DNA of 64,000 bases from Cerasicoccus arenae. Lineage in GTDB: Bacteria > Verrucomicrobiota > Verrucomicrobiia > Opitutales > Cerasicoccaceae. The translations under genes were made by a program, and so were the position numbers. Positions 1 through 64,000 of the stretch are shown here, piece after piece. Location of the stretch: positions 1-64,000 of the forward strand of contig NZ_BMXG01000019.1 in assembly GCF_014651635.1 (NCBI RefSeq). The letters run 5' to 3'. The notes below the pieces were generated by a model, which worked only from the letters and a program-made list of their open reading frames with translations, did no database searches and had not been told where the DNA came from. Within the stretch, counting starts at the first letter, position 1. Every line of letters begins with the position of its first letter.

Positions 1-8
1 CCCCCCCC
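1..8. repeat. C8 homopolymer at window edge
   Basis: Eight consecutive C at the very start of the window; the run may be longer beyond the edge. A second C8 lies at 130-137. Both sit in non-coding DNA next to the integrase remnant. Confidence 0.9.
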
Positions 9-219
9 GGTCAGTCCCTAGACCTCCCTCGATTCAAGTCCGAGAAACCAGCTGAGTCCCACAAGTCGGCCACTGCTTAATCAGAGATTCCCGGCAGATT
101 CTTGTTTTTACTGGATTGATTGAGTAAAGCCCCCCCCTAGTGGACGAACAAGCGGACAAAAGCTTTGGTAATATCTGATGTAGCTGGTCCAAGTCTGATA
201 GTAGAGAGCTCAATCACTA

Positions 220-444
220 TCATAGGTTTTCAGCACCGACGTCATCAATCTTCCAGTCTTCGCTCACACCGAGGGATTCAGAATGCATGAGTTGATACGT
301 CGCTTCACTGACACCCATCTCCCGGCCGATCTCGGCGATGGAAACAGTGGTTTTTAAAGTCCTGCGGATTTGCTTGCCGTTGGATTTTACCCACACATAG
401 TAATTTCCCGATGTTTCATGACGATACAGGCATTCAGCAACCAT
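220..444 (-). pseudogene. Phage-type integrase N-terminal remnant
   Basis: A 74-residue frame whose first part (LYRHETSGNYYVWVKSNGKQ, then IRRTLKT) resembles the N-terminal arm-binding domain of tyrosine recombinases, in which a Tyr-Tyr plus basic G-K-x-x-R-R-x-L-K-T pattern is common. Full-length enzymes have 300-400 residues. After about residue 33 the similarity stops and an unrelated helix-turn-helix-like stretch (IAEIGREMGVSEATY) follows to the stop. I see no catalytic R-H-R-Y residues here or in the 219 bases downstream on this strand. It is therefore probably a decayed or rearranged integrase fragment. The nearby tRNA-Arg gene, a common target of such integrases, fits a past integration. 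It could instead be a small unrelated DNA-binding protein. Confidence 0.5.
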
Positions 445-576
445 TAGGAACGTGGATTGGTTTGATTTTTACGTGCTTCGGCATGCCCTAAAATCCATCA
501 GATCACACAATCAGGTTACCAAATACCCAATTTCGCCAGTAAGAATCATTCATAAGCATTTATTTGATAAAAACTT

Positions 577-652
577 GGGGGAGTAGCTCAACGGATAGAG
601 CAGCGGTTTTCTAAACCGTTGGTTGCGGGTTCGATTCCCGCCTTCCCTGCCA
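577..652 (+). tRNA. tRNA-Arg (anticodon TCT)
   Basis: The 76-base sequence folds as a cloverleaf. The acceptor stem is GGGGGAG (577-583) with CTTCCCT (642-648) and two G-U pairs; the D-arm begins GCTC at 586-589. The anticodon stem is GCGGT/ACCGT with a seven-base loop TTTCTAA giving anticodon TCT, and the T-arm is GCGGG-TTCGATT-CCCGC. The discriminator is G649 and the CCA end is encoded (650-652). TCT reads AGA/AGG arginine codons. An integrase remnant lies upstream on the opposite strand, but I could not find a duplicated tRNA 3' end marking an attachment site. Confidence 0.95.
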
Positions 653-871
653 TTTTGAAATGCTAGTGATTATGCGAGGCAGTTTCTTCAAAACCGATAA
701 GTATGATATAAATTGATTGTAGATTGCTTTCGCAACATGCAACATATCAATATTATTAAATAGGACAAATCACTACTCATTGATTTCACTTCCTTGTTTA
801 GATAATCAGTAACTGTCCACTAATTTTGGGATTTACCTCGATTTTGAAAAATTCCAAAAATGCCATTGACG

Positions 872-895
872 GCATATCCCAAATACGGAATATGC
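872..895. promoter_or_regulatory. Imperfect palindrome, candidate operator of arsenic operon
   Basis: GCATAT (872-877) and ATATGC (890-895) form an inverted repeat with a 12-base spacer; CC/GG pairs extend the symmetry imperfectly. It lies just upstream of the position expected for the -35 element of the arsC promoter. ArsR-family repressors bind imperfect palindromes of this size, but no arsR gene is adjacent, so the assignment is inference. Confidence 0.3.
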
Positions 896-923
896 TACAA
901 ACAGAAAACTTATAGTTCATTTG

Positions 924-929
924 TATAAT
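924..929 (+). promoter_or_regulatory. Candidate -10 element (TATAAT) of arsenic operon
   Basis: An exact TATAAT ending 31 bases before the arsC start codon. No good -35 hexamer is seen 16-18 bases upstream (901-906 reads ACAGAA), as in promoters that need an activator or alternative contacts. Confidence 0.4.
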
Positions 930-960
930 TATTTAACCACGTGATTCTACCCAAAGCACC

Positions 961-1404
961 ATGAACAAAACAAAAGTGTTAATACTTTGCACAGGAAACT
1001 CGTGTCGTAGCCATATGGCCGAAGGCATTCTTCGCAATGTAGCTGGCGATATCTTTGAGGTTTACAGTGCTGGTTCACAGCCTGCGGGCTATGTTCATCC
1101 AAACGCAATTGCTGCTCTTAAAGAACTTGAAATTGATATTTCAGGCCACACATCCAAGCACCTAGATCAATTTATGAATGCAGGCATTAACACAGTCATC
1201 ACAGTTTGCGACAACGCTGATGAAAGTTGCCCACTATTCCCCGGTAAAGTTAACCGCTATCACTGGGGATTCGAAGACCCTCCCAAGGCTGTCCGCGACG
1301 ACGAAACTGAGATGGATGCATTTCGCCGAATTCGCGATCAAATCCAAAAGTCTTTCTTGGCATATGCCGCAGGATATCGCGACGCGCTGAATCAAAAAAA
1401 TTAA
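961..1404 (+). CDS. arsC: Arsenate reductase, thioredoxin-coupled type
   Basis: A 147-residue member of the low-molecular-weight phosphatase fold family that reduces arsenate to arsenite in the cytoplasm. The P-loop CTGNSCR gives the CX5R signature (Cys10 nucleophile, Arg16). Cys83 and Cys90 match the redox pair of the thioredoxin-linked ArsC class (B. subtilis type: Cys10, Cys82, Cys89), and the FEDPP stretch supplies the conserved acid (Asp106). Length is standard for the class. Only 6 bases separate its stop from the Acr3 efflux gene, so the two are almost certainly co-transcribed: arsenate is reduced, then arsenite is exported. The ATG has no Shine-Dalgarno sequence. The two extra cysteines make an ordinary protein-tyrosine phosphatase unlikely. 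Confidence 0.93.
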
Positions 1405-1410
1405 TATAAG

Positions 1411-2481
1411 ATGAGCCAAGCATCTATACCAGCATGCACGCCTTGCAGAAAAAAACTAGGATTTTTGGATCGTTTTCTAACACTATGGATATTCCTAGCA
1501 ATGGCCGTTGGTGTTGGAATTGGCGCATTATGGAATGGTGCTGATGAATTCTTAAACCGCTTTCAAGTTGGAACAACCAATGTGCCCATTGCCATTGGAT
1601 TGATCCTGATGATGTATCCGCCATTGGCAAAAGTGCGTTACGAGGAAATGCCTCGTGTATTTCGAAATTTAAAGGTGCTCACGCTTTCGCTGGTACAAAA
1701 CTGGATCATTGGGCCAGTACTAATGTTCGTACTGGCGGTCCTTTTCCTACGGGGCCACCCTGAGTATATGACCGGCGTCATTCTCATTGGTTTAGCACGG
1801 TGCATAGCCATGGTAATAGTATGGAACGAGTTGGCTGAAGGAGACAATGAATACGCAGCTGGGCTTGTCGCATTTAATAGTGTCTTCCAAATACTTTTTT
1901 TTAGTCTCTATGCGTGGTTTTTCATAACGTGGCTTCCCGTTTTCTTCGGACTTGAAGGAAATGTGGTATCAATCGCGATGAGCGACGTCGCGAAGAGCGT
2001 TTTCATTTACTTGGGCATCCCGTTTTTTGGCGGAATGCTAACAAGGTTTGTCGGCTTGAAGCTAAAGGGACGAGACTGGTATGAGAAAGAATTCATTCCA
2101 CGCATTAGTCCATTAACACTAATCGCCTTGCTCTTTACAATCGTGCTGATGTTCAGCTTCAAGGGAGACCAAATAGTAGAAGTACCACTCGATGTTTTAC
2201 TCATCGCAATCCCGCTAACGATTTACTTCGCCATCATGTTCATGGTAAGCTTCATGATGGGCAAATGGGTTGGAGCAGATTACCGTCAAAGCGTCACACT
2301 AAGTTTCACCGCAGCCAGCAATAACTTTGAACTAGCGATTGCAGTCGCGGTCGCCGTTTTCGGGATTGGCTCAGGCGTCGCCTTTGCCGCAGTAATCGGA
2401 CCACTTGTCGAAGTCCCAGTAATGATTGCACTGGTTAATGTAGCCTTTTGGTTCCGTAAAAAGCTCTTTCATATTCCGTAA
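1411..2481 (+). CDS. acr3: Arsenite efflux transporter, Acr3 family
   Basis: A 356-residue integral membrane protein with about ten hydrophobic segments, the usual size for bacterial Acr3. It exports arsenite across the inner membrane using the proton motive force. Family hallmarks are visible: the essential cysteine Cys131 in [20 protein letters not shown], and a conserved glutamate (about residue 334) in [12 protein letters not shown] short cytoplasmic N-terminus carries a Cys-x-x-Cys (residues 9-12) of unknown meaning. It is the second gene of the arsC-acr3 operon. No ArsA ATPase or ArsD is present, as expected for Acr3, which works alone. Confidence in function is high from the arsC pairing and the TM4 motif. 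Confidence 0.93.
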
Positions 2482-2530
2482 TAATTTTCGGCATCCCTGA
2501 ATCAGCTACATTCAACCGTTTCCACGGTGT

Positions 2531-2573
2531 AACCTAGTTGCGAAAAGACGACCATCAACAGTGTTGCTAGGTT
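2531..2573. terminator. Inverted repeat between convergent genes, possible terminator
   Basis: AACCTAG (2531-2537) is matched by CTAGGTT (2567-2573), and a smaller CAAC/GTTG pairing lies within the loop. It sits between the convergent acr3 and sugar dehydrogenase genes. There is no strong T-run, so terminator function is tentative. Confidence 0.3.
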
Positions 2574-2614
2574 TCTAATCCCCCCATCGACGGGCAGGGT
2601 TGGGCTTATACTAC

Positions 2615-3997
2615 TCAATCTTTTGGCTGAGAAACCAGCCGTGCGAGTTCATCGGGGCTATTCAGGACAAGATAGATCGCCCCATCCGGCCCGCTCGCTA
2701 CATCTCGAACCCGGCCCCGATCTTCCAGAATAATTTCGTCACGTACTACAGATTCGCCGTCCAGCGTAATAAGATGAAGCTCCTGCTGTCTGAGCGAGCC
2801 AACCAACAAACGATTCTTCCACGAAGGGAACGCATCGCCTTCGTAAAAATCAATCCCGCACACTGCGATGGATGGCGTCCAGTAATGAATGGGCTGTTCC
2901 ATTCCCGGACGTGAGGTTTCGCTGGTGATCGGCGTGCCATTATAATTCATCCCATAAGTGACAATGGGCCAGCCGTAATTAGCACCACGCTGGATCACGT
3001 TGAGCTCGTCACCACCACGTGGCCCATGCTCACTCTCCCACAGAACACCTGTTTCCGGATGAAAATCCAACCCTTGTGGATTGCGGTTGCCATAGCTCCA
3101 GATCGTTAGAAAGCCATTTTCGACAAAAGGATTATCCGACGGAATCCGTCCGTCGTCATGAATGCGATGGATTTTGCCATTGGGACGGATTGTGTCTTGA
3201 GCCTGCTCCTGTTGTCCCCGCTCCCCAATGCTGAAGAATAAATAGCCCTTGTCATCAAAGGCAATGCGGCAACCAAAATGATGACCACGATTCGTGTAGA
3301 ATTTTTTTGGTGCCTCAAAAATCGTTTCTTGCTCTACCCAATTGTTGCCGGAGATTTTCCCACGCACTATCTTAGTCATTGAAACGTCACCATCCGCATC
3401 ACTGAAGGCAAGATAAACCCAACCATTCTTGGCGTAATCGGGATGCAACGCGACTTCTAACAGCCCGCCCTGCCCTTTATTAAATACTGCCGGCGTTCTT
3501 TTAATCGGTTCGCCAAACTTGCCATTAGCCTCGATGATCCGCAACCCGCCTAGCTTTTCAGTCACTAAAAAACGCCCCTCTGGCAGAAACGCCACCGACC
3601 ACGGCGTAGCCAATCCCGAAGCGACTTTTTCTAGGCGAAAACGCTCACCCGCCACCGAGTAAACGTTCTTCGTACCAGGCTCCGGCTTAGGCGGCTGCTC
3701 AAGTGCGTATTTCTCCCTTTCCTGAATATAGATCACCAGCGCGCGCATTTCGGACTCGGATAACTGCCCTGCGAACCCCGGCATACCGAACTCCGGTTGG
3801 CCATTTCTTAAGATATCCATGAGCGTTCGAATACTCCCGTCGCTGCGCCATTCACCGTCGATCAAGGACGCACCAAGACCGCCTTCAAGCTTTTCGCCGT
3901 GGCAAACTTGACAATGCTGAGCATAAAGCTCTTCCACTTTTGGCGCACCAAGGCAGCAGCCACTCGACAAAATAAACACAAGCAACAAACGGTTCAT
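2615..3997 (-). CDS. PQQ-dependent sugar dehydrogenase with N-terminal cytochrome c
   Basis: A 460-residue exported oxidoreductase. The N-terminus (MNRLLLVFILSSG) is a short signal sequence. A small cytochrome c domain follows, with CQVCH (Cys29, Cys32, His33) for covalent haem and a Met axial-ligand candidate in EFGMPGF. From about residue 115 the sequence is a six-bladed beta-propeller of the glucose/sorbosone dehydrogenase (soluble PQQ GDH) family, with LATPWSVAFLPEGRFLVTEK and the WSYGNRNPQGLDF and SEHGPRGGDE signatures. It should oxidise a sugar or aldose side chain in the periplasm and pass electrons to its own haem. The frame stays open upstream to 4186, but ATG 3997 is preferred because it gives the signal peptide and leaves 90 bases for divergent promoters. 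The natural substrate is unknown. Confidence 0.85.
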   Translation of the reverse strand: MNRLLLVFILSSGCCLGAPKVEELYAQHCQVCHGEKLEGGLGASLIDGEWRSDGSIRTLMDILRNGQPEFGMPGFAGQLSESEMRALVIYIQEREKYALEQPPKPEPGTKNVYSVAGERFRLEKVASGLATPWSVAFLPEGRFLVTEKLGGLRIIEANGKFGEPIKRTPAVFNKGQGGLLEVALHPDYAKNGWVYLAFSDADGDVSMTKIVRGKISGNNWVEQETIFEAPKKFYTNRGHHFGCRIAFDDKGYLFFSIGERGQQEQAQDTIRPNGKIHRIHDDGRIPSDNPFVENGFLTIWSYGNRNPQGLDFHPETGVLWESEHGPRGGDELNVIQRGANYGWPIVTYGMNYNGTPITSETSRPGMEQPIHYWTPSIAVCGIDFYEGDAFPSWKNRLLVGSLRQQELHLITLDGESVVRDEIILEDRGRVRDVASGPDGAIYLVLNSPDELARLVSQPKD

Positions 3998-4087
3998 GCT
4001 GATCGGATAGATCAAAAACGGCACATCCGCAACTCCATCTCGAAAATACCATCGCCGACAGCCAAAATTTCTTGCTGACTGTCTCTT

Positions 4088-5647
4088 GTGAAAACTGCCG
4101 AATCCGCCGACGAATTCCTCGCTTGCTCCGCCGATTTCCAGCTTGGCCAGCTGGACACCGAGCAATCGCATCCACTCACACAACACCTATCTCAGCAGTG
4201 CCAGAGCGATCTGCCCGCCGCCATAAACGCGCTCAAAACCGTTGATCAGCAAGCGCTCGCAACGATGAGCCAGCTCACCAGTCCGGCAGCAAATTTAATC
4301 GCTGACATTCACACGGTTTTCAACAGTGGTGGACGAATTTTCCTCGCCGGTTGCGGCGCGACGGGACGACTATCCATTGCGCTAGAAACCTTCTGCCGCG
4401 AAGGCCTCGTCCCACTAGCTTTCAAAGACAGAGTAATCGGCTTCATGGCCGGAGGCGACGCCGCACTCATTCGCTCCATCGAAGGCTTCGAAGATTTCCC
4501 TGAGTACGGTACCCGCCAGCTGCACGAGCTGGGGTTCGGCGCGAACGACCTGCTCATCGCCTCGACCGAGGGCGGCGAAACGCCTTGGGTGATTGGGGTA
4601 ACCGAAGAAGCCGCACGTATCAGCCGCATGGCCCCTTGGTTCTGCTACTGCAACCCGGACGAGCTTCTTCGCCAACTTGTCGAACGCTCACGCTGCGTTA
4701 TCGACCACCCAGGCATCCGCAAATGGAACCTTGCCGTCGGCCCAATGGGCATTGCTGGTAGCACGCGCATGCAGGCGAGCACGGTTCTACAGTATGCAAT
4801 CGGCTTGACGCTCGAGCTTGCTGCGAAAGAAGACTTTGCAACGCAAAGTTTTTCTAATCGGCTGAAGTGTTTTCGCGCAACCGTGGACCGATCGGACTGG
4901 AATTTCCTCGTCGAATTCATTGTCCGCGAAAGCGAAATCTATCAAGGAGGCGACCGCACGCTTTACATTACCGACGACTATGGCGTCACCGTACTGACTG
5001 ACACAACCGAACGCGCACCGACTTTTTCCTTATCAATATTTGAGCGCTATGTTGGCGAGGCAACGACTGAGCCACTCAGCCTGTGCTACCTAACGCTCCC
5101 AACCGAACCCGCTGCCGCGTTGGCGTGGCGACGCCTATTGCGTCGCGAACCGCGTTGCCTCACTTGGCCAGAGAACCTGCCCGTGACCCGCCGCGAACAG
5201 CTCATGGGCTATGACATTAGTTCCAATGCAGCGCGCCACCGTGCCCAGTCCTGCGGAGAGGCACGTCACCACTGCTTTAGCATTGATCACGTGGATGGTG
5301 CCGTGGGCTGGTCACTCGACCGGCTAGCCGCCGAAGCCGTTCCCGCTGGCTTGCCTCTACTGGAAAGCCAGCTCTTACTTAAAATATTACTCAATGCTCA
5401 CTCCACTTTGGTAATGGGCCGCCTGAGTCGCTATGCCGGTAATCTCATGACCTACGTCAAGCCCAGCAACAACAAGCTTATCGACCGGGCAATCCGTTAC
5501 ATTCAAACTTTGCAATGCGAAGCAGGCGGCACAAAAACTGATTACGCAGTGGTTTGTCGGGAGCTCTATCGCCAACGGGAAACCCTCGCACCCGATGAAC
5601 CCATCGTGCTCAAGACGCTCAATGCACTCAAGCTGCAGCACGGTTAG
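4088..5647 (+). CDS. Two-SIS-domain protein, MurQ/GckR-like
   Basis: A 519-residue cytoplasmic protein, GTG start. The first half is a SIS sugar-phosphate domain related to N-acetylmuramic acid 6-phosphate etherase (MurQ) and glucokinase regulatory protein: LAGCGATGRLS (86-96) corresponds to GAGTSGRL of MurQ, Glu100 lies where MurQ has its catalytic Glu, and TEGGETPWVIG (160-170) matches the second sugar-phosphate loop. The C-terminal part (about 430-480: MGRLSRYAGNLMTYVKPSNN, then KLIDRA) resembles the MurQ C-terminal helices. MurQ has about 300 residues, so at 519 it is closer to the two-SIS GckR layout. A GH20 hexosaminidase follows 59 bases downstream, which points to amino-sugar metabolism: either etherase or isomerase chemistry, or sensing of a sugar phosphate. 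Which of these applies cannot be decided from sequence alone. Confidence 0.7.
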   Translation: MKTAESADEFLACSADFQLGQLDTEQSHPLTQHLSQQCQSDLPAAINALKTVDQQALATMSQLTSPAANLIADIHTVFNSGGRIFLAGCGATGRLSIALETFCREGLVPLAFKDRVIGFMAGGDAALIRSIEGFEDFPEYGTRQLHELGFGANDLLIASTEGGETPWVIGVTEEAARISRMAPWFCYCNPDELLRQLVERSRCVIDHPGIRKWNLAVGPMGIAGSTRMQASTVLQYAIGLTLELAAKEDFATQSFSNRLKCFRATVDRSDWNFLVEFIVRESEIYQGGDRTLYITDDYGVTVLTDTTERAPTFSLSIFERYVGEATTEPLSLCYLTLPTEPAAALAWRRLLRREPRCLTWPENLPVTRREQLMGYDISSNAARHRAQSCGEARHHCFSIDHVDGAVGWSLDRLAAEAVPAGLPLLESQLLLKILLNAHSTLVMGRLSRYAGNLMTYVKPSNNKLIDRAIRYIQTLQCEAGGTKTDYAVVCRELYRQRETLAPDEPIVLKTLNALKLQHG

Positions 5648-5706
5648 GCATAGAAAATGCCTGTTGACGCCAACAGACACTGCAAACTATATCGAAGCTT
5701 CTCACC

Positions 5707-7404
5707 ATGTTACTCATTCCTGAACCCAGAACGTTGAAGCCCCTGAATGGTTCCTGCCCCGCAGACATTGAGGCGGAAGTCGCCATTGGGGAGATCAATT
5801 TACCCGCTCAAGGCTACCGACTGACCATCGAGAACGGCCAGATCACGATCTCGGCCGCGGATCCTGCGGGCGCATTCTACGCCCAAGAGACCCTCAAACA
5901 AATCGCCGAGCTATCCGATGGACCTGGCTTGCCCTGCCTACGAATCGAAGACTGGCCGGACTTCCCGAACCGCGGCTACATGCTCGATATTTCCCGCGAC
6001 CGCGTCCCGACAATGGCGCACCTTTACCGACTCGTCGATGTGTTGGCAAAGTTACGCTATAACCAGCTACAACTTTATACTGAACACACTTTCGCCTACG
6101 CAGGGCATAAACTCGTCTGGGGCCTCGCCTCGCCAATGACACCTCAGGAAATTGAAGACCTCGACGCCTATTGCACCGACCGCTTCATCGAACTCGTCCC
6201 CAACCAAAACTCCTTCGGCCATATGGAACGATGGCTGAAGCATCCCGAATATCACCATCTGGCCGAATGTCCCGACGGCTTCACCAACCCCATTACCGGC
6301 CCACGCCCCAGCGGCGGCGTGCTGCGCCCCGACGAGCAGAGCCTCCAATTTCTCAACGAACTCTACGACGAACTGCTCCCACATTTTTCCAGCCACAAAT
6401 TTAATGTCGGAGGGGACGAGCCATGGGAACTCGGCCAAGGTTGGAGCGCACCCCAAGTCCAGAGTGAAGGTAAACATGCCGTCTATGCTCGCTTCCTCAA
6501 GCGCATTTGTGAACTGGCGGAAAACCATGACTGCGAACCGATGTGCTGGGCGGATGTTCTACTGGAACATCCAGAGTTCATCAAAGAGCTCCCCGCCAAC
6601 GTAACCCCCATTCTTTGGGGCTACGAGGCCAAGCATCCCTTTGACCGTGAATGCGAAATTCTCGCCAGCACCGATCATCCTTTTTACGTCGCGCCCGGAG
6701 ACTCTTCTTGGGGCAGTTTTACTGGCCGTTACCGGAACATGCTGGAGAACATTCGTTCCGCCGCCCGCCACGCATTGCGTCATAAGGCAGTCGGCCTGCT
6801 CGTCACGCACTGGGGAGATCATGGCCATCCACAAACTTGGCCGATCTCGATACCTGGTCTTGTCGCAGGTGCCCTCTTTGCATGGCATGGCGACGCCGAT
6901 AGCAATCTCGATCTAACACCGCAAATCAACCGCATCTTTTTCAAAGGTGAAGATGAGCAGGCGGTTCGCATTCTCTTAGAATTGGGCAATGTTGATCGTA
7001 TGCTGCCCATCCAGCTAGTAAATCAGAGCTTCCTCTGCACCAGTACCCGTATGCCCATCGACGAACTTCAAGCCAAGCTGGAAGAATGTCCCAAGCAAGC
7101 CTTGCAAGATGTCATCAACAAGACCTGGGAATGGAAATCCGCGCTCAGCGCCACTACTCTCCATGTCGAGGACAGTGACTGGATTCGCGATGAGCTCGAC
7201 CTCGCCATCGACTTGACTCGCTTTGCCGCGCAACGCTGTCTGGCGATAAAAAGCCACCTTGGGCCCATCGAACAATTCCAGCTCAGTCCAACCATTCGCG
7301 CCGAGCTAACGTTGCTCATTGGCCATTACGAAAAAATCTGGATCCGTCGTAGCCGCATCGGTGGCCTCAATGAAAGCGCCAGCCGCCTCCGTCAATTACT
7401 GTAG
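5707..7404 (+). CDS. Cytoplasmic GH20 beta-N-acetylhexosaminidase
   Basis: A 565-residue glycoside hydrolase of family 20. Residues 1-80 form the small N-terminal alpha/beta domain common in the family (ending GAFYAQETLKQI). The TIM-barrel begins at about 85 (DFPNRGYMLDISRDRVP), and the catalytic Asp-Glu pair is in NVGGDEPW (Asp237, Glu238), the H/N-x-G-G-D-E signature for substrate-assisted removal of terminal GlcNAc or GalNAc. There is no signal peptide, so it should act in the cytoplasm on imported oligosaccharides. It is probably co-transcribed with the upstream SIS protein (59-base gap), suggesting that the released amino sugar is handled by that protein. The exact linkage and sugar are not predictable. 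Confidence 0.88.
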   Translation: MLLIPEPRTLKPLNGSCPADIEAEVAIGEINLPAQGYRLTIENGQITISAADPAGAFYAQETLKQIAELSDGPGLPCLRIEDWPDFPNRGYMLDISRDRVPTMAHLYRLVDVLAKLRYNQLQLYTEHTFAYAGHKLVWGLASPMTPQEIEDLDAYCTDRFIELVPNQNSFGHMERWLKHPEYHHLAECPDGFTNPITGPRPSGGVLRPDEQSLQFLNELYDELLPHFSSHKFNVGGDEPWELGQGWSAPQVQSEGKHAVYARFLKRICELAENHDCEPMCWADVLLEHPEFIKELPANVTPILWGYEAKHPFDRECEILASTDHPFYVAPGDSSWGSFTGRYRNMLENIRSAARHALRHKAVGLLVTHWGDHGHPQTWPISIPGLVAGALFAWHGDADSNLDLTPQINRIFFKGEDEQAVRILLELGNVDRMLPIQLVNQSFLCTSTRMPIDELQAKLEECPKQALQDVINKTWEWKSALSATTLHVEDSDWIRDELDLAIDLTRFAAQRCLAIKSHLGPIEQFQLSPTIRAELTLLIGHYEKIWIRRSRIGGLNESASRLRQLL

Positions 7405-7504
7405 CGGCAAATCAAATCCCACCGCAGGATAAACCCAGCCAAGTCATCAGGCTAACTAACATCATTTAGGATAAAAGTCACGAACTGGCTGAAATGTGGA
7501 CTGT

Positions 7505-8665
7505 CTACTTAGTCTTTGCGGGTTCAGCCTTCATGAAGGTAAACGGCTTGGCTTCGACGAATTGCTCGGCGGCATTGCCGGAATAGTAATGGCCTCCAGC
7601 AATCGGCAGCTTCTTGGGCTTGGCGGTCTTGGAGAAATCCATGTCCTTCAACGGAACCCAAAAAGTATCCGGCGTTGTCGAAGAATCAAAAAAGTAGACC
7701 ATGTTCGCTTGGTCCGCGACCGTGCGCCAAAGCGTTGAAGCGATATTGGGCTGCCCCGGCGTCACAATACCGAGCGGAACACTCACGCTGCGAATGACTG
7801 AAAGCGTCTGACCAACCGCCTGATGAGCATAGGTCTGGTTGGGGACATCAGCGATATAGCTCGAATCCAATTTTTTGGTCACCGCATCCATAAAGAATGA
7901 GGCGCGGACATAGCGGTCAGCCGCACTGTTGGTTCCTGGCAGGAATGACATACCACCGATTTTATTCCAATAGGTATCGAGGGCAAGCTGCTGATCGTAG
8001 ACCGGTGAGTTGGTCATAACCTTGTATTCCTTCCCGTGATGCACCGTCAGCTTACCGTTCAGATATTCGAAGATGGCGGAGTCCCCACTCGGATCAGAAA
8101 CGGATAGGTGTAGGGTAGCAGCTGAACCATTGGGAAGCTTCGGAGCTACAATGCGTAACGGCTTCTCAGTCAGACCATCGACGACTTCGTTGACGTTGGC
8201 ATAATTATCAAGGACATATTGCGCCCACAGGCCAATCGACAGGGGTGGATTCTTTGTATCATCTCCATACTCGGCTTCTGCGAGATACAACATATTGGCA
8301 ACCAGGCCCTTTTCGTTGATCCCATCTGCACTAGCGATATTATAGGCTGAAGCAATCACACTGCCATATTTGGACGTCCAAGTAGGCGAATCCGAGCCAG
8401 CATTTCCGTTGCGTTCCATCCCTCTTGGGAATACCCACAGATCAGTCTCCATATCCTGCATCCAGTCCATACTTCGGCCAGTAATCACCGTACCGTCACC
8501 ACCGACATACATAGCGCGGGTGCAAGCATTGACTAGCGAAGGAGCAAAAATGCTTCCAGTCAGAAAAACTGCGGTGGCAAGGAATGAGATTTTCTTGGCC
8601 TGAGAAAACAATTCGCAAATTATCTCGCGAACGCCTCGGCTGAGTGGGGTGTTGAAAATGTGCAT
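7505..8665 (-). CDS. Secreted linear amide C-N hydrolase (choloylglycine hydrolase family)
   Basis: A 386-residue Ntn-hydrolase of the penicillin V acylase/bile salt hydrolase family. A long basic N-terminus and hydrophobic segment (about residues 27-46) form an export signal ending LVNAC. Cleavage would expose Cys48 as the N-terminal nucleophile. Asp67 in GRSMDWM lies 19 residues later, exactly where this family has Asp20 of the mature enzyme. It should cleave a non-peptide amide, for example an N-acyl amide or N-acyl homoserine lactone, outside the cytoplasm. Bile salts are an unlikely substrate in a free-living bacterium. It is a single gene, convergent with GH20. No Shine-Dalgarno sequence is seen. 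Confidence 0.85.
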   Translation of the reverse strand: MHIFNTPLSRGVREIICELFSQAKKISFLATAVFLTGSIFAPSLVNACTRAMYVGGDGTVITGRSMDWMQDMETDLWVFPRGMERNGNAGSDSPTWTSKYGSVIASAYNIASADGINEKGLVANMLYLAEAEYGDDTKNPPLSIGLWAQYVLDNYANVNEVVDGLTEKPLRIVAPKLPNGSAATLHLSVSDPSGDSAIFEYLNGKLTVHHGKEYKVMTNSPVYDQQLALDTYWNKIGGMSFLPGTNSAADRYVRASFFMDAVTKKLDSSYIADVPNQTYAHQAVGQTLSVIRSVSVPLGIVTPGQPNIASTLWRTVADQANMVYFFDSSTTPDTFWVPLKDMDFSKTAKPKKLPIAGGHYYSGNAAEQFVEAKPFTFMKAEPAKTK

Positions 8666-8879
8666 ATGTATAATATAATTTCGATTTATTAACTTGAATT
8701 GTCAATGCTCATTGCCATTAGCGAACGGCTAAAAGCACCAATCTGCGAGGGGTGGTTACTTATTTCAAGTTACCAGTGCCCTGCTTCCTTCAAATTGATT
8801 CACCTTAGTGCTCTTATTATATCGTGAGGAAGTGATCAAACACGAGGAATCCGATTTGATCGAGGATCATAGTCGATCT

Positions 8880-9662
8880 TTATTCAGCAGCTACACTAGC
8901 AAGGGATTCCTTATTGACTGGGAAGCCGATATTTAAGGCGTAAGCTTCTTCAGCAAAAAGTTTAGCGATCGAACGTGCTCCCTGCTCGGAAAGATGGCTA
9001 TTGTCATGCTTTCCCTTAGGGTAAAAATCGCTCTCCCCTGGTTCATAATGCAGGAAAAGTGCCTTAGAACCTTCTTCACCCAAATCATTGAGAAGTTCGC
9101 CACTTGATCGATGCAAATCAATCAACGGAACCTCTAAACTGGATGCCACTTCTTTAGTCGCATTTGGATAATTCCCCAAACTACTTTTAGCCATTCCCTC
9201 CTTGAAATATCGTCGAAAAATGGATGTTACCAAAATGGGATGTGCTCCACGTGAACGTGTTTCATTAACAAATTTCGCAAGGAATTCCTGATAATCCGTT
9301 TCAGAATCCGTGTATACCTTTGGCTTTTTCTTTTTCTGATCGTTATGGCCAAACTGTATGATAACCCAATCACCGGGCTTCAGCACATCCATCACCTTAT
9401 CCCAACGCCCTTCCGCAATAAAGCTGCGCGTACTACGACCTCCAGCAGCACGGTTCTGAACAGTCACACCTGCCTCGACAAACTCAGCTAATAACTGCCC
9501 CCAGCCATGCTCTGGATTGTTTTCTGGATTCGATTTATTGGCCATGGTCGAATCCCCCACCATGTAGATTACCGGTGCCTCCGGTTCTACGACCATATCC
9601 TTGTTACCAAAGAGGCCTTTGCACAGGATCAGGCAAAGTAGCAGTCGAAAGTAGAACTTCAT
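8880..9662 (-). CDS. Rhamnogalacturonan acetylesterase-like SGNH hydrolase (CE12)
   Basis: A 260-residue secreted esterase. The signal peptide covers about residues 1-20 (MKFYFRLLLCLILCKG). The SGNH blocks are in order: GDST with Ser38, a Gly in NRAAGGRSTR, GHND with Asn107, and DNSHLS with Asp220 and His223. This matches carbohydrate esterase family 12, which removes acetyl groups from rhamnogalacturonan or related pectins. ATG 9662 is chosen over a TTG one codon upstream. It is the last gene of a minus-strand group with a pectate-lyase-like beta-helix protein (51-base gap) and a GH57-like protein, which supports a pectin or similar acetylated-uronan role. Confidence 0.85.
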   Translation of the reverse strand: MKFYFRLLLCLILCKGLFGNKDMVVEPEAPVIYMVGDSTMANKSNPENNPEHGWGQLLAEFVEAGVTVQNRAAGGRSTRSFIAEGRWDKVMDVLKPGDWVIIQFGHNDQKKKKPKVYTDSETDYQEFLAKFVNETRSRGAHPILVTSIFRRYFKEGMAKSSLGNYPNATKEVASSLEVPLIDLHRSSGELLNDLGEEGSKALFLHYEPGESDFYPKGKHDNSHLSEQGARSIAKLFAEEAYALNIGFPVNKESLASVAAE

Positions 9663-9713
9663 CAATGTAGCCTAAATGAGTGAGAGAAGTGCCTACGAAC
9701 AGAAAATGAGAAC

Positions 9714-11078
9714 CTACTTCTGATAGTAGCCCTTGGACTTGCCAAATTTCAAATTGTTGAAATTCGTGCCTTGGCCATCCCAATCTGCTACTGGATCGAC
9801 AAAACCGGGATTCAGCTCAGTCGTTTGAAAGAAAAGAGAATCAATCTTCTCAAGTTCACTGCCCTTATCAACGCGGGCTAGGCTTCTGTCACTTGGTGTT
9901 GTCACACCTACAATACTGTTCTTAACAATCACTTTCGCTTCGCCTGCAGACTGTTTTTTGGTTTTTTCCAAGCAAATTTGATGGCCGTCATTGTTTAGAA
10001 TCGTACTATTTTCCACCACAACACTAGCTCGTCCTGTCAGGTAAAGTCCGGATGCACCGCCAGAACCACCACGATGCTTGCTGTATCCAATAAAGCAATT
10101 GATCAACTTCGCATCGCCCCAGATTCGAACGTTACGCTTACTGCCAATAGCTACGCAATTTTCCAAAACCGTATCCGATGATTTCAAATCCCATCCACCA
10201 TCAGTGTGGTCATAAGCGCGGCAATTCAGATAGGTAATATGATGCGTGCCACTTTCGGTCACAAAACCATCTCCATTCCAATACTTGGAACCCTTATCCT
10301 GATAGCTGTTTCGTGCTTCACAATTAATAAACGTGATGTGATGGTCATCGGCAGGACTATTACCCTTTTTGCGGTACTCACCAGGAACAAAGAATGCCAT
10401 GTGAAACGGGTCATTGGAATACTCTTTACCACCGGCATCAGCGAAAACATTTTCGACTTTCACATTATAGTTACCGTTCTGCAAACGCACTGCCGACTTG
10501 GTAAATCCGATGAACTTCGAATCGGTAATTTCAATGTCGTGAGAATTATTTTCCGCACCTTCATTCAAGCCACCACCCTCGAGGAAAATTCCAATTCGAC
10601 AATCATGTACAGTGAAGTTTGAAAATGCCAAGTCCACATTGAGACCACGGGAATAAACGACTCCCTTGTAGTTGTTCACTCGAAAACCATCAAACTCAAG
10701 GTGCGATGCCCCGCTATCAATGGTAATAAATGTGGAACCTTTGGATGGGTTTTCCTTAACGAATGAACTCTTCATCAACGGAAGTCCATCACCCGTATCG
10801 ACTCCGCGGAATGACAAACGATTCCCCTCACTACCGCTCTGCCCAATACGCATAGCGAATGAATCGTAGACACCGCTACCAAAGAGTATGGCATCGCCTG
10901 GTTGCATGTTTTCAATAAAACCTCCAACGACCTCACGTGATCCCGCAGCGGCATTTTCCCAAGAGGAGCCATCGGCCAGCCCGGCACTTTTCGGCAAGAC
11001 GTGATAGTCTGCTGCAAACAGTGAATTAGCCATTAAGGCCGCTGCTACGGATAACAAGCTGAATGAGATTTTTTTCAT
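9714..11078 (-). CDS. Secreted right-handed beta-helix protein, pectate-lyase-like (PL9-like)
   Basis: A 454-residue protein with a clear signal peptide (MKKISFSLLSVAAALMANSL, cleaved near FAAD at about residue 23). The body is a run of parallel beta-helix coils (ENCVAIGSKRNVRIWGDAKL and INCFIGY are examples) with the Asn-Cys and Asn-x-x-I ladder seen in polysaccharide lyases. The stretch TYLNCRAYDHTDGGWDLKSS (about residues 281-300) resembles the family 9 pectate lyase core, where an N-C-x-A-x-x-N-x-D-D-G-x-D pattern holds catalytic calcium. Here the motif reads HTDGGWD, so one Asp is replaced by Gly. It probably cleaves a pectic or other uronic-acid polymer in the periplasm or outside the cell. 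Neighbouring CE12 supports this. Exact family assignment is tentative. Confidence 0.7.
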   Translation of the reverse strand: MKKISFSLLSVAAALMANSLFAADYHVLPKSAGLADGSSWENAAAGSREVVGGFIENMQPGDAILFGSGVYDSFAMRIGQSGSEGNRLSFRGVDTGDGLPLMKSSFVKENPSKGSTFITIDSGASHLEFDGFRVNNYKGVVYSRGLNVDLAFSNFTVHDCRIGIFLEGGGLNEGAENNSHDIEITDSKFIGFTKSAVRLQNGNYNVKVENVFADAGGKEYSNDPFHMAFFVPGEYRKKGNSPADDHHITFINCEARNSYQDKGSKYWNGDGFVTESGTHHITYLNCRAYDHTDGGWDLKSSDTVLENCVAIGSKRNVRIWGDAKLINCFIGYSKHRGGSGGASGLYLTGRASVVVENSTILNNDGHQICLEKTKKQSAGEAKVIVKNSIVGVTTPSDRSLARVDKGSELEKIDSLFFQTTELNPGFVDPVADWDGQGTNFNNLKFGKSKGYYQK

Positions 11079-11179
11079 TAATTTGGGTATTACAGGGTTA
11101 TAAATTAAACATTAATCACCTAATCTATTCGGAAATGAGCGGGTGGTGGCCGACCAAAAGAATCGTTATTCTCTATCGT

Positions 11180-12607
11180 CTATAGCGCCGCTGCTGAAAC
11201 ATTGCTTTCCACGGCCTTTGATTCACCGAAGTATGGCATAGCCATCAGCTCTTCCTCAATCGATAGAATCTGAGTCTTCATAATTCCTGGTGAATAGAGG
11301 GAACGTTGATCCGAAATACCGGCTGCCATCATCGCCTTTTCCAAGGAACTATTAGCCTTCTTCAAATCAGCAATACTCTCTGCTACATTAAAGCGGCCGG
11401 GCGACGTCGGAGCGGGAGGCCAGCGCGAATCTGAAACATAAGCCGAGGTGACTTCCTTACGGGCCTGATCCAAAATTGCCCCCGCTTTCGAAACGGGTTC
11501 AATCACTTCTTGCAGACGCAATACGCCTTGGTAAACTGCTTGGCAGGTTGGATCCAATACACGAGCATGCGAAGTGTTCAACCAAGCGCGCGCAGTACCG
11601 CCATGCCAAGCACATCCGCGTTCAATGGTATTGATTTGGCCGTTGGAGATTTCAATTGCCTCACTTTGATCTATAATTTCGGACGGAGTGGCGAATTCGT
11701 AACCGCATTCAGACGCGAGATTAAGCAAATGTGCAAAGCGTGTCACACTTTCTGGCTCATGTTCGAAGAAACGAGCATAGCCAAACTGTTTGACATAGAA
11801 ATAGGCGCTTGTACCGATATATTCAGCGTCTTCAGCGTAAGGAATCAGGAAATTCCCAGAATCTTCAGCCCGTGTTTTCCAGTCACCGAGTAAGTCTGAA
11901 ATCTCTGACAGCGAAACTGGATCTTTACGGTTACCTTCAGTCGCCCCCATCAAATACCAGAGCATTGGATTCGCGAAGAAATCTACACGGAACAACATTT
12001 TCAGCCCCGATGACGTCTTGGAAACATTCGTCAGGTAACGATAATACTCCGGCTTGTCCTTGATGTACTCAGCGATACGGAAAAGCTTGGTTTTATTGCT
12101 GTGTCCACGCACATCATAATCCAATCCAGTTGCTTCACGGATTTCAGGAAAGCTCAGGAAGAAAGAATCACCATCCATAACCAGAGAGTCGAAACCGGCT
12201 TCCTGAAAAATTTCCGGGAGGAAATCAGCCCAGCTACATTCAGGGTTCCATCCTAAGCGAGGACGATGTCCCGTGTAGCGCTCCCAGGCATCCAGCCCAT
12301 CCTTCAAGCTGGCAACTCCCATCTCGGGACTTAGGTTCGCCAACATAATATGAGTAAATGGTGACCCCACACCTTCAACTTTTCCAGCATCCATCAACGC
12401 CTTCAGTTTGGCCAGAACCTTAGGGCGAGTATCCGCCATTATTTTCAGGGTTTCACCCGAAGCCTCGAAGCCAATCTTCGCATCCGTTTGTTCAACCAAA
12501 TCAAACAGCGGCTCATAAGACTGATCGATCACCCATGGTCGACGAGATGGCTCAAGCTGGCTGTATTGAAGATTTCCGTGAGGTAAAAATAAAATCCGTG
12601 GCTTCAT
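11180..12607 (-). CDS. GH57-like glycoside hydrolase
   Basis: A 475-residue protein without a signal peptide, related to glycoside hydrolase family 57. An N-terminal His in FLPHGNLQYS (His10) is in the place of the family HxH motif. The nucleophile block W-x-P-E appears as GWNPECSWADFLPEIF, with Glu123 as the probable nucleophile, and VMDGDSFF follows. The catalytic acid Asp is expected further on, perhaps in IPYAEDAEYIG. GH57 enzymes act on alpha-glucans or alpha-galactosides by a retaining mechanism. The protein appears cytoplasmic, unlike its secreted neighbours, and is likely the first gene of the GH57, beta-helix, CE12 group (101-base gap). Substrate is not predictable. Confidence 0.7.
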   Translation of the reverse strand: MKPRILFLPHGNLQYSQLEPSRRPWVIDQSYEPLFDLVEQTDAKIGFEASGETLKIMADTRPKVLAKLKALMDAGKVEGVGSPFTHIMLANLSPEMGVASLKDGLDAWERYTGHRPRLGWNPECSWADFLPEIFQEAGFDSLVMDGDSFFLSFPEIREATGLDYDVRGHSNKTKLFRIAEYIKDKPEYYRYLTNVSKTSSGLKMLFRVDFFANPMLWYLMGATEGNRKDPVSLSEISDLLGDWKTRAEDSGNFLIPYAEDAEYIGTSAYFYVKQFGYARFFEHEPESVTRFAHLLNLASECGYEFATPSEIIDQSEAIEISNGQINTIERGCAWHGGTARAWLNTSHARVLDPTCQAVYQGVLRLQEVIEPVSKAGAILDQARKEVTSAYVSDSRWPPAPTSPGRFNVAESIADLKKANSSLEKAMMAAGISDQRSLYSPGIMKTQILSIEEELMAMPYFGESKAVESNVSAAAL

Positions 12608-12808
12608 TTGATAAGTAAGTAATTGATTTAGGGATGAAACTGTGGCCCAACTAAAATCACTAATCGTAAGTTAATTGATCGGGAGTTGAGACCGGATGAA
12701 TGCAGAATTAAATGTAACCTGTCGCCTAAATAGCGTGGGACAAAGCATCCATTAATTTAACCTATTAAACTAATTGTCCTTGGCTGATAACATCTTTGTA
12801 TTCAGCGA

Positions 12809-13504
12809 TTAAAAGTAAATTCGCTTAACGTCAATTTGACCCGATACACCTTGCTCATTAGTGATAAACACCAAGGCAGATCGACCAGCCCGTAATGTCC
12901 ATCCTGCAGAATAAACAATGCGCGCACTGTCCGCTTCTTCACTCACCTGCATTGCCATGGCAACATCAAGGCCATCAGCCTTCGAGGGGTCAGACAGCAC
13001 GGTTGCCGAGTCACGAGAATCGACTTTGAATTCATTTTTCCCAAAACGCACATACACCGGATAGCTCGCTAGATTAAAGAATCGATAGGAGCCCTTTTTT
13101 ATTTCTGCTGGAGAATAGTCTAAAGGCAGTATGCGGTATGGATCGTAGCCGGGCCTCGAATCAGGGATAAAAAGAAGGAGGCGCGGACTCCTTGTCATTG
13201 GATTATACCTCGCGATCGTTTCTTTTATTGGTATACCTTGCGCGTCTTTACCGTTGTATTTATAAAAGACCAATGGAACTGGCCCAAAGTAATCAAAAGT
13301 ATTGGACGGTGAACCATTAGGTACAAAGAATTTAACTTCTTCGCCACTTGCATTCTGGAAATACAAATCCTGAATCGTGCGCTTCCAACTGAGCGTTGAA
13401 AACTGCAGACTTACATTTTCCGCAGGATCTGAGCCTTGCCCAAAAAGCGACCCAGCCATCAGCATACAGGAAATCACGATTAAATATTTACCACTAAACT
13501 TCAT
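12809..13504 (-). CDS. Small secreted protein paired with the giant pseudopilin
   Basis: I do not recognise a named family. It is a 231-residue protein with a signal peptide (MKFSGKYLIVISCMLMAGSL, cleavage near FGQG) and a mainly beta, soluble remainder with no further membrane segments. Its start lies only 6 bases after the stop of the 1,220-residue pseudopilin-like gene, so the two are surely co-transcribed. A periplasmic partner or accessory of that protein is the simplest inference. The last residues (VKRIYF) end in Phe, but there are too few beta strands for an outer-membrane barrel. Confidence 0.7.
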   Translation of the reverse strand: MKFSGKYLIVISCMLMAGSLFGQGSDPAENVSLQFSTLSWKRTIQDLYFQNASGEEVKFFVPNGSPSNTFDYFGPVPLVFYKYNGKDAQGIPIKETIARYNPMTRSPRLLLFIPDSRPGYDPYRILPLDYSPAEIKKGSYRFFNLASYPVYVRFGKNEFKVDSRDSATVLSDPSKADGLDVAMAMQVSEEADSARIVYSAGWTLRAGRSALVFITNEQGVSGQIDVKRIYF

Positions 13505-13510
13505 GAATTT

Positions 13511-16500
13511 TTAAATTTCGTCTGATTCCAACCAACGGAATGAAACAACTTCAAAACGGCGACCATAGGTGCTGGATGGCTGAATTAACTCATCCATTTC
13601 GGAAGCATCCTGGGCAACTCCAGGCATTGCCTCTGGAGTGCGCTGCACCTTTGCTTCGCACCACACCTGACTGGTAACTTCCTTGGTTATCGGATTTATT
13701 ACGTCGCCATAGGCTCGAATCGTGAATGTATCTGAGCGAACGGTCAGGAAAGAACCGATCTGTTGAAGGATATCTCCCTGCAATACATAGCCTGGAAAAC
13801 CCATATTAGATCGATCGGTTGATGATAAATTTTCAGGCAGGAAATTCCTGAAATCTCTAAATGCCGTAACCGCCTCACCTGCCACATTTGGGTTGTTTAT
13901 TACATTAACTGCCAACGAAGTGTCTCCACCCAGACTCGGATCGTCTAATGCCGCCTGTAACGCCCCTTTCTTGCTAAACTCATCCGTGCTTAGTCGACGA
14001 TTCACAAAAGACGCCAAACTAAGAAATGGACCTCTCGCCCTAACTTGCTCAACGATGGACTCCGCAAGATCGTCCAACTCCGCAGAAGTCAGTAGACGAT
14101 ACCCCTTCCAAAATTCGGCTTCCGTTGCCTCATCGCTAGCCTTGAAACCTCTACTGTAGGGCCGACTAACTCTTGAGAAAGCAACATCGCTTTCAGTAAC
14201 AATTTCATTAGTTCCTGACGGATCATATACGGGGAAGCGCAAATTTTGGCTACTAGCTAAAACTGCTTTCCAGGCTTCCACTGAAGTCGAGTTCACGTTA
14301 AACGCACCATTAATCCACATTTCGGAAGCAGGCCGATAGATCGCAGACTTAAAATTCTCATCAGCTATGTCTTCTACAACAATCCGATTGTAACGGTCGG
14401 AATCAGAAATATCAGAAGTAATAAATTCCATTCGAGGATTCAGGATATGGTCCGAAAGACTTACCCCTGGGTCATCCAACGTCGCTGCCAGAGTTTCCCG
14501 CCCTTCAGCTGTTCTCGGAATCTCAAGCGTGGAAAAGAAAAATCCATCCCAAATCCGTTCATTCGCCAAATAAGGCACATCAAAATATGTTAACCCCGAT
14601 ACGTTATCAAAATTAGTTACCCGAGTCTGATCCATGGGGATTCTCAAATTAGCGTAAGAATTACCAACAATGTAAGTTGGATCAAATTGATAGCGGCCCA
14701 AATTCGCATGTTGAAGCTGACCTAAAGACATTAAGCGGCCCCGTGGACGTTCAAAGAGCACGACGCTCGCTTGCCCAGTCGACTCAATACTGTTCCCCCA
14801 GTAACCATACTTTACGCCATTATCGGGATCCGTATAACTCTCCGGCTCTTGCTCATTTTGTCCCAGAGACTCGACATCATAGAGACTCAAGTAGCGGCTT
14901 TTTCCATTACCACCGTCCCACCTGGAATTGCTAAAGATCGCTCTATAGTTATTATCGATTAAGTTTCGCAATGAGTCTGTTTCTGACTCAAAACCGCCCA
15001 TCCGCTCAGTCGTTCTCAAAGAAAAAACAAGAGTTTCGAACGAATCCTGAAGCCCCGCTGCCGTCATCGACACAAAACTCGTTTTAAAATTATCAGGCTG
15101 ATCATTACTATCGGCCTCCCAAAGATCCACGATATTGTTGTAAGACTGGCCTGCTGCCGACGAGTTAGTCCAGCTCCTCATTATGCCAAAGTTTTCGTAT
15201 TCGATTTTGATAGTAATCGGAGCATCCACCGCAATGGCCTGCCTAAGCCACTCTTTTTCTTCCGTCGATATCCCCCATTTGGCATGCCAACTGGGTTCTT
15301 TCACGCCTGAAGCCCGAGCTTCTGCAAGGGAAACTGCCCCACTTGTAGAGGCTGGATCTGGAGTATTAGTTTCATCGACTTTATCGAGAGGAAATCTCAA
15401 CCCACCAACTGCCGTCCAATTTGGCTTAACATAGTCTGCGTTTGCCCCCGAATTACTCTCCACTTTACCAAAAGGAGAACCGATAAATGCCTCATGAACT
15501 AGGGTGCCTGGCCCGATATTAAAACTTCCAAGGGAAACTTTTAAAGTCCCCTGCTTATTTGCGTTATGTAGCTCTGCTTGATAAAATTCCACAACCTTTG
15601 TTCCGTCGACAAAGAAAAGTTCTAGTGTAATTTTCGGGCTCAATGTCGAAACAAAGCCAAAGTCATTCGCCCCCATATTTGTGTTATAAGGATTATATAA
15701 AGTGTAAACTGGCTTAAACGTTATTACAGGAACTTTCGCGCCGTCCATTCCGGGTACCAACTCGAATGCATATGTAAGACGAATTTGAGCAACTACCGGG
15801 GTTATCAAACTGGAGGCTTGGTAGTTGTCACCATTTGTGTAGCTAGTCTCTGAAGTATATTGATAAGGTAAACCAGAACTAACATATGGATCAGATTTCC
15901 TCGTCCCATTATGCCAATGTGGCGTAAACATTGCCTCTTCACTCGACTTCCCATCAACCTTCTTGTACGCACCCCGAAAATTAAGGTAATCGTCTTTCAG
16001 TTTACTCCAACTCGAGGCTGGCCAATAATGCTGATAATAATCGCGCAAAATTGCCCAATTAGGACTGCCGCTAACAACGACAGGGTCTGCCACAAAATTG
16101 TAAGGCTCAGGAGTCGTTGGATCGGCTGCAGCCTCATCCGAAGCCTCTTGGTTTGTAAACGCTTGATCTTGGAAATGTTCTTCAAATGAAGTGTAAATTT
16201 CAAAGGCCTGCGTCAAATCGCGCTTCAGCGCCCCATCCTTTACATCCACCAGTAATCCCTTTGACCATGCCGTTAAATCATGGAATCGAGCGCGCCGTAT
16301 GGCACTGAGATCCTCTACATCATCAGACTTCCAGTTAATGTAACCAGAAGACAAATCCATAATGCGGTCTAACCATAAATCATCGGGTGAAAACTTATCT
16401 AGGCCGGCAACCGCGCCCACACCGGTTCGGTTTGCAATTTGGAATGAGCGATTCAGCGTTTTAGGATCATTGCTCGTCGAGGCATCGGTATCCACCACAT

Positions 16501-17173
16501 TCACCAAGGCCTTTGAGTTATCGCCACTGACCCAATAGGCGTAGTGCCCGCTTTCTCCAACACCTTCAACCACGACTTTCTTCACTCGTACAGCCTCTAC
16601 ATCATAGTCTTCTGCAGCACCTGCCAATATTACTGAATCGTTTTCTACCAAAGCCTTCAGAGGGGTAAGGTAATCAGGATTATCTGGGGCAACTCCCTCG
16701 TTCCCACTAACGATCCAGTAAGCCTGCGCAATTTTCTGCTCAGCCGTCAGGGAATCCCAGTCCTGATAGTCTTGCGCCTGCTTAACGGTGTCATCTGCAT
16801 TTTTCGAGTTCCAGATACCCAACCAATAAGGCTGCTCTAGCTGGCTCGCATTCAAGCCACCGGGTTCTAGGAAAATATCCGACCGCGCGGTAACGCGGGC
16901 ATCAGGGCCAGCGATTTTTTGCAGTTCACCCAAAGCAGTCAACATACCCATGTACGCATTCTGGCGGGCCAACAAGAGGTTCTTAGAATGTGTCGTAGAG
17001 GCTAATTCGACCTGCAATAAGGTCGAAATAGAAATAATCAATAGGAGCATGAAACCCATCAAGACAAGAGCGACAATCAGCGCAAAGCCTCGCTTATCCG
17101 TGCACCTAGTGCTAGAGATACCGGATTGCTTCAATGGATTTCGTTTTGGGTTTGCCTGCGAGTAAAGCGACAT
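13511..17173 (-). CDS. Giant pseudopilin-like protein, Verru_Chthon cassette protein A family
   Basis: About 1,220 residues. A short basic leader ends in a type III (prepilin) signal, DKRG|FALIVALVLMGFML (Gly29/Phe30), and a single N-terminal hydrophobic helix follows, then a long helix (QVELASTTHSKNLLLARQNA). The rest is a very large soluble region. Position +5 after cleavage is Val, not Glu. Lack of Glu5 is typical of tip pseudopilins such as GspK, and the C-terminal segment around LDDLAESIVEQVRARGPFLS and FVNRRLS recalls the helix-hairpin region of GspK. The overall pattern matches the Verru_Chthon cassette protein A family. Cassette partners B, C and D are absent here. The frame is open to 17338, but ATG 17173 gives a leader of credible length. 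A secreted or surface assembly role is inferred. Confidence 0.7.
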   Translation of the reverse strand: MSLYSQANPKRNPLKQSGISSTRCTDKRGFALIVALVLMGFMLLLIISISTLLQVELASTTHSKNLLLARQNAYMGMLTALGELQKIAGPDARVTARSDIFLEPGGLNASQLEQPYWLGIWNSKNADDTVKQAQDYQDWDSLTAEQKIAQAYWIVSGNEGVAPDNPDYLTPLKALVENDSVILAGAAEDYDVEAVRVKKVVVEGVGESGHYAYWVSGDNSKALVNVVDTDASTSNDPKTLNRSFQIANRTGVGAVAGLDKFSPDDLWLDRIMDLSSGYINWKSDDVEDLSAIRRARFHDLTAWSKGLLVDVKDGALKRDLTQAFEIYTSFEEHFQDQAFTNQEASDEAAADPTTPEPYNFVADPVVVSGSPNWAILRDYYQHYWPASSWSKLKDDYLNFRGAYKKVDGKSSEEAMFTPHWHNGTRKSDPYVSSGLPYQYTSETSYTNGDNYQASSLITPVVAQIRLTYAFELVPGMDGAKVPVITFKPVYTLYNPYNTNMGANDFGFVSTLSPKITLELFFVDGTKVVEFYQAELHNANKQGTLKVSLGSFNIGPGTLVHEAFIGSPFGKVESNSGANADYVKPNWTAVGGLRFPLDKVDETNTPDPASTSGAVSLAEARASGVKEPSWHAKWGISTEEKEWLRQAIAVDAPITIKIEYENFGIMRSWTNSSAAGQSYNNIVDLWEADSNDQPDNFKTSFVSMTAAGLQDSFETLVFSLRTTERMGGFESETDSLRNLIDNNYRAIFSNSRWDGGNGKSRYLSLYDVESLGQNEQEPESYTDPDNGVKYGYWGNSIESTGQASVVLFERPRGRLMSLGQLQHANLGRYQFDPTYIVGNSYANLRIPMDQTRVTNFDNVSGLTYFDVPYLANERIWDGFFFSTLEIPRTAEGRETLAATLDDPGVSLSDHILNPRMEFITSDISDSDRYNRIVVEDIADENFKSAIYRPASEMWINGAFNVNSTSVEAWKAVLASSQNLRFPVYDPSGTNEIVTESDVAFSRVSRPYSRGFKASDEATEAEFWKGYRLLTSAELDDLAESIVEQVRARGPFLSLASFVNRRLSTDEFSKKGALQAALDDPSLGGDTSLAVNVINNPNVAGEAVTAFRDFRNFLPENLSSTDRSNMGFPGYVLQGDILQQIGSFLTVRSDTFTIRAYGDVINPITKEVTSQVWCEAKVQRTPEAMPGVAQDASEMDELIQPSSTYGRRFEVVSFRWLESDEI

Positions 17174-17386
17174 ATTAATGATTGAAAACTGGGGACTGAT
17201 TTTATCAGAAATTCGCCGTTGGGGGTTGCTATCACATAATGACAGAAAATATTTCGATGCGCGTTTCAGGGTAATATTCTTTAAATCGACGCTCTCGGAC
17301 CTATCATTAGGAATTATCGATACTATCATCGAATCCATCGCCGGATTCGACTCTGGAGTAAGTTAAGCTATTAAACCCGTGTCGAG

Positions 17387-17396
17387 CCCCCCCCCC
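17387..17396. repeat. C10 homopolymer upstream of the giant pseudopilin gene
   Basis: Ten C on the + strand (G10 on the pseudopilin's coding strand), about 214 bases before its chosen start and 38 bases beyond the YihY gene's stop codon. A tract of this length in a promoter region can vary by slippage. Confidence 0.9.
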
Positions 17397-17433
17397 GCCT
17401 CCCCTGACACGTCAGGATATTTCCAGGTCTTTT

Positions 17434-18957
17434 TTAGACGGGTCGCTTGGACTCATTAATCAAGTCCTTGAATGACACACGCGACGGGTGATCCTCCGGC
17501 AAATGAAGGAGGATTTCACGGTAACGGTCGACAATCGGGTCGGCCTCACTGAGAAGTTTTAGAGCCTCATTGTTACCATTCATTTCCAGACGATCTTTGA
17601 AATCAGCTGGTGAAATATAATCGACAGGCCGACCGGGCTGATAGCGCTCCGCGTCATCCTTGTCATCCGGCTCAACCACGCTCAAAAACCCAATTTTAAC
17701 TAGGGTTCGAATCGTGTGGTTGAGCGTATGGACTGGCACCCGGATACGCTCGCTTAAGTCGTCTGCTGAAAGCGGTGCCTCGCAGTTCTCAAAACGACGA
17801 GCAATCAGGGCCAACGTGGTAACCGCAAGCAGCTCTTGTGCGCGCCGACTGGTGTTATCCCACGCCCGCTGATGAGTCAGGCGATTAACGTTTTGAATGG
17901 CATAAGTTATTTGCCCGCCCAACAACAGGAACGTCCAAAAAACGAATAGACCAAACAATAACACCGGTAGTATGCCAACAGCACCGAAAAGGCTTTTTTG
18001 ACGAACCACAAAGCCAATGTAGAAAAAGCTCAAATACTGGTTTAGGTAAAGCAAGCAAGCGACCACCATTGCGCCACGCAGCGCCGGAATCCAATGCACA
18101 TTGGCATTTGGGATAAACCGGTTAAAGGACGCCAACAAAAATACCGTGATGAAGAAGATAAGAAACGGCGTAAAGACGATAAACATCGACCGAAAATAAT
18201 CCCCATACGGAACCGTATCGAAGAATTGCGACACCTTACTGTACACCCCGAGCGTCACTAGGGTCACGCTGACTACCGCACCCAGCGAAATAACCGCCCA
18301 ATAAAAAACCACCTGCTGGACGAAATTACGCCCCTGCTGCACGCCCCAAATCGTATTGAACGTCTTCTCAATCGTAGACAGCAGCTGTATGCTGATCACA
18401 ATCAGAACAATTGAGCCGATGACGCCTACCGTGCCCGAACGCGAATTTTCAACTAAGGTATCAATCGTCTTTTCCAGGTCGCTTTCGACTTCTTGCTGGT
18501 CGACCGTCTCCATCTCCTTGGGTTCACCAGGCTTGGCATCATCTTCAGGCACCTTGGCTTCGAGTTCATCTGACTGCTTGGCAGACGGAACCACGTAGTA
18601 AACCGCATCCGTTAAGGTGTCTGCGAGGCGGTCTCGCCCATCCTCGGGCACCACAAAACCAGACACCATGATCGCTATTGCGATCAGCGGCCCCAACGCA
18701 ATAAGTGTGTAATAGCTGAGGGCGGCGGCATGACTGGGAATCCGATTAGTACGGATACCATCAACCGTCAGAGCCATAACCCGAAGGAACCCGAAAAACT
18801 TTGCCCGTAGCGAGCGCTCCTCAAGGTGGCCAGTATGCCAGATCTCGCTACGCATCAACTCGGGAAATGCGCTCACTTCCTCCTGTGCGCGACTCCACCA
18901 GCGTTTGGGATTAGACGGTTGCGTACCCATACAAGAAGCAGCCATAGCTGGCCGCAT
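17434..18957 (-). CDS. YihY/BrkB-family inner membrane protein
   Basis: A 507-residue integral membrane protein of the YihY/UPF0761 family (once mis-assigned as RNase BN). The first family block is GIRTNRIPSHAAALSYYTLI at about residues 67-86, followed by six membrane segments in all, up to about residue 365 (LLFGLFVFWTFLLLGGQITY). An acidic insert, about 100-165 (EDDAKPGEPKEMETVDQQEV), lies between the first two segments. The C-terminal 120 residues (LSADDLSERIRVPVHTLNHT and following) look like a winged helix, an extension seen in some family members. Its molecular function is not established. It starts 9 bases after the GYF_2 protein's stop, indicating one transcript. Confidence 0.85.
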   Translation of the reverse strand: MRPAMAASCMGTQPSNPKRWWSRAQEEVSAFPELMRSEIWHTGHLEERSLRAKFFGFLRVMALTVDGIRTNRIPSHAAALSYYTLIALGPLIAIAIMVSGFVVPEDGRDRLADTLTDAVYYVVPSAKQSDELEAKVPEDDAKPGEPKEMETVDQQEVESDLEKTIDTLVENSRSGTVGVIGSIVLIVISIQLLSTIEKTFNTIWGVQQGRNFVQQVVFYWAVISLGAVVSVTLVTLGVYSKVSQFFDTVPYGDYFRSMFIVFTPFLIFFITVFLLASFNRFIPNANVHWIPALRGAMVVACLLYLNQYLSFFYIGFVVRQKSLFGAVGILPVLLFGLFVFWTFLLLGGQITYAIQNVNRLTHQRAWDNTSRRAQELLAVTTLALIARRFENCEAPLSADDLSERIRVPVHTLNHTIRTLVKIGFLSVVEPDDKDDAERYQPGRPVDYISPADFKDRLEMNGNNEALKLLSEADPIVDRYREILLHLPEDHPSRVSFKDLINESKRPV

Positions 18958-18966
18958 AAAAATACA

Positions 18967-19728
18967 TCAACCGAGCACGGTCATCACCGCAACGGCCCCC
19001 ATACCCACGATGCCCAGCACCGCACAAGCAATCATGGCATAAAGGTTCAGGGTGATCGTACAGAACCAAGCGGCGAATGAACTAACCGCAACAGCGATCA
19101 TCATGGTCTGATCTCCCCATGACCAGAAAATGTAAGTAAAATAGCCGAACCCGAGCATCATTCGAAAGCGGATCAGCGGAAAAGCGTCAGTCACTGACAA
19201 AATGCAGCAGAGCGTCAGAAAAAGGTCCGCAACACCAACAACAAGCAGTGGATGGGAAATGAGTAATCCATAATCGCCATCTTCTTGAATAGTCGAAATC
19301 ACCGCAACATTTGGCCAAATGTCCACGATAGCCGCCATAAGCATGATAACGGCTAGCGCAGGCAGTGAAATTGCGGCAGCAGTTTCTGCGGCACGATGCT
19401 TTTTCTTGAGGTGACGAGTCTCATCAGTGTTGCCTTCTGCGGCTGCAAGCATCTGGTCGACCTTCAGCTCCGGCAAGTGTTCGTCATCGTGATTCAGTGA
19501 ATCCTCGCTAATGTCCTTAGGACGTAGACTAAGCGGTTTTTGAACAGGGTTTACTGCCAAACGGATTTCTTCACACTCCATGAGCGGTAGCCAGTCTTCC
19601 CGATCCTCATCGTAATAGAGGGTGGTTTCGCTCGCTTTGCCAGCCTCGATCAAGTCCGCTATACGGCCAACATCATAAGGTCCTTTCGCTTCTTCTGAGC
19701 CTGGCTCCTGAATGTAGTACTCACCCAT
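18967..19728 (-). CDS. GYF_2-domain membrane protein
   Basis: A 253-residue protein. Residues 1-58 form a GYF_2 (DUF4339) domain: YYIQEPGSEEAKGPYDVGRI, then a Leu-x-x-x-G-Lys element and the closing DWLPLMECEEI. Such domains are thought to mediate protein contacts at the cytoplasmic face of the membrane. A charged linker to about residue 135 is followed by about four hydrophobic segments (LPALAVIMLMAAIVDIWPNV and later ones). It lies directly upstream of the YihY protein in the same transcript. A role as an adaptor for that protein is only a guess. Confidence 0.75.
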   Translation of the reverse strand: MGEYYIQEPGSEEAKGPYDVGRIADLIEAGKASETTLYYDEDREDWLPLMECEEIRLAVNPVQKPLSLRPKDISEDSLNHDDEHLPELKVDQMLAAAEGNTDETRHLKKKHRAAETAAAISLPALAVIMLMAAIVDIWPNVAVISTIQEDGDYGLLISHPLLVVGVADLFLTLCCILSVTDAFPLIRFRMMLGFGYFTYIFWSWGDQTMMIAVAVSSFAAWFCTITLNLYAMIACAVLGIVGMGAVAVMTVLG

Positions 19729-19826
19729 GTGTGCTAGCGAATTTTTCTGATTATGCCTTTGCGAGCAAGCTTAAAGCGGAAAATCAGCACAATCATTACA
19801 TCCCGTAAAAATCCCGTAAATCGTTG

Positions 19827-20660
19827 CTATAGCGATTGTTCTCCCATGTCACCACCCCAACGCAATTTCTGGCGTAAAATGGTAAAATAGGAATAACTAC
19901 GGGGCAGTAGCAGCGGTAACTCACCCCGTGAGATATGAATTTGAAGCGGGAAAATTTCCTGTCCGTTGAAGCGTTGAGCACCATCGAGCGTGACCTGTGC
20001 CTTGGCATTCTCCATAACACTCACCTTAAGCACACTGTCACGGGTCAGTACCAGACTCCGGTTACTTAGGCTATGCGGGCAAATCGGAGTCATCACAAGC
20101 ACCTCCGCGCCGGGCATAATGATTGGGCCGCCAGCAGACAGATTATAGGCCGTGGAGCCAGTCGGCGTGCTGAAAATCAGACCGTCGCTATAATACTCAG
20201 TCACTAACGTGCCTGCGCACCAGACCTGTAAGCCAATCAAGCGGCGCCCATCCGCGCTTTTGATTACGGCGTCGTTGAGCCCGAGCGCATGCTGGTCATC
20301 CGCCGTAGTGCAGTGCAGTACTGAGCGTTTCTGGATGTCGAACTCGCCCTGTAATACTGCCACGAAATGCTCGCGAATCGAAGCAGGGGAATACGTTGCC
20401 AAAAAACCCAGCTTCCCCTGATTCACCCCGAATACCGGTACACCGGAGCGCATGGACTCTGGAGCGGTGGAAAGTATCGTTCCGTCGCCCCCAAGCACAC
20501 AACAGGCATCCGCCCCATCGAGGTAGCCCTCGGCAATCGGGTAATCGCTGCTACGGGTCGACTCCACCCCATGCTCGGCGCACACGCCCTCGAGAAAATC
20601 CGCCAACTCGCCAGCGAGTGGCTTCTCGCGGTTGATCACGAATGCGATGCGGGAGAGCAT
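19827..20660 (-). CDS. nadK: NAD kinase
   Basis: A 277-residue cytoplasmic enzyme that phosphorylates NAD to NADP. The ATP/NAD-binding signature GGDGT is at 57-61 in CCVLGGDGTILSTA. The second block FGVNQGKLGFLA and the third, FSTPTGSTAYNLSAGGPIIM, are all typical, as is the C-terminal region from TPICPHSLSNRSLVL. Length is standard. It follows argG after 16 bases on the same strand and is probably co-transcribed, a pairing with no obvious metabolic logic. No Shine-Dalgarno sequence is seen (CTTTCCCTTT precedes the ATG). Confidence 0.95.
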   Translation of the reverse strand: MLSRIAFVINREKPLAGELADFLEGVCAEHGVESTRSSDYPIAEGYLDGADACCVLGGDGTILSTAPESMRSGVPVFGVNQGKLGFLATYSPASIREHFVAVLQGEFDIQKRSVLHCTTADDQHALGLNDAVIKSADGRRLIGLQVWCAGTLVTEYYSDGLIFSTPTGSTAYNLSAGGPIIMPGAEVLVMTPICPHSLSNRSLVLTRDSVLKVSVMENAKAQVTLDGAQRFNGQEIFPLQIHISRGELPLLLPRSYSYFTILRQKLRWGGDMGEQSL

Positions 20661-20676
20661 AAAGGGAAAGATAAAA

Positions 20677-21906
20677 TCAAAGTTTCATCTTGGACAATTG
20701 CTTAATGGCGCGAGCGCGCAGGCGGAGCCCCTGCAAACGGATAAAGCCGCTGGCATCGTCGGGGTTGTAGTCGCTGGCAACACCTTCCATAGAGGCGATT
20801 TTGTCGTCGTATAGTGAAAGATCACTCTTGCGACCCACAGTGATGACGTTTCCCTTGTAAAGCTTCAGGCGAGCGACGCCGCACACATGCTTTTGGCTGT
20901 CGTCAAAGAAAGCCTGCAACGCTTCACGCTCGGGCGCATACCAGAATCCGTAGTAGACCAGCTCGGCGTATTTTGGCACGAGGCTGTCGCGCAAATGCAT
21001 AAGATCGCGGTCCATCGTAATGCTCTCCACCTGACGATGACCCTGCATGAGAATCGTGCCGCCGGGGGTTTCATAAACGCCACGGCTCTTCATGCCGACA
21101 AAGCGGTTTTCCACCAGATCCACTCGGCCAATGCCATGCTTACCCGCGAGCTTATTGAGTGTCTTAAGAACTTGGGCGGGGTTCATTTCCTCGCCATTGA
21201 CCGCGATACAATCGCCGCGTTCGTAGGTAAGCTCGACATATTCTGGCTCATTGGGCGCATCCTGAGGATCCACGCTCAACTTGAACATTTTCTTGTTCTC
21301 CGGCGTGGTCGGATCGAACCATGGATCTTCGAGAATACCAGCTTCGTAGGAAATATGCAGGAGGTTGCGGTCCATCGAGTAAGGCTTGGAAGCGCTGGCC
21401 TCAACGTTAACGCCATTTGCGGCACACCAATCGATCATTTCCGTACGGCCAGGGAAGGCGTCGCGGAAGATCTGCATGCGCCACGGTGAGATAATTTGCA
21501 GCTCGGGCGCAAGTGCGGCGTAAGTCAGCTCAAAACGAACCTGGTCATTGCCTTTACCGGTCGCCCCGTGAGCAACGGCGTTGCAGCCTTCCTGCTCAGC
21601 AATTTCGATCTGTGCCTTGGCAATCAACGGACGTGCAATGGACGTCCCGAGGTAATACTGGCCTTCGTAAATGGCGTTGGCGCGCATCATCGGATAGATG
21701 AAGTCGCTCGCGAACTCCTCAACGAGATCCAGCGTGTAGTGCTTGGACGCGCCTGTAGCGATGGCCTTTTCCTCTAGGCCATCAAGCTCTTCTTCCTGAC
21801 CCACGTCAGCAGCGAAAGTGACGATTTCGGCGTCGTAATGATTCTTAAGCCAGCGCACCAGCACCGACGTGTCCAAACCTCCAGAATATGCGAGAACGAT
21901 TTTCAT
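20677..21906 (-). CDS. argG: Argininosuccinate synthase
   Basis: A 409-residue cytoplasmic enzyme that joins citrulline and aspartate using ATP, the penultimate step of arginine synthesis. The N-terminal PP-loop [15 protein letters not shown] (6-20) binds ATP. The citrulline/aspartate signature is in [16 protein letters not shown]. Length and end-to-end similarity match the standard bacterial enzyme. It is the first gene of an argG-nadK pair. The 139 bases upstream to the divergent small ORF should hold its promoter, but I see no clear arginine-repressor box. Confidence 0.97.
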
Positions 21907-21992
21907 AGCTTTAAAGTGTCGGACTTAAACGAGAGACCGCCTCGCCGCCAAGGATAAAGCGCAACGGAACATAGATGGTGGCATTTCCACTC

Positions 21993-22019
21993 TTGACATC
22001 CCATTAAATCACTTAAAAT
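21993..22019 (+). promoter_or_regulatory. Candidate promoter of small membrane-protein gene
   Basis: An exact TTGACA (21993-21998) is followed after 15 bases by TAAAAT (22014-22019), 26 bases before the ATG of the 49-residue frame. The spacer is shorter than the usual 16-18 bases, so this is tentative. Confidence 0.3.
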
Positions 22020-22045
22020 CAGTCTTACCTCATTTCAAATTAATT

Positions 22046-22195
22046 ATGAAGTACTTACTCGGTTTCGGCTTAATCGGCGTCGGCTTGTATCTGACCCAAT
22101 CGTCTTTTGAAAAATCAACCGACGGAGGCGGCGTCTTATTTTACGGCCTCATTTTCGTGGGTGCCATTACGGTGATCAAGGAATGGATCAGTTGA
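22046..22195 (+). CDS. Very small membrane protein (49 residues)
   Basis: An ATG frame of 50 codons filling the gap between argG and the EcsC gene. The product begins MKYLLGFGLIGVGLYL (hydrophobic), has a short polar turn (SSFEKSTDGGG), then a second hydrophobic stretch (VLFYGLIFVGAITVI) and ends KEWIS. It thus looks like a two-helix hairpin membrane peptide. It ends one base before the convergent EcsC gene's stop. A TTGACA-containing promoter candidate precedes it. I do not recognise a family. Chance of a spurious frame is real, but two well-formed membrane segments and tight fit between genes favour a true gene. Confidence 0.5.
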   Translation: MKYLLGFGLIGVGLYLTQSSFEKSTDGGGVLFYGLIFVGAITVIKEWIS

Positions 22196-23050
22196 TCAGC
22201 GGTCCTCGATAAGCTTGGCCGAGTCTTTCGACTTTGCCAGCTCTCGATATTCGGCCTGCACGACATCTGGGCCGAACTGGCGCTCCAGTCGTCGCATGAT
22301 GAAGTGGCCCAAGGCCAAATCTTGGTAAAAACCCGTAAAGTAGGTATTGACGATGGCACCGCCGACCGCGCCAATCGCTGGCACCATAATCGCAGCCGCC
22401 TTTTCAGTGACGGTCAGGCTAAAACGCTCAGCCACTTTCGCGATAAAACGAGTCAACGCGGGTGATCCAACGTCCAACACACCGTTTTGCGCAGCATATT
22501 GAGCGGCCTCAGTAACGCGCTGGGCCAGCAGACCCCGGATCGCGAGGTAGCTGGCGTCAGACGATTCTTTTTTGCCACTCTTGGATTTATTACCGAGCGC
22601 AAAGACTTCGATACAGGCCAAGCGGGCTTCAGCATTGCGCAAGTCTTCCCCTTGGCTCCGGGCAACATCCGCGATGGAGCGCAGCATAATCGTGGTAGAA
22701 ATCGGCAGTTCAACCGGCAATGAAGCCCACCCAAAAGCACCCCCAATCCCCCCCGTAGTCGCTGTGGCGAACTTATGAATGAGATTACTGCTCGTGCTAA
22801 TTCGATCTTTTTCCAGAGTGAGCAATGCCACTTCCAGGGCGGCACGGAGAGCCTTGTCCGTCGCACTAACAATAACGCCGTTTGCCTTGTCCGGCAGCAT
22901 TTCGAGTCCTTTTTCAATCGGCGCGCCGAGCAAATTAACCAACTGCGTAGCGAAGCTCGTGCGCTCCAAAATGCGGTGCGCCATCTGGATATCAAGATGG
23001 TCCTGTTCACTCCATACGGGCGGATCAATGAGCGGCGGAAACTTGGTCAT
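22196..23050 (-). CDS. EcsC family protein
   Basis: A 284-residue protein of the EcsC family (named after the third gene of the Bacillus ecs ABC-transporter operon, function unclear). The glycine-rich block TATTGGIGGAFGWASLPVEL and PISTTIMLRSIADVARSQGE (about residues 92-131) are typical, as is the C-terminal glycine-rich hydrophobic region AAIMVPAIGAVGGAIVNTYF. It is probably membrane-associated. No ABC transporter genes lie nearby, which is usual for proteobacterial and verrucomicrobial members. A C7 run on the + strand (22748-22754) encodes part of the Gly-Gly-Ile-Gly-Gly segment. Confidence 0.85.
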   Translation of the reverse strand: MTKFPPLIDPPVWSEQDHLDIQMAHRILERTSFATQLVNLLGAPIEKGLEMLPDKANGVIVSATDKALRAALEVALLTLEKDRISTSSNLIHKFATATTGGIGGAFGWASLPVELPISTTIMLRSIADVARSQGEDLRNAEARLACIEVFALGNKSKSGKKESSDASYLAIRGLLAQRVTEAAQYAAQNGVLDVGSPALTRFIAKVAERFSLTVTEKAAAIMVPAIGAVGGAIVNTYFTGFYQDLALGHFIMRRLERQFGPDVVQAEYRELAKSKDSAKLIEDR

Positions 23051-23147
23051 AATGCTGCAATATTAACAATAAACGCGCCCGAGGCGAGCCAGTTGATACG
23101 ATTGCTCGCCCTTCAAAGACCAGACCACGCGCTGGTTTGTTCCAGAG

Positions 23148-24080
23148 CTACTCTCCCTTCACCCCGCTAGCCAAGACGGTCTCGAAGCCAGGATCTCCCT
23201 GTTCATGGGCAACCACGTTAACCTTGACCGTGCTAAAACCGGTGTCCTTGAGCCAGCGATAAAGCTGATTTTCCGAAAAGCCCAGCCAGCGATCAGCGTA
23301 AAGCTCGTGCGCTTTCTCAAACTGATGCTCCTTGAGGTCCAGAACCACGAGCGTGCCCCCCGGCTTCAATATGCGATACGCCTCAGCGATGGCCTTGGCG
23401 GGCTTTTCCGCATGATGCAATGCCTGACTCAGTAAAGCTAATTCGACACTGCCGTCTTCCAAAGGAACGTTTTCGATGTCGCCCAATTTATAATGCAGAT
23501 TCTCGATGCCGTTCTTGGCCGCAAGCTCAACCCCGACCTCGACCATCCGAGGTGAATTATCGATGCAGAAAACTTGCTCGGCGCGCTGGGCGAGCAATTG
23601 GGAAAGTACACCCTCCCCTGCCCCAAGGTCAGCAATCTTGATGTACGGAGTCAAATGCAGCAGGAAATGGCCAATGGCCTCCCAAGAACGGCCCGGACAA
23701 TAATTGCGCCCAAGACGACCAGCGACCTGATTAAAATAATCCTCAGAAGCGCGGCGACGCCGGTCGAGCACCCGCTCTAGGTTTTTTTCGTCTTCACGAA
23801 ACTCAGGCTCCTCACGAGCAGCTTCATATGCTGCGTCAATTAACCTCACCGTGGGCGGCGCAACGGAGTCGCTGAGCGAGTAGAAGGTCTTCTTACCTTC
23901 CTTCCGGTCATCCAGCAGCCCGCCCTGACGCAGCAACGCCAAATGCGAGGAGATCCGCGATTGCCCCATAGCAAGCAGCTCCTGCAACTCTGCCACCGAC
24001 AGCTCTTCGCGGCGCAGTAGTTGGATAAGCCGCAGGCGCGTCGCATCGGCGAGTAGCTTGAGAGTGTCCCAGGAAGCCAT
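23148..24080 (-). CDS. ArsR-type regulator fused to SAM-dependent methyltransferase
   Basis: A 310-residue two-domain protein. Residues 1-75 are an ArsR-family winged helix (LADATRLRLIQLLRREELSV, and recognition helix region MGQSRISSHLALLRQGGLL). No metal-binding Cys cluster is visible. From about residue 130 a class I methyltransferase follows, with motif I IADLGAGEGVLSQLLA, the acidic end of strand 2 at FCIDNSP, and ALLSQALHHAEKPAKAIAEA. Proteins of this build are often found with methionine or SAM-cycle genes and may couple DNA binding to SAM or SAH level; that is family knowledge, not shown here, and no such gene is adjacent. It is a single gene separated from upstream greA by a strong terminator. 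Confidence 0.85.
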   Translation of the reverse strand: MASWDTLKLLADATRLRLIQLLRREELSVAELQELLAMGQSRISSHLALLRQGGLLDDRKEGKKTFYSLSDSVAPPTVRLIDAAYEAAREEPEFREDEKNLERVLDRRRRASEDYFNQVAGRLGRNYCPGRSWEAIGHFLLHLTPYIKIADLGAGEGVLSQLLAQRAEQVFCIDNSPRMVEVGVELAAKNGIENLHYKLGDIENVPLEDGSVELALLSQALHHAEKPAKAIAEAYRILKPGGTLVVLDLKEHQFEKAHELYADRWLGFSENQLYRWLKDTGFSTVKVNVVAHEQGDPGFETVLASGVKGE

Positions 24081-24148
24081 GGTCAGGTGTTTATCGTTTA
24101 TTCACGCAGATTAAAGTCCAAAAATGCGCCGCATGACGCATCCATGAA

Positions 24149-24177
24149 AAAACCCGCCATGCTTGATGACGGGTTTT
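24149..24177 (-). terminator. Rho-independent terminator of the long greA gene
   Basis: An eight-base stem AAAACCCG (24149-24156) and CGGGTTTT (24170-24177) with a 13-base loop; on the minus strand the hairpin continues into a T-run (TTTTTTC). It lies 24 bases beyond the greA stop and separates greA from the ArsR-methyltransferase gene. Confidence 0.85.
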
Positions 24178-24200
24178 GTAAAAATATGAAACATCGCGAG

Positions 24201-26060
24201 CTACAGCGTGCGACCGCTGTCCACCCAACGTTTGATGCCCTTAATGGTCCACTGCACCGTATTGCCATCAATTTCGGTGGTAACCGTCGTATCGACGCCT
24301 TTGCCAACCAATGCCTGACCGAGGGGAGTCTTGTAGGAGAGGATGTTCTTCTCTGGCTCACTATCAAAGGCACCAAGAATTGCATATTCTTCAGACTGAC
24401 CATCACTGTTGGTGAGCTGGACGATCGAACCCACGCTGACCACGTCATTAGAGGCATCGGTGAAGTCGGTGACGCTGGCGCGATTACGGTCACGCTCAAG
24501 GTTCGCCTTGCGAGCCATGAGGGTATCCTGGTCCTGCCGGGCCATCTTGTATTCCGAATTTTCCTTAAGGTCACCATGCTCACGAGCAACGGCGATCGCT
24601 TCCTTATTCTCAGGAATACGAACTTCAACCAGCTCTTTGAGTTCGGCATTAAGTGCGTCAAAGCTCTTCTTACTGACGATCAAGTCTTCTACCTTCTCCA
24701 GTGCGGAACCGGAGATCAGGCCTTGAACGCTAGGATAAGTCTTAATGAAGCGAGCCAAGAGCGAATTTTTCGTCAAGCCCTCGAAGCCTTGATTGAGCAT
24801 CAGGCCTTGAGCAAGGTCATGTGCTTCTTCTTCGCTGGCTTCAGCGAGCATGTCGGTGATCAACTCCTTGTCGTCACTGAGGATGTCTGCCAGCGGGATG
24901 CGGCGGTTACCCGTGCTCTGGAGTGCTTCTAGGTCGATCGCGTAAAGAACGTTGTTCAGGAAGCGTGGGCTAATCAAGCCATCCACGAGCTTACGGAACT
25001 TGCGGGAGTTGCGGTTTTTAATGATCCACAACAGAACAGGACCACGTAGGTTCTGCTCACGCAACCAACGTCTAAAATGATCGGCGACCATTTCTTCGCA
25101 CTCGCGGTCAACGAGGAAGGAAATCGTTTCGCTGGTCATCTTACCTTCGCTGTTGCGGAGGATGTCGATGACGACGCTCTGCCAGTTGTCCGGATAGGTG
25201 CGGGACAACAGGTCGAGGAAACGCTTCTGGTAGCCAGTCGGAATTTCTGCCGCCAAGGCATTGAGGTCTGGCGTTTCCATAACGAGTGACTTGGAAGTCG
25301 GCTCGATGGTTTCCGGATCAGCTTCCAAGTGGCGGGCTAAGTCATTGCGGACCCATACACCGTGCAAACGCTCAGCTTGGCTCAGGCCGTGGGCCTTCTT
25401 AACCGCTTCGGTCAAGTGCTCAAATATGTTTGGGAGGTCAGACTGAATCTCCTTCACGTTTTCAGAAATCTGATGCAGCTTTTCAGCCAGAAGAATCTTC
25501 TTCTTCGGTTGCTTGACGACGTAAAAATCTTCCAGAATTTCTTGCTCAGGCTTCAACGGCTCTTCGCGCAGAATATACGGGTCGATCTTGCGAGAAGGCG
25601 TCTGGACGCGTGGGTCCTTAACAAGTACCTTCTTGGTCTGAGTCCACCACTTCTTAAATTTAGCTGGGCCTAATAGGCGGGAAAGCACCCCTTCCAATTC
25701 AGTTGGGCTGGCTTCTTGATCTGGCATTCGCGCAAGGACTTCCACGATTAGATCGCCGGGCCGCTTCTTAATCATCTCTTCGATGACTGCAGGCTCGGTG
25801 CGACGACGCACGAGGATATTCTCCGGGTCTAGTATCTCCAACTTATCAATACAGAACGCTGGGGCCATCTGGTGACCGTCCTTGCCGTCCTCAAAGTCGA
25901 TGATGAGCTTACCTTCACCTTCGTCGTAGCCTTGGATAGTGCCAAAGCCCCAGGAACGATGCATGCAGAACGCTCCGGGCTGCATCGCCTCCAGTTTTTT
26001 ACGGTCGCCCGAAAGTGCGGGCTGCTTTTGTATGAGCAAATCGATTGCTTCTTGGTTCAT
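24201..26060 (-). CDS. greA: Long GreA-type transcription elongation factor with large N-terminal extension
   Basis: A 619-residue protein whose last 160 residues or so are a complete GreA: the coiled-coil with the acidic tip AREHGDLKENSEYKMAR (Gly-Asp-Leu-Lys-Glu-Asn at 496-501), and the C-terminal FKBP-like domain from VSVGSIVQLTNSDG. GreA rescues backtracked RNA polymerase by stimulating transcript cleavage. Ordinary GreA has about 160 residues. Here about 450 residues are added in front: a Tudor-like module at about 27-75 (CMHRSWGFGTIQGYDEGEGK, then LIIDFED) and a long helical region. Long GreA proteins are also known from Chlamydia, so this is a PVC-group trait rather than a local fusion. 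The N-terminal module recalls RNA-polymerase-binding Tudor/CarD-type domains. Its start lies only 20 bases from divergent rsmB. Confidence 0.88.
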   Translation of the reverse strand: MNQEAIDLLIQKQPALSGDRKKLEAMQPGAFCMHRSWGFGTIQGYDEGEGKLIIDFEDGKDGHQMAPAFCIDKLEILDPENILVRRRTEPAVIEEMIKKRPGDLIVEVLARMPDQEASPTELEGVLSRLLGPAKFKKWWTQTKKVLVKDPRVQTPSRKIDPYILREEPLKPEQEILEDFYVVKQPKKKILLAEKLHQISENVKEIQSDLPNIFEHLTEAVKKAHGLSQAERLHGVWVRNDLARHLEADPETIEPTSKSLVMETPDLNALAAEIPTGYQKRFLDLLSRTYPDNWQSVVIDILRNSEGKMTSETISFLVDRECEEMVADHFRRWLREQNLRGPVLLWIIKNRNSRKFRKLVDGLISPRFLNNVLYAIDLEALQSTGNRRIPLADILSDDKELITDMLAEASEEEAHDLAQGLMLNQGFEGLTKNSLLARFIKTYPSVQGLISGSALEKVEDLIVSKKSFDALNAELKELVEVRIPENKEAIAVAREHGDLKENSEYKMARQDQDTLMARKANLERDRNRASVTDFTDASNDVVSVGSIVQLTNSDGQSEEYAILGAFDSEPEKNILSYKTPLGQALVGKGVDTTVTTEIDGNTVQWTIKGIKRWVDSGRTL

Positions 26061-26080
26061 GGGATTTTAATTAATCGGGA

Positions 26081-27544
26081 ATGAGACCCTCTTCCGACTC
26101 TTCCGATCTCCCAACCAAGGTTGTCCTACCGAAAAAGAAACACGGCGCGTCTGCGGATGGCTGGCGCCATGCAGTCGCGCTGTGCGAGAAGTTTGTCTCG
26201 CGCTCCGACCAGAAGGCCGACGCGCTATTAAATAATTTGACTACAGACATTTCCTCCGAGGAACGGCGTCGTTGTCAACGTTTGTTTTATGGCGCCGTTC
26301 GTCACATGCGTTTAATCGATCATTTGCTTGATACGCTGATTTCTCGCCCCCCCCGCGTCCAACTAAGGGCAATGCTCGCCATCGCCTTGGCTGAATGGCT
26401 CGAAAATATCGCTGCTGGAGCTATCCCCCCCCCCCTCTCATCTGGAAAAAAAGACGATGAAGGCATCCCCTCAGTTGACTTTTTTCCCGGCCTCGAAAAA
26501 GACGAGAGCTTGCCTAAAATCGTTGATTTCACCGTCGAACGCGTCAAAAAAGCCCTCAGCCCCGGCGAAGGTAAATTGGTCAACGCCGTCCTCCGCCGAA
26601 TCCCCCCCCTGCTCACAGAAATACTCCAAAGCGGCTCACTCGGGCTAAAAACCAGCCACCCAGACTGGCTTGTCCGTCGTTGGATCGCCGAACGTGGTTC
26701 CGAATGGACCGAGCGCGAGCTCCTGCTCAATCAGACCCCCGCCGAACCTTGGCTCTGCTGGCGAAACCCAACTGTCTCCCCTCCCCCCTCTTGGACCCCC
26801 GCCCCCATCGATACGCTGCCAGCCGCCATTGACTCCGACTCAACACTCTCTTCAACCGCTCGCTTACCACGCTTTTTCCGGCTCGGAGTAGCGGCAGAGT
26901 GGTACATTGCTCATCAAGCACTCGCCAGTGGTCAGGCCTATGCCCAAGACCCGGCAACTTGGCTTGCCCCAGCCTTGGCCGATGCTCAATCCGGCGAAGC
27001 CATCCTCGACCTATGCGCGGCCCCAGGAGGCAAAACATGCCATTTGTTAACGGCTCTGGGCAACGATCCCGCTGGGCTCTTGGTCGCACTCGACCAACCC
27101 GGCCCACGCATTAACCAGCTTGATGAGAATCTCCGCGCTTGGAGCACCGATGATGATGGCCCCGAAGTTCACCTCGTCGCACTGAACCTGATGGACGCAC
27201 AAGCCGAAGAGCTCGGCGCATTCCACGCCGTCCTACTCGACGCCCCGTGCTCTAACACAGGCGTCATCAGGCGCCGTCCTGACATCAAGCTCCGCCTGCG
27301 CCCGGATGACATTACCAACTGCGTTGAGCTGCAAATAAGCCTCTTAACTAAAGCCGCCGAATTCGTCGCCGATGGCGGGCGTCTGATTTACAGTACCTGC
27401 TCACTAGAACCCGAGGAAAACGCGGGTGTCGTCGAGCAGTTTCTGGAAGCCAATCCCGAATGGCGCATCACCGCCAATGCCGAGTCCTCTCCTGCTGACA
27501 CTGGTTTCGATGGCGCGAGTGTGTTCCGCCTAGAACGTGGCTAG
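26081..27544 (+). CDS. rsmB: 16S rRNA m5C methyltransferase, RsmB family
   Basis: A 487-residue protein. The N-terminal third (about 26-185) is a NusB-like RNA-binding domain interrupted by a low-complexity insert; the rest is a Rossmann methyltransferase that makes 5-methylcytosine (position 967 in E. coli). Motif I is LDLCAAPGGKT (309-319). The two catalytic cysteines are in DAPCSNTG (Cys390) and YSTCSLEPEEN (Cys440). At 487 residues it is longer than the usual 430. The coding strand carries C8 (26347-26354), C11 (26425-26435) and C8 (26602-26609) runs, each encoding prolines, which could slip. The first codons contain a tandem TCTTCCGA repeat, and the start is only 20 bases from divergent greA, so the true start could lie downstream. 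Confidence 0.88.
   Translation: MRPSSDSSDLPTKVVLPKKKHGASADGWRHAVALCEKFVSRSDQKADALLNNLTTDISSEERRRCQRLFYGAVRHMRLIDHLLDTLISRPPRVQLRAMLAIALAEWLENIAAGAIPPPLSSGKKDDEGIPSVDFFPGLEKDESLPKIVDFTVERVKKALSPGEGKLVNAVLRRIPPLLTEILQSGSLGLKTSHPDWLVRRWIAERGSEWTERELLLNQTPAEPWLCWRNPTVSPPPSWTPAPIDTLPAAIDSDSTLSSTARLPRFFRLGVAAEWYIAHQALASGQAYAQDPATWLAPALADAQSGEAILDLCAAPGGKTCHLLTALGNDPAGLLVALDQPGPRINQLDENLRAWSTDDDGPEVHLVALNLMDAQAEELGAFHAVLLDAPCSNTGVIRRRPDIKLRLRPDDITNCVELQISLLTKAAEFVADGGRLIYSTCSLEPEENAGVVEQFLEANPEWRITANAESSPADTGFDGASVFRLERG
26425..26435. repeat. C11 homopolymer within rsmB
   Basis: Eleven C in the coding strand of rsmB, encoding the Pro-Pro-Pro of AIPPPLSSG near residue 117. A one-base change would truncate the protein before the methyltransferase domain. 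Confidence 0.9.
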
Positions 27545-27552
27545 CCCATCGG

Positions 27553-28050
27553 CTATGCCACTTCGGGGTCTACGTCGAACTTACCGCCAGTGAAACACTG
27601 CACGGCGTAGATCGCGATCCAGAGCAGACCGTAAGCAAGGCCAAGCACAACGCCGATATCGATGATGCCGCGCCAAGGCTGAGAAAGCTGACGCACAATA
27701 ACAATCAGGCCCACAATACCGAGCGTCAGGCACCAAGTCACGATCTTCCGCTTTTTCGTGGCATGGAAATACGCCATGCAGAAAAACGGCGCAAAGAGCA
27801 CGTGGAGCGGCTTCGGATTTTCCGAGAGATACTTTGACCGGGCGACGACGCGCGGGGAAAATTGCTTTTGGAAGCCGCGGTAGCCCTCAGCCACGAGCAT
27901 AAACAACGCCCAAATAATCGCCACGATCCACTGGAGCGTGGTCAGCCCGCCAGAGACGGCTTCAACGGCATGAGGTGTCAGCCGTACGACCGCGCTGCCG
28001 ATAAAAAGGAAGACGCCTCCTAGGCCCCAAATAATTGCGATGTGCTTCAT
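27553..28050 (-). CDS. Small membrane protein, unknown function
   Basis: I do not recognise a family. The 165-residue product has about four hydrophobic segments: IAIIWGLGGVFLFIGSAVV (4-22), LQWIVAIIWALFMLVAEGY, VTWCLTLGIVGLIVIV, and VVLGLAYGLLWIAIYAV, with a cytoplasmic-looking basic loop between the second and third (GFQKQFSPRVVARSKYLSEN). It starts 17 bases after the coaD stop on the same strand and probably shares its transcript. No enzymatic motif is visible. Confidence 0.75.
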   Translation of the reverse strand: MKHIAIIWGLGGVFLFIGSAVVRLTPHAVEAVSGGLTTLQWIVAIIWALFMLVAEGYRGFQKQFSPRVVARSKYLSENPKPLHVLFAPFFCMAYFHATKKRKIVTWCLTLGIVGLIVIVRQLSQPWRGIIDIGVVLGLAYGLLWIAIYAVQCFTGGKFDVDPEVA

Positions 28051-28067
28051 GTACTGAAAAAAGAAGC

Positions 28068-28556
28068 TCAGGCTTGGGCGGGAAACTTCTCCCGTAAAGC
28101 CTCAAGCACGCGCGGGGGGACGAAATTCGCAACACGGACAACGTCGAAATTGGCGACCGCCTTGACGATGTTTGAGCTGGTGTAGAAATACTCTTGGTTG
28201 GGCATCAAGAAAATCGTCTCAATGTCGTCAGCGAGGTGACGATTCATCTGCGCCATCTGGAACTCATACTCGAAGTCCGAAATCGCGCGTAAACCACGGA
28301 CCAACGCCACGGCACCCAGTTGACGGGCAAAATCCACCGTTAGCCCTTCCAATAACTGCACACTAACTGCCTCCATCCCAACAATCATCTCCTTCACGAG
28401 CGCCAAACGCTCACTCTGAGTAAATATCGGGTTCTTCGCATCGTTCGGTGCCACCGCGACCACGACCTCATCGAAAAGATGGGTCGCCCGCTCCAAAACA
28501 TCAAGATGCCCGTAGGTGATTGGGTCGAAGGTGCCAGGGTAAATTGCTCGGCGCAT
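28068..28556 (-). CDS. coaD: Pantetheine-phosphate adenylyltransferase
   Basis: A 162-residue cytoplasmic nucleotidyltransferase that makes dephospho-CoA from 4'-phosphopantetheine and ATP, the fourth step of CoA synthesis. The signature is YPGTFDPITYGHLDVLERA (residues 6-24), with the T/H-x-G-H nucleotide motif at 14-17. VALVRGLRAISDFEYEFQMA and the C-terminal YTSSNIVKAVANF complete the family pattern. Length is standard. It is followed after 17 bases by a membrane protein gene. No Shine-Dalgarno sequence is seen. Confidence 0.96.
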   Translation of the reverse strand: MRRAIYPGTFDPITYGHLDVLERATHLFDEVVVAVAPNDAKNPIFTQSERLALVKEMIVGMEAVSVQLLEGLTVDFARQLGAVALVRGLRAISDFEYEFQMAQMNRHLADDIETIFLMPNQEYFYTSSNIVKAVANFDVVRVANFVPPRVLEALREKFPAQA

Positions 28557-28631
28557 GGGTGGGAGTCTGCTTGGCCCAATAAGCGAAGCAAGGGAAATTC
28601 ATCCTCCCCGATCATCACTTTTAGGGAACGC

Positions 28632-29645
28632 CTAAGCTGATTCCTCGACTGATAATTCAGGTACCATGAGATAAGTTCCGAAGAGGAAAAACCACGAACC
28701 CATCATCAGAGCGAAATAATTCCCGAACCATTGAGGCAAAACCACCGGACCTTCTCCAAAATATCCGACCAAGCTGGAGATTAAAAAACCTAATGATCCC
28801 AGCAGACTAAAAAAGTTGATCCACCAGGAAATATCCCACCAGAGCCAAGACCAACGACTATGGGCGACCTCCATTACCCCCAAGTAACTGGCAGTTAAGA
28901 AACAACACGACGCAACTGTGCTAGGCGTCCAAATCAGGATATCTGCCCACACCCAGTTCAATCCATCTACGAGGCCCATTCCGCAATTGATGTTAAAGAT
29001 AATCGCACCTGTTAATTGCACGGCTGCGATCAGAAAATCCAGTCGCTTAGGCTCCCAACCGAACCAGCGAATGCGTTTATCGGGACATTTCTCAACTTGG
29101 CCCTCAAGGTAACGCGCTGCTTCGTGGGCCTTGAGTTGCAGCGTCGCATCTAAATCCGCATTGAGCGCTTCCAACAGCAGTAAATAACTACCGAGCGTAA
29201 ACCACAGCGAACCAATAAAGCAGACCAGATCGAAATTATAGGTCGGCAGTCCAAACACGCTCAGCACCTCGGGAAACGCGACGGGCACCGTCCCCAGCAC
29301 GAAGCAAATAGAGCCAATGATAAATATCAGTCCGAGCCACCAAGACAAACTACACAGCCGCCAACTCCAAAGTCGCCAATGTCGCTTCTGAGCACCAGAA
29401 TGGCCATTAACATGCTTCGCGTCGGCTAATGAATCACTCTGCGCCAGAGGACTGTTTCGTGCGTGGACGACCGCACCCCTGCCCTTACGATGTCGACGCG
29501 ACGACCAAATGTGCAGCGCGCCATCCGGCAAACGGTGTATCACGCGTGTAATGAATGGCCCCACCCGATGAGTCGCCACATGCTCCCAATTTTTCGGGAA
29601 CGTGACGTGTGACGGTAGTAGCGCTGCAAGTCGGTGGTTAGCCAT
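28632..29645 (-). CDS. YrhK-domain membrane protein
   Basis: A 337-residue protein with a basic soluble N-terminus (about 80 residues) followed by eight or so hydrophobic segments arranged as repeats of a YrhK-like unit: GLIFIIGSICFVLGTVPVAF, VCFIGSLWFTLGSYLLLLEA, and later FFSLLGSLGFLISSLVGYFG and MMGSWFFLFGTYLMVPEL. The recurring phi-x-G-S-x-x-F-x-x-G-(S/T) pattern is the mark of the YrhK domain, whose function is unknown. ATG 29645 is preferred to a TTG five codons upstream. It is a single gene, with a divergent nif3-like gene 150 bases away. Confidence 0.75.
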   Translation of the reverse strand: MANHRLAALLPSHVTFPKNWEHVATHRVGPFITRVIHRLPDGALHIWSSRRHRKGRGAVVHARNSPLAQSDSLADAKHVNGHSGAQKRHWRLWSWRLCSLSWWLGLIFIIGSICFVLGTVPVAFPEVLSVFGLPTYNFDLVCFIGSLWFTLGSYLLLLEALNADLDATLQLKAHEAARYLEGQVEKCPDKRIRWFGWEPKRLDFLIAAVQLTGAIIFNINCGMGLVDGLNWVWADILIWTPSTVASCCFLTASYLGVMEVAHSRWSWLWWDISWWINFFSLLGSLGFLISSLVGYFGEGPVVLPQWFGNYFALMMGSWFFLFGTYLMVPELSVEESA

Positions 29646-29795
29646 TGCGCGGCCATCCAAAGCAGGGGCATCATAAAGGGCAAGCCCTAGACGCCCCTAT
29701 CCATCCAAAGTAAGAGTCGAAGAACGGCGGGTAATGATGTCATTTGTAAGATTTTAGCCTTTTAACTACAATCCTTCCGCTATTTTCTGCGAGCC

Positions 29796-30551
29796 ATGGC
29801 TAGACTGAAAGACATCGTCGAATACTGCGACCAGCGAACGCATCGCGAGGAAATTGCTGATTTCCCTGGTGCCCACAATGGCTTACAGTTTGAGAATCAC
29901 GGTGACGTGACCAAAATCGGCGCAGCGGTGGACGCAGGACTTGTGCCCTTTACCTTGGCAGCCGAACGGGGAATAGATTTCCTCATCGTTCACCACGGCA
30001 TGTTCTGGAATCCGCCTACGGCGTTTACTGGCGTCCATCGCAAAAAGCTACTAACGCTTTTTGCAAACAACTTGGCCGTCTATGGCTCGCATCTGCCACT
30101 GGACTGCCATCCGCAAATCGGCAACAACGCCATCCTTGCCCGCAAACTTGGTCTCAACGTCGACGGCGGATTCGTCCGTTACGAGAAGCACGACATCGCC
30201 GTGACGGCTCCTGCCATCGAAGACCGCGCCCATCTGCGCGAACGACTGAAAGGGCTGTTCCCCGAGACACTGATCTGCATCGAGGCAGGACCACAGAACA
30301 CCAAACGCATAGGCATTCTGACTGGCAGCGGGCGCTCCGCCATCCCCGAGCTACGCGAGCGCGGTATTGACACCTTTATCACGGGCGAACTGAAGCAGGA
30401 GCACTTCAACATTGCGCAAGAACTGGAGATCAATCTCTACCTCGGCGGTCACTACGCAACGGAGACTTTTGGCGTATGCGCTTTAGCCGAAGATGTCGCC
30501 GATAAATTCAATCTTCAGTGGGAATTTATCGACACCGGCTGCCCCTTATAA
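29796..30551 (+). CDS. Nif3-like dinuclear metal centre protein (YbgI/DUF34)
   Basis: A 251-residue member of the NIF3/DUF34 family. Metal-ligand motifs are visible: VHHGMFW with His66 and His67, SHLPLDCHPQIGNNAILARK with its Asp, and GGHYATETFG near the C-terminus with His and Glu. Family members form hexameric rings with two metal ions per subunit. They were annotated as GTP cyclohydrolase I type 2, but the cellular role is not settled. Length equals that of E. coli YbgI (247). It stands alone, converging on the antiporter gene with 9 bases between the two stops. Confidence 0.92.
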   Translation: MARLKDIVEYCDQRTHREEIADFPGAHNGLQFENHGDVTKIGAAVDAGLVPFTLAAERGIDFLIVHHGMFWNPPTAFTGVHRKKLLTLFANNLAVYGSHLPLDCHPQIGNNAILARKLGLNVDGGFVRYEKHDIAVTAPAIEDRAHLRERLKGLFPETLICIEAGPQNTKRIGILTGSGRSAIPELRERGIDTFITGELKQEHFNIAQELEINLYLGGHYATETFGVCALAEDVADKFNLQWEFIDTGCPL

Positions 30552-30560
30552 GAGCGGAGC

Positions 30561-32948
30561 CTACTCTCCGCTTTTCGCTTCTTCGGAATTGTGCTGTTCG
30601 GCCTCTGGTTTTTCCGCGGCTTGTTGGGCATCGGCGACCGGTTCTAGCTCCCCGGCATCGTCCACTTGATGCGCTGCGATAAAAGCCTCCACCGCAGCGC
30701 TACGTCCTGCAATTAAAAGTAGGTCTCCTGCTTGGATAAGTTCGTCTGCGGGGGGGGAGACAATGCGCCGTTTGCCTCGCTGAATGCCGAGCACGGTGAT
30801 ATTATGCGTTTTGCGAATATTCGAGCTGGCCAGTGTGCGCCCGACTAAATCCGACTGACCACCGATGTAAGCCTTTTCGATCTGGAAAGCCTGGTCGTCC
30901 GAATCCGTGTTTTCTTCTTCACGGCGCTTGGTCTCAAGCATGCGGACAGCGGCCTCGACCTGCTTTTCCTGCCCGTAGAGAATAACGTTATCGCCGGGGA
31001 ATAGTGGTAGGTGTGGCGAGGGATCAAAGCGCGTCGTTCCACCCCGAGAAATCGCGATTACCTGAGCGCCAGTTTCGGAACGCAGTTTGAGCTCGGTTAA
31101 TTCGCGCCCACAGGCCACGGAATCTGGCCCAACCACATGCTCCTTAACTTGGGCGTCCCAGGCATTACGCCCAGCTATTTCGCGTAGCGCGGTTTCGCGG
31201 GCCTGCTCGTCACTCTCGCGAGAGTGCTGCTGAAAGCTTTGGTAAAAGAGAAATTCGATCCGGCTGTTGACCTTATTAATCGAGCGCCAGAACAACGCCA
31301 ACGCCACGCAACACAGGATGAGGAAGACGAACAGCGTAATGCCGCTCGGGAAAAATGCCGACGCCGCCGAGAGATACAACCCGCCAAATAACACCAGCAC
31401 CAAGCACAAGAGCAGCGTGTGGAAAAGGTTCTTCATGCCGCCCGTCAGGAATTGGCGATCGCGGGATTCGCCGATCACCGCGTCCGTCACCAAAAAAATG
31501 AGGGCGTCCAGATTACGCAAAATTGCGGTTAAAAACGGCAGGCAAAGGCCAGCGGCAATAATCCATACGCCAAGCTGCGTCACGTCTTCAAAGCCCCGGA
31601 TTTCCGACCAGTTCTCCAGCAACTGTGAGCCAATGTAGGCCATCGCCACGATGCAATTCAGCACCAGAAAATACAACACGACGTGCATCAACGGTCGCCT
31701 TGCCAGACGAGCGAACGCACTGCGCCCAATGAAGCGCCCGACAGCATCAAGCATTCCGCCATAAATACGCGTAGCGCGTTTCAATACGTCAGGGCAACGG
31801 TCCGCCAAGCTGGCGTAAAGGCGCTCAGGCTTGGCGTTAATGATCGGCATCACCAGATAGGTAACGATCGCCAGACCGACTGTCATGCTCGTGAGCCCCT
31901 CTCCTGTAATGCCCAAACCATAGCCCATTGCCGCGAGAATGAAGCCAAACTCACCGACGCTTGCCTTTGGCAGGGCCGCACGAAAGCCAACCTCTGGCGT
32001 AGCCCCCCCCAAGAAAAAGCCCAGCCAGCAAGCAGCCAGCTTGCCCACGATGACCAACGCGGCGATACCCAGCACTGCGATCAGGTTATCCCAGATCCAA
32101 ATCGGGTTGATCAGCATACCAATCGACACAAAGAAGACAGCGCAAAACAGGTCACGGAGCGGCTCGGTTACCCGTTCGATCTCTTTGGACAAGGCTGTTT
32201 GGGCTAAAATAGCTCCAGCCAAAAATGAACCCAAGGCCACCGAAAGGTGTAGAAAATTTGCGATCCAGCCCACCACCAGCACCACGGCGACGGATACCAG
32301 CGTTATCAACTCCACACTCCCTGCACGCTTCAAGAATTTCGTCAACCTAGCCGCGAACACACGACCGAAATAATACACTCCGACCACAAACATCGCGATG
32401 AAAAGGATCGTCAGCGGTACCTTGTCCACGTCGATATGGCCAGAAACGGATACGCCGCCCAAGATAACCAAAAGCAGCACGGCCACGATATCCTCAAAGA
32501 CCAAAATCCCAACGGCAAGTTGAGCCTCCACACTGTTCAGACGCCCCTTGTCCCGCAGCAGTCGAATACAGACCATCGACGCGGAATTGGTTAGCACCGC
32601 GCCGAGGAAAATGCCCTCCATGGACGAATAGCCAACGAGCGGCGCACACAGCATACCAATGAAAAACACCAGCGCCGTCTGCATCGAGACTGCCAGCAGT
32701 GCCGGCCAGAAGACACGCTTCACCCGCGTCAGGTCAAAGCCCAGCCCAATCGTAAACATCAGAAAAACGATGCCCAACTCGCTTAGCTGATTAATCGTCG
32801 AAGCGTCCTTCAGGTTAGGCAATTCGGGCAGATAAGGCCCAATCATCAACCCTGCCAACAGATAGCCAAGGATCACCGGCAGGCGCAATAGGTGAAAAAT
32901 CACCGTCACCAAAGCGGCGGCGGCGACCACCAAGGTCAAATCCTGCAT
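30561..32948 (-). CDS. CPA2 cation:proton antiporter with two C-terminal RCK_C domains
   Basis: About 795 residues. The first 380 or so residues are the 12-13-segment Kef-type Na+(K+)/H+ exchanger domain (LLRLPVILGYLLAGLMIGPY at about 20-40; LGSFLAGAILAQTALSKEIE). A second hydrophobic block of four segments (about 430-580) follows, then two TrkA-C (RCK_C) modules: RELTELKLRSETGAQVIAIS to LFPGDNVILYG, and GRTLASSNIRKTHNITVLGI to LIQAGDLLLIAG. No NAD-binding TrkA-N domain is seen, unlike KefB/KefC. It likely exchanges K+ or Na+ for H+, gated by a small ligand at the RCK_C sites. ATG 32948 is used; a TTG at 32975 is an alternative. It carries a G8 run and a C8 run (30750-30757, 32003-32010). Confidence 0.87.
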   Translation of the reverse strand: MQDLTLVVAAAALVTVIFHLLRLPVILGYLLAGLMIGPYLPELPNLKDASTINQLSELGIVFLMFTIGLGFDLTRVKRVFWPALLAVSMQTALVFFIGMLCAPLVGYSSMEGIFLGAVLTNSASMVCIRLLRDKGRLNSVEAQLAVGILVFEDIVAVLLLVILGGVSVSGHIDVDKVPLTILFIAMFVVGVYYFGRVFAARLTKFLKRAGSVELITLVSVAVVLVVGWIANFLHLSVALGSFLAGAILAQTALSKEIERVTEPLRDLFCAVFFVSIGMLINPIWIWDNLIAVLGIAALVIVGKLAACWLGFFLGGATPEVGFRAALPKASVGEFGFILAAMGYGLGITGEGLTSMTVGLAIVTYLVMPIINAKPERLYASLADRCPDVLKRATRIYGGMLDAVGRFIGRSAFARLARRPLMHVVLYFLVLNCIVAMAYIGSQLLENWSEIRGFEDVTQLGVWIIAAGLCLPFLTAILRNLDALIFLVTDAVIGESRDRQFLTGGMKNLFHTLLLCLVLVLFGGLYLSAASAFFPSGITLFVFLILCCVALALFWRSINKVNSRIEFLFYQSFQQHSRESDEQARETALREIAGRNAWDAQVKEHVVGPDSVACGRELTELKLRSETGAQVIAISRGGTTRFDPSPHLPLFPGDNVILYGQEKQVEAAVRMLETKRREEENTDSDDQAFQIEKAYIGGQSDLVGRTLASSNIRKTHNITVLGIQRGKRRIVSPPADELIQAGDLLLIAGRSAAVEAFIAAHQVDDAGELEPVADAQQAAEKPEAEQHNSEEAKSGE

Positions 32949-33123
32949 GATAGAAGTCTCGTCCACTATCGCCAAAGATGGAGTCTACCGTTTCGCCAAG
33001 CAATGAATATTTGTCGTTGGCGTTGATAAGCCGTTATTTTGTTTGCGACAGTGGCTCTCAATAAAATTGGGCAATCAAATCAATTGCCTTCGCGAGGCAA
33101 ACACGTCGCAATAGATGTGATTC

Positions 33124-34686
33124 ATGAAGGTGCCCAAAAAGAAGAAACATCGGCAAAAAGAACAATTCCGCGAACTCAGCCAACTCAGCGTAGCACCGCT
33201 ATGGGAAATGGCTGGGCCTTATGCCGCTGCACCTGATGCCGAGCGCCAAGGCAATGTCGCCCTGATCCGCGCAATTGGCGTGGTCATCGGCCAGCAAGGG
33301 AACACGGAAGACAAGGCTCGTGCACGCGAATGGGCTGTTTCTCGGCTAAACGACTCACTGGAAACCGTGCGCCGCTATGCCATGAACGCCCTTCCTCGCC
33401 TCGATGCCGGCTCCGAAGAAGAGCAGGCCTTACTTGCGCTCATGGAACGCGGAGTGAACGAACGAGAGCGTGCAGAAATCCTCGAAACGCTACAAAAAAT
33501 CGGTGGCCAAGCCACGCTGGAGCAACTCGCCGGGGATAAAGCTGATTTTGCCCAACGCGTCGTTGAGCAAAAGCTCAGCGCCAAACTCGTCCGCGCCGAC
33601 GCCGGGGCGATTGACATTGAACAAACCTACACGCCAGCCGAAGAGGTCTTCGTCGCCCTGCGTTGCCGTCCCGGACTTGAACAAGTGCTTGAAGACGAGA
33701 TCCGCGCCCATCGTGAGATCTCAGCCGCCCTCAAATTGGACAAAACCGCGCGTGGCGTCATTTACCTCCGAGGCAAGGCCCCCCTTAGCTTAGGCTTACT
33801 CTATCAATTACGTTGCTTCGACACATTGGGCTTCATTCTCGGACGCGTAGATGAAACATCAGTAAAGGTTCGATTGGAGAAAATTGCCGCACTCATCGCC
33901 GCACCAGCCACGGTCGCCCTCATGTCTGCCTTTACTAATGGCGCACTACGCTACCGACTCCATTTTGACACGCGCAAACGTCAAAATCATGACGTCATTG
34001 AGATCAGCGATCTCGTTTACGCCCGCGAACCAAAACTGCTCAACGATAGTCGCCAAGCACCTTGGACCATCCAAGCCAGTGAGAGCCGCAAGGGCCTACT
34101 TCTAGAGTTAAGCCCACATGGTACCAGCGATCCGCGCTTCCAATATCGACGCGGAGACATCCCTGCGGCATCACACCCGCCGCTCGCCGCCACCATCGTC
34201 CGTCTGGCAAACATCCAAGATGGCCAAGTCGTCTGGGACCCCTTTTGCGGCACTGGCTCCGAGTTGGTCGAAGCCCGGCTAAGCGCCAATCTCAGCCAAT
34301 GCCTAGGTACGGACATAAGTCCGGAAGCTCTCGAAATCGCCAAGGGCAACTGGGCTCAAGCAGGATTTTCGGCGGATCAAGCGACCTGGATCGAGTCAGA
34401 TTTTCGCGATTCAGTCAGCAAGGGCGTCATCCCCACAGGTCAAGTGGATGCGATCATCTCGAATCCGCCCATGGGGCGCCGCGTACCAATCGAAGACCTA
34501 GGCCAATTGATAGAGGAACTCTTTGCTGCCGCTGCCAAGACCCTCCGACCCGGTGGCTCCCTCGTGCTGGTCAATCCGGTTAAGAATCGACCAGATCCAA
34601 GAGACTTTCGCAGTACGCTCCGCACTCAAGTCGACATGGGAGGCTTCCACGGCTGGTTGGAAAAACACGAACGAATAGAGCGCTGA
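33124..34686 (+). CDS. HEAT-repeat/methyltransferase fusion, putative RNA guanine methylase
   Basis: A 520-residue protein. After a very basic start (MKVPKKKKHRQKEQ), residues 20-160 are alpha-helical HEAT-like repeats (RLNDSLETVRRYAMNALPRL; LLALMERGVNERERAEILET). The central part begins VFVALRCRPGLEQVLEDEIR, as in the THUMP-associated RNA methylases, and the C-terminal half has motif I VWDPFCGTGSELVEAR (about residue 370) and motif IV SNPPMGRR (about 447), an N-P-P-x signature for N-methylation of guanine or adenine. The closest logic is Trm14/TrmN/RlmL-type m2G modification of tRNA or rRNA. The HEAT front is unusual for these enzymes. It probably acts in the cytoplasm; its exact target is unknown. 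Confidence 0.75.
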   Translation: MKVPKKKKHRQKEQFRELSQLSVAPLWEMAGPYAAAPDAERQGNVALIRAIGVVIGQQGNTEDKARAREWAVSRLNDSLETVRRYAMNALPRLDAGSEEEQALLALMERGVNERERAEILETLQKIGGQATLEQLAGDKADFAQRVVEQKLSAKLVRADAGAIDIEQTYTPAEEVFVALRCRPGLEQVLEDEIRAHREISAALKLDKTARGVIYLRGKAPLSLGLLYQLRCFDTLGFILGRVDETSVKVRLEKIAALIAAPATVALMSAFTNGALRYRLHFDTRKRQNHDVIEISDLVYAREPKLLNDSRQAPWTIQASESRKGLLLELSPHGTSDPRFQYRRGDIPAASHPPLAATIVRLANIQDGQVVWDPFCGTGSELVEARLSANLSQCLGTDISPEALEIAKGNWAQAGFSADQATWIESDFRDSVSKGVIPTGQVDAIISNPPMGRRVPIEDLGQLIEELFAAAAKTLRPGGSLVLVNPVKNRPDPRDFRSTLRTQVDMGGFHGWLEKHERIER

Positions 34687-34812
34687 ACCGACAGCGACCG
34701 CGACGCTCATTCTGCCAATTGACTGTTTGAGAACGTGGACTCGGAATCGGGCTTGCCATCACTAAAAATCTGTTACACCTTACATTTACCCCGTTGCAAA
34801 TCCCATCCTCGC

Positions 34813-34830
34813 AGGTTTGTGCGCAAACCT
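34813..34830 (+). promoter_or_regulatory. Hairpin immediately before the RNase Y start codon
   Basis: AGGTTTG (34813-34819), loop TGCG, CAAACCT (34824-34830): a perfect seven-pair stem ending three bases before the ATG of rny. In the mRNA it would cover the ribosome-binding region. It has no T-run, so it is not a terminator. Confidence 0.45.
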
Positions 34831-34833
34831 CGC

Positions 34834-36369
34834 ATGTTAGACCTAACTTGGCAAAATCTAATAACGCTCCTAATAGGAGCGCTGATGAGTGGTGCCCTAA
34901 TTGCAGCCCTCTTCGCTCAGAAACTGAAGCAAAAAACTGCCCAGCATGCGAAGCAGTTAGAAGCTACAGAACGCTCCGCCGACGAATCCACCCGTCTGAC
35001 TAAGCTGGAGCTGCTCGAACAGCAGCAAGAGCGCCGTAAGGAACTCGAAAAAGAAATTCTAGAGCGAGAAGAACACCTGCGCCAGCGTGAGAACGATCAG
35101 CGAGATCGCGACAACAACCTCAACGAAAAAGAGGCTCGAATTATCACCCGAGAGGAACATCAAGCCCTCTCCGCCAAGCGCCTTGCCGAGGAAATGAGAC
35201 GCGTCAAACGCTACCGTGATGCCTATCGCCATCGCCTGCGTAAAATCAATAATTGGACGTCCCAAGAAGCCATTGAAGCTTGGCGTGAAGAACTCCGCAC
35301 CAGCGAAGACGAGCTCGTTAAGGAAATCAAGCGCGAGGTCCTATTGGAAAGCGAACAGATGTACCGCCATGAGGCCCAGCGCATCCTGATCGACACGATG
35401 CAGCGCATCACCGCGACCCCTCCCAATGAAATCAGCGCCACCCTCGTTCAAATCCCCAACGAGGACATGAAGGGCCGCTTGATTGGGCGCGAAGGCCGTA
35501 ACATTCGCGCCATCGAATCCGCAACCGGCGTCACCCTGATGATTGACGAAACACCCGGCTCCATGCTCGTTTCGTCATTTGACCCTGTCCGCCGCGAAAT
35601 CGCCCGCATTGCGCTAGAACGCCTGATCAAGGACGGCCGTATCCACCCAGTTTCGATTGAAGAGACGGTTACACAAGTCCGCGACGAGCTAAAAGACAGC
35701 GTGATCGAGCTTGGCGAACGCTCATTGCTCAAGCTTCGCCTGCACGGCGTTCATCCTGAAATCGTTTCCTTGCTGGGTAAGCTGCATTACCGCCTTTCGA
35801 ACAACCAAAATACATTGGAGCACTCGATCGAGGTGGCGTATTTCTGCTCCTTGCTCGCATCAGAGCTGGGACTCGATCCCGATCTGGCCAAACGCTGCGG
35901 GCTATTCCACGACCTCGGCAAAGCAATTGACCACGACTACGAAGGCAGCCACGCCTCCAGCGCCGCCATGCTGCTCAAGCGTTATGGCGAAGACGAACGT
36001 GTGGTCAATGCAGTGGCTGCCTCACACGACGAAGTGGCTCCTTCAAGCGTTTACGCTGGGCTGCTTCGCGTGGCAGACTCCCTCTCAGCAAGTCGTCCCG
36101 GTGCCCGCGCCAATGCTCTGGAAGGCTACTTACAGCGCGTCCGTAGCTTGGAAGACCTTGCGCGCGACATGGATGGTGTCAGCGAGGTTTATGCCGTTCA
36201 GGCTGGCAAGGAAATCCGCATCATTGTCGAACCCAACCGAATGGACGACCAAGAGGCCCGCCACTTGGCTCGGACCGTCCGCCGACGCATCGAAGAGGAG
36301 CTAAATTATCCCGGCACAATCAAAGTCACGGTCATTCGCGAGAAACGTTTCGTTGAGACCGCCAAATAG
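34834..36369 (+). CDS. rny: Ribonuclease Y
   Basis: A 511-residue membrane-anchored endoribonuclease that starts mRNA decay. Order of domains: an N-terminal membrane helix (about 8-28, ITLLIGALMSGALIAALF), a long charged coiled coil (about 35-190), a KH RNA-binding domain with GRLIGREGRN (214-223), and an HD phosphohydrolase domain with His330, and His359-Asp360 in FHDLGKA. The C-terminal domain ends TVIREKRFVETAK, as usual. Length is standard. The frame extends to 34735, but ATG 34834 puts the membrane helix at the usual place and directly follows a stem-loop that could control translation. Confidence 0.95.
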   Translation: MLDLTWQNLITLLIGALMSGALIAALFAQKLKQKTAQHAKQLEATERSADESTRLTKLELLEQQQERRKELEKEILEREEHLRQRENDQRDRDNNLNEKEARIITREEHQALSAKRLAEEMRRVKRYRDAYRHRLRKINNWTSQEAIEAWREELRTSEDELVKEIKREVLLESEQMYRHEAQRILIDTMQRITATPPNEISATLVQIPNEDMKGRLIGREGRNIRAIESATGVTLMIDETPGSMLVSSFDPVRREIARIALERLIKDGRIHPVSIEETVTQVRDELKDSVIELGERSLLKLRLHGVHPEIVSLLGKLHYRLSNNQNTLEHSIEVAYFCSLLASELGLDPDLAKRCGLFHDLGKAIDHDYEGSHASSAAMLLKRYGEDERVVNAVAASHDEVAPSSVYAGLLRVADSLSASRPGARANALEGYLQRVRSLEDLARDMDGVSEVYAVQAGKEIRIIVEPNRMDDQEARHLARTVRRRIEEELNYPGTIKVTVIREKRFVETAK

Positions 36370-36481
36370 GGCACAAAGGCCTCGGCCGGCACGAAATGAG
36401 GAATTTAGGATTCCGCTCGCCACCTTTTGGGTTTTTCATTCTGGGATTAATTCTTAAGCATTCCCGTTTAAACTGCTCGCT

Positions 36482-37477
36482 ATGAAAATTTGGAATAACG
36501 AAAAGGCTGCTGCCATCGAAGCGGTTATTGCCGCCAGTAAACTCTGTGAAAATGTCCGCCAGCGCCTGAACGCCGGAGACCACAAAGAAAAGGAAGACCG
36601 CTCTCCCGTCACCATTGCTGACTACGGTTCGCAGGCAGTTATTCTTTCCCACTTAGCTAAAGCCTTTCCTAACGATCCTGCTGTCGCTGAGGAGGATGCC
36701 GCCGAGCTTACTGGTGCAACTGATCTACGTCAGCGCATCATCACTGAAGTGCAGACCATCGACCCAGACGCCACGGAACATAGCGTCATCACTGCGATTG
36801 ATCGTGGTAACTACGGCGGCATTGAAGGCCGTTTTTGGACGCTGGACCCCATTGACGGCACCAAGGGGTTTCTCCGCCAAGATCAATACGCTGTCGCGCT
36901 CGCTCTCATTGAAAACGGCGAAGTCGTATTGAGCGTGCTAGGTTGTCCGGCACTCCCCCACAACCTAGACCTCCCCCATGGCGGCGCTGGCTGTCTGCTC
37001 GTTTCTCAACTGCACCACGGTACCGAAATCTACGATATGCAGGGCCACATGCTCTCAGGAGCCGTTGTGGATGACAATTTCAACCCGGCCTTATCCACCA
37101 TCTGTGAGTCAGTCGAAAGCGGGCACTCCAAGCACGATTGGGCAGCCGCCATCGCCGAAAAACTCGGTGTCAAAACGCAATCCATCCGCATGGACAGCCA
37201 GTGCAAGTATGCCGCCGTAGCCCGTGGCGATGCCTCCATTTATCTACGCCTCCCCACCCGTCCCGGTTATCAGGAAAAAATCTGGGACCATGCGGCGGGC
37301 ATGCTAGCCGTTGTCGAAGCGGGTGGCCGTGTCACCGACATGAATGGTGCTCCATTAGACTTTGCCAAAGGTCAGACGCTGAGCGCCAACTCCGGCGTTG
37401 TAGCGAGCAACCTGCATGTCCACGACGCAGTGCTCCAAGCAATTGCTGAAACCAAAAACGAATACCTTCCACGATAA
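36482..37477 (+). CDS. 3'(2'),5'-bisphosphate nucleotidase (inositol monophosphatase fold)
   Basis: A 331-residue enzyme of the lithium-sensitive phosphatase superfamily, closest in layout to Hal2/Met22 and plant SAL1. Metal-binding motifs: VAEEDAAEL (Glu70-Glu71), WTLDPIDGTKGF (Asp122, Asp125) and WDHAAGMLAVVEAGG near residue 265. It should hydrolyse 3'-phosphoadenosine 5'-phosphate, a by-product of sulfate assimilation and sulfotransferases, to AMP. The length (about 330, versus about 250 for CysQ) and the VTIADYGSQAVI block favour the Hal2 type. The next gene starts 5 bases after its stop, so they share a transcript. Confidence 0.87.
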   Translation: MKIWNNEKAAAIEAVIAASKLCENVRQRLNAGDHKEKEDRSPVTIADYGSQAVILSHLAKAFPNDPAVAEEDAAELTGATDLRQRIITEVQTIDPDATEHSVITAIDRGNYGGIEGRFWTLDPIDGTKGFLRQDQYAVALALIENGEVVLSVLGCPALPHNLDLPHGGAGCLLVSQLHHGTEIYDMQGHMLSGAVVDDNFNPALSTICESVESGHSKHDWAAAIAEKLGVKTQSIRMDSQCKYAAVARGDASIYLRLPTRPGYQEKIWDHAAGMLAVVEAGGRVTDMNGAPLDFAKGQTLSANSGVVASNLHVHDAVLQAIAETKNEYLPR

Positions 37478-37482
37478 AATCT

Positions 37483-38292
37483 ATGGACGCTCTTCACACG
37501 GGCCTGCCCGTCACAATACGTCTCTGGGAAAACGGAACGCCGTTCGCGGATGATGCCCTCCCGGGCCTCCCACGGTTGACGATTTACCTGCCCAGCCCTG
37601 AACACCGCACCGGCCAATCCATTGTCGTGTGTCCGGGTGGCGGCTACGCCCATCTTGCAATCGCTCACGAGGGCCACCGTGTCGCACGCTACATCAGCAG
37701 CCATGGCACTGCCGCGGCAGTGCTGGAATACCGGCATGCGCCCTACCGTCACCCAGTGCCATTGCTAGACGCCCAACGCGCCATCCGCCTGATGCGCCAT
37801 CACGCAACCGAGTGGGAATTGGACCCCTCCAAGGTCGGCATTCTCGGCTTTTCCGCTGGTGGGCACCTGACGGCTTGCGCCGCCACCCTCCCCCCCCTCA
37901 CCGAAGGCTTACCTGGCGACGAAATCGACGCCCTTGACTGCCGTCCCGACTTTGCCGTGCCCATTTACGCCGTGGTGAGTATTTTCGAACCGTATGCCCA
38001 CCTTGGCTCGCGACAAAATCTTCTGGGCGAGAAAGCCGATGACATGGAGCTCGTCGCCCAGCTATCGCCCGAGCGTCACGTCAACGCCAACACTCCCCCC
38101 TGCCTGTTGATCCACACCAGCGAAGACAAGAGCGTTGTCCCAGAGCACAGCATTGTCTTTTATCAGGCCCTCCGCCGTCACAACGTCCCGGCGGAACTAC
38201 ACATTTACGAAAAACACGGCCACGGCATCGGCCTCGCGCAAAATCACCCTTGGGGACCCGCGCTGATTGAATGGCTCAAGAATCGGACGTGA
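37483..38292 (+). CDS. Alpha/beta hydrolase, acetyl-xylan-esterase-like (BD-FAE family)
   Basis: A 269-residue cytoplasmic esterase. VVCPGGGYAHLA (48-59) is the oxyanion-hole glycine block, GFSAGG (122-127) holds the nucleophile Ser124, HTSEDKSV the acid Asp, and EKHGHGIG the catalytic His. The layout is that of small carbohydrate or feruloyl esterases annotated axe/BD-FAE. There is no signal peptide, so it would act on imported, acylated sugars. It follows the nucleotidase gene by 5 bases. The coding strand carries C8 at 37890-37897 (Leu-Pro-Pro-Leu), and another C8 lies just after the stop (38300-38307). Confidence 0.8.
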   Translation: MDALHTGLPVTIRLWENGTPFADDALPGLPRLTIYLPSPEHRTGQSIVVCPGGGYAHLAIAHEGHRVARYISSHGTAAAVLEYRHAPYRHPVPLLDAQRAIRLMRHHATEWELDPSKVGILGFSAGGHLTACAATLPPLTEGLPGDEIDALDCRPDFAVPIYAVVSIFEPYAHLGSRQNLLGEKADDMELVAQLSPERHVNANTPPCLLIHTSEDKSVVPEHSIVFYQALRRHNVPAELHIYEKHGHGIGLAQNHPWGPALIEWLKNRT

Positions 38293-38350
38293 GAGCAAGC
38301 CCCCCCCTCAATCGATTAGCGAGCTGGCAGCCTATATCCGCATCCTGCAA

Positions 38351-39721
38351 TCAACCTCGATCCTGTAGGTCGTACAGAGCAATGATATACGGGTGAGTCG
38401 GGTCGTAGTGCGTAAGCGTGTCAGCGTTTTCAATGCGACCGATGGGGCGGTTATTTTGTCCCGTGATGCCAACAGCAGAATCGCCGATATCCGCGCGACA
38501 GGCATCGACCAGCTTCATTAAGCGGGCAACGACCTCTGGATGCTTTGCAAAGACATTCTTTGATTCCCCGATGTCTTCGCGCAAATTATAAAGCTCATCG
38601 ACTGCTTCTCCTTCTCTAAACACGTGCAGCTTCCACTCGTTATCGCGAACAGCCTCCAGATCATTCTTGAAGTAATAGAAGAAGGCCTCATGCGGCGATT
38701 CAGCTCCGGTTTGCGTCATGAGTGGCGCAATGTCCTTGCCATCGATAATGCGATCTGTTGGCAGTTTTGCGTCACCAAGCGTTGCCAACGTCGGATAGAA
38801 ATCCATCGCACTGCAAAGCGCATCGCTGGTTAATCCGGCAGGGATTCCCTTGGGCCAACGCATGATGCAAGGCACACGCTGACCGCCCTCCCAAGTCTGC
38901 GCCTTGTGGCCGCGCAGAGGCCCATTACTCCCCCCTTCACCGCGTGCGCGGGAGCCATTGTCACTCGTGAAGATGACCAGCGTGTTGTCATCAATGCCCA
39001 ACTGCTTCAATTCGTCCAGCAAGACTTCCGTAGCCCAATCGACCATTTCCACACCGGCACCATAACGCCCATTCAGCGATTTTTTCATGAACGATGCCGG
39101 AGCATAGATCGGCACGTGCACATACATGTGCGCCAAATAGAGGAAAAATGGTTGATCCTTTTTCTCCCGCATAAACTGAACGCAATCCTCCACGTAACGC
39201 TCGGTAATCCCAGCTTGGTCAGGCTGCTCCTGAATTACTGATTTATCCCTCAGCAATGGGAGGGGCGGGTTCACATCGTCTTCCTTTTGCCGCCCCATGT
39301 CGTTACTGTAGGGGATCCCAAAGTAGCTGTCGAAGCCATGCGAGGTTGGTAAAAACTCGGGCTGATCGCCACAATGCCATTTGCCAACGAGCTTCGACGC
39401 ATAACCCTCCTGCTGAAGCAGCTTGGCAATGGTTGTCTCGTCGGGATTCAGGCCAACTTCATGCCCAGGATGCAGCACCCATCGACCATTAAACGTGCCA
39501 AACCCAATCCGTGGCGGATAGCAACCCGTCATCATGGCACCGCGCGAAGGCGAGCACACTGGCGAGGCCATGTAAAAATCCGTAAAACGCACGCCCTCAG
39601 CAGCCATACGATCCAGAGCAGGCGTCCGATTAACCGTCGATCCGTAGCAACCGAGGTCGCCGTAGCCGAGATCGTCGCAGTTAATGAGAATAATGTTCGG
39701 GCGGGTGTATTCTGAGGCCAT
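38351..39721 (-). CDS. Type I sulfatase (arylsulfatase family), no signal peptide
   Basis: A 456-residue formylglycine-dependent sulfatase. The maturation motif is CSPSR (Cys56 in MASPVCSPSRGAMMTG), where Cys is oxidised to formylglycine. NCDDLGYGD (Asp16, Asp17) and FTSDNGSRARGEGGSNGPLR bind calcium, and GKWHCGD gives the catalytic Lys/His. It removes sulfate esters, in marine Verrucomicrobiota usually from algal polysaccharides. Most such sulfatases are exported, but this one begins MASEYTRPNIILINC with no signal peptide. Either it works in the cytoplasm on imported sulfated sugars or the start is mis-set; no upstream extension with a signal is visible before the HAD gene 51 bases away. Confidence 0.92.
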   Translation of the reverse strand: MASEYTRPNIILINCDDLGYGDLGCYGSTVNRTPALDRMAAEGVRFTDFYMASPVCSPSRGAMMTGCYPPRIGFGTFNGRWVLHPGHEVGLNPDETTIAKLLQQEGYASKLVGKWHCGDQPEFLPTSHGFDSYFGIPYSNDMGRQKEDDVNPPLPLLRDKSVIQEQPDQAGITERYVEDCVQFMREKKDQPFFLYLAHMYVHVPIYAPASFMKKSLNGRYGAGVEMVDWATEVLLDELKQLGIDDNTLVIFTSDNGSRARGEGGSNGPLRGHKAQTWEGGQRVPCIMRWPKGIPAGLTSDALCSAMDFYPTLATLGDAKLPTDRIIDGKDIAPLMTQTGAESPHEAFFYYFKNDLEAVRDNEWKLHVFREGEAVDELYNLREDIGESKNVFAKHPEVVARLMKLVDACRADIGDSAVGITGQNNRPIGRIENADTLTHYDPTHPYIIALYDLQDRG

Positions 39722-39772
39722 TCCAATAAGAAAAACCGCGATCTGTCACCAATTCAACTGTAGATTTTCCAG

Positions 39773-40246
39773 CTAGACGCGGGCCTGCATGTAGCTGAGC
39801 GTGGGCCGATTCTCGTGTGGAAATGCTTCTTCCAATAACGGTGCCTTCGGCCGAGCCGTAACGGATGGATGCCGAAAAATCTGCCCTTTATTGGTGATGA
39901 CCTGAATCGCTCGGTCATCCCAGATCTCAACCACATACGGGTCGAGTTCGTTGGTAATTTCCATATCTGCCAGCCTCTGTTTTTTCAGCCATTTACGGAT
40001 CGGCGGTAAGTATTCCTCATGCGCAGCGCGGGCAGTAAAAATCTTAACCTTCCGGCCTTCTTCACGCCAATGGCGGACACGCGCCATCATCTCGGGAATC
40101 GGTTTGCCGATATGGGAAATACCGCGCCATGCAGAAAACTTTGCCAAAGTACCGTCCAGGTCGACACCAATCCAAGGCGTCGGGTCGGGCGTTGGCTTTA
40201 CAATGGGCTCGGTCTTATTTTCAGGATTGGTTGGCAATTCGCTCAT
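39773..40246 (-). CDS. HAD-superfamily phosphatase-like protein
   Basis: A 157-residue protein. After a proline-rich, disordered start (about 25 residues), HAD motif I is WIGVDLDGTL (Asp29, Asp31), motif II is KIFTARAA, a Lys lies in WLKKQRL, and VVEIWDDRAI gives the acidic motif IV. It is thus complete for metal-dependent phosphoryl transfer but has only a minimal cap. Related small proteins have been found in phage and bacterial genomes as nucleotidase- or polynucleotide-kinase-phosphatase-like enzymes. The substrate is unknown. It lies between the P1B ATPase (49 bases) and the sulfatase (51 bases) on one strand. Confidence 0.75.
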   Translation of the reverse strand: MSELPTNPENKTEPIVKPTPDPTPWIGVDLDGTLAKFSAWRGISHIGKPIPEMMARVRHWREEGRKVKIFTARAAHEEYLPPIRKWLKKQRLADMEITNELDPYVVEIWDDRAIQVITNKGQIFRHPSVTARPKAPLLEEAFPHENRPTLSYMQARV

Positions 40247-40295
40247 AATGAAAAGGAACCGGTAATCCTATCCGCGAACTAAGGACACGAAAAGC

Positions 40296-42314
40296 CTATT
40301 CTTGGTTCCGCCCAAGCGGAGAAATTGGCTCATTGCGTGCACTTCGCGCTGCCCGGACTGACACCCCAACGCTGGACACCAACATAAGCAGCGCGGCCAC
40401 CACCGGGTGCAGGATGCCACCTGCCGCCAACCCCATTCCCAACAAATTATACGCCCCGGCAAAAATCAAATTACCCTGCACTGCACGACGCACTTTACGT
40501 GACAAAGCCAAGCCGCGGGCAATCGGTAACAGCGACTCGCCCATCAGCACCGCAGGGGATGTTGCCCGGCTCAAATCAGCCCCCTGGCCCATCGCGATCG
40601 CAGCATGGGCATGGCTCATTGCTGCCGCATCGTTAAGTCCGTCCCCCACAAACACTACGCGCTCACCTGCCGCTTGATACGCACGTACACGTGCCAGTTT
40701 ATCAGTCGGCGACAAGCCAGCCTCCACGGTGATGCCTGCAAAATCCATTTGAGCAGGCTCGGGATCTCCAGTGAGAATCGACACCGCAACACCCTGCGTC
40801 TGTAAAGCCTTCAGCGCGGTTTCCATATCGGGCCGCAACTGCTCGCGCAGGTCAAATGCCGCTGCCCAATGGCCATCCAGCGCCACGAGTACTTCGCGCT
40901 TGCTGCTTGTCGCACGGGTACGGATCAGCACGCCCCCCCCTAGCGATTCCTCGATAAAATCCCGTGCGCCAATGCGGAGCACTGCTTCACGGCCAGAAGT
41001 CATGCGCACGACAGCCTCCACCCCACGACCCGGATGCTGCGTAATCGCCAAAGGCTCCACATCGATATTGTCCGCGTCTATCTTGGCTAACGCGCGCGCA
41101 ACCGGATGCGGGCTAAGGCTTTCCACCACACGCACAGCGGCCAATAGCTCACTCTGGTTGCCCATATAAGCGGGCGCAATTTCGATGTCTTCCACCTGCA
41201 AAGATTCAAAACTGAGCGTGCCAGTCTTATCGAAAATGATACGGTCCGCTTGAGCCAATTGGTCGCCAAAGTCACCAGTGCGCACAGTCAACCCCAACCG
41301 CGCAAATTGAAGCAATTGGCTCCAGACCGCAATCGGTGTGGCCAAGCCCAACGCACAGGGACAAGCGACGAGTAGCACCGCCATGGCATTGAAAAGCGCA
41401 GTCGTCCAAGGAACGACCAATGACCAGCCAATGAAAGTCACTGCCGCAATCACGATCACGCTCGGCACAAACCAACGCATCAGCCGATCTGCCTGAACTT
41501 GTAATTCCGACGGACGTAAACGCGCCTGCTCAACAGCCTCCAGCATGGCGTCAATGCGGCGTTCCCCAATCAAGGCGCGGGGCTCGATGATGAACGTCCC
41601 ATCCACTGAATACGAACCGGCCCAAACGGAGTCACCCGGCTGCCGGCGAGTCGGCGTCAGCTCACCAGTCATCGCCGTATCGGTGATGTCACCCACACCA
41701 GAGCGAACTACGCCGTCAACAGGGATCGGTTCGCCTGGTGCAACGGAGACGGCAGAATCGGGCGCAAGCTCATCAACTGGTACACGTCGACGCTGCCCGC
41801 AGCATGTTTCCAAATAGGCGAAATCAAAGGCGTCACGCAATTCGCGCACCGCACCGAGAGCACGTTCTCGTGAGCGAGCACCCAGCGTTTTGCCCACGGT
41901 GTAAATCGCCAGCACGATCGCCACGACTTCGTAATAAACAGCGCCCTGCCCGGTCAGCGTCGCGGTCAATGAAGCCCCAAGCGCCCCCAACGCACTAATG
42001 AGGAACAATGCCTCTACGGTGATACGATGCTCACGAAAAGCCTGCCATGCATTGCGGATCAGTGGCGGAGCCAGCAGCGCTAGCACAACGACGGCAGAAA
42101 TCAGCAACCCGCCATGCAGCACCCAATAAATTGGCTGGCTGCGGGTCAGAGGAACCTCCGCTGTGTTTAACCCAAGGCCAAAAATCATCCCCTGACCAGC
42201 CATAACGGCCGCAATTCCCACTTTGAGCCAAGTCATCGTCCAAGCACGCTCGTCCGTCGTAACTCCCGGAGAAGCGTCGGTGTGGCAACACGCGTTGGGC
42301 AATTCATCGGCCAT
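40296..42314 (-). CDS. P1B-type heavy-metal ATPase, copper-type, without HMA domain
   Basis: A 672-residue inner-membrane cation pump. Key motifs: TGEL in the actuator domain (AMTGELTPTRR), CPC (318-320) in the metal-conducting helix (VACPCALGLATP), DKTGT with phosphorylated Asp362, the HP motif in SPHPVARAL, and GDGLNDAAAM. The CPC motif and eight predicted membrane segments indicate Cu(I)/Ag(I) transport, related to CopA/CcoI. There is no N-terminal HMA domain; instead the short tail has Cys-Cys-His (ACCHTD, residues 8-13), a possible substitute metal site. It may supply copper to oxidases or export it. ATG 42314 is chosen over a TTG one codon upstream. A C8 run is at 40933-40940. Confidence 0.88.
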   Translation of the reverse strand: MADELPNACCHTDASPGVTTDERAWTMTWLKVGIAAVMAGQGMIFGLGLNTAEVPLTRSQPIYWVLHGGLLISAVVVLALLAPPLIRNAWQAFREHRITVEALFLISALGALGASLTATLTGQGAVYYEVVAIVLAIYTVGKTLGARSRERALGAVRELRDAFDFAYLETCCGQRRRVPVDELAPDSAVSVAPGEPIPVDGVVRSGVGDITDTAMTGELTPTRRQPGDSVWAGSYSVDGTFIIEPRALIGERRIDAMLEAVEQARLRPSELQVQADRLMRWFVPSVIVIAAVTFIGWSLVVPWTTALFNAMAVLLVACPCALGLATPIAVWSQLLQFARLGLTVRTGDFGDQLAQADRIIFDKTGTLSFESLQVEDIEIAPAYMGNQSELLAAVRVVESLSPHPVARALAKIDADNIDVEPLAITQHPGRGVEAVVRMTSGREAVLRIGARDFIEESLGGGVLIRTRATSSKREVLVALDGHWAAAFDLREQLRPDMETALKALQTQGVAVSILTGDPEPAQMDFAGITVEAGLSPTDKLARVRAYQAAGERVVFVGDGLNDAAAMSHAHAAIAMGQGADLSRATSPAVLMGESLLPIARGLALSRKVRRAVQGNLIFAGAYNLLGMGLAAGGILHPVVAALLMLVSSVGVSVRAARSARNEPISPLGRNQE

Positions 42315-42367
42315 CAAAAGAAAAGAAATTCCCTTTTCTCAGGATGGCAAGCGACAAGAAGTCTTGG

Positions 42368-45220
42368 CTATTCGGCCGATTCAGGCGAGGCGTTAGTAGC
42401 TGGCTTGATGATTATCGGCAAACCAGGACCAACGCCTAGGTATTGCTTCGCCAATTCGTTGACCTCGTCCAACGTCACCGTGCTGTAGTCCGACGCCAGC
42501 GTGCGCGCCCAATCGAATTGCTGTGGATAGATAGTGGAACCTGACATGACACGGCTCAACCAGTAATTATTCTGGCGGACGTATTCCTCTACGTATTTCT
42601 GCAAAGGCAACACCGTGCGCACAAGTTCGTCGTCCGTTATATTTCCTTCGCCGAGGCCCACGCCCAACTCGCGAATAATACCCACAACGGATTCGACCTT
42701 GGCCGGATCGGCGAAATTCAAGCCGAAGAGATAGCCATAATCCGGGTAGATTTCACTCGAACTGTTGCGCGCATAGGGGCTATAACCTTCACCGAGTTTT
42801 TCCCGTACTTCCAGACGGAGACGGTCGCGGAATACGCTGGCCAGCACATTTAGTCGGCGAGTGCGCTTGATGTCCCAAAAATCCGTCGTTGGCCAATAGA
42901 CCGCAGCCATTGCCCGCGGGATGTCCGACTCATAGGTATAGAGCTGCTGCTCGGTCGCCTTGGGAAAAACCACACCTTTTCGCGCATCTTCATACTTATC
43001 GGCCTCGGTTTTGCGATCAGGCAAGGCACCAAACGTCGCCGCCACCGCAACAAGCGCGGTATCATAATCGACTTCGCCAACAACATTGATCTCCAAATAA
43101 TCTTCAGCCAAAGGAGACTTCAGCCACTCCCGCAAGGAATCCATGTTTTGCGATTCAAAATCATCTTGTGATGGAAATCCGAAATGATAATTATCTCCCG
43201 ATAAATACTTCATCACCAGATTGCCCCAGACGCCTTCTGCAGTATGATTCACTTCGATTGACATCTCCTCATAGGCTTTACGAGCTTGGCGTGCAGCCTC
43301 TTCGCGGTAGCCCGGTGCAGTGATATAGGCGGCCATTAGCTGCAGCTGACGCTCAAAATCCTTGGGTGTCGTGCCGCCCACCAGTTCAAACGAATCCTCC
43401 CCCACGGAGAACACAGCACCGACCGATTGCCCCGCAAGCACACGCTGCATTTCATCAACTGAAAGCGCTTCCAGCCCACCGGCTGAAAAGGCCAAATTAG
43501 CAAACGCCGCGATACCTTTCTGCTCGGGCTTCATTGTAAGCCCCCCCCCCCCGAAACGTACCAGCACGCCGACTGAATTGGCCTCGAAATCTGTTTTCTT
43601 GAAATTAAGGCGCACGTTGTTGTCGAACTGAACCTGCCATATATCCAGATCCTTCACGTAGCTCTGTTTGACGATCTTTCCCACCGGCCCGAAGTCCGTG
43701 TAGGGCCACTTGAGTTCGCGCTCTTTCTCTGGGGCTTCAACAAGTTTCCCAGCACTGGTCTGATAGACCTTAGCTAGCTCGGTTTCAGCGTTTTCCAGCT
43801 CTAAATTTCCACTAACAAAGAGGAAACGCCCCCCCCCCCGCCAAAGTTCTTCCAGTGAAGTTTGAGCACTTTCAGGGGTCAATTGGTCCATCGCTTCAGC
43901 TGCTATGGAAAGATCGGTTTGGGGCGACGTAAAGACGTTCTCCCGTGACAAGCTGCTGACAATGCCCCCGGATAGGGCACGTGACTTGCGAGTTGGCGCG
44001 GCCTTCACGGCTTCTTCATAATCATTGAGAATATTCGCCTTCACTTCAGCTACTTCGGCCTCAGAAAAACCATGCTCCAGAGCGCGCCGAAGTTCCTGCT
44101 CGATGATGGCGACCGAATCCCGCCATTGGTCAGGCTGGCAGGTCACATCCACACCGCCCAATTCAAAGAAATCAAGATAGTCCCAAAAATAAGCACTACC
44201 GGTGGTGAATGAAGCATTTTCCTGCTTGGCCAGTTTTTCCAAACGGCGCGTCAGCATACGATTAGCAGCGGTGGTCATCATATCCCTTACCCGCACTTCA
44301 CGGCTATCCGGCTCGCCATGAAACTGCCTCAGCGTCATCAATGACACCTCGGTGGTCGATGCTTCGGGTTCGGAATGCAAGCTTGTGGCCAGCTCAGGCG
44401 TCGTCAATTTACCCATGTCAACAACTGGCAACGGCGTTTCCGCCTTGGGCAAATCGCCAAACATTTCCGTGATGGCCTTAACTGCCTGCTCGACGTTCAC
44501 TTCACCGACAATCACCACGGCCATGTTGTCCGCCCGATACCAAGTCTCATAAAAAGAAACGAATTCAGCGCGCGGCGCGTTGGTGATCACCTCATCCAAG
44601 CCGATTGGCATACGCTGCGGCATGAGTGCCTCAGGAAAGAGAAACTCCCAATAGGCAATGAAGGTGCGGTAGTCCACCGAATCCCGGTCGCGCTTTTCGC
44701 TGAGGATAACGCCGCGCTCCATATCGATTTCCTGTTCCCTTAATAAAAGACCACCAGCGTAATCGCGGAGCACTTGTAGCCCTTCGTGAAAGAGCTCGGG
44801 TGTTTTTTCCGGAAGCTCGAGCTTGTAAACGGTTTCGTCGAAGCTGGTGTGGGCGTTGGTGTCGGCCCCAAAGCTCATACCAAGGCGTTGTAGATATTCG
44901 ATCAGTGAGCCGGGAGCGTAATGCTCCGAACCATTGAAGGCCATGTGTTCAAGGAAATGCGCCACGCCGCGCTGGCTTTCGGTCTCTTGCAGTGAGCCTG
45001 CCTTGACGAGCAAGCGCATGCTGACACGGTCCGGCGGCTCAGCATTGGGCATAATCGCGTATTGCAGGCCATTGGGCAACTCACCAAAAACCACTGCCGG
45101 ATCAACGGGCAAGTCATTAGCAGTCACGGTTTTATCTGCAAAAACCGGCGCAGCCAAAGAGCAAAACAATACGGTAAAAACGGGGAAAATTGGAGTAAAT
45201 CGAAGAAAATTCATGAGCAT
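42368..45220 (-). CDS. M16 family zinc peptidase, exported, full-length two-half type
   Basis: A 950-residue pitrilysin-type metalloprotease. A signal peptide (about 1-29, FPVFTVLFCSLAAPVFA) exports it to the periplasm. The inverted zinc motif HFLEH (His88, Glu91, His92) lies in RGVAHFLEHMAFNGSEH, with a downstream Glu near 168 (EIDMERGVILSEKRD). The second, inactive M16 half follows from about residue 515. Such proteins degrade peptides. The coding strand has G11 (about residue 460, LWRGGGRF) and G12 (about 556, RFGGGGLT); both are in frame here, but one-base slippage in either would cut the protein in half. It heads the run M16, P1B ATPase, HAD, sulfatase with gaps of about 50 bases. Confidence 0.9.
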   Translation of the reverse strand: MLMNFLRFTPIFPVFTVLFCSLAAPVFADKTVTANDLPVDPAVVFGELPNGLQYAIMPNAEPPDRVSMRLLVKAGSLQETESQRGVAHFLEHMAFNGSEHYAPGSLIEYLQRLGMSFGADTNAHTSFDETVYKLELPEKTPELFHEGLQVLRDYAGGLLLREQEIDMERGVILSEKRDRDSVDYRTFIAYWEFLFPEALMPQRMPIGLDEVITNAPRAEFVSFYETWYRADNMAVVIVGEVNVEQAVKAITEMFGDLPKAETPLPVVDMGKLTTPELATSLHSEPEASTTEVSLMTLRQFHGEPDSREVRVRDMMTTAANRMLTRRLEKLAKQENASFTTGSAYFWDYLDFFELGGVDVTCQPDQWRDSVAIIEQELRRALEHGFSEAEVAEVKANILNDYEEAVKAAPTRKSRALSGGIVSSLSRENVFTSPQTDLSIAAEAMDQLTPESAQTSLEELWRGGGRFLFVSGNLELENAETELAKVYQTSAGKLVEAPEKERELKWPYTDFGPVGKIVKQSYVKDLDIWQVQFDNNVRLNFKKTDFEANSVGVLVRFGGGGLTMKPEQKGIAAFANLAFSAGGLEALSVDEMQRVLAGQSVGAVFSVGEDSFELVGGTTPKDFERQLQLMAAYITAPGYREEAARQARKAYEEMSIEVNHTAEGVWGNLVMKYLSGDNYHFGFPSQDDFESQNMDSLREWLKSPLAEDYLEINVVGEVDYDTALVAVAATFGALPDRKTEADKYEDARKGVVFPKATEQQLYTYESDIPRAMAAVYWPTTDFWDIKRTRRLNVLASVFRDRLRLEVREKLGEGYSPYARNSSSEIYPDYGYLFGLNFADPAKVESVVGIIRELGVGLGEGNITDDELVRTVLPLQKYVEEYVRQNNYWLSRVMSGSTIYPQQFDWARTLASDYSTVTLDEVNELAKQYLGVGPGLPIIIKPATNASPESAE
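43541..43552. repeat. C12 homopolymer within M16 protease gene
   Basis: Twelve C on the + strand, encoding the Gly run of RFGGGGLT on the minus strand. It is 288 bases from another long tract in the same gene. Confidence 0.92.
43829..43839. repeat. C11 homopolymer within M16 protease gene
   Basis: Eleven C on the + strand, encoding Gly-Gly-Gly in LWRGGGRF on the minus strand. Confidence 0.92.
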
Positions 45221-45322
45221 GAGGCATTAACGAACAGCCATGGCAGACAAGCCAAGGACAAAAAGATGTGTTTCCTTTGACGCGTAAGTCGTTATCAAGT
45301 TCCCCTTTAGGCTATAATTTCA

Positions 45323-46612
45323 ATGATCCTCCTGTATCGCATCCTCTTTCCCTTCATGCTGTTGCTAGGGTTGCCCTATTACGGCTCCCGGATGCTGAAA
45401 CGGGGTGGCTATGGGCGCGATCTGCATCACCGTTTTGGGCTGATGGACCGCCCCCCCGCTCGCCGCACGGGCGTCAAACGCATCTGGATACAGGCCGTCA
45501 GTGTGGGTGAGCTCCGTGCCCTGCAACCCATCATGGAGGGGCTGCAAACGCGATCAAACGTCGAAATCGTGCTCACGACCACTACCAGCACCGGCTATGC
45601 GCTCGTCGAGGAACACTATACCCGCTGTTGCTTGAAGACTGGTCTTTTCCCACTCGACTGGGCACCTTTTTGTGCAAATACGTGGGATCGTATCGATCCA
45701 GACCTGTCGCTGCTGATGGAAGGTGACATCTGGCCAGAGCATCTCCATCAAGCGAACAAGCGCAATGTACCCGTGATCCTGATCAACGGCCGCATGTCCG
45801 ACCGCTCCTTTCGGCGCTACAGCAAATTTGGCAATTCGGCCAAATGGCTTTTCGGAAAAATCAGCCACGTTTTTGCCGCGTCATCCATCGACGCCCAGCG
45901 TTTCGCCGAACTCGGCCTGCCCAAGGACCGATTGGAGACCACGGGGAACGTCAAGTTCGACGTCCGCGTGGAACCAATCCTCGATGAGACCGCTCGCAGC
46001 CGACTAAGGGCGGAAATGGGCTTTGCCGACAACTCACTCGTCCTGCTCGGCTCCTCCACCTGGCCTGGAGAGGAAGCATTCCTGCTCCAAGTCCTGCAAG
46101 AAGCCCGACGCGAAGGACTCGACGCCCGTCTGCTCATCGCACCGCGACATGCCGAGCGTCGCAAGGAAATCCGCCGCGAGCTAGAGCGCCACGCAGTCAG
46201 GTTTAGTTTCCGTACCGGCGAGGCGGTGACGTCCCCGCTCGATGTCTACGTGGGCGACACCACCGGCGAACTGGCGATGCTGACCCAAGCCGCAGACGTG
46301 GTCTTTGTCGGCAAAAGCTTACCGCCGCACACCGAAGGCCAAACACCAATTGAGGCTGCCGCTCTCGGCCTGCCAATCGTTTACGGCCCAGGCATGGGCA
46401 ATTTCCGCCGAGTCTGCCAATCCCTCGAAGCTGAAAACGCCGCTTGGCGGGGAATCGACGCCTCAGACGCCGAGCAAAAGCTGCTTCAACTCCTCCGCGA
46501 TCCTGCCAAACGCCTTTCGCTGGCCCGCGCCGCCCGTAACTGGCACGCCCGTAACCAAGGTGCCGCCCAGCGCATCGTCAACTCTCTGGCCCAGAAACTG
46601 GAAGCTCAATAA
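45323..46612 (+). CDS. waaA: Kdo transferase (3-deoxy-D-manno-octulosonic acid transferase)
   Basis: A 429-residue glycosyltransferase that adds Kdo to lipid A precursor at the inner membrane, showing that the organism makes lipopolysaccharide. The N-terminal hydrophobic anchor (about 1-22) and GRDLHHRFGL are typical. SVGELRALQPI holds the conserved catalytic Glu, VLLGSSTWPGEEAFL and GKSLPPHTEGQTPIEAAALG (near residue 330) are C-terminal nucleotide-sugar motifs. Length matches the family. It is divergent from the M16 protease gene. TATAAT occurs at 45313-45318, only four bases before the ATG, too close to serve this start as a normal -10 element. Confidence 0.94.
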   Translation: MILLYRILFPFMLLLGLPYYGSRMLKRGGYGRDLHHRFGLMDRPPARRTGVKRIWIQAVSVGELRALQPIMEGLQTRSNVEIVLTTTTSTGYALVEEHYTRCCLKTGLFPLDWAPFCANTWDRIDPDLSLLMEGDIWPEHLHQANKRNVPVILINGRMSDRSFRRYSKFGNSAKWLFGKISHVFAASSIDAQRFAELGLPKDRLETTGNVKFDVRVEPILDETARSRLRAEMGFADNSLVLLGSSTWPGEEAFLLQVLQEARREGLDARLLIAPRHAERRKEIRRELERHAVRFSFRTGEAVTSPLDVYVGDTTGELAMLTQAADVVFVGKSLPPHTEGQTPIEAAALGLPIVYGPGMGNFRRVCQSLEAENAAWRGIDASDAEQKLLQLLRDPAKRLSLARAARNWHARNQGAAQRIVNSLAQKLEAQ

Positions 46613-46687
46613 AAAATCTTCAGGAGAATTAACCCGACAAAATCAGGGGTACGGATCGTGTAAGCGTATCGTAAAGCGGAATTAACG

Positions 46688-46708
46688 TAACCCACAGAGT
46701 TACTCACA
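46688..46708 (+). promoter_or_regulatory. Pair of DnaA-box-like sites upstream of dnaB
   Basis: TAACCCACA (46688-46696) and TTACTCACA (46700-46708) each match seven of nine positions of the DnaA box TTATCCACA, same orientation. Matches of this quality can occur by chance; the position before dnaB is the only support. Confidence 0.2.
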
Positions 46709-46765
46709 AGGTTTTGGGAATAACGTTTTTCTTTACGAACGGGGCCAAATATCAATGATCGTCCA

Positions 46766-48175
46766 ATGGCCGACACTCAGTACAAACAGCGTCCGTTTCA
46801 GAAGAAAAAAAATGATCTGGAACCATATGCCGGAGATCGTCTGATCCCGCATGATTTGCGCCTCGAGCAGGCGTTGCTGGGCTGTATTTTGCTGGAAGGC
46901 GGCAGCGATACCATGGCGCAGTGCATTCAGGAAAAGGTGCGTACCGAGTGTTTTTACAGCGCCAAGCATCAGATGATTTTTGACGCGATGACGGCGCTCT
47001 ACAAGGAGTCGACCCCGATTGACGAACTCATCCTCCGTGACGAACTCAACCGCACACAAAAATTCGAGGAAATTGGCGGTGATGCCTACTTATTTGAAAT
47101 TACGGGGCAAATCAGCACCACCGCGCACATGCCCCACTACATCGAGCGCATCAAAGAATACCATTTGCTGCGTGAGCTGATCCGCTTCTCCAACCGCACC
47201 GTCGAGGGCGTTTACGAGAATCCGGGCGATGTTACGGCGTTCATTGAAGAAGTAGAGCAAAGCATTTATAAGATTAGCGAAGACCGCATCAGCGATTCGG
47301 CCCAAAAAATCGACAAGACCGTCGACGGTGCCATGCGCTTGATCTACCAGATGTATGAGAACCGGGGCGAAATTACCGGTACCACAACAGGTTTCGTCGA
47401 TCTGGATAAAATGACAACCGGCTGGCATCCGGCAGAAATGATTGTTGTCGCTGCCCGACCGTCCATGGGGAAAACCTCGATGGCTTTGAATATGGTCGAG
47501 GGCGCAATCATGCCCCGTACCGGAACTGCAGCCCCGACCCTAATGTTTTCGCTGGAAATGCCTGCCGAACAGCTCGCCGTCCGCTTGCTGTGTAGTCGTG
47601 CACGCGTTAATATGTCCAAGTTGCGCGAAGGCTTTTTGCCGCAAGAAAAGCAAAAAGACCTCGTCCGTGCGGCACAAGAAGTCAAAGCAGCACCATTTTT
47701 TATCGATGACAGCTCGGGCCTGACAATTCTGGAAATCCGCGCCAAAGCCCGCCGCCTGAGTAATCAGATGCCACTTGGCTTGGTCGTAGTGGACTATTTG
47801 CAACTCGTGGCCGGCGATAACAGCATCCCGCGTGAACAGCAAATTGCCGATATTTCGCGCGGCATGAAGGGTATGGCCAAGGAATTAGGCATCCCGGTAA
47901 TCGTGCTCGCGCAGCTCAACCGTGAGAGCGAAAAGGAAAAAAGACAGCCTCGAATGTCTGACCTCCGCGAGTCCGGCTCGATCGAGCAAGACGCTGACGT
48001 AGTGCTACTCATTTCCAAGCCCCGGGAATTCGACGAGCAGGAAGACCTTGCCAGTGACGCGGTTGCACGCGATTTAATCATTGCCAAGCAACGTAACGGG
48101 CCAGTAGGAACCGTGCCTTTAATGTTCACGAAGAACCTGACGCGCTTTGAAAACTACACGCCACAACCTGCTTGA
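46766..48175 (+). CDS. dnaB: Replicative DNA helicase DnaB
   Basis: A 469-residue hexameric helicase that unwinds DNA at the replication fork. The N-terminal DnaB domain (about 30-130, HDLRLEQALLGCILLEGGSD) is followed by a linker and the RecA-like ATPase: Walker A ARPSMGKTS (230-238), Walker B region LGLVVVDYLQLV, and the C-terminal block RMSDLRESGSIEQDADVVLL. No intein is present. Length is standard. The bamA coding region begins inside its last codons (29-base overlap), an unusual link between replication and outer-membrane genes. Confidence 0.97.
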   Translation: MADTQYKQRPFQKKKNDLEPYAGDRLIPHDLRLEQALLGCILLEGGSDTMAQCIQEKVRTECFYSAKHQMIFDAMTALYKESTPIDELILRDELNRTQKFEEIGGDAYLFEITGQISTTAHMPHYIERIKEYHLLRELIRFSNRTVEGVYENPGDVTAFIEEVEQSIYKISEDRISDSAQKIDKTVDGAMRLIYQMYENRGEITGTTTGFVDLDKMTTGWHPAEMIVVAARPSMGKTSMALNMVEGAIMPRTGTAAPTLMFSLEMPAEQLAVRLLCSRARVNMSKLREGFLPQEKQKDLVRAAQEVKAAPFFIDDSSGLTILEIRAKARRLSNQMPLGLVVVDYLQLVAGDNSIPREQQIADISRGMKGMAKELGIPVIVLAQLNRESEKEKRQPRMSDLRESGSIEQDADVVLLISKPREFDEQEDLASDAVARDLIIAKQRNGPVGTVPLMFTKNLTRFENYTPQPA

Positions 48176-50636
48176 CTGGACCGTTAAGGCATCACTGCTG
48201 CTTTTTCTTATACTGCAATGCCCGCTCGCGCGGGGGCAAGATGCCTCTGCTAATGCGCCAATTGTTGAAAAAGTAGACATTCAATTCGAGGGCTTTAAAA
48301 ACGTCAGCGAACAAAACGTGCTGGCGCACATCCAGCAACGGGTGGGCCTGCCTTATCAAGAGCCACAGGTCGATAAATCCGTCCGCTCTCTTTATCAGAG
48401 TGGACTCTTCGAGTTTATCGAAGCGCGCCGGACGACCCTCCCCAACGGTAACTTTGAGCTGACGTTCGTCGTTGTTCCCAAATACCGTATTACCGGTATC
48501 ACCTTCGAAGGCTTGGTGGACTCAGATGCAGACGACCTCGAAGACGAAATCGAAACCTCTAGTGGTCTGCCACTGGACGAAGTGCAGGTCAAACGCGACT
48601 CCACGAAAATTTTCGATCTTCTGCAAAAAGACGGCTACACCAATGCCAAGGTCAGCTATCGCATCGACCGTAATGACACGACCGGCACCGCCGTCGTCAT
48701 CTTCGTTGTCGATGAGGGCGAGCGTTTGGACATCGATAATATCGAGTTCGTGGGCAACGAGAACTTCAGCTCCAGCACCCTACGTGACATGATGACCACA
48801 ACCGAGTATTTCTGGCTCTGGTCTTGGCTTGTCGGCGGCGGGCGTTTGCAAGAAGAAGACTTTCAACGCGATTTGGACATCATTCGTGATTACTATAAGA
48901 ACGAAGGTTATCTCGACGTAGAAATCCCTGAATCCGAAGTGGTTCTGGAATACCCAGCCAGTGGCGAGCTTGATATTATCATTACGATTCACGAAGGCCG
49001 TCGCTATTATGTAGGCAACATCACCTTTGAAGGGAACAAACTGTTCACCACCGAAAGACTGGTCAGCATTCTTGCCACCCAGACCGATGATGTCTTCTCC
49101 CCCAAGAAAATCGACGAAGATGTCGAGCTTCTCAAAGACTTCTACGGCCAAATTGGCTACCTCGACACCTTTATCCGCATTGAGCGTTTGCCCAACGTAG
49201 ATACCGGAAAGATCGACCTGACCTTCGTCGTTACCGAGGGTGAACAGTTTTACGTAGAGAGCATCACCCTGCAGGGCAACACCAAGACACGCAGCAGCGT
49301 GATCATCCGCGAATTGGCGCTCGCACCAGGCGATGTCTTTGACCTTGTTCGCATGAAGGCCAGCCAGGCACGCTTGGAAAACACCCGCTTTTTCGAGGCC
49401 GTAAATCTGGCACCTGAAGCGAGCAACCTCCCCAACCGCCGCAATCTGCGTGTAACAGTCAAGGAAGGCAGCACGGGTAACCTAACCTTCGGTGCGGGCT
49501 TTAGCTCCATCGAGTCCGTGGTCGCCTTTGCCGAATTAACACAAAGTAACTTCGACATCTTCAACTACCGCTCAATGTTCCAAGGTGGTGGTCAGAAGTT
49601 CCGCCTTCGTTTCTCGATCGGTGTGCAGTCCAGCGAATTCCTGCTGTCCTTTGAAGAGCCTTGGGTCTTCCAGCGCGAGCTTGCCTTTGGTTTTGAAATT
49701 TACCGCACCGAGTCCGATTACCTCTCCAGCTCCTACAATGAGTTGCGCACAGGCATGGAGCTTTATCTGCGCAAACGTCTCTTCGAACTGGTTGAAGGCC
49801 GTTTGTCCTACACAATTGAGCAGGTCGACATCAAAGACGTCGACCCCTACGCTTCGCCGGTTATCCAACAGGAAAAGGGCATCCGCACCGTTTCCAAGCT
49901 TGGTTTCCAGCTCCTTCGCGATACGCGTAACAATCTCCTCTGGACTACCAGTGGTAACCGTCTCGAATACATTACCGAGCTCGCGGGCACCGGCATTGGT
50001 GGTAACACCGACTACATTCGCCAAGAAGTGCGTGCCACCCAATACATCCCCACTTTCGATCTGTTTGACCAAACCATCCGCCTCCACGCGCGCACTGGCA
50101 CGGTCATCCCCACCAAGACCGAAACGGGCGTTTTCTTCAATCAACGAGCTTGGTTGCCTGAGACCTACGAGGACGGCGTGCCCTTCTTCGACAAATATTT
50201 CCTCGGTGGGCCTTACACTTTACGTGGCTTTAATTTCCGAGAAGTTGGCCCGAAAGATCCGATCTCCGGCGAAGCACTTGGTGGCGACACCATGGGTCTC
50301 GTTCAGGTGGAATACATCTTCCGCTTCATGGAGCAGCTCGGCATGAAGTTCTTCTATGACGGCGGTTTCGTCAACCAATCGGCTGGCAACTGGATTCCAA
50401 CGTCAGACACCGGCACTGGCGTTCTGGCTGCCGTCCGCCCTCGCCAAATCATCCCCGTCAACCGCACATCGATCACCAGCACTTCTGGCGGCTGGAACGA
50501 CGACGTGGGCGTTGGCCTGATCATCTTACTACTCGGTTCACCACTAAATCTAGACTTCGCTTGGCCAATCCACAGTGACCAGTTCAATGAAAGCAGTGGC
50601 CCAGTATTTAACTTTTCGTTCGGAACGGTTTTCTAA
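48147..50636 (+). CDS. bamA: Outer membrane protein assembly factor BamA
   Basis: An 829-residue outer-membrane protein that inserts beta-barrel proteins. A signal peptide (about 1-31, ASLLLFLILQCPLARG) precedes five POTRA domains (roughly 40-430; repeats such as IDNIEFVGNENFSSSTLRDM and VGNITFEGNKLFTTERLVSI), then a C-terminal barrel from about 450, with the conserved FLGGPYTLRGFNF motif and a terminal Phe (FSFGTVF). The only credible start is TTG 48147, which overlaps dnaB by 29 bases, so translation may be coupled. ompH/skp and lpxD follow, the classic envelope cluster. Confidence 0.95.
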   Translation: MKTTRHNLLDWTVKASLLLFLILQCPLARGQDASANAPIVEKVDIQFEGFKNVSEQNVLAHIQQRVGLPYQEPQVDKSVRSLYQSGLFEFIEARRTTLPNGNFELTFVVVPKYRITGITFEGLVDSDADDLEDEIETSSGLPLDEVQVKRDSTKIFDLLQKDGYTNAKVSYRIDRNDTTGTAVVIFVVDEGERLDIDNIEFVGNENFSSSTLRDMMTTTEYFWLWSWLVGGGRLQEEDFQRDLDIIRDYYKNEGYLDVEIPESEVVLEYPASGELDIIITIHEGRRYYVGNITFEGNKLFTTERLVSILATQTDDVFSPKKIDEDVELLKDFYGQIGYLDTFIRIERLPNVDTGKIDLTFVVTEGEQFYVESITLQGNTKTRSSVIIRELALAPGDVFDLVRMKASQARLENTRFFEAVNLAPEASNLPNRRNLRVTVKEGSTGNLTFGAGFSSIESVVAFAELTQSNFDIFNYRSMFQGGGQKFRLRFSIGVQSSEFLLSFEEPWVFQRELAFGFEIYRTESDYLSSSYNELRTGMELYLRKRLFELVEGRLSYTIEQVDIKDVDPYASPVIQQEKGIRTVSKLGFQLLRDTRNNLLWTTSGNRLEYITELAGTGIGGNTDYIRQEVRATQYIPTFDLFDQTIRLHARTGTVIPTKTETGVFFNQRAWLPETYEDGVPFFDKYFLGGPYTLRGFNFREVGPKDPISGEALGGDTMGLVQVEYIFRFMEQLGMKFFYDGGFVNQSAGNWIPTSDTGTGVLAAVRPRQIIPVNRTSITSTSGGWNDDVGVGLIILLLGSPLNLDFAWPIHSDQFNESSGPVFNFSFGTVF

Positions 50637-50723
50637 ACCGGCTGTCAGCATGACACAGCCTTTGAACCTCCTACAGTCATTGTTTTATCAGCAAAACGCC
50701 CTTAGCACATCAAAATCCTAACT

Positions 50724-51269
50724 ATGAGAAAACTCCTGATCACCCTCCTCGCATTCAGCGCAATCAACATGGCATTTGCGGAGACTCCCGTCATTCTGAC
50801 GGTGAATGTCGCCAAGCTTTACGACGGCTACTGGAAGGCCAAGGAAGCTGAAGCCAAGTTCCAAAGCTCGATTGAAAACGCACAGCAGGAAATCCAATCC
50901 ATGATCACAGAAGGCATGGCGATGACCGAAAAGCTGCAGGCTCTACAAGCGGAATCCGGCAGCCCGGCCATTTCCAAAGATCGCAAAGACGAAATCGCCC
51001 AAGAAGCCCAGACACAAATCCAGGCCATCCAACAAAAAGAGCGTGACGTCAATGCCTTCCGCCAAAAGACCGATCGCCAGCTTCAACAGCGCCGTCAGGC
51101 CATCACCGAGCTGCACCTGTCTGATATCCAAGAAGTCGTGACCGAAGTCGCCGAGGAAAAGGGCGCTGATTTGGTCCTCAACACGCAAGGCCTCGCCGTT
51201 GTATTCTCCAAAGAGAGCATGGATGTCACCGATGACGTTCTGACCAAGCTCAACGCCGCCAAACCGTAG
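50724..51269 (+). CDS. skp: Periplasmic chaperone, OmpH/Skp family
   Basis: A 181-residue exported chaperone. A signal peptide (about 1-19, ITLLAFSAINMAFA) is followed by a short beta strand (VILTVNVAKLYDGYWKAKEA) and a long helical, Gln/Lys/Glu-rich tentacle region (about 40-140), closing with a beta segment (GADLVLNTQGLAVVFSKESM). Skp holds unfolded outer-membrane proteins on the way to BamA. It lies 87 bases after bamA and before a strong terminator, which suits its role. Confidence 0.9.
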   Translation: MRKLLITLLAFSAINMAFAETPVILTVNVAKLYDGYWKAKEAEAKFQSSIENAQQEIQSMITEGMAMTEKLQALQAESGSPAISKDRKDEIAQEAQTQIQAIQQKERDVNAFRQKTDRQLQQRRQAITELHLSDIQEVVTEVAEEKGADLVLNTQGLAVVFSKESMDVTDDVLTKLNAAKP

Positions 51270-51293
51270 TCGACAGAGAAATTCAATTTTCAG

Positions 51294-51324
51294 CCCCGGA
51301 AGGTTAACGCCTCCGGGGTTTTTT
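51294..51324 (+). terminator. Rho-independent terminator after skp
   Basis: CCCCGGA (51294-51300), an 11-base loop, TCCGGGG (51312-51318), then six T (51319-51324). A textbook intrinsic terminator 24 bases after the skp stop. It ends the dnaB-bamA-skp transcript and separates it from lpxD. Confidence 0.93.
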
Positions 51325-51405
51325 AACGCCCCTTTATCAACTTACCGCTCATTCCGTTCATAAAATGTTCGCGTTCGTGAGCGCTGCGGCAAAATCTAAC
51401 TGACG

Positions 51406-52449
51406 ATGCAGATCGCTTATCGCCTTTCGCAGATCCAAAGCCTCAGCGGTGCCGACCAACTGGATGGCGCATTTGAAGGCATGATTACTGGCATAGCCGC
51501 ACTGCGCGACGCTGAACCCGGCGATTTGTCATTCCTCGGCAACAAGAAATACACGCCTGAGGTCAAGGAGAGTCGCGCCAGCGTTATCCTCGTCCCAATC
51601 GAATACCAAGGCACACCCAAGGCAGGCCAATGCTTTGTCCGGGTGGGAAACCCATCCTTGGCCCTGGCCCGTATCTGCGGGGAATTGGAGTCTCAGCTCT
51701 GGCCTTGGCCCGAAGCCAACATCCACCCCAGCGCCGTCATTCACGAAACGGCTGAAATCGGTTTGGGGGCACATATCGGCCCCGGCTGCGTAATCGAAGC
51801 CGATGCGAAAATCGGCGACCGCAGTTGGCTGCAAGCCCAGGTTTTTGTCGGTCGCGGTGTTCTTATGGGCGAACGCTGCTGGCTACGGCCCAACGTAACT
51901 ATTTATGCCGATTGTATCCTCGGCGACCGCGTGCGCATCCATGCTGGGACTGTGATTGGCTCGGACGGATTTGGCTACGAAAGCCCTAGCGGCGTCCACG
52001 AAAAAGTACCACAGATTGGCAATGTCGTAATCGAAAATGACGTGGAAATCGGTGCCAACACCGCCATTGACCGCGCTAGATTCAGCAGCACTCGCATCGG
52101 CGAAGGCGCGAAGATCGACAACCTCGTCCAGATCGCGCACAACGTCCACATTGGCCCTCATTGCCTAATCGTTGCCCAAGCTGGCGTCTCTGGCAGCACG
52201 GTGCTGGAAAACCATGTTGTTGTGGCTGGCCAAGCCGGCATCACCGGACATCTGCGCTTGGCCGCCGGCACAATCGTAGGTGCTCAAGGTGGCATTCATT
52301 TTGATACCGAGCCAGGCAAATACTATCGTGGCAGCCCAGCACTGGAGGCCTCTCTGGCTAATCGTATCCACATCCTTTCCAAACGTCTGCCTGAGCTTTT
52401 CAAGCGATTGGAGAAGATCGAGGAATCTCTGCTGCCTTCTGCTCATTGA
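51406..52449 (+). CDS. lpxD: UDP-3-O-acylglucosamine N-acyltransferase LpxD
   Basis: A 347-residue acyltransferase that adds the N-linked hydroxy-acyl chain in lipid A synthesis. A UDP-binding N-terminal domain (about 1-100, DAEPGDLSFLGNKKYTPEVK) precedes a left-handed beta-helix of hexapeptide repeats (about 105-300: IHPSAVIHETAEIGLGAHIG; AKIGDRSWLQAQVFVGRGVL). The catalytic His is in IDNLVQIAHNVHIGPH. Acyl donor is acyl-carrier protein. Length matches. It is placed after skp as in many Gram-negatives, but here a terminator lies between them, so it needs its own promoter. Confidence 0.95.
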   Translation: MQIAYRLSQIQSLSGADQLDGAFEGMITGIAALRDAEPGDLSFLGNKKYTPEVKESRASVILVPIEYQGTPKAGQCFVRVGNPSLALARICGELESQLWPWPEANIHPSAVIHETAEIGLGAHIGPGCVIEADAKIGDRSWLQAQVFVGRGVLMGERCWLRPNVTIYADCILGDRVRIHAGTVIGSDGFGYESPSGVHEKVPQIGNVVIENDVEIGANTAIDRARFSSTRIGEGAKIDNLVQIAHNVHIGPHCLIVAQAGVSGSTVLENHVVVAGQAGITGHLRLAAGTIVGAQGGIHFDTEPGKYYRGSPALEASLANRIHILSKRLPELFKRLEKIEESLLPSAH

Positions 52450-52550
52450 GGCCAAGTAATCGAATTTCACTTCACGAAATAACCATAAACGTCACCTAAA
52501 CGTTGAATTCACTCGCCGCCACGCCACTTTTCCCTTTGGAAACCACCCGC

Positions 52551-53501
52551 ATGAAAGAACAGGAACTTAAAATCTTTACCGGAAACGCGAATCCCGAACT
52601 AGCCAAAGAAATTTGCCAGTATCTCGGCTGCCGACTTGGTGAGGCCACCGTGGAAGCCTTCCCAGATGGCGAAACGTTTGTTCGCATTGATGAGAACATT
52701 CGCGGTCGCGACGTGTTCCTGATTCAACCTACCTGTAATCCGGCCAACCAACACCTGATGGAACTGCTGATCATGGTCGACGCCGCCCGCCGCGCCTCAG
52801 CCAACCGCATCACTGTAGTTCTACCGTTTTTCGGCTACGCCCGCCAGGACCGCAAGGACCAGCCACGCGTGCCAATTACTGCCAAGCTCGTAGCCAACCT
52901 GATCGCAGCCGCTGGTGCTAATCGTGTCCTCACGATGGACCTGCACGCCCAGCAAATTCAGGGTTTCTTCGACCTACCAGTCGATCATCTTTACGCTTCA
53001 CCCGTCTTCTCCGACTACCTCCAAAAACTCAAGCTTGAGAGCGATCTTGTCGTTTACTCGCCTGATGTTGGCGGGATGAAGATGGCGGCTGCCTACGCTG
53101 CAATTTTAAAAACTCCTCTCGGATTCGTCGCCAAAAAGCGGGTTAGCGCCACCGAAGTCGAGGCGTTCAATCTCGTGGGCGATGTCGAGGGCAAAGATGT
53201 CCTCTTGATTGACGACATGACTGAAACCGCAGGCACGCTGACCGCCGCCGCCGAACTCCTCAAGGAGAACGGTGCGAAAAGCGTCCGTGCAGCCGTTACC
53301 CACGGTGTGCTCAATGAAAAGGGCTACAAGCGTCTCCAAAAGGGCGTTATTGACGAGTTGATCACCACGAATACCACGCCAGTTGACCCACGTGGCTTGC
53401 CCATCACCGTACTTTCTGTAGCCGAGCTACTCGGCAAGGCGATCATGCATATTCACTCCAACGAGAGCGTCTCCGGTCTGTTTGAAATCAAGGGATTCTG
53501 A
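52551..53501 (+). CDS. prs: Ribose-phosphate pyrophosphokinase
   Basis: A 316-residue cytoplasmic enzyme that makes PRPP from ribose 5-phosphate and ATP, supplying purine, pyrimidine, histidine and NAD synthesis. Motifs: EAFPDGETFVRIDENIRG, the flexible loop FFGYARQDRKDQPR, DLHAQQIQGFFDLPVDHLYA, and the PRPP-binding VLLIDDMTETAGTL. ATG 52551 is preferred over an upstream TTG (52503) because the family starts at this point (MKEQELKIFTGNANP). purD and rpiB, two enzymes of the same metabolic area, lie within 5 kb. Confidence 0.97.
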   Translation: MKEQELKIFTGNANPELAKEICQYLGCRLGEATVEAFPDGETFVRIDENIRGRDVFLIQPTCNPANQHLMELLIMVDAARRASANRITVVLPFFGYARQDRKDQPRVPITAKLVANLIAAAGANRVLTMDLHAQQIQGFFDLPVDHLYASPVFSDYLQKLKLESDLVVYSPDVGGMKMAAAYAAILKTPLGFVAKKRVSATEVEAFNLVGDVEGKDVLLIDDMTETAGTLTAAAELLKENGAKSVRAAVTHGVLNEKGYKRLQKGVIDELITTNTTPVDPRGLPITVLSVAELLGKAIMHIHSNESVSGLFEIKGF

Positions 53502-53565
53502 GCGAAAGCAGAAGCACCGATTTCAGCCAGAGCAGATTGACGCGGAGCACTAAGAGAATCAGAAA

Positions 53566-54672
53566 TTGTCTCCTCTTTACTTAGCTGCGAAACATCGACT
53601 GCGCTGGGTGCGTCAAAAGATCTCGCCCCCGGAAGTAGCTATCATTGGCAGCTATCACGGTGGCAACACTGGTGACATGGCTTTGGCCGGTGCCATCCAA
53701 CTGGCGCTTAAAGATACCTCCACCAAATACGGGTTGCAGTCACACTACAACCTAGGTGTGTGGCCAAAAGCTCCACGCGCAATCATTGGTGGAGGAGCAA
53801 TTGCTGATGAAAGCTTTTTAAGAAACTTGGCTGAACGCTATCGGGGCCAGTGGAAACGTGTGGCTATCTTAGGAGTCGGCTTCGTTGGAGATATCCAAAA
53901 GCCGGATATTCTACAGTTTCTTCGTGAAATTAGTGTGTTCAGCGTGCGCACCCACGACGCCAAACAAAAGTTTGAATCGATGACAGGCCAAACGATCGCT
54001 AACTGCGCATATGACTTGTCATTCGCGCACTTTGAAGAAAATGCCTACCGGAACACCTCCAATAACCATGAGCTGCCAATTGGGATAAATCTCGCTGAAG
54101 TGCAGTGCTCCTTGCTCAATAAGAGCGTTCAGATTGAGTCGGAATTCGTTGAAGCTTCCTCCGATGCACACCGCCGACAGGGTGAGCGAATATTCCAACA
54201 ATACCGGACTTATTTCCGAGCCATCGTTGCGCATTGGTTGGCGCAGGGAAAAAAAGTCACCCACATTCCCTTCACCGTAGGTGATGACACGATCGCCCGG
54301 CACATTCTGGAGGGAATGGATGTGACTTACCTGAAATTTCAGAACAAGCCAGCAAAAGTGCTGGCCCGTATAAGGAATGTTCAACGCTTTTACACGACCC
54401 GTTTCCATGCCCTTGCGTTCGGTATCATGTGCGGCGTCCCCGTCACACCTTACTGCTACGCGGCGAAATGCCGCAACCTCCTGCTTAATCTCGACATCAA
54501 GAACGAAATATTCCTCTCCCCCGAAAGGTTTATCGATAACCCCATTGAGCCTCTGATTACGAAAGCAATTTGCGAGAACGGTCTCATCGTGCCCGCTAAG
54601 CAGCTAACGCAAATCAAAACCAGCGTTCATAATCTAATTAGCTCAGCCTATAACCGCATTCAAGATGCGTGA
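53566..54672 (+). CDS. Polysaccharide pyruvyl transferase family protein
   Basis: A 368-residue protein of the CsaB/polysaccharide pyruvyl transferase family, which adds pyruvate ketals to surface sugars using phosphoenolpyruvate. Recognisable parts: GSYHGGNTGDMALAGAIQ at about 27-44, IIGGGAIADESFL, the Arg in FSVRTHDAKQKFE, and near the C-terminus TTRFHALAFGIMCGVPVTPY. TTG is the start, since no ATG is close and the family begins here. The GNAT gene starts 15 bases after its stop. It suggests a pyruvylated exopolysaccharide or cell-surface glycan, but no glycosyltransferase locus is in the window. Confidence 0.8.
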   Translation: MSPLYLAAKHRLRWVRQKISPPEVAIIGSYHGGNTGDMALAGAIQLALKDTSTKYGLQSHYNLGVWPKAPRAIIGGGAIADESFLRNLAERYRGQWKRVAILGVGFVGDIQKPDILQFLREISVFSVRTHDAKQKFESMTGQTIANCAYDLSFAHFEENAYRNTSNNHELPIGINLAEVQCSLLNKSVQIESEFVEASSDAHRRQGERIFQQYRTYFRAIVAHWLAQGKKVTHIPFTVGDDTIARHILEGMDVTYLKFQNKPAKVLARIRNVQRFYTTRFHALAFGIMCGVPVTPYCYAAKCRNLLLNLDIKNEIFLSPERFIDNPIEPLITKAICENGLIVPAKQLTQIKTSVHNLISSAYNRIQDA

Positions 54673-54687
54673 AACGATTGTAGCGAC

Positions 54688-55248
54688 ATGGCAAAATTCC
54701 CCCAGAGCTTAACTCTCAATACCAGCCGATGCCACTTGCGTATCGTCTCTCGGGAAGACGCACCGCACACAATGGCGGCCTCACGCTATCCCGGCTTTAA
54801 TGATGGCATGCTCTGGGAGCCACCGCAGTCCGAGGAAGAGCTGCTTCCCCATTATCTCGACTCGCTCAAAGCTTGGGATAGTGACCGGGCTTACGGATTC
54901 ACGATTGAGGACAAAGACGGTAAATTCATCGGCCGGTGCGCCATACGTCGTGAACAAACGGAAGGCATCTGGAACCTCGGATTTTGGACGCACCCCGAAC
55001 AGCAAGGACAAGGCTACATGACCGAGGCCGTCGCCGCCCTACTCCACTTCGGCTTTACCCGCCTAGGTGCCGCCCAGATCATCGCCAACCATGCGCTTTG
55101 GAATAAGGCCAGCGAGCGCGTGCTCCAGAAAAACGGGCTCCGTTTCCTCCGCTTCCTTCAGTTTGGATTTTTCAAGAACGGCCAATGGGTCGAAGAAAAC
55201 CAGCACGGCATTACGTTGGACGAATGGCAAATGCGTCAGACCAGTTAA
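54688..55248 (+). CDS. GNAT-family N-acetyltransferase, RimJ/RimL-like
   Basis: A 186-residue acetyltransferase. The acetyl-CoA-binding core is TEGIWNLGFWTHPEQQGQGY (about 91-110), containing the Q/R-x-x-G-x-G/A-like loop QQGQGY, followed by MTEAVAALLHFGFTRLGAAQ and ANHALWNKASERVLQKNGLR, all typical of the RimJ/RimL branch that acetylates N-termini or small amines. Size is normal. It is between the pyruvyl transferase and the zinc-ribbon protein with gaps of 15 and 5 bases, so the three are probably one transcript. The substrate is unknown. Confidence 0.85.
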   Translation: MAKFPQSLTLNTSRCHLRIVSREDAPHTMAASRYPGFNDGMLWEPPQSEEELLPHYLDSLKAWDSDRAYGFTIEDKDGKFIGRCAIRREQTEGIWNLGFWTHPEQQGQGYMTEAVAALLHFGFTRLGAAQIIANHALWNKASERVLQKNGLRFLRFLQFGFFKNGQWVEENQHGITLDEWQMRQTS

Positions 55249-55253
55249 TCATC

Positions 55254-55694
55254 ATGCGATCCAATCCCAACCAACATAGCAGATCACTCTATTGTCCGAT
55301 TGATGGCCATGTGTTGGCGACTCGTGCTGGCGGTGGCGTTGACTACCATTCATGTGAGAAATGCTCCGGCATTTGGGTGCCTGGCTATACATTAGAACGA
55401 GTTTTTCAAGATCCGCATTTCGACTTCACATCTAAGCCACCAGTAAATGCCCCAGTCCGTCAATGTGCTGGCTGTCAAATACCTCTTCAGGCCATTGAGT
55501 ATTATGGCGTCGTCATCGATCACTGCCGCCATTGCAAAGGCGTCTGGCTGGATAAAGGCGAGATGAGAAAACTCCGTTCAGTCATCAACCAGAAAGTCAC
55601 ACCTCGAGAAGCCAGACAAAGTCCCAGCGCATGGGAACAAGCCATCGGCAGTCTGGATATTCTAGAAGTTTTTGCGGCAATCTTCGACTGGTAG
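55254..55694 (+). CDS. Double zinc-ribbon (zf-TFIIB) protein
   Basis: A 146-residue protein with two TFIIB-like zinc ribbons: C-P-x-x-G at residues 14-18 with CEKCSGIWVPG, and CAGCQIPL with CRHCKGVWLDKGE. Each provides two Cys pairs for a zinc ion; the G-x-W-L-D-x-G-E ending is the hallmark of this domain. The C-terminus (about 110-146) is acidic-helical. Molecular function is unknown; such proteins may bind nucleic acid or other proteins. ATG 55254 follows the GNAT stop by 5 bases; an upstream in-frame start inside the GNAT gene is less likely. Confidence 0.82.
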   Translation: MRSNPNQHSRSLYCPIDGHVLATRAGGGVDYHSCEKCSGIWVPGYTLERVFQDPHFDFTSKPPVNAPVRQCAGCQIPLQAIEYYGVVIDHCRHCKGVWLDKGEMRKLRSVINQKVTPREARQSPSAWEQAIGSLDILEVFAAIFDW

Positions 55695-55753
55695 GAAATT
55701 TCAGACCGCATTCCATGGTTGCACGAAGCCGGACCGATGGTTTTCTTCTGCCC

Positions 55754-57031
55754 ATGAAAGTATTGGTCATTGGATCCGGCGGCCGCGAGCACTCGCTGGT
55801 CATCGCTTGCCGTAAAAGCCCGTTAGTGGACGAAATCATTGCTGCTCCGGGCAATGGTGGTATGGCGATGGACGCCCAGTGCCGCCCTCTAGACGTCAAC
55901 GACTCAGACGCCATTGTCGCTTTAGCCCACGAAGTGGCAGCCGATTTAGTCATTGTCGGCCCCGAAGCCCCCTTGGCCGTGGGGGCAGCAGATGCCCTGC
56001 GCGCCGCTGGTTTTGATACCTATGGCCCCGGCCTCGATGGTGCCCGTCTCGAAGCCAGCAAGAACTTTACTAAGAAGTTTCTAATTGATAATCAAATCCC
56101 AACAGCGTGGGGCGAGAAGTTCACCGACTTCGCGCTAGCGGTCGATTATCTGCGCCGCTCGGAATATCCACTGGTCATCAAAGCAGACGGCTTGGCCGCG
56201 GGCAAAGGCGTCCTCATCTGCCAGACCTTCGAAGAAGCTGAGCGCGGCGCACAGGAAATGCTCGTCAAGAATGCCTTTGGCGAAGCAGGCCAAGAAATCT
56301 TGATCGAAGAATTTATGGACGGCGAGGAGGCTTCGATCATGCTCATGGTCAGCGGCGAAGACTACATTATGCTGCCTGCCAGCCAGGACCATAAACGCGC
56401 TGGCGAAGGTGACACGGGCCTGAATACCGGCGGTATGGGTGCCTACGCCCCCGCAGCCGTTGTCAACAACACCGTTGAAAAGAAGGTCCGCGAGGAAATT
56501 ATCATCCCTACACTCCGTGCACTTAAAAAGGACGGCATTGACTACCGTGGCACGCTCTACGTGGGCATTATGGTGATGCCAGACGGTCAACCCAAGGTGG
56601 TCGAGTTCAACGTCCGCTTTGGGGACCCTGAGTGCCAGATATTACTCCCTCTGCTAGAGCAAGATCCCGTGCAATTGATCCTCGATTGTGCCCGCGGCGA
56701 GCTGAAACCCGAAACCGTGCGCGTGAAGGATGAATACGCGATGATCGTCGTCATGGCCGCAGGCGGTTATCCGGACGCCTACCGCAAGGGTGACGTCATT
56801 TCCTTTCCTGCCCAACTTCCAGACAACGTTTCAATCGTTCACGCAGGCACCAAGCGCACAGATGCGGGTGAGATTGTCACCGCTGGAGGACGTGTCCTCG
56901 GCGTTGTGGCGACTGGTAACACCCTGAAAGCCGCGCAAGATGAAGCCTACTCAATCGTTCGAATGATTAGCTGGGCCGATGCCTATTTCCGCCGTGACAT
57001 TGGCTGGCGTCAATTAGAGCGCGAAAGCTGA
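55754..57031 (+). CDS. purD: Phosphoribosylamine-glycine ligase
   Basis: A 425-residue ATP-grasp enzyme, the second step of de novo purine synthesis. The N-domain starts MKVLVIGSGGREHSLV, the ATP-grasp region has LVIKADGLAAGKGVLICQTF and EEASIMLMVSGEDYIML, and the metal-binding NVRFGDPECQ lies at about residue 291. The terminal domain includes IVHAGTKRTDAGEIVTAGGR. ATG 55754 is chosen because this is where the family begins; in-frame sequence upstream runs back to 55631 but overlaps the zinc-ribbon gene. Length is standard. Confidence 0.96.
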   Translation: MKVLVIGSGGREHSLVIACRKSPLVDEIIAAPGNGGMAMDAQCRPLDVNDSDAIVALAHEVAADLVIVGPEAPLAVGAADALRAAGFDTYGPGLDGARLEASKNFTKKFLIDNQIPTAWGEKFTDFALAVDYLRRSEYPLVIKADGLAAGKGVLICQTFEEAERGAQEMLVKNAFGEAGQEILIEEFMDGEEASIMLMVSGEDYIMLPASQDHKRAGEGDTGLNTGGMGAYAPAAVVNNTVEKKVREEIIIPTLRALKKDGIDYRGTLYVGIMVMPDGQPKVVEFNVRFGDPECQILLPLLEQDPVQLILDCARGELKPETVRVKDEYAMIVVMAAGGYPDAYRKGDVISFPAQLPDNVSIVHAGTKRTDAGEIVTAGGRVLGVVATGNTLKAAQDEAYSIVRMISWADAYFRRDIGWRQLERES

Positions 57032-57077
57032 AATTCTCCGTTTTTTCGTGCAAGGATTCCCACCTGTGCTATAAGCA

Positions 57078-57587
57078 ATGGATACTATGCCTAAGCGGGA
57101 TCACATCATCGTCGTTTGCACCGCCAACATCTGTCGTAGCCCGATGGGTGAGCGCATGTTGGCGCACGGTCTGGCGGCGGAGCCCCCCCCCCTCGACCGC
57201 CTCAAAGTCGTCTCCGCCGGTATTTCGGCCTATGACGGGGACCCAGCTTCCGTTAATTCCGTCCGCGCACTCAAATCCGTCGGCCTGAATCTTAGCGACC
57301 ACAAGAGCCAACAGATTAGCCAGGAACTGCTCGACAAGGCCTTTGCCATATTCTGCATGACACAGACCCACCGCACGCTGATTGAAGTCCATTTCGACCA
57401 CGTGCCCCGTCATCTATATCTCTTCCGCGAACTGATGTCTGGCGATGCTGGCATCGAGATCCCCGATCCATTTGGACGCGAACTCCGCGAATATGAGGCC
57501 TGCCGTGACTCCATGGTCGAAGCCATCCCCAGCCTCCTAAACTTTCTCCGCGAACACTATCCGCAATACGCGCAAAGCTCATCATGA
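57078..57587 (+). CDS. Low-molecular-weight protein phosphatase (arginine/tyrosine type)
   Basis: A 169-residue phosphatase with the P-loop CTANICR (Cys14 to Arg20) and the acid loop in IPDPFGRELREYE. This layout matches YwlE/Wzb-type enzymes: the Thr after the catalytic Cys (C-T-A-N) is seen in YwlE protein-arginine phosphatases, while Wzb-type tyrosine phosphatases commonly have Val or Ile there. The final codons overlap rpiB by four bases (ATGA), as found in Gram-positive and other genomes where ywlE precedes rpiB/ywlF, supporting a YwlE-like identity. A C10 run (57183-57192), encoding Pro-Pro-Pro at about residue 37, could shift the frame and end the protein early. Confidence 0.85.
   Translation: MDTMPKRDHIIVVCTANICRSPMGERMLAHGLAAEPPPLDRLKVVSAGISAYDGDPASVNSVRALKSVGLNLSDHKSQQISQELLDKAFAIFCMTQTHRTLIEVHFDHVPRHLYLFRELMSGDAGIEIPDPFGRELREYEACRDSMVEAIPSLLNFLREHYPQYAQSSS
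57183..57192. repeat. C10 homopolymer within phosphatase gene
   Basis: Ten C in the coding strand of the low-molecular-weight phosphatase gene, encoding the Pro run of AAEPPPLDR. Confidence 0.9.
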
Positions 57588-58027
57588 AAATCGCCATTGG
57601 TTCTGATCACGGCGGCGTCGATCTTAAAGACGCCCTTGTTTCCTCACTTCAAGAAGAAGGCCATGAGGTCATTGACCGTGGCACGCATGGCCACGAGAGT
57701 GTCGACTATCCGGACTACGGCGAAGCCGTCGCCAACGATGTTGCCTCACAGACGGCGGACTTCGGCGTGCTCATTTGCACGACCGGTATTGGCATCAGCA
57801 TCAGTGCAAATAAGGTCCATGGCATCCGTGCCGCCGTCTGCCATAACGAAGACGCCGCAGAGTTCTGCCGTCGCCACAACAACGCCAATATCATTTGCTT
57901 CGGCCAGAAATACGACACGCCTTACATGGCCGCCAAAATGACCCGAATTTTCGTTGAAACCGCCTTCGACGGCGGTCGTCACGAACGTCGTATCGACAAG
58001 ATCAGCGCCATCGAAGCCAAGCGATAG
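57584..58027 (+). CDS. rpiB: Ribose-5-phosphate isomerase B
   Basis: A 147-residue cytoplasmic isomerase interconverting ribose 5-phosphate and ribulose 5-phosphate. Signature blocks: IGSDHGGVDLKDAL (5-18), DYPDYGEAVANDV, and ICTTGIGISISANK, where Cys65 is the catalytic base; the phosphate-binding DGGRHERRIDKI lies at the C-terminus. It overlaps the phosphatase gene by four bases, so translation is coupled. A C9 run starts immediately after the stop. Confidence 0.95.
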   Translation: MKIAIGSDHGGVDLKDALVSSLQEEGHEVIDRGTHGHESVDYPDYGEAVANDVASQTADFGVLICTTGIGISISANKVHGIRAAVCHNEDAAEFCRRHNNANIICFGQKYDTPYMAAKMTRIFVETAFDGGRHERRIDKISAIEAKR

Positions 58028-58036
58028 CCCCCCCCC
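58028..58036. repeat. C9 homopolymer directly after rpiB
   Basis: Nine C begin at the base after the rpiB stop codon, in the 22-base gap before the convergent hydrolase gene's end. No hairpin is attached. Confidence 0.9.
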
Positions 58037-58049
58037 TCATGCCTAGTTT

Positions 58050-59492
58050 TCAATAGCTGAAGTCAGTGTAGGGATGGAAAAATCCGGCATTATCCGGATC
58101 GTCAATTGGTGGCGCGATTGGCAGGTAATCGAGGGTGAAAAATCGGCGATCGTCCGGGCCTAGTGTCGCATCCATGAAAATGTCGCCACCGTCTCCGTCA
58201 AAGTCCGATCCCAAGTCAAACCAGCTGGTCAGGTTGTCGCTATAGCGCCACTGATAGTTCAGGCGTGCGTTAGTTACAACCCCAAGGTCGACATCACCCG
58301 GGGCCACATCAGGAGCCAACGCCGTTATTGGTGCTGGTTTCAGGCAATATTCCAGCCACTTGAGGACTTCTTCGCGGCACAAACGCTTGGCCTTCTGGTC
58401 GGGTGACTCGTTAATTGTGTTCCAGTCGATCTGATCGGCCAGAGTGACCAAGTCGAATGAATGCTCCACAAGATCGAGGATGAAATGGTGCTGGAGCGGG
58501 TCTGGCACGCCAAGTGCCGCCGCTTGCAGGCTGGATGAGAGCGCTTGCTTCATTGGATACAGGCTCCCCGTCATAGGGGCAACGTTGGGGTTGGCCACAC
58601 CCAGCAATGAGTCCTCCGTGCCATGAAAGAGCAGCACCTTCATTCGCCGATCAAGCATGTAACGACCTGCAGCAACCGAGCTGGCCTGCCCATGGTAACC
58701 ATAATGTGAACCGCCGCCGTAAAAGAACGCGCCAAACTTCGGGAAAGGCAGATTATCAGGGATACGCACCGGGCTGGGGACCGATTTTTTCGTCGAAACT
58801 TGCACATTGTTAACCAAGTCCGTGTAGGATACCTCGTAGTTGCCTAGGTCCACGGACAAGTCCAAGACAGCGTTCATCCCCGTCTGTGCCCCCTGAGAGA
58901 AACCCATCAGCGCGATGTTGTCGCTGTCCACATCCGTGCGGCCTGCGAGATAGGTCAACGCCGCAATCACATCCTTAGGCCGCTCGTAATTTGGCGAGCA
59001 TAGATCGTCATCGATCAGAGGATCGTAATGCGGTCGGCGGCCATTGAAATTAGCGGCAATGCCACGCGGGTTATAGCTGTCAGGAAAAAGTGCAATATAG
59101 CCCAGATCAGCCAATATCTCGCCCCACTGCTCAAACTGCGATATAGGGCCATTAGCGATCAGATCGTTGGACCACAAACCGCCCGAACCGTGTAGGATGA
59201 CCACCGTGGGGAACGGCCCTTCGCCGAAGACATTGATGTCCGGCACGTAGATTTGACCAGCCAAAGTTAGCCGGGCCGGGTCGACCGGATAGCCCGGCAA
59301 GGCAACGAGCTGGGCGGTAGGCGCGGGAATCGGGGCCGGCTCGAGCGCGTCAGGCAGGTCAAAGTAAACGATTTCCGTCGTAAAAGCTGCCGTTACGGGC
59401 TGCACTACCAGTAGTAAACCGAGCAATGCGGACTGGTTTATACGCTTTGCCAAAGCGTCTTGGAAAAATCGGCGGGAGAGGATGGCTGTCAT
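58050..59492 (-). CDS. Secreted dienelactone-hydrolase-type alpha/beta hydrolase
   Basis: About 480 residues. The N-terminus (MTAILSRRFFQDALAKRINQ, then a hydrophobic stretch ALLGLLLVVQPVTAAF) is a signal peptide with a long basic front. The hydrolase core has the oxyanion motif VVILHGSGGLWSNDL and the nucleophile elbow GFSQGAQTG; the His is expected in the C-terminal third (HHFILDLVEHSFDLVTL). The last 90 residues (WRYSDNLTSWFDLGSDFDGD and after) look like a separate beta domain, of a kind used by Verrucomicrobiota in secreted proteins. The frame extends to a TTG at 59564, but ATG 59492 fits the signal peptide. The substrate is not predictable. Confidence 0.75.
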   Translation of the reverse strand: MTAILSRRFFQDALAKRINQSALLGLLLVVQPVTAAFTTEIVYFDLPDALEPAPIPAPTAQLVALPGYPVDPARLTLAGQIYVPDINVFGEGPFPTVVILHGSGGLWSNDLIANGPISQFEQWGEILADLGYIALFPDSYNPRGIAANFNGRRPHYDPLIDDDLCSPNYERPKDVIAALTYLAGRTDVDSDNIALMGFSQGAQTGMNAVLDLSVDLGNYEVSYTDLVNNVQVSTKKSVPSPVRIPDNLPFPKFGAFFYGGGSHYGYHGQASSVAAGRYMLDRRMKVLLFHGTEDSLLGVANPNVAPMTGSLYPMKQALSSSLQAAALGVPDPLQHHFILDLVEHSFDLVTLADQIDWNTINESPDQKAKRLCREEVLKWLEYCLKPAPITALAPDVAPGDVDLGVVTNARLNYQWRYSDNLTSWFDLGSDFDGDGGDIFMDATLGPDDRRFFTLDYLPIAPPIDDPDNAGFFHPYTDFSY

Positions 59493-59622
59493 TTTCGGGT
59501 AATGAAAACCGAAAAATATAGCCCAAATCATCAACCCCGACAATCTCAACCAGAGCACCCGCAACGTTTACCGATTCCTTTACATCGTTCGGAAACGTCC
59601 AATCACTGATGCTGGCAAGGTC

Positions 59623-60843
59623 CTACTTAAAGGTATGGACAAATAACCCAGAACGCAATTTCGGCTCAAACCAAGTGCTCTTTGGCGGCATAATCTGGTC
59701 TGCATCCGCAATGCCCATTAGCTGCTCCACCGTCACGGGATACATTGAGAAAGCCACTGGGCCATCGCCCTTATCAACGCGCTTCACGAGCTCCTTGGTG
59801 CCACGAATGCCGCCAATGAACTCGATCCGGTCGCTGGTGCGCGGGTCGTCAATAGCCAGCAATGGCGTCAAGATGTAGTCTTGCAACTTGGAAACATCGA
59901 GCTCGGAAATGGGGTCCGCAGCAGCCAGACCAGTCAGGTCAAGGCCATACCATTTCCCCTGAAAATACATCGATAATTTACCAATTGCGTCTGGGGTCGG
60001 ATCAGCGCCTTCAGTGACTGGGCAAACGCTTTTGAGCTTCGCGAGGAAGTCCTCCGGGCTGTGGTTATTCAGATCCAGCACGAGACGGTTGTATGGCAGC
60101 ACCTTAAGCTCGGTGGCGGGAAACAGTACGGTCAGGAACCAGTTGTAATCTTCATCGCCAGTGTGGTTCGGGTTGGCGTCACGGAGTTCTTTGCCCACAC
60201 GCGCTGCCGAAGCACTACGGTGGTGGCCATCAGCAACATAGAAGGCGGGAACAGCCTTAAAGGACTCAACTAATGCCGAGCCACCGGGAATACGCCATAC
60301 CGTGTGGCCTACGCCATCCGGGGCGATAAAGTCAGTCATTGGCTCACCAGCGGTGACTTCTTCCACGATCGCATTGATCGCCGCTTGGTCTTCGTATGTC
60401 AGAAAAACCGGGCCTGGATGTGCACCAAGAGCAGAGTTGAGGCGCGTGCGGTCATCTTCCTTTGCTGGGCGCGTCTTCTCGTGCTTCTTAATCAGATTAT
60501 TTTCGTAATCATCGATGTGGCAGACCGCCACAATCCCCCGCTGCACATGGTCACCCATGCGCTGCTGATATACATAAAGGCAAGGCTCGCTCTCACGCTC
60601 AATAGCGCCGAGGTCCTGTAGCTCCTGCAGGTTCTTCTTCGCCTGAGCGTAAACGGAGGCGTCGTAGGGGTTCGTGTCGGCCGGCAAATCGATCTCCGCG
60701 CGAACGACGCGCAAGAAAGAGTGCGGATTGCCCGCGGCAAGCGCCCGAGCCTCCTCGGTATTGACGACGTCATATGGAAGCGAAGCGACGGTCGCGGCGT
60801 GAGCTGGCTTGGGTCGGAGTCCTTGGAATGCACGAATACGCAT
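59623..60843 (-). CDS. DUF1015 family protein
   Basis: A 406-residue member of DUF1015. Typical features are the start MRIRAFQGLRPKPAHA, the SLPYDVVNTEEARALA block, YVYQQRMG near residue 95, the KKHEKTRPAKEDDR segment, and FYVADGHHRSASAARVGKEL. These polar, His/Asp-rich motifs suggest a phosphotransfer or kinase-like active site, but function is not settled; relatives often sit beside serA/serC. Here no serine-biosynthesis gene is adjacent. ATG 60843 is chosen because the family begins at MRIR; the frame extends 33 codons further upstream. Confidence 0.88.
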   Translation of the reverse strand: MRIRAFQGLRPKPAHAATVASLPYDVVNTEEARALAAGNPHSFLRVVRAEIDLPADTNPYDASVYAQAKKNLQELQDLGAIERESEPCLYVYQQRMGDHVQRGIVAVCHIDDYENNLIKKHEKTRPAKEDDRTRLNSALGAHPGPVFLTYEDQAAINAIVEEVTAGEPMTDFIAPDGVGHTVWRIPGGSALVESFKAVPAFYVADGHHRSASAARVGKELRDANPNHTGDEDYNWFLTVLFPATELKVLPYNRLVLDLNNHSPEDFLAKLKSVCPVTEGADPTPDAIGKLSMYFQGKWYGLDLTGLAAADPISELDVSKLQDYILTPLLAIDDPRTSDRIEFIGGIRGTKELVKRVDKGDGPVAFSMYPVTVEQLMGIADADQIMPPKSTWFEPKLRSGLFVHTFK

Positions 60844-60974
60844 GGGCGGCAAAGGAACAGAACTCGCCCGTTCATGCAAGCCCGCGCTCAAAAAATGCAT
60901 AATTGGCTGCCACGATTCGAGGCTGGAAGCAGGATGCGCCACAGTGACAATCCCGTGCCTATGCTTTTCTCTCT

Positions 60975-61475
60975 CTACTGAAAGAACACCTCAAACAGGA
61001 ACCAGCCGATCATCGCCACTGCAATGGCGAACTTCATCGCAAACGCAATCAGGCCACCAACCACGGTGCCAACGCCAGCTTTACCACCTTCTTTGAGTGT
61101 GCGCCCCGCGGAGATTTCTCCCAGAAAAGCGCCCACAATCGGGCCAACGATCAGGCCAATAATCGGCGTGAGCACAAACGGGCCAATGATGGCCCCAAGC
61201 AGCGCGCCAACACCGCCACGCCAGCTCGCACCAAACTTCCGCGCCCCATAATAGCTGGCAACAAAGTCCAATACTTGGGCCAAAATAACCAGCCCTGCGG
61301 TAACCAGAATATAGGTCAAGCCAACGCCTCCTTTGGGCACCCAGAGCCAATACATCACGGCACCAAGCCAGATCACGAAGCAGCCCGGAATCACGGGTAA
61401 CAGCGACCCAATCAGCCCGATCACAAAGATCAGAAAGGTCACCGTCAGCGCCAGCCAGTTGTGGTCAATTTCCAT
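60975..61475 (-). CDS. DUF456 membrane protein
   Basis: A 166-residue protein of the DUF456 family: about four or five hydrophobic segments, glycine-rich, with LLPVIPGCFVIWLGAVMYWL, VLDFVASYYGARKFGASWRG (the Gly-Ala-x-x-x-G-x-S patch), and IGPIVGAFLGEISAGRTLKE, which are the family signature. Function is unknown. It lies upstream of the DUF1015 gene on the same strand (131 bases to the chosen start) and may be separately transcribed. Confidence 0.88.
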   Translation of the reverse strand: MEIDHNWLALTVTFLIFVIGLIGSLLPVIPGCFVIWLGAVMYWLWVPKGGVGLTYILVTAGLVILAQVLDFVASYYGARKFGASWRGGVGALLGAIIGPFVLTPIIGLIVGPIVGAFLGEISAGRTLKEGGKAGVGTVVGGLIAFAMKFAIAVAMIGWFLFEVFFQ

Positions 61476-61608
61476 GTCGATTCACAGCATGCGGTTGTTT
61501 CGGACGGCGTCGAGTCTGCATGTGGCGGAACTAATGTTGCCCCAAACAGTAGGTTATACCTGCTGCCCAGCTGCATCGTCTCGATCAGGATGGTGTTAAC
61601 TAATAGCC

Positions 61609-62013
61609 ATGAAACTCATTGTTCGACGCATCATCAATCTGCTCCTTTGGCTCAATGTCTGCTTTCTCGGCGGCACGGGTGCCCTACTCTACTGGCGCTT
61701 GCCCCCCGGCAGTCGTGGCGGCCATGGCCTCTCATTATGGGGCCTAACCAGACATGAATGGGGCGACTTCCATGCAATCGCAGGGCTCATATTCGCTGCG
61801 CTCATTTTCACCCATCTTTATCTCGCTTGGGCGTGGCTGAAAAACGCCGCCGCTGGCAAGCGTCTTTGGCCGATATTGGCCGGTTTGGCCATCGGCCTCG
61901 CCATCCCCGCAACTTTTATCCTGACACCAGTGCAACAAAGCTCCCCCAGTGAGCAGACTTCAAGCGATGACAATAGACCCCAGCAGCATCGCTGGGGCAA
62001 CCCACTAGAGTGA
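61609..62013 (+). CDS. DUF4405-like membrane protein, possible haem site
   Basis: A 134-residue protein with three hydrophobic segments (about 8-28, 55-75 and 85-105). His in TRHEWGDFHAIAGLIFAALI (His45 and His50 region) and HLYLAWAWL on the next helix are spaced as in the DUF4405 family, a small cytochrome b-like membrane domain. Haem binding is inferred from the histidine pattern only. The C-terminal tail (about 107-134) is polar and low-complexity. It stands alone, and the electron partner is unknown. Confidence 0.7.
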   Translation: MKLIVRRIINLLLWLNVCFLGGTGALLYWRLPPGSRGGHGLSLWGLTRHEWGDFHAIAGLIFAALIFTHLYLAWAWLKNAAAGKRLWPILAGLAIGLAIPATFILTPVQQSSPSEQTSSDDNRPQQHRWGNPLE

Positions 62014-62020
62014 TCAGTGA

Positions 62021-62758
62021 CTAATTGGGAGTTGGTGCCAGTGCCTCGATCGCAGGCACCACAGGCAGCACATTATCAACGGCCGATTGGTAGTCCTGCG
62101 CTAGGGTATTCAGAAGCCCCAGATGGTAGTTCAAATAAACGCGGACCCAATTTTGGTTTGTTTCATGCATTTCTGCCACCGAACCCTTTCCCCTACCGAG
62201 AGTATCTTTGTCAGAGCTTCTGAAATCACTGTCCAACCGCTCGCGTATGAGATTCATTTGGTAGCTAAAGTTATCAAATGTCAGCTTCTCGCAGAGCCGA
62301 GAGTAACGTCGAAAAAAATCATCAGATGGGTGATATAGCCAAATTCGTTGATGCTTTTCGCTCCAAAACATTTCTTTAATTCTGATCATATTCGCTTCAT
62401 CCGGAAATTCCGTCTTCAGATGCGATAACTTCAGTTCGTATTCCGCTTGAATTTTAAGCAATTCATTCGCGTATTTTTGATCTGGAGCCCCGAGTCGGCT
62501 AATCGGTATTTCAAACTCAATTGGCTCGCCATACATGTCTACGACCTCAGGCTGAGTAATGATAATGAAATGATTCTCCAGTCTCAAAAGTTGACCTGTA
62601 ATCACCTTCCCTTTGACACTGCTCCAAGCGCGTATAGGGTAGTAAGGCACCGCGAAAACCACGCTCCCCATTATCCCTACCCATAGCATAAGCAAAAAGC
62701 GAATCACGCAGAAAACAGTAAAATAGGTGCCATAGATTCGTCTATCAATAAATCCCAA
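62021..62758 (-). CDS. Unknown membrane-anchored protein
   Basis: I do not recognise a family. The 245-residue product has one N-terminal hydrophobic region (about 9-41, IYGTYFTVFCVIRFLLMLWV and VGIMGSVVFAV, perhaps two helices). A small beta part follows (SVKGKVITGQLLRLENHFII; GEPIEFEIPISRLG), then a long charged helical segment (about 88-215). The only start available is TTG 62758, as an in-frame stop lies seven codons upstream. Base use is more AT-rich than its neighbours. It may be a recently acquired or strain-specific gene. Confidence 0.55.
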   Translation of the reverse strand: MGFIDRRIYGTYFTVFCVIRFLLMLWVGIMGSVVFAVPYYPIRAWSSVKGKVITGQLLRLENHFIIITQPEVVDMYGEPIEFEIPISRLGAPDQKYANELLKIQAEYELKLSHLKTEFPDEANMIRIKEMFWSEKHQRIWLYHPSDDFFRRYSRLCEKLTFDNFSYQMNLIRERLDSDFRSSDKDTLGRGKGSVAEMHETNQNWVRVYLNYHLGLLNTLAQDYQSAVDNVLPVVPAIEALAPTPN

Positions 62759-62790
62759 ATAAGTGAAATTCGCTACACTCTAGTATTACC

Positions 62791-64000
62791 CTACCCCTGC
62801 CCACCCTCGGCAATGGTACGAGCGTGCTTATACTGTTCGCGGAAGTGGCCAGAGAGCGTCGTTAACAATTCAAGCCGCGCAAGAGCGTTGTCTCTGAGAG
62901 CCGCGGCGATGGTGGTCGAGGCCGCTTCATAATCAATGACGGACAAGTCGGAAAGCACGGCGAGCGCAGCGTCTGCATCGGCAGTGCGCCCCTCTGAACG
63001 AGCTTGCAGGATGCTTCCCCAGGCAGCGCGTAGTTCGTCTCCTGGATCAATGAAAGCGGCGCGGACCACAAAACGCAGTTCACTGAAGAGGTGCCCCGTC
63101 CACTTCGGGTGATAGACGAAGCCCTCCGTTTCCTCGTAAGGCTGGACGCTAGGGTCCGAGCGGTATTGCGCATATTCTGCATCGTAAAGATCTCGGCGAA
63201 TCGGCGACCGACGCAGTGCGTATTGGGTCGGTCCTTCAGGCGTGCCAATCTTGAAGTCCCATTTTTTCTGCCCTTCAGGAGAAAGTGTGTATTCGATGAA
63301 GGCCTCGGCGACCTCTTTCTGCGGTGCACCGCGCAAGATACCAATCGGGTCGGCAGAAATCGATGAACCGCCCGGCGGCATGAGGAAACCGAAACGCTCC
63401 CCCCCCCCCCTCAAGCCGAGATTCCCCTCCTGAAAACGCCCATAAAAATCGATTGCCATGCCGATAGCGCAGTCTCCCGCCGAGACATCAAGTACAGGCT
63501 TGGTGGCGGAGTCAGTGAAGTAGCGGGCGTTCGCACTGATTTGCTGGATGAGCTTCATGCCATTGAGCCAGCCCTCGGGCACGGCCTCCGTTTCTAGCAC
63601 ACCCGCTGCCACGAGTTCATGCATCTGCTGCTGGACAAGCATCTCAAAGGCCTTGGTGATCGAGCCGCTTTTGGTCGGATCGGCAACCGCCACGCTGCCG
63701 TAAAATCGCGGGTCCGCCAGATCGCTCCAATGCGAGGGAACCCCCTTGAATCCAGCCGTGCGAAGTTCGTCATGGTTGAAGATAATCCCGAAGCTGGAGA
63801 GCACGGCACCAACGTACCGATGTTCGCTATCCCACAATATCTCGCCGGAGAATTTTTCCGGAATAACATCCTCAGTGAACCACTCGGGGTGCGTCTTAAA
63901 GATGTCCGAGGCAACGAGCTGGCCTTGCTGAGCCTTGACGTTAAAGTCATACCAACCGCCACCGTGAAAGAGGTCGATGCCGACGCCAATATTACTGTCG
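62791..64000 (-). CDS. Iron-type ABC transporter solute-binding protein, incomplete at window edge
   Basis: An open frame of 403 codons running off the right edge, so the N-terminus and any signal peptide are missing. The visible start (DSNIGVGIDLFHGGGWYDFN, then VKAQQGQLV) and ILWDSEHRYVGAVLSSFGII, followed by GFKGVPSHWSDLADPRFYGS, are typical of AfuA/FutA-type ferric-iron or phosphonate-like binding proteins. PPGGSSISADPIGILRGAPQ and AFIEYTLSPEGQKKWDFKIG follow as usual. About 100 extra residues at the end (helical, ADADAALAVLSDLSVIDYEA) go beyond the common length. A C12 run (63399-63410) encodes Gly-Gly-Gly in LRGGGERF. Permease and ATPase genes may lie beyond the window. Confidence 0.83.
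   Translation of the reverse strand, partial: DSNIGVGIDLFHGGGWYDFNVKAQQGQLVASDIFKTHPEWFTEDVIPEKFSGEILWDSEHRYVGAVLSSFGIIFNHDELRTAGFKGVPSHWSDLADPRFYGSVAVADPTKSGSITKAFEMLVQQQMHELVAAGVLETEAVPEGWLNGMKLIQQISANARYFTDSATKPVLDVSAGDCAIGMAIDFYGRFQEGNLGLRGGGERFGFLMPPGGSSISADPIGILRGAPQKEVAEAFIEYTLSPEGQKKWDFKIGTPEGPTQYALRRSPIRRDLYDAEYAQYRSDPSVQPYEETEGFVYHPKWTGHLFSELRFVVRAAFIDPGDELRAAWGSILQARSEGRTADADAALAVLSDLSVIDYEAASTTIAAALRDNALARLELLTTLSGHFREQYKHARTIAEGGQG
63399..63410. repeat. C12 homopolymer within solute-binding protein gene
   Basis: Twelve C on the + strand, encoding Gly residues of LRGGGERF on the minus strand. It shares the longest run length in the window with 43541-43552. Confidence 0.92.

Follow-up and report, generated by a model that had tools for sequence, protein, structure and literature searches.

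Verrucomicrobiota are major polysaccharide degraders, and in one member of the phylum, Akkermansia, mucin-utilization loci have pilus-like proteins that are implicated in glycan use. In Bacteroidota, polysaccharide utilization loci carry SusC/SusD pairs, which are multi-copy, substrate-dedicated two-gene units. Tip pseudopilins contact the substrates of type II secretion systems (T2SS). Within the order Opitutales, Verruconatronum alginivorum carries an alginate cluster that includes a PulG-like pseudopilin, whose homologues in the genome number at least 67, and a pseudopilin is over-expressed on alginate (PMC13274419).

Here we describe a two-gene unit from the same order, found in a 64,000-nucleotide stretch of Cerasicoccus arenae DNA (the window), which encodes a giant prepilin-like protein and a small partner (Table 1). 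Both coordinates and the 6-nt spacing given by an earlier, sequence-only reading were reproduced by our reading of the open reading frames; read from its first ATG, the frame of the giant spans 13511-17338 and encodes 1275 aa, and the in-frame start at 17173 yields the 1220-aa form. The predicted leader ends in CTDKRG, followed by FALIVALVLMGFMLLLIISISTLL, and has Val instead of Glu at position +5, in agreement with the same reading. This lack of Glu+5 is general, with a class III leader of this type in 19/19 giants of the source genome and no +5 Glu in any of the 82 family rows with a recognised leader (pattern search, 94 rows looked at). No relatives of the giant were retrieved by a single-sequence contig scan, while an alignment-based scan found them; one eight-residue pattern, built from the C-terminal signature, matched at least 578 stretches and gave at least 565 relatives. 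Neither protein (P0001, P0002) was assigned to a Pfam family at E ≤ 1, a plasmid search with P0001 gave no match, and we found no published description of the unit in the literature searched.

Table 1 Features of the giant-partner locus, in window positions
Feature	Position	Strand	Remarks
Giant GspK-like tip pseudopilin (predicted)	13511..17173	(-)	1220 aa
Prepilin leader	17087..17173	(-)	29 residues, ending at predicted G/F cleavage site
Additional beta region, an insertion within the GspK-type chain	14867..15928, approximate	(-)	model residues about 387-740
Signature GAFNVNSTSVEAW, conserved C-terminal part of giant	14270..14308	(-)	largely invariant in family alignments
Partner, two Ig-like domains	12809..13504	(-)	231 aa; Sec-type N terminus (by eye); 6 nt after giant
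GH57-like glycoside hydrolase	11180..12607	(-)	201 nt after partner; Pfam PF03065, E 5.8e-16
Right-handed beta-helix protein	9714..11078	(-)	Pfam PF13229, E 2.4e-7
GDSL/SGNH esterase	8880..9665	(-)	Pfam PF13472, E 6.4e-16
Choloylglycine-hydrolase-like protein, last minus-strand gene of run	7505..8665	(-)	Pfam PF02275, E 1.3e-41; gap 214 nt

The source genome contains 19 paralogous giants, 25-35% identical to that of the window and at most 53% identical to one another, and all 19 have a partner directly downstream at a gap of -34 to +21 nt. A profile built from other genomes alone recognised each of these 19 partners (E ≤ 7.8e-26). Across genera, the partner adjoins 73 of the 81 giants that could be assessed at loci of other genomes, and it is present in none of 166 control windows (two for each giant, some cut by contig ends), so the dedicated small secreted partner proposed by the sequence-only reading is part of a conserved unit, and the counter-case of a small protein absent beside homologues in all relatives did not arise. 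The 81 leave out, from a total of 83, one giant with a contig end 276 nt downstream (L193) and the first half of a giant split in two (L166), and 73 is a stop-to-stop count, an ORF-based count of 70 having overlooked partners whose start codons are distant. Viewed from the partner, at least 51 of the 55 best rows outside the source genome adjoin a giant; a clade of six giants elsewhere has no partner. The two proteins co-diverge, both among the 19 source-genome pairs (Mantel r 0.75, 0/20,000 permutations as high) and among 64 pairs of other genomes (r 0.87, 0/5,000 permutations as high). Partners occur in at least 32 of 193 phylum genomes, according to a survey scoring about 14 candidates per genome, whose per-genome counts are likewise lower bounds. 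There is also one degraded remnant.

In the window, the partner is followed by four further minus-strand genes, encoding GH57-like, beta-helix, GDSL esterase and choloylglycine-hydrolase-like proteins. The order giant-partner-GDSL recurs in two of three close orthologues (L124 and L281; none in L123), where genes 63% and 66% identical to the window's esterase are separated from the partner by only 2 and 5 nt. The earlier description of a stand-alone unit consequently did not survive, given these closely spaced esterase genes and the 19 copies in the genome. The orthologous pair in L281 also has two beta-helix homologues alongside, 28% and 33% identical to that of the window, and a homologue of the GH57-like protein, 81% identical, adjoins another pair in a congener (L282). 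Whether the choloylglycine-hydrolase-like gene belongs to the unit is uncertain.

Machinery that could serve the giants is encoded elsewhere, as the sequence-only reading had anticipated. The only T2SS-type operon found in the source genome lies at C6:60-70 kb, with best NCBIfam matches to GspI, GspK (392 aa), GspD, GspE and GspF, all below the curated cut-offs; the genome further encodes one prepilin peptidase (Peptidase_A24), three secretins and 42 N_methyl pseudopilin matches. The giant gene of the window is not located in this gsp operon beside GspI/GspJ, and the operon has its own GspK.

The mature chain of the giant was modelled by AlphaFold with a pLDDT of 84.9 and a pTM of 0.88, and starts with a helix of 58 residues. 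With this predicted model as query, VIA-align, re-examining Foldseek candidates, returned GspK/XcpX-type chains as the best structural matches (9a1f_T, Z 11.5; 3ci0_K, Z 11.0; 5vtm_X, Z 10.8), with 220-253 residues aligned at an rmsd of 3.1-3.3 and the next row at Z 4.5; 236 of the 280 residues of 3ci0_K are covered. Foldseek against the PDB had itself given weak rows and no significant match (best E 0.03), and PDB sequence searches with the giant yielded nothing useful. Rows below the three GspK-type chains lie mostly on model residues 387-696, at Z 4.5 or less, and these weak matches hint that the inserted beta region may be Ig-like or a beta-sandwich.

Neither NCBIfam nor Pfam, nor a profile combining 15 GspKs of the source and related genomes, revealed homology to GspK beyond the leader. 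The NCBIfam GspK model, NF037980 (cut-off 130 bits), reached 13.5 bits on the window's giant, over residues 28-78 only, and 13.5-22.3 bits on giants in general, by the leader part only among the matches listed; Pfam T2SSK (PF03934) matched neither the giants nor the GspK of the T2SS-type operon. Failure to reach an NCBIfam or Pfam cut-off is weak evidence in this lineage, because the operon's own GspK, GspD, GspE and GspF fall short as well. The telling contrast is that the operon's GspK matches NF037980 at full length (105 bits along positions 1-298, still below the cut-off), whereas the giants match by the leader only. The predicted fold thus supports the earlier suggestion of a very large GspK-type tip protein, and the GspK-like C-terminal part that accompanied it stands in predicted structure but not in sequence profiles. 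Like GspK/XcpX, the giant has a prepilin leader without Glu+5, a long N-terminal helix and a matching predicted structure across most of GspK; it differs in being about four times longer, with an extra beta region, and in that the giants are encoded away from the T2SS-type operon, in 19 copies, with a non-pilin partner.

The partner, modelled at a pLDDT of 90.8, consists of two beta-sandwich domains in a fold search, in which PepT2/PepT1 chains rank first to seventh (Z 10.7-12.3); PapD-like chaperones are absent from its best 50 fold matches. A PDB sequence search returned low-scoring rows only (designed ankyrins, a plant photosystem subunit), which we treated as chance. Judged by this model and by its Sec-type N terminus, the partner is a non-pilin, exported, tandem Ig-like protein.

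The pairs tend to sit among polysaccharide-degradation genes, with the same enzyme families at sister pairs. Among 108 neighbouring proteins of the 19 pairs, Pfam matches (tallied throughout as the 25 most frequent families) included GH1, F5/8C (four each), beta-helix and deacetylase families (three each), and GH5, GH16, GH39 and GH57 (two each), whereas the 25 commonest families of control neighbourhoods (115 proteins) included no GH family. In other genomes, the nearest neighbours (107 of 118 proteins kept, the longest being dropped) included seven sulfatases and three each of GH2 and GH10. Sharing of neighbour families tracks the similarity of the giants (0/10,000 permutations), sister giants having GH1+GH16, GH5 or GH39/CBM-like neighbours in common; block duplication could partly explain this, and in the sister clade L092/L093/L094 GH1 and GH16 lie on differing sides of the pair. 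The linkage is a tendency and not a rule, because housekeeping genes lie close to some of the 19 pairs (G6PD at L077, others by eye) and LacI regulators, considered as a hallmark of the pairs, are similarly frequent in controls (4 versus 3). TonB/ExbBD was likewise rejected as a constant neighbour, since it was seen at few loci and also in a control region (L111); ExbB/D-like genes are present in L081, L082 and L281, and TonB-like genes (by eye) in L081, L084 and L086. The source genome seems rich in polysaccharide genes.

We regard it as somewhat better than an even bet that the pair is a tip module, dedicated to a polysaccharide locus, of a type II secretion or type IV-like pilus machine. 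The 19 different pairs stand against a single T2SS-type operon found in the genome and a single prepilin peptidase. The peptidase would mature the giant, which could then cap a pseudopilus of common small pseudopilins in place of the ordinary GspK; the partner would fold outside the cytoplasm and bind the head of the giant, and the assembled head may touch either the polysaccharide or the locus's secreted enzymes. If the head contacts locus-specific polysaccharide or enzymes, one machine would be re-targeted to many substrates by tip swapping, with glycan capture or enzyme secretion as the putative role of the pairs. Between these, we prefer, though not strongly, a glycan-binding head at the cell surface to one merely selecting cargo.

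Described systems resemble such a module in part. The V. alginivorum family is also a massively duplicated pseudopilin family in the same order, with one member in an alginate-induced cluster; it is described as PulG-like, and the passages concerned name no giants or partners (PMC13274419). The giant-partner pair resembles SusC/SusD in being a multi-copy two-gene unit beside glycan-degrading enzymes, but combines a pseudopilin with a tandem Ig-like protein and has no Pfam match to a TonB-dependent receptor or SusD. The Akkermansia loci offer a further parallel, in pilus-type proteins implicated in glycan use within the same phylum.

A narrower possibility, which we judge unlikely though worth serious attention, is that each pair serves as a T2SS tip for the adjoining enzymes alone, recognising and expelling these without binding polysaccharide. 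The GspK-like predicted fold, the presence of a T2SS-type operon and the substrate contacts of tip pseudopilins would all suit such a selector, as would adjoining enzymes that vary between giant clades and agree within them. Against it, about 900 extra residues would seem more than cargo recognition requires, and, by eye, a cytoplasmic location seems likely for some of the linked genes (GH1 enzymes, regulators).

We think it improbable that the giants are surface adhesins that tip type IV pili for attachment to particles or cells, with copies that diversify and a partner acting as periplasmic chaperone. The genome has type IV pilus-type ATPases, together with a platform protein, at C1:167-173 kb, and two Ig-like domains in the partner would be compatible with this role; but matching polysaccharide enzymes stay beside sister giants, a chaperone need not co-diverge so closely unless pair-specific, and among the source-genome loci fetched an N_methyl pilin match occurs near the pair in L091 only, about 6 kb away (C12:59285).

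The sequence-only reading had also suggested a reduced, two-gene version of the Verru_Chthon cassette, a remnant of A-B-C-D that retained A and gained one partner. Giants and protein A (TIGR02600) are similar in length and leader, weak TIGR02600 matches fall on the leader of giants, and both proteins occur in several copies per Verrucomicrobiota genome. The usual partners are indeed missing: no GF[TS]L.E-type leader was present in window ORFs of at least 60 aa, and B, C and D do not lie just outside, the contig's single N_methyl match being at C19:77466, beyond the window. Descent from the cassette is nevertheless very doubtful: TIGR02600 matches in the source genome reach 27 bits at best, by the leader only, against a cut-off of 332.3 bits, and hhalign of the giant family against seven cassette A proteins aligned 68 leader columns and nothing more. 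Small prepilins accompany the cassette, two or three of them beside A in five of eight loci fetched, whereas the giant family has a tandem Ig-like partner, and the partner profile matched none of the genes called in those eight loci. Protein A scored above the cut-off in 2 of 144 genomes of the phylum, a lower frequency than that of the partner, although the genome samples and the limits on candidates differ. A distinct and larger family, linked to polysaccharide genes, describes the pair better.

Selfish or neutral amplification, in which the pairs would multiply by duplication as units and lie among polysaccharide genes only incidentally, in a genome rich in such genes, is equally hard to credit, since high copy numbers, housekeeping surroundings at some loci, the degraded remnant and a transposase gene about 7 kb from one pair (L083:18891) are set against old, divergent giants that have kept the partner in every copy, no transposase family among the 25 most frequent of 168 neighbour families, and neighbour families that track giant clades in rearranged order.

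The pairs bear on two general questions, namely how large glycans are bound and moved by Verrucomicrobiota and by what means the tip of a type II secretion system picks what it acts on. Taken further, the reading of the pairs as locus-dedicated tip modules raises a possibility that we put forward only tentatively: Verrucomicrobiota may swap the tips of one pseudopilus for many polysaccharides, using a library of giant heads, each with a co-evolved extracytoplasmic partner and enzyme set, in the role that SusC/SusD has in Bacteroidota. If true, a multi-copy, substrate-linked tip module served by one common machine would make both questions testable pair by pair, and would give a role to hundreds of giant proteins that are at present unnamed.

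The outsized GspK-like pseudopilin of the window (the giant, also P0001) carries, as the sequence-only reading had described, a prepilin leader without Glu at +5: the 29-residue leader ends in G and is followed by FALIV, with Val at +5, and then by a long hydrophobic stretch. The single small secreted protein placed directly behind it (the partner) is likewise encoded there. Pfam assigns no family to either protein at E ≤ 1, and the sole NCBIfam match of the giant is GspK, over residues 28–78, where it scores 13.5 bits and the cut-off is 130.

Genes of the window around the giant–partner pair, in the order of transcription of the pair
Gene	Position	Strand	Remarks
Giant	13511–17173	minus	1220 residues (1275 if read from 17338, the first ATG)
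Partner	12809–13504	minus	231 residues; Sec-type N terminus; 6 nt after the giant
GH57-like		minus	gap 201 nt
Beta-helix		minus	gap 101 nt
GDSL esterase	8880–9665	minus	gap 48 nt
Choloylglycine-hydrolase-like		minus	gap 214 nt
GH20		opposite to the pair	past the choloylglycine-hydrolase-like gene

The giant had been taken to stand alone; it is one of 19 paired copies in its own genome (4.13 Mb in 63 contigs, rated 97.6% complete), where a search with the giant returned 49 matching pieces that were grouped as 19 full loci and one short remnant. All 19 giants (961–1316 aa as called) have the leader and none has Glu at +5, and a partner of 218–250 residues follows every one of them on the same strand, with a gap of −34 to +21 nt. 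Profiles built from other genomes only recognised 19/19 giants and 19/19 partners, the latter at E-values from 7.8e-26 to 1.6e-54. The remnant (C9:130290–130421, minus strand) is a short antisense piece of a giant C-terminus, matching residues 1122–1165 of P0001 just upstream of an intact giant, and is a sign of copy turnover. One strongly divergent giant of just 961 aa (L091:8612–11494) has still kept its partner.

Giant and partner diverge together. Among the 19 paralogous pairs their distances correlate at r = 0.75, a value reached in 0/20,000 permutations, for which species history cannot account because all 19 pairs belong to one genome; among 64 pairs of other genomes r = 0.87 (0/5,000 permutations as high). 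The short or negative gaps suggest, in addition, that the two are translationally coupled.

The pair is also spread across the phylum. Scanning public genome contigs with the pattern G[AG]FN[VI]NS[TSV]S, taken from the giant alignment, gave at least 578 matching stretches, at least 565 of them giant relatives, and 79 loci were kept, yielding 83 giants, with Opitutia, Akkermansiaceae, Luteolibacter, Haloferula, Roseibacillus, Rubritalea, Coraliomargarita and Cerasicoccus included, along with one genome labelled Kiritimatiellota. The adjacency, which the sequence-only reading had proposed to look for in other Verrucomicrobiota, is kept in 73 of 81 giants (a partner profile derived solely from the window's genome matched on the giant's strand, ≤1.2 kb downstream; one giant at the end of its contig and one that is half of a split gene were left out), with no match in 166 control windows, upstream or antisense downstream, some of them cut by contig ends. 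Giant and partner lie within 40 nt of each other in 68 of 70 measured pairs. When 36 relatives were searched genome by genome, at least 27 yielded giants and 17 yielded partners, and a survey of the phylum found partners in at least 32 of 193 genomes. The tree contains seven giants without a partner, six of which group in a well-supported clade (L175, L181, L189, L190, L198, L199); their genomes carry the labels Akkermansiaceae, Verrucomicrobiaceae or just Verrucomicrobiota/-ae, and this clade is possibly a distinct version. Tandem duos of partner-family genes were observed in some genomes (G078:C1:2419573 + 2420291; G205:C6:90137 + 90937; G200:C2:118238 + 119027).

An AlphaFold2 model of the mature giant (1191 residues; input of 75 window and named-locus sequences) was confident (pLDDT 84.9, pTM 0.88) and begins with a 58-residue helix. 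Foldseek against the PDB returned no significant match for this model, and a second look with VIA-align placed three GspK-type chains far ahead: 9a1f chain T, which we take to be the GspK subunit of this XcpGHIJK pseudopilus model (Z 11.5), 3ci0_K, E. coli GspK (Z 11.0), and 5vtm_X, XcpX (Z 10.8), the next row having Z 4.5. Since these chains align over 220–253 residues spread end to end along the model, the giant resembles a GspK with large insertions opening up its chain. Lower rows were mostly beta-sandwich domains at residues 387–696, too weak to name the fold of the insert, and a profile of 15 GspKs from the own and related genomes aligned with the giants over about its first 82 columns and no more. 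The partner model (pLDDT 90.8, very confident) is nearly all beta except for the signal helix and matches the extracellular part of PepT2, which has two domains (Z 12.3), as well as single Ig-like or transthyretin-like domains; we read the partner as a predicted tandem Ig-like protein and carry no function over from these matches.

The proposal that the pair is a reduced Verru_Chthon cassette is disfavoured. TIGR02600 matches in the own genome end at profile position 61 or earlier with ≤27 bits against a cut-off of 332.3, which is passed by proteins of 2 of 144 phylum genomes. When hhalign compared the giant family with seven cassette A proteins, it aligned 68 leader columns and nothing more, and the partner profile matched none of the called genes of eight fetched loci with above-cut-off members. 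Two or three small prepilins lie beside the A gene in five of these (L222–L226), whereas the giant family has its tandem Ig-like partner instead; by simple gene calls, L227–L229 have one small prepilin or none. The called A gene of one true cassette (L223:5958–12182) encodes 2074 aa, including some 700 additional residues at the N terminus that resemble a separate secreted protein.

Pseudopilins and a prepilin peptidase elsewhere in the genome, which the sequence-only reading had also suggested seeking, are present. A T2SS-type operon at C6:60–70 kb has GspI, GspK, GspD, GspE and GspF as best NCBIfam matches, all below curated cut-offs; its GspK, of 392 aa, scores 105 bits along model positions 1–298 of 307, and two genes without clear family occupy the expected L and M places between GspK and GspD. 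Pilus-type ATPases and a platform protein are encoded at C1:167–173 kb. The genome has three secretins and 42 scattered N_methyl pseudopilin matches over cut-off, but a single prepilin peptidase match.

Up to 3.8 kb from the 19 pairs, 108 proteins are encoded; their commonest Pfam families, leaving out single matches here and in the controls, were GH1 (4), F5/8C (4), LacI (4), AraC (3), beta-helix (3) and polysaccharide deacetylase (3), with GH5, GH16, GH39 and GH57 listed at 2 each, whereas the 25 commonest families of 115 control proteins from 16 random regions include no GH family, LacI being present (3). A neighbour family within ~7.4 kb is common to 18 of 170 locus pairs, whose giants are more alike than the rest (0/10,000 label permutations as low in giant distance). 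Three giant clades carry this sharing. In L092/L093/L094 the families are GH1 and GH16 (two loci have them downstream, one upstream), in L086/L087 the family is GH5, and L080/L083/L082 have GH39-like genes in L080 and L083 and a CBM9-type gene in L080 that has an unnamed homologue in L082. The nearest neighbours in other genomes (107 proteins, no control set) included 7 sulfatases, 3 GH2, 3 GH10 and 2 acetyl xylan esterases. The unit of the window has three close orthologues; in two of them (L124 and L281) a GDSL esterase, 63% and 66% identical to the one of the window, lies directly behind the partner, and in the third, L123, none does; beta-helix and GH57 homologues adjoin related pairs (L281, L282). 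Against a polysaccharide context, some of the 19 loci lie amid housekeeping genes (G6PD in L077, others by eye). ExbB/ExbD-like genes were seen by eye near some pairs (L081:242–1929; L082:14607–15812; L281:16259–17545, a locus of a congener that is orthologous to the one in the window) and in one control region, L111. Beside one pair (L080:3971–7125) are two paralogous secreted proteins, overlapping by call, with a block in common, and a transposase gene (HTH_Tnp_1; L083:18891–19154) lies ~7 kb from another.

In the literature searched on Verru_Chthon, on verrucomicrobial pseudopilins or prepilin-type leaders and on pseudopilins in polysaccharide utilization loci, giants and partners are absent from titles and abstracts, a coverage with few subscription papers. 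The closest work describes an Opitutales bacterium with a PulG-like pseudopilin that has at least 67 homologues and belongs to an alginate-induced cluster, and transfers from Cerasicoccaceae (PMC13274419); pilins and pseudopilins are enriched in two Verrucomicrobiae populations, according to PMC12487129.

Taken together, these results show a giant that resembles GspK, an exported partner that co-evolves with it, a shared machine and a polysaccharide context. By analogy with the GspK family, the giant would cap a pseudopilus, the partner would bind its head, and the head would bind a glycan or an enzyme. We lean slightly towards the pair being a substrate-dedicated tip module, in which contact with a surface glycan may be somewhat likelier than pure cargo selection as the role of the head.
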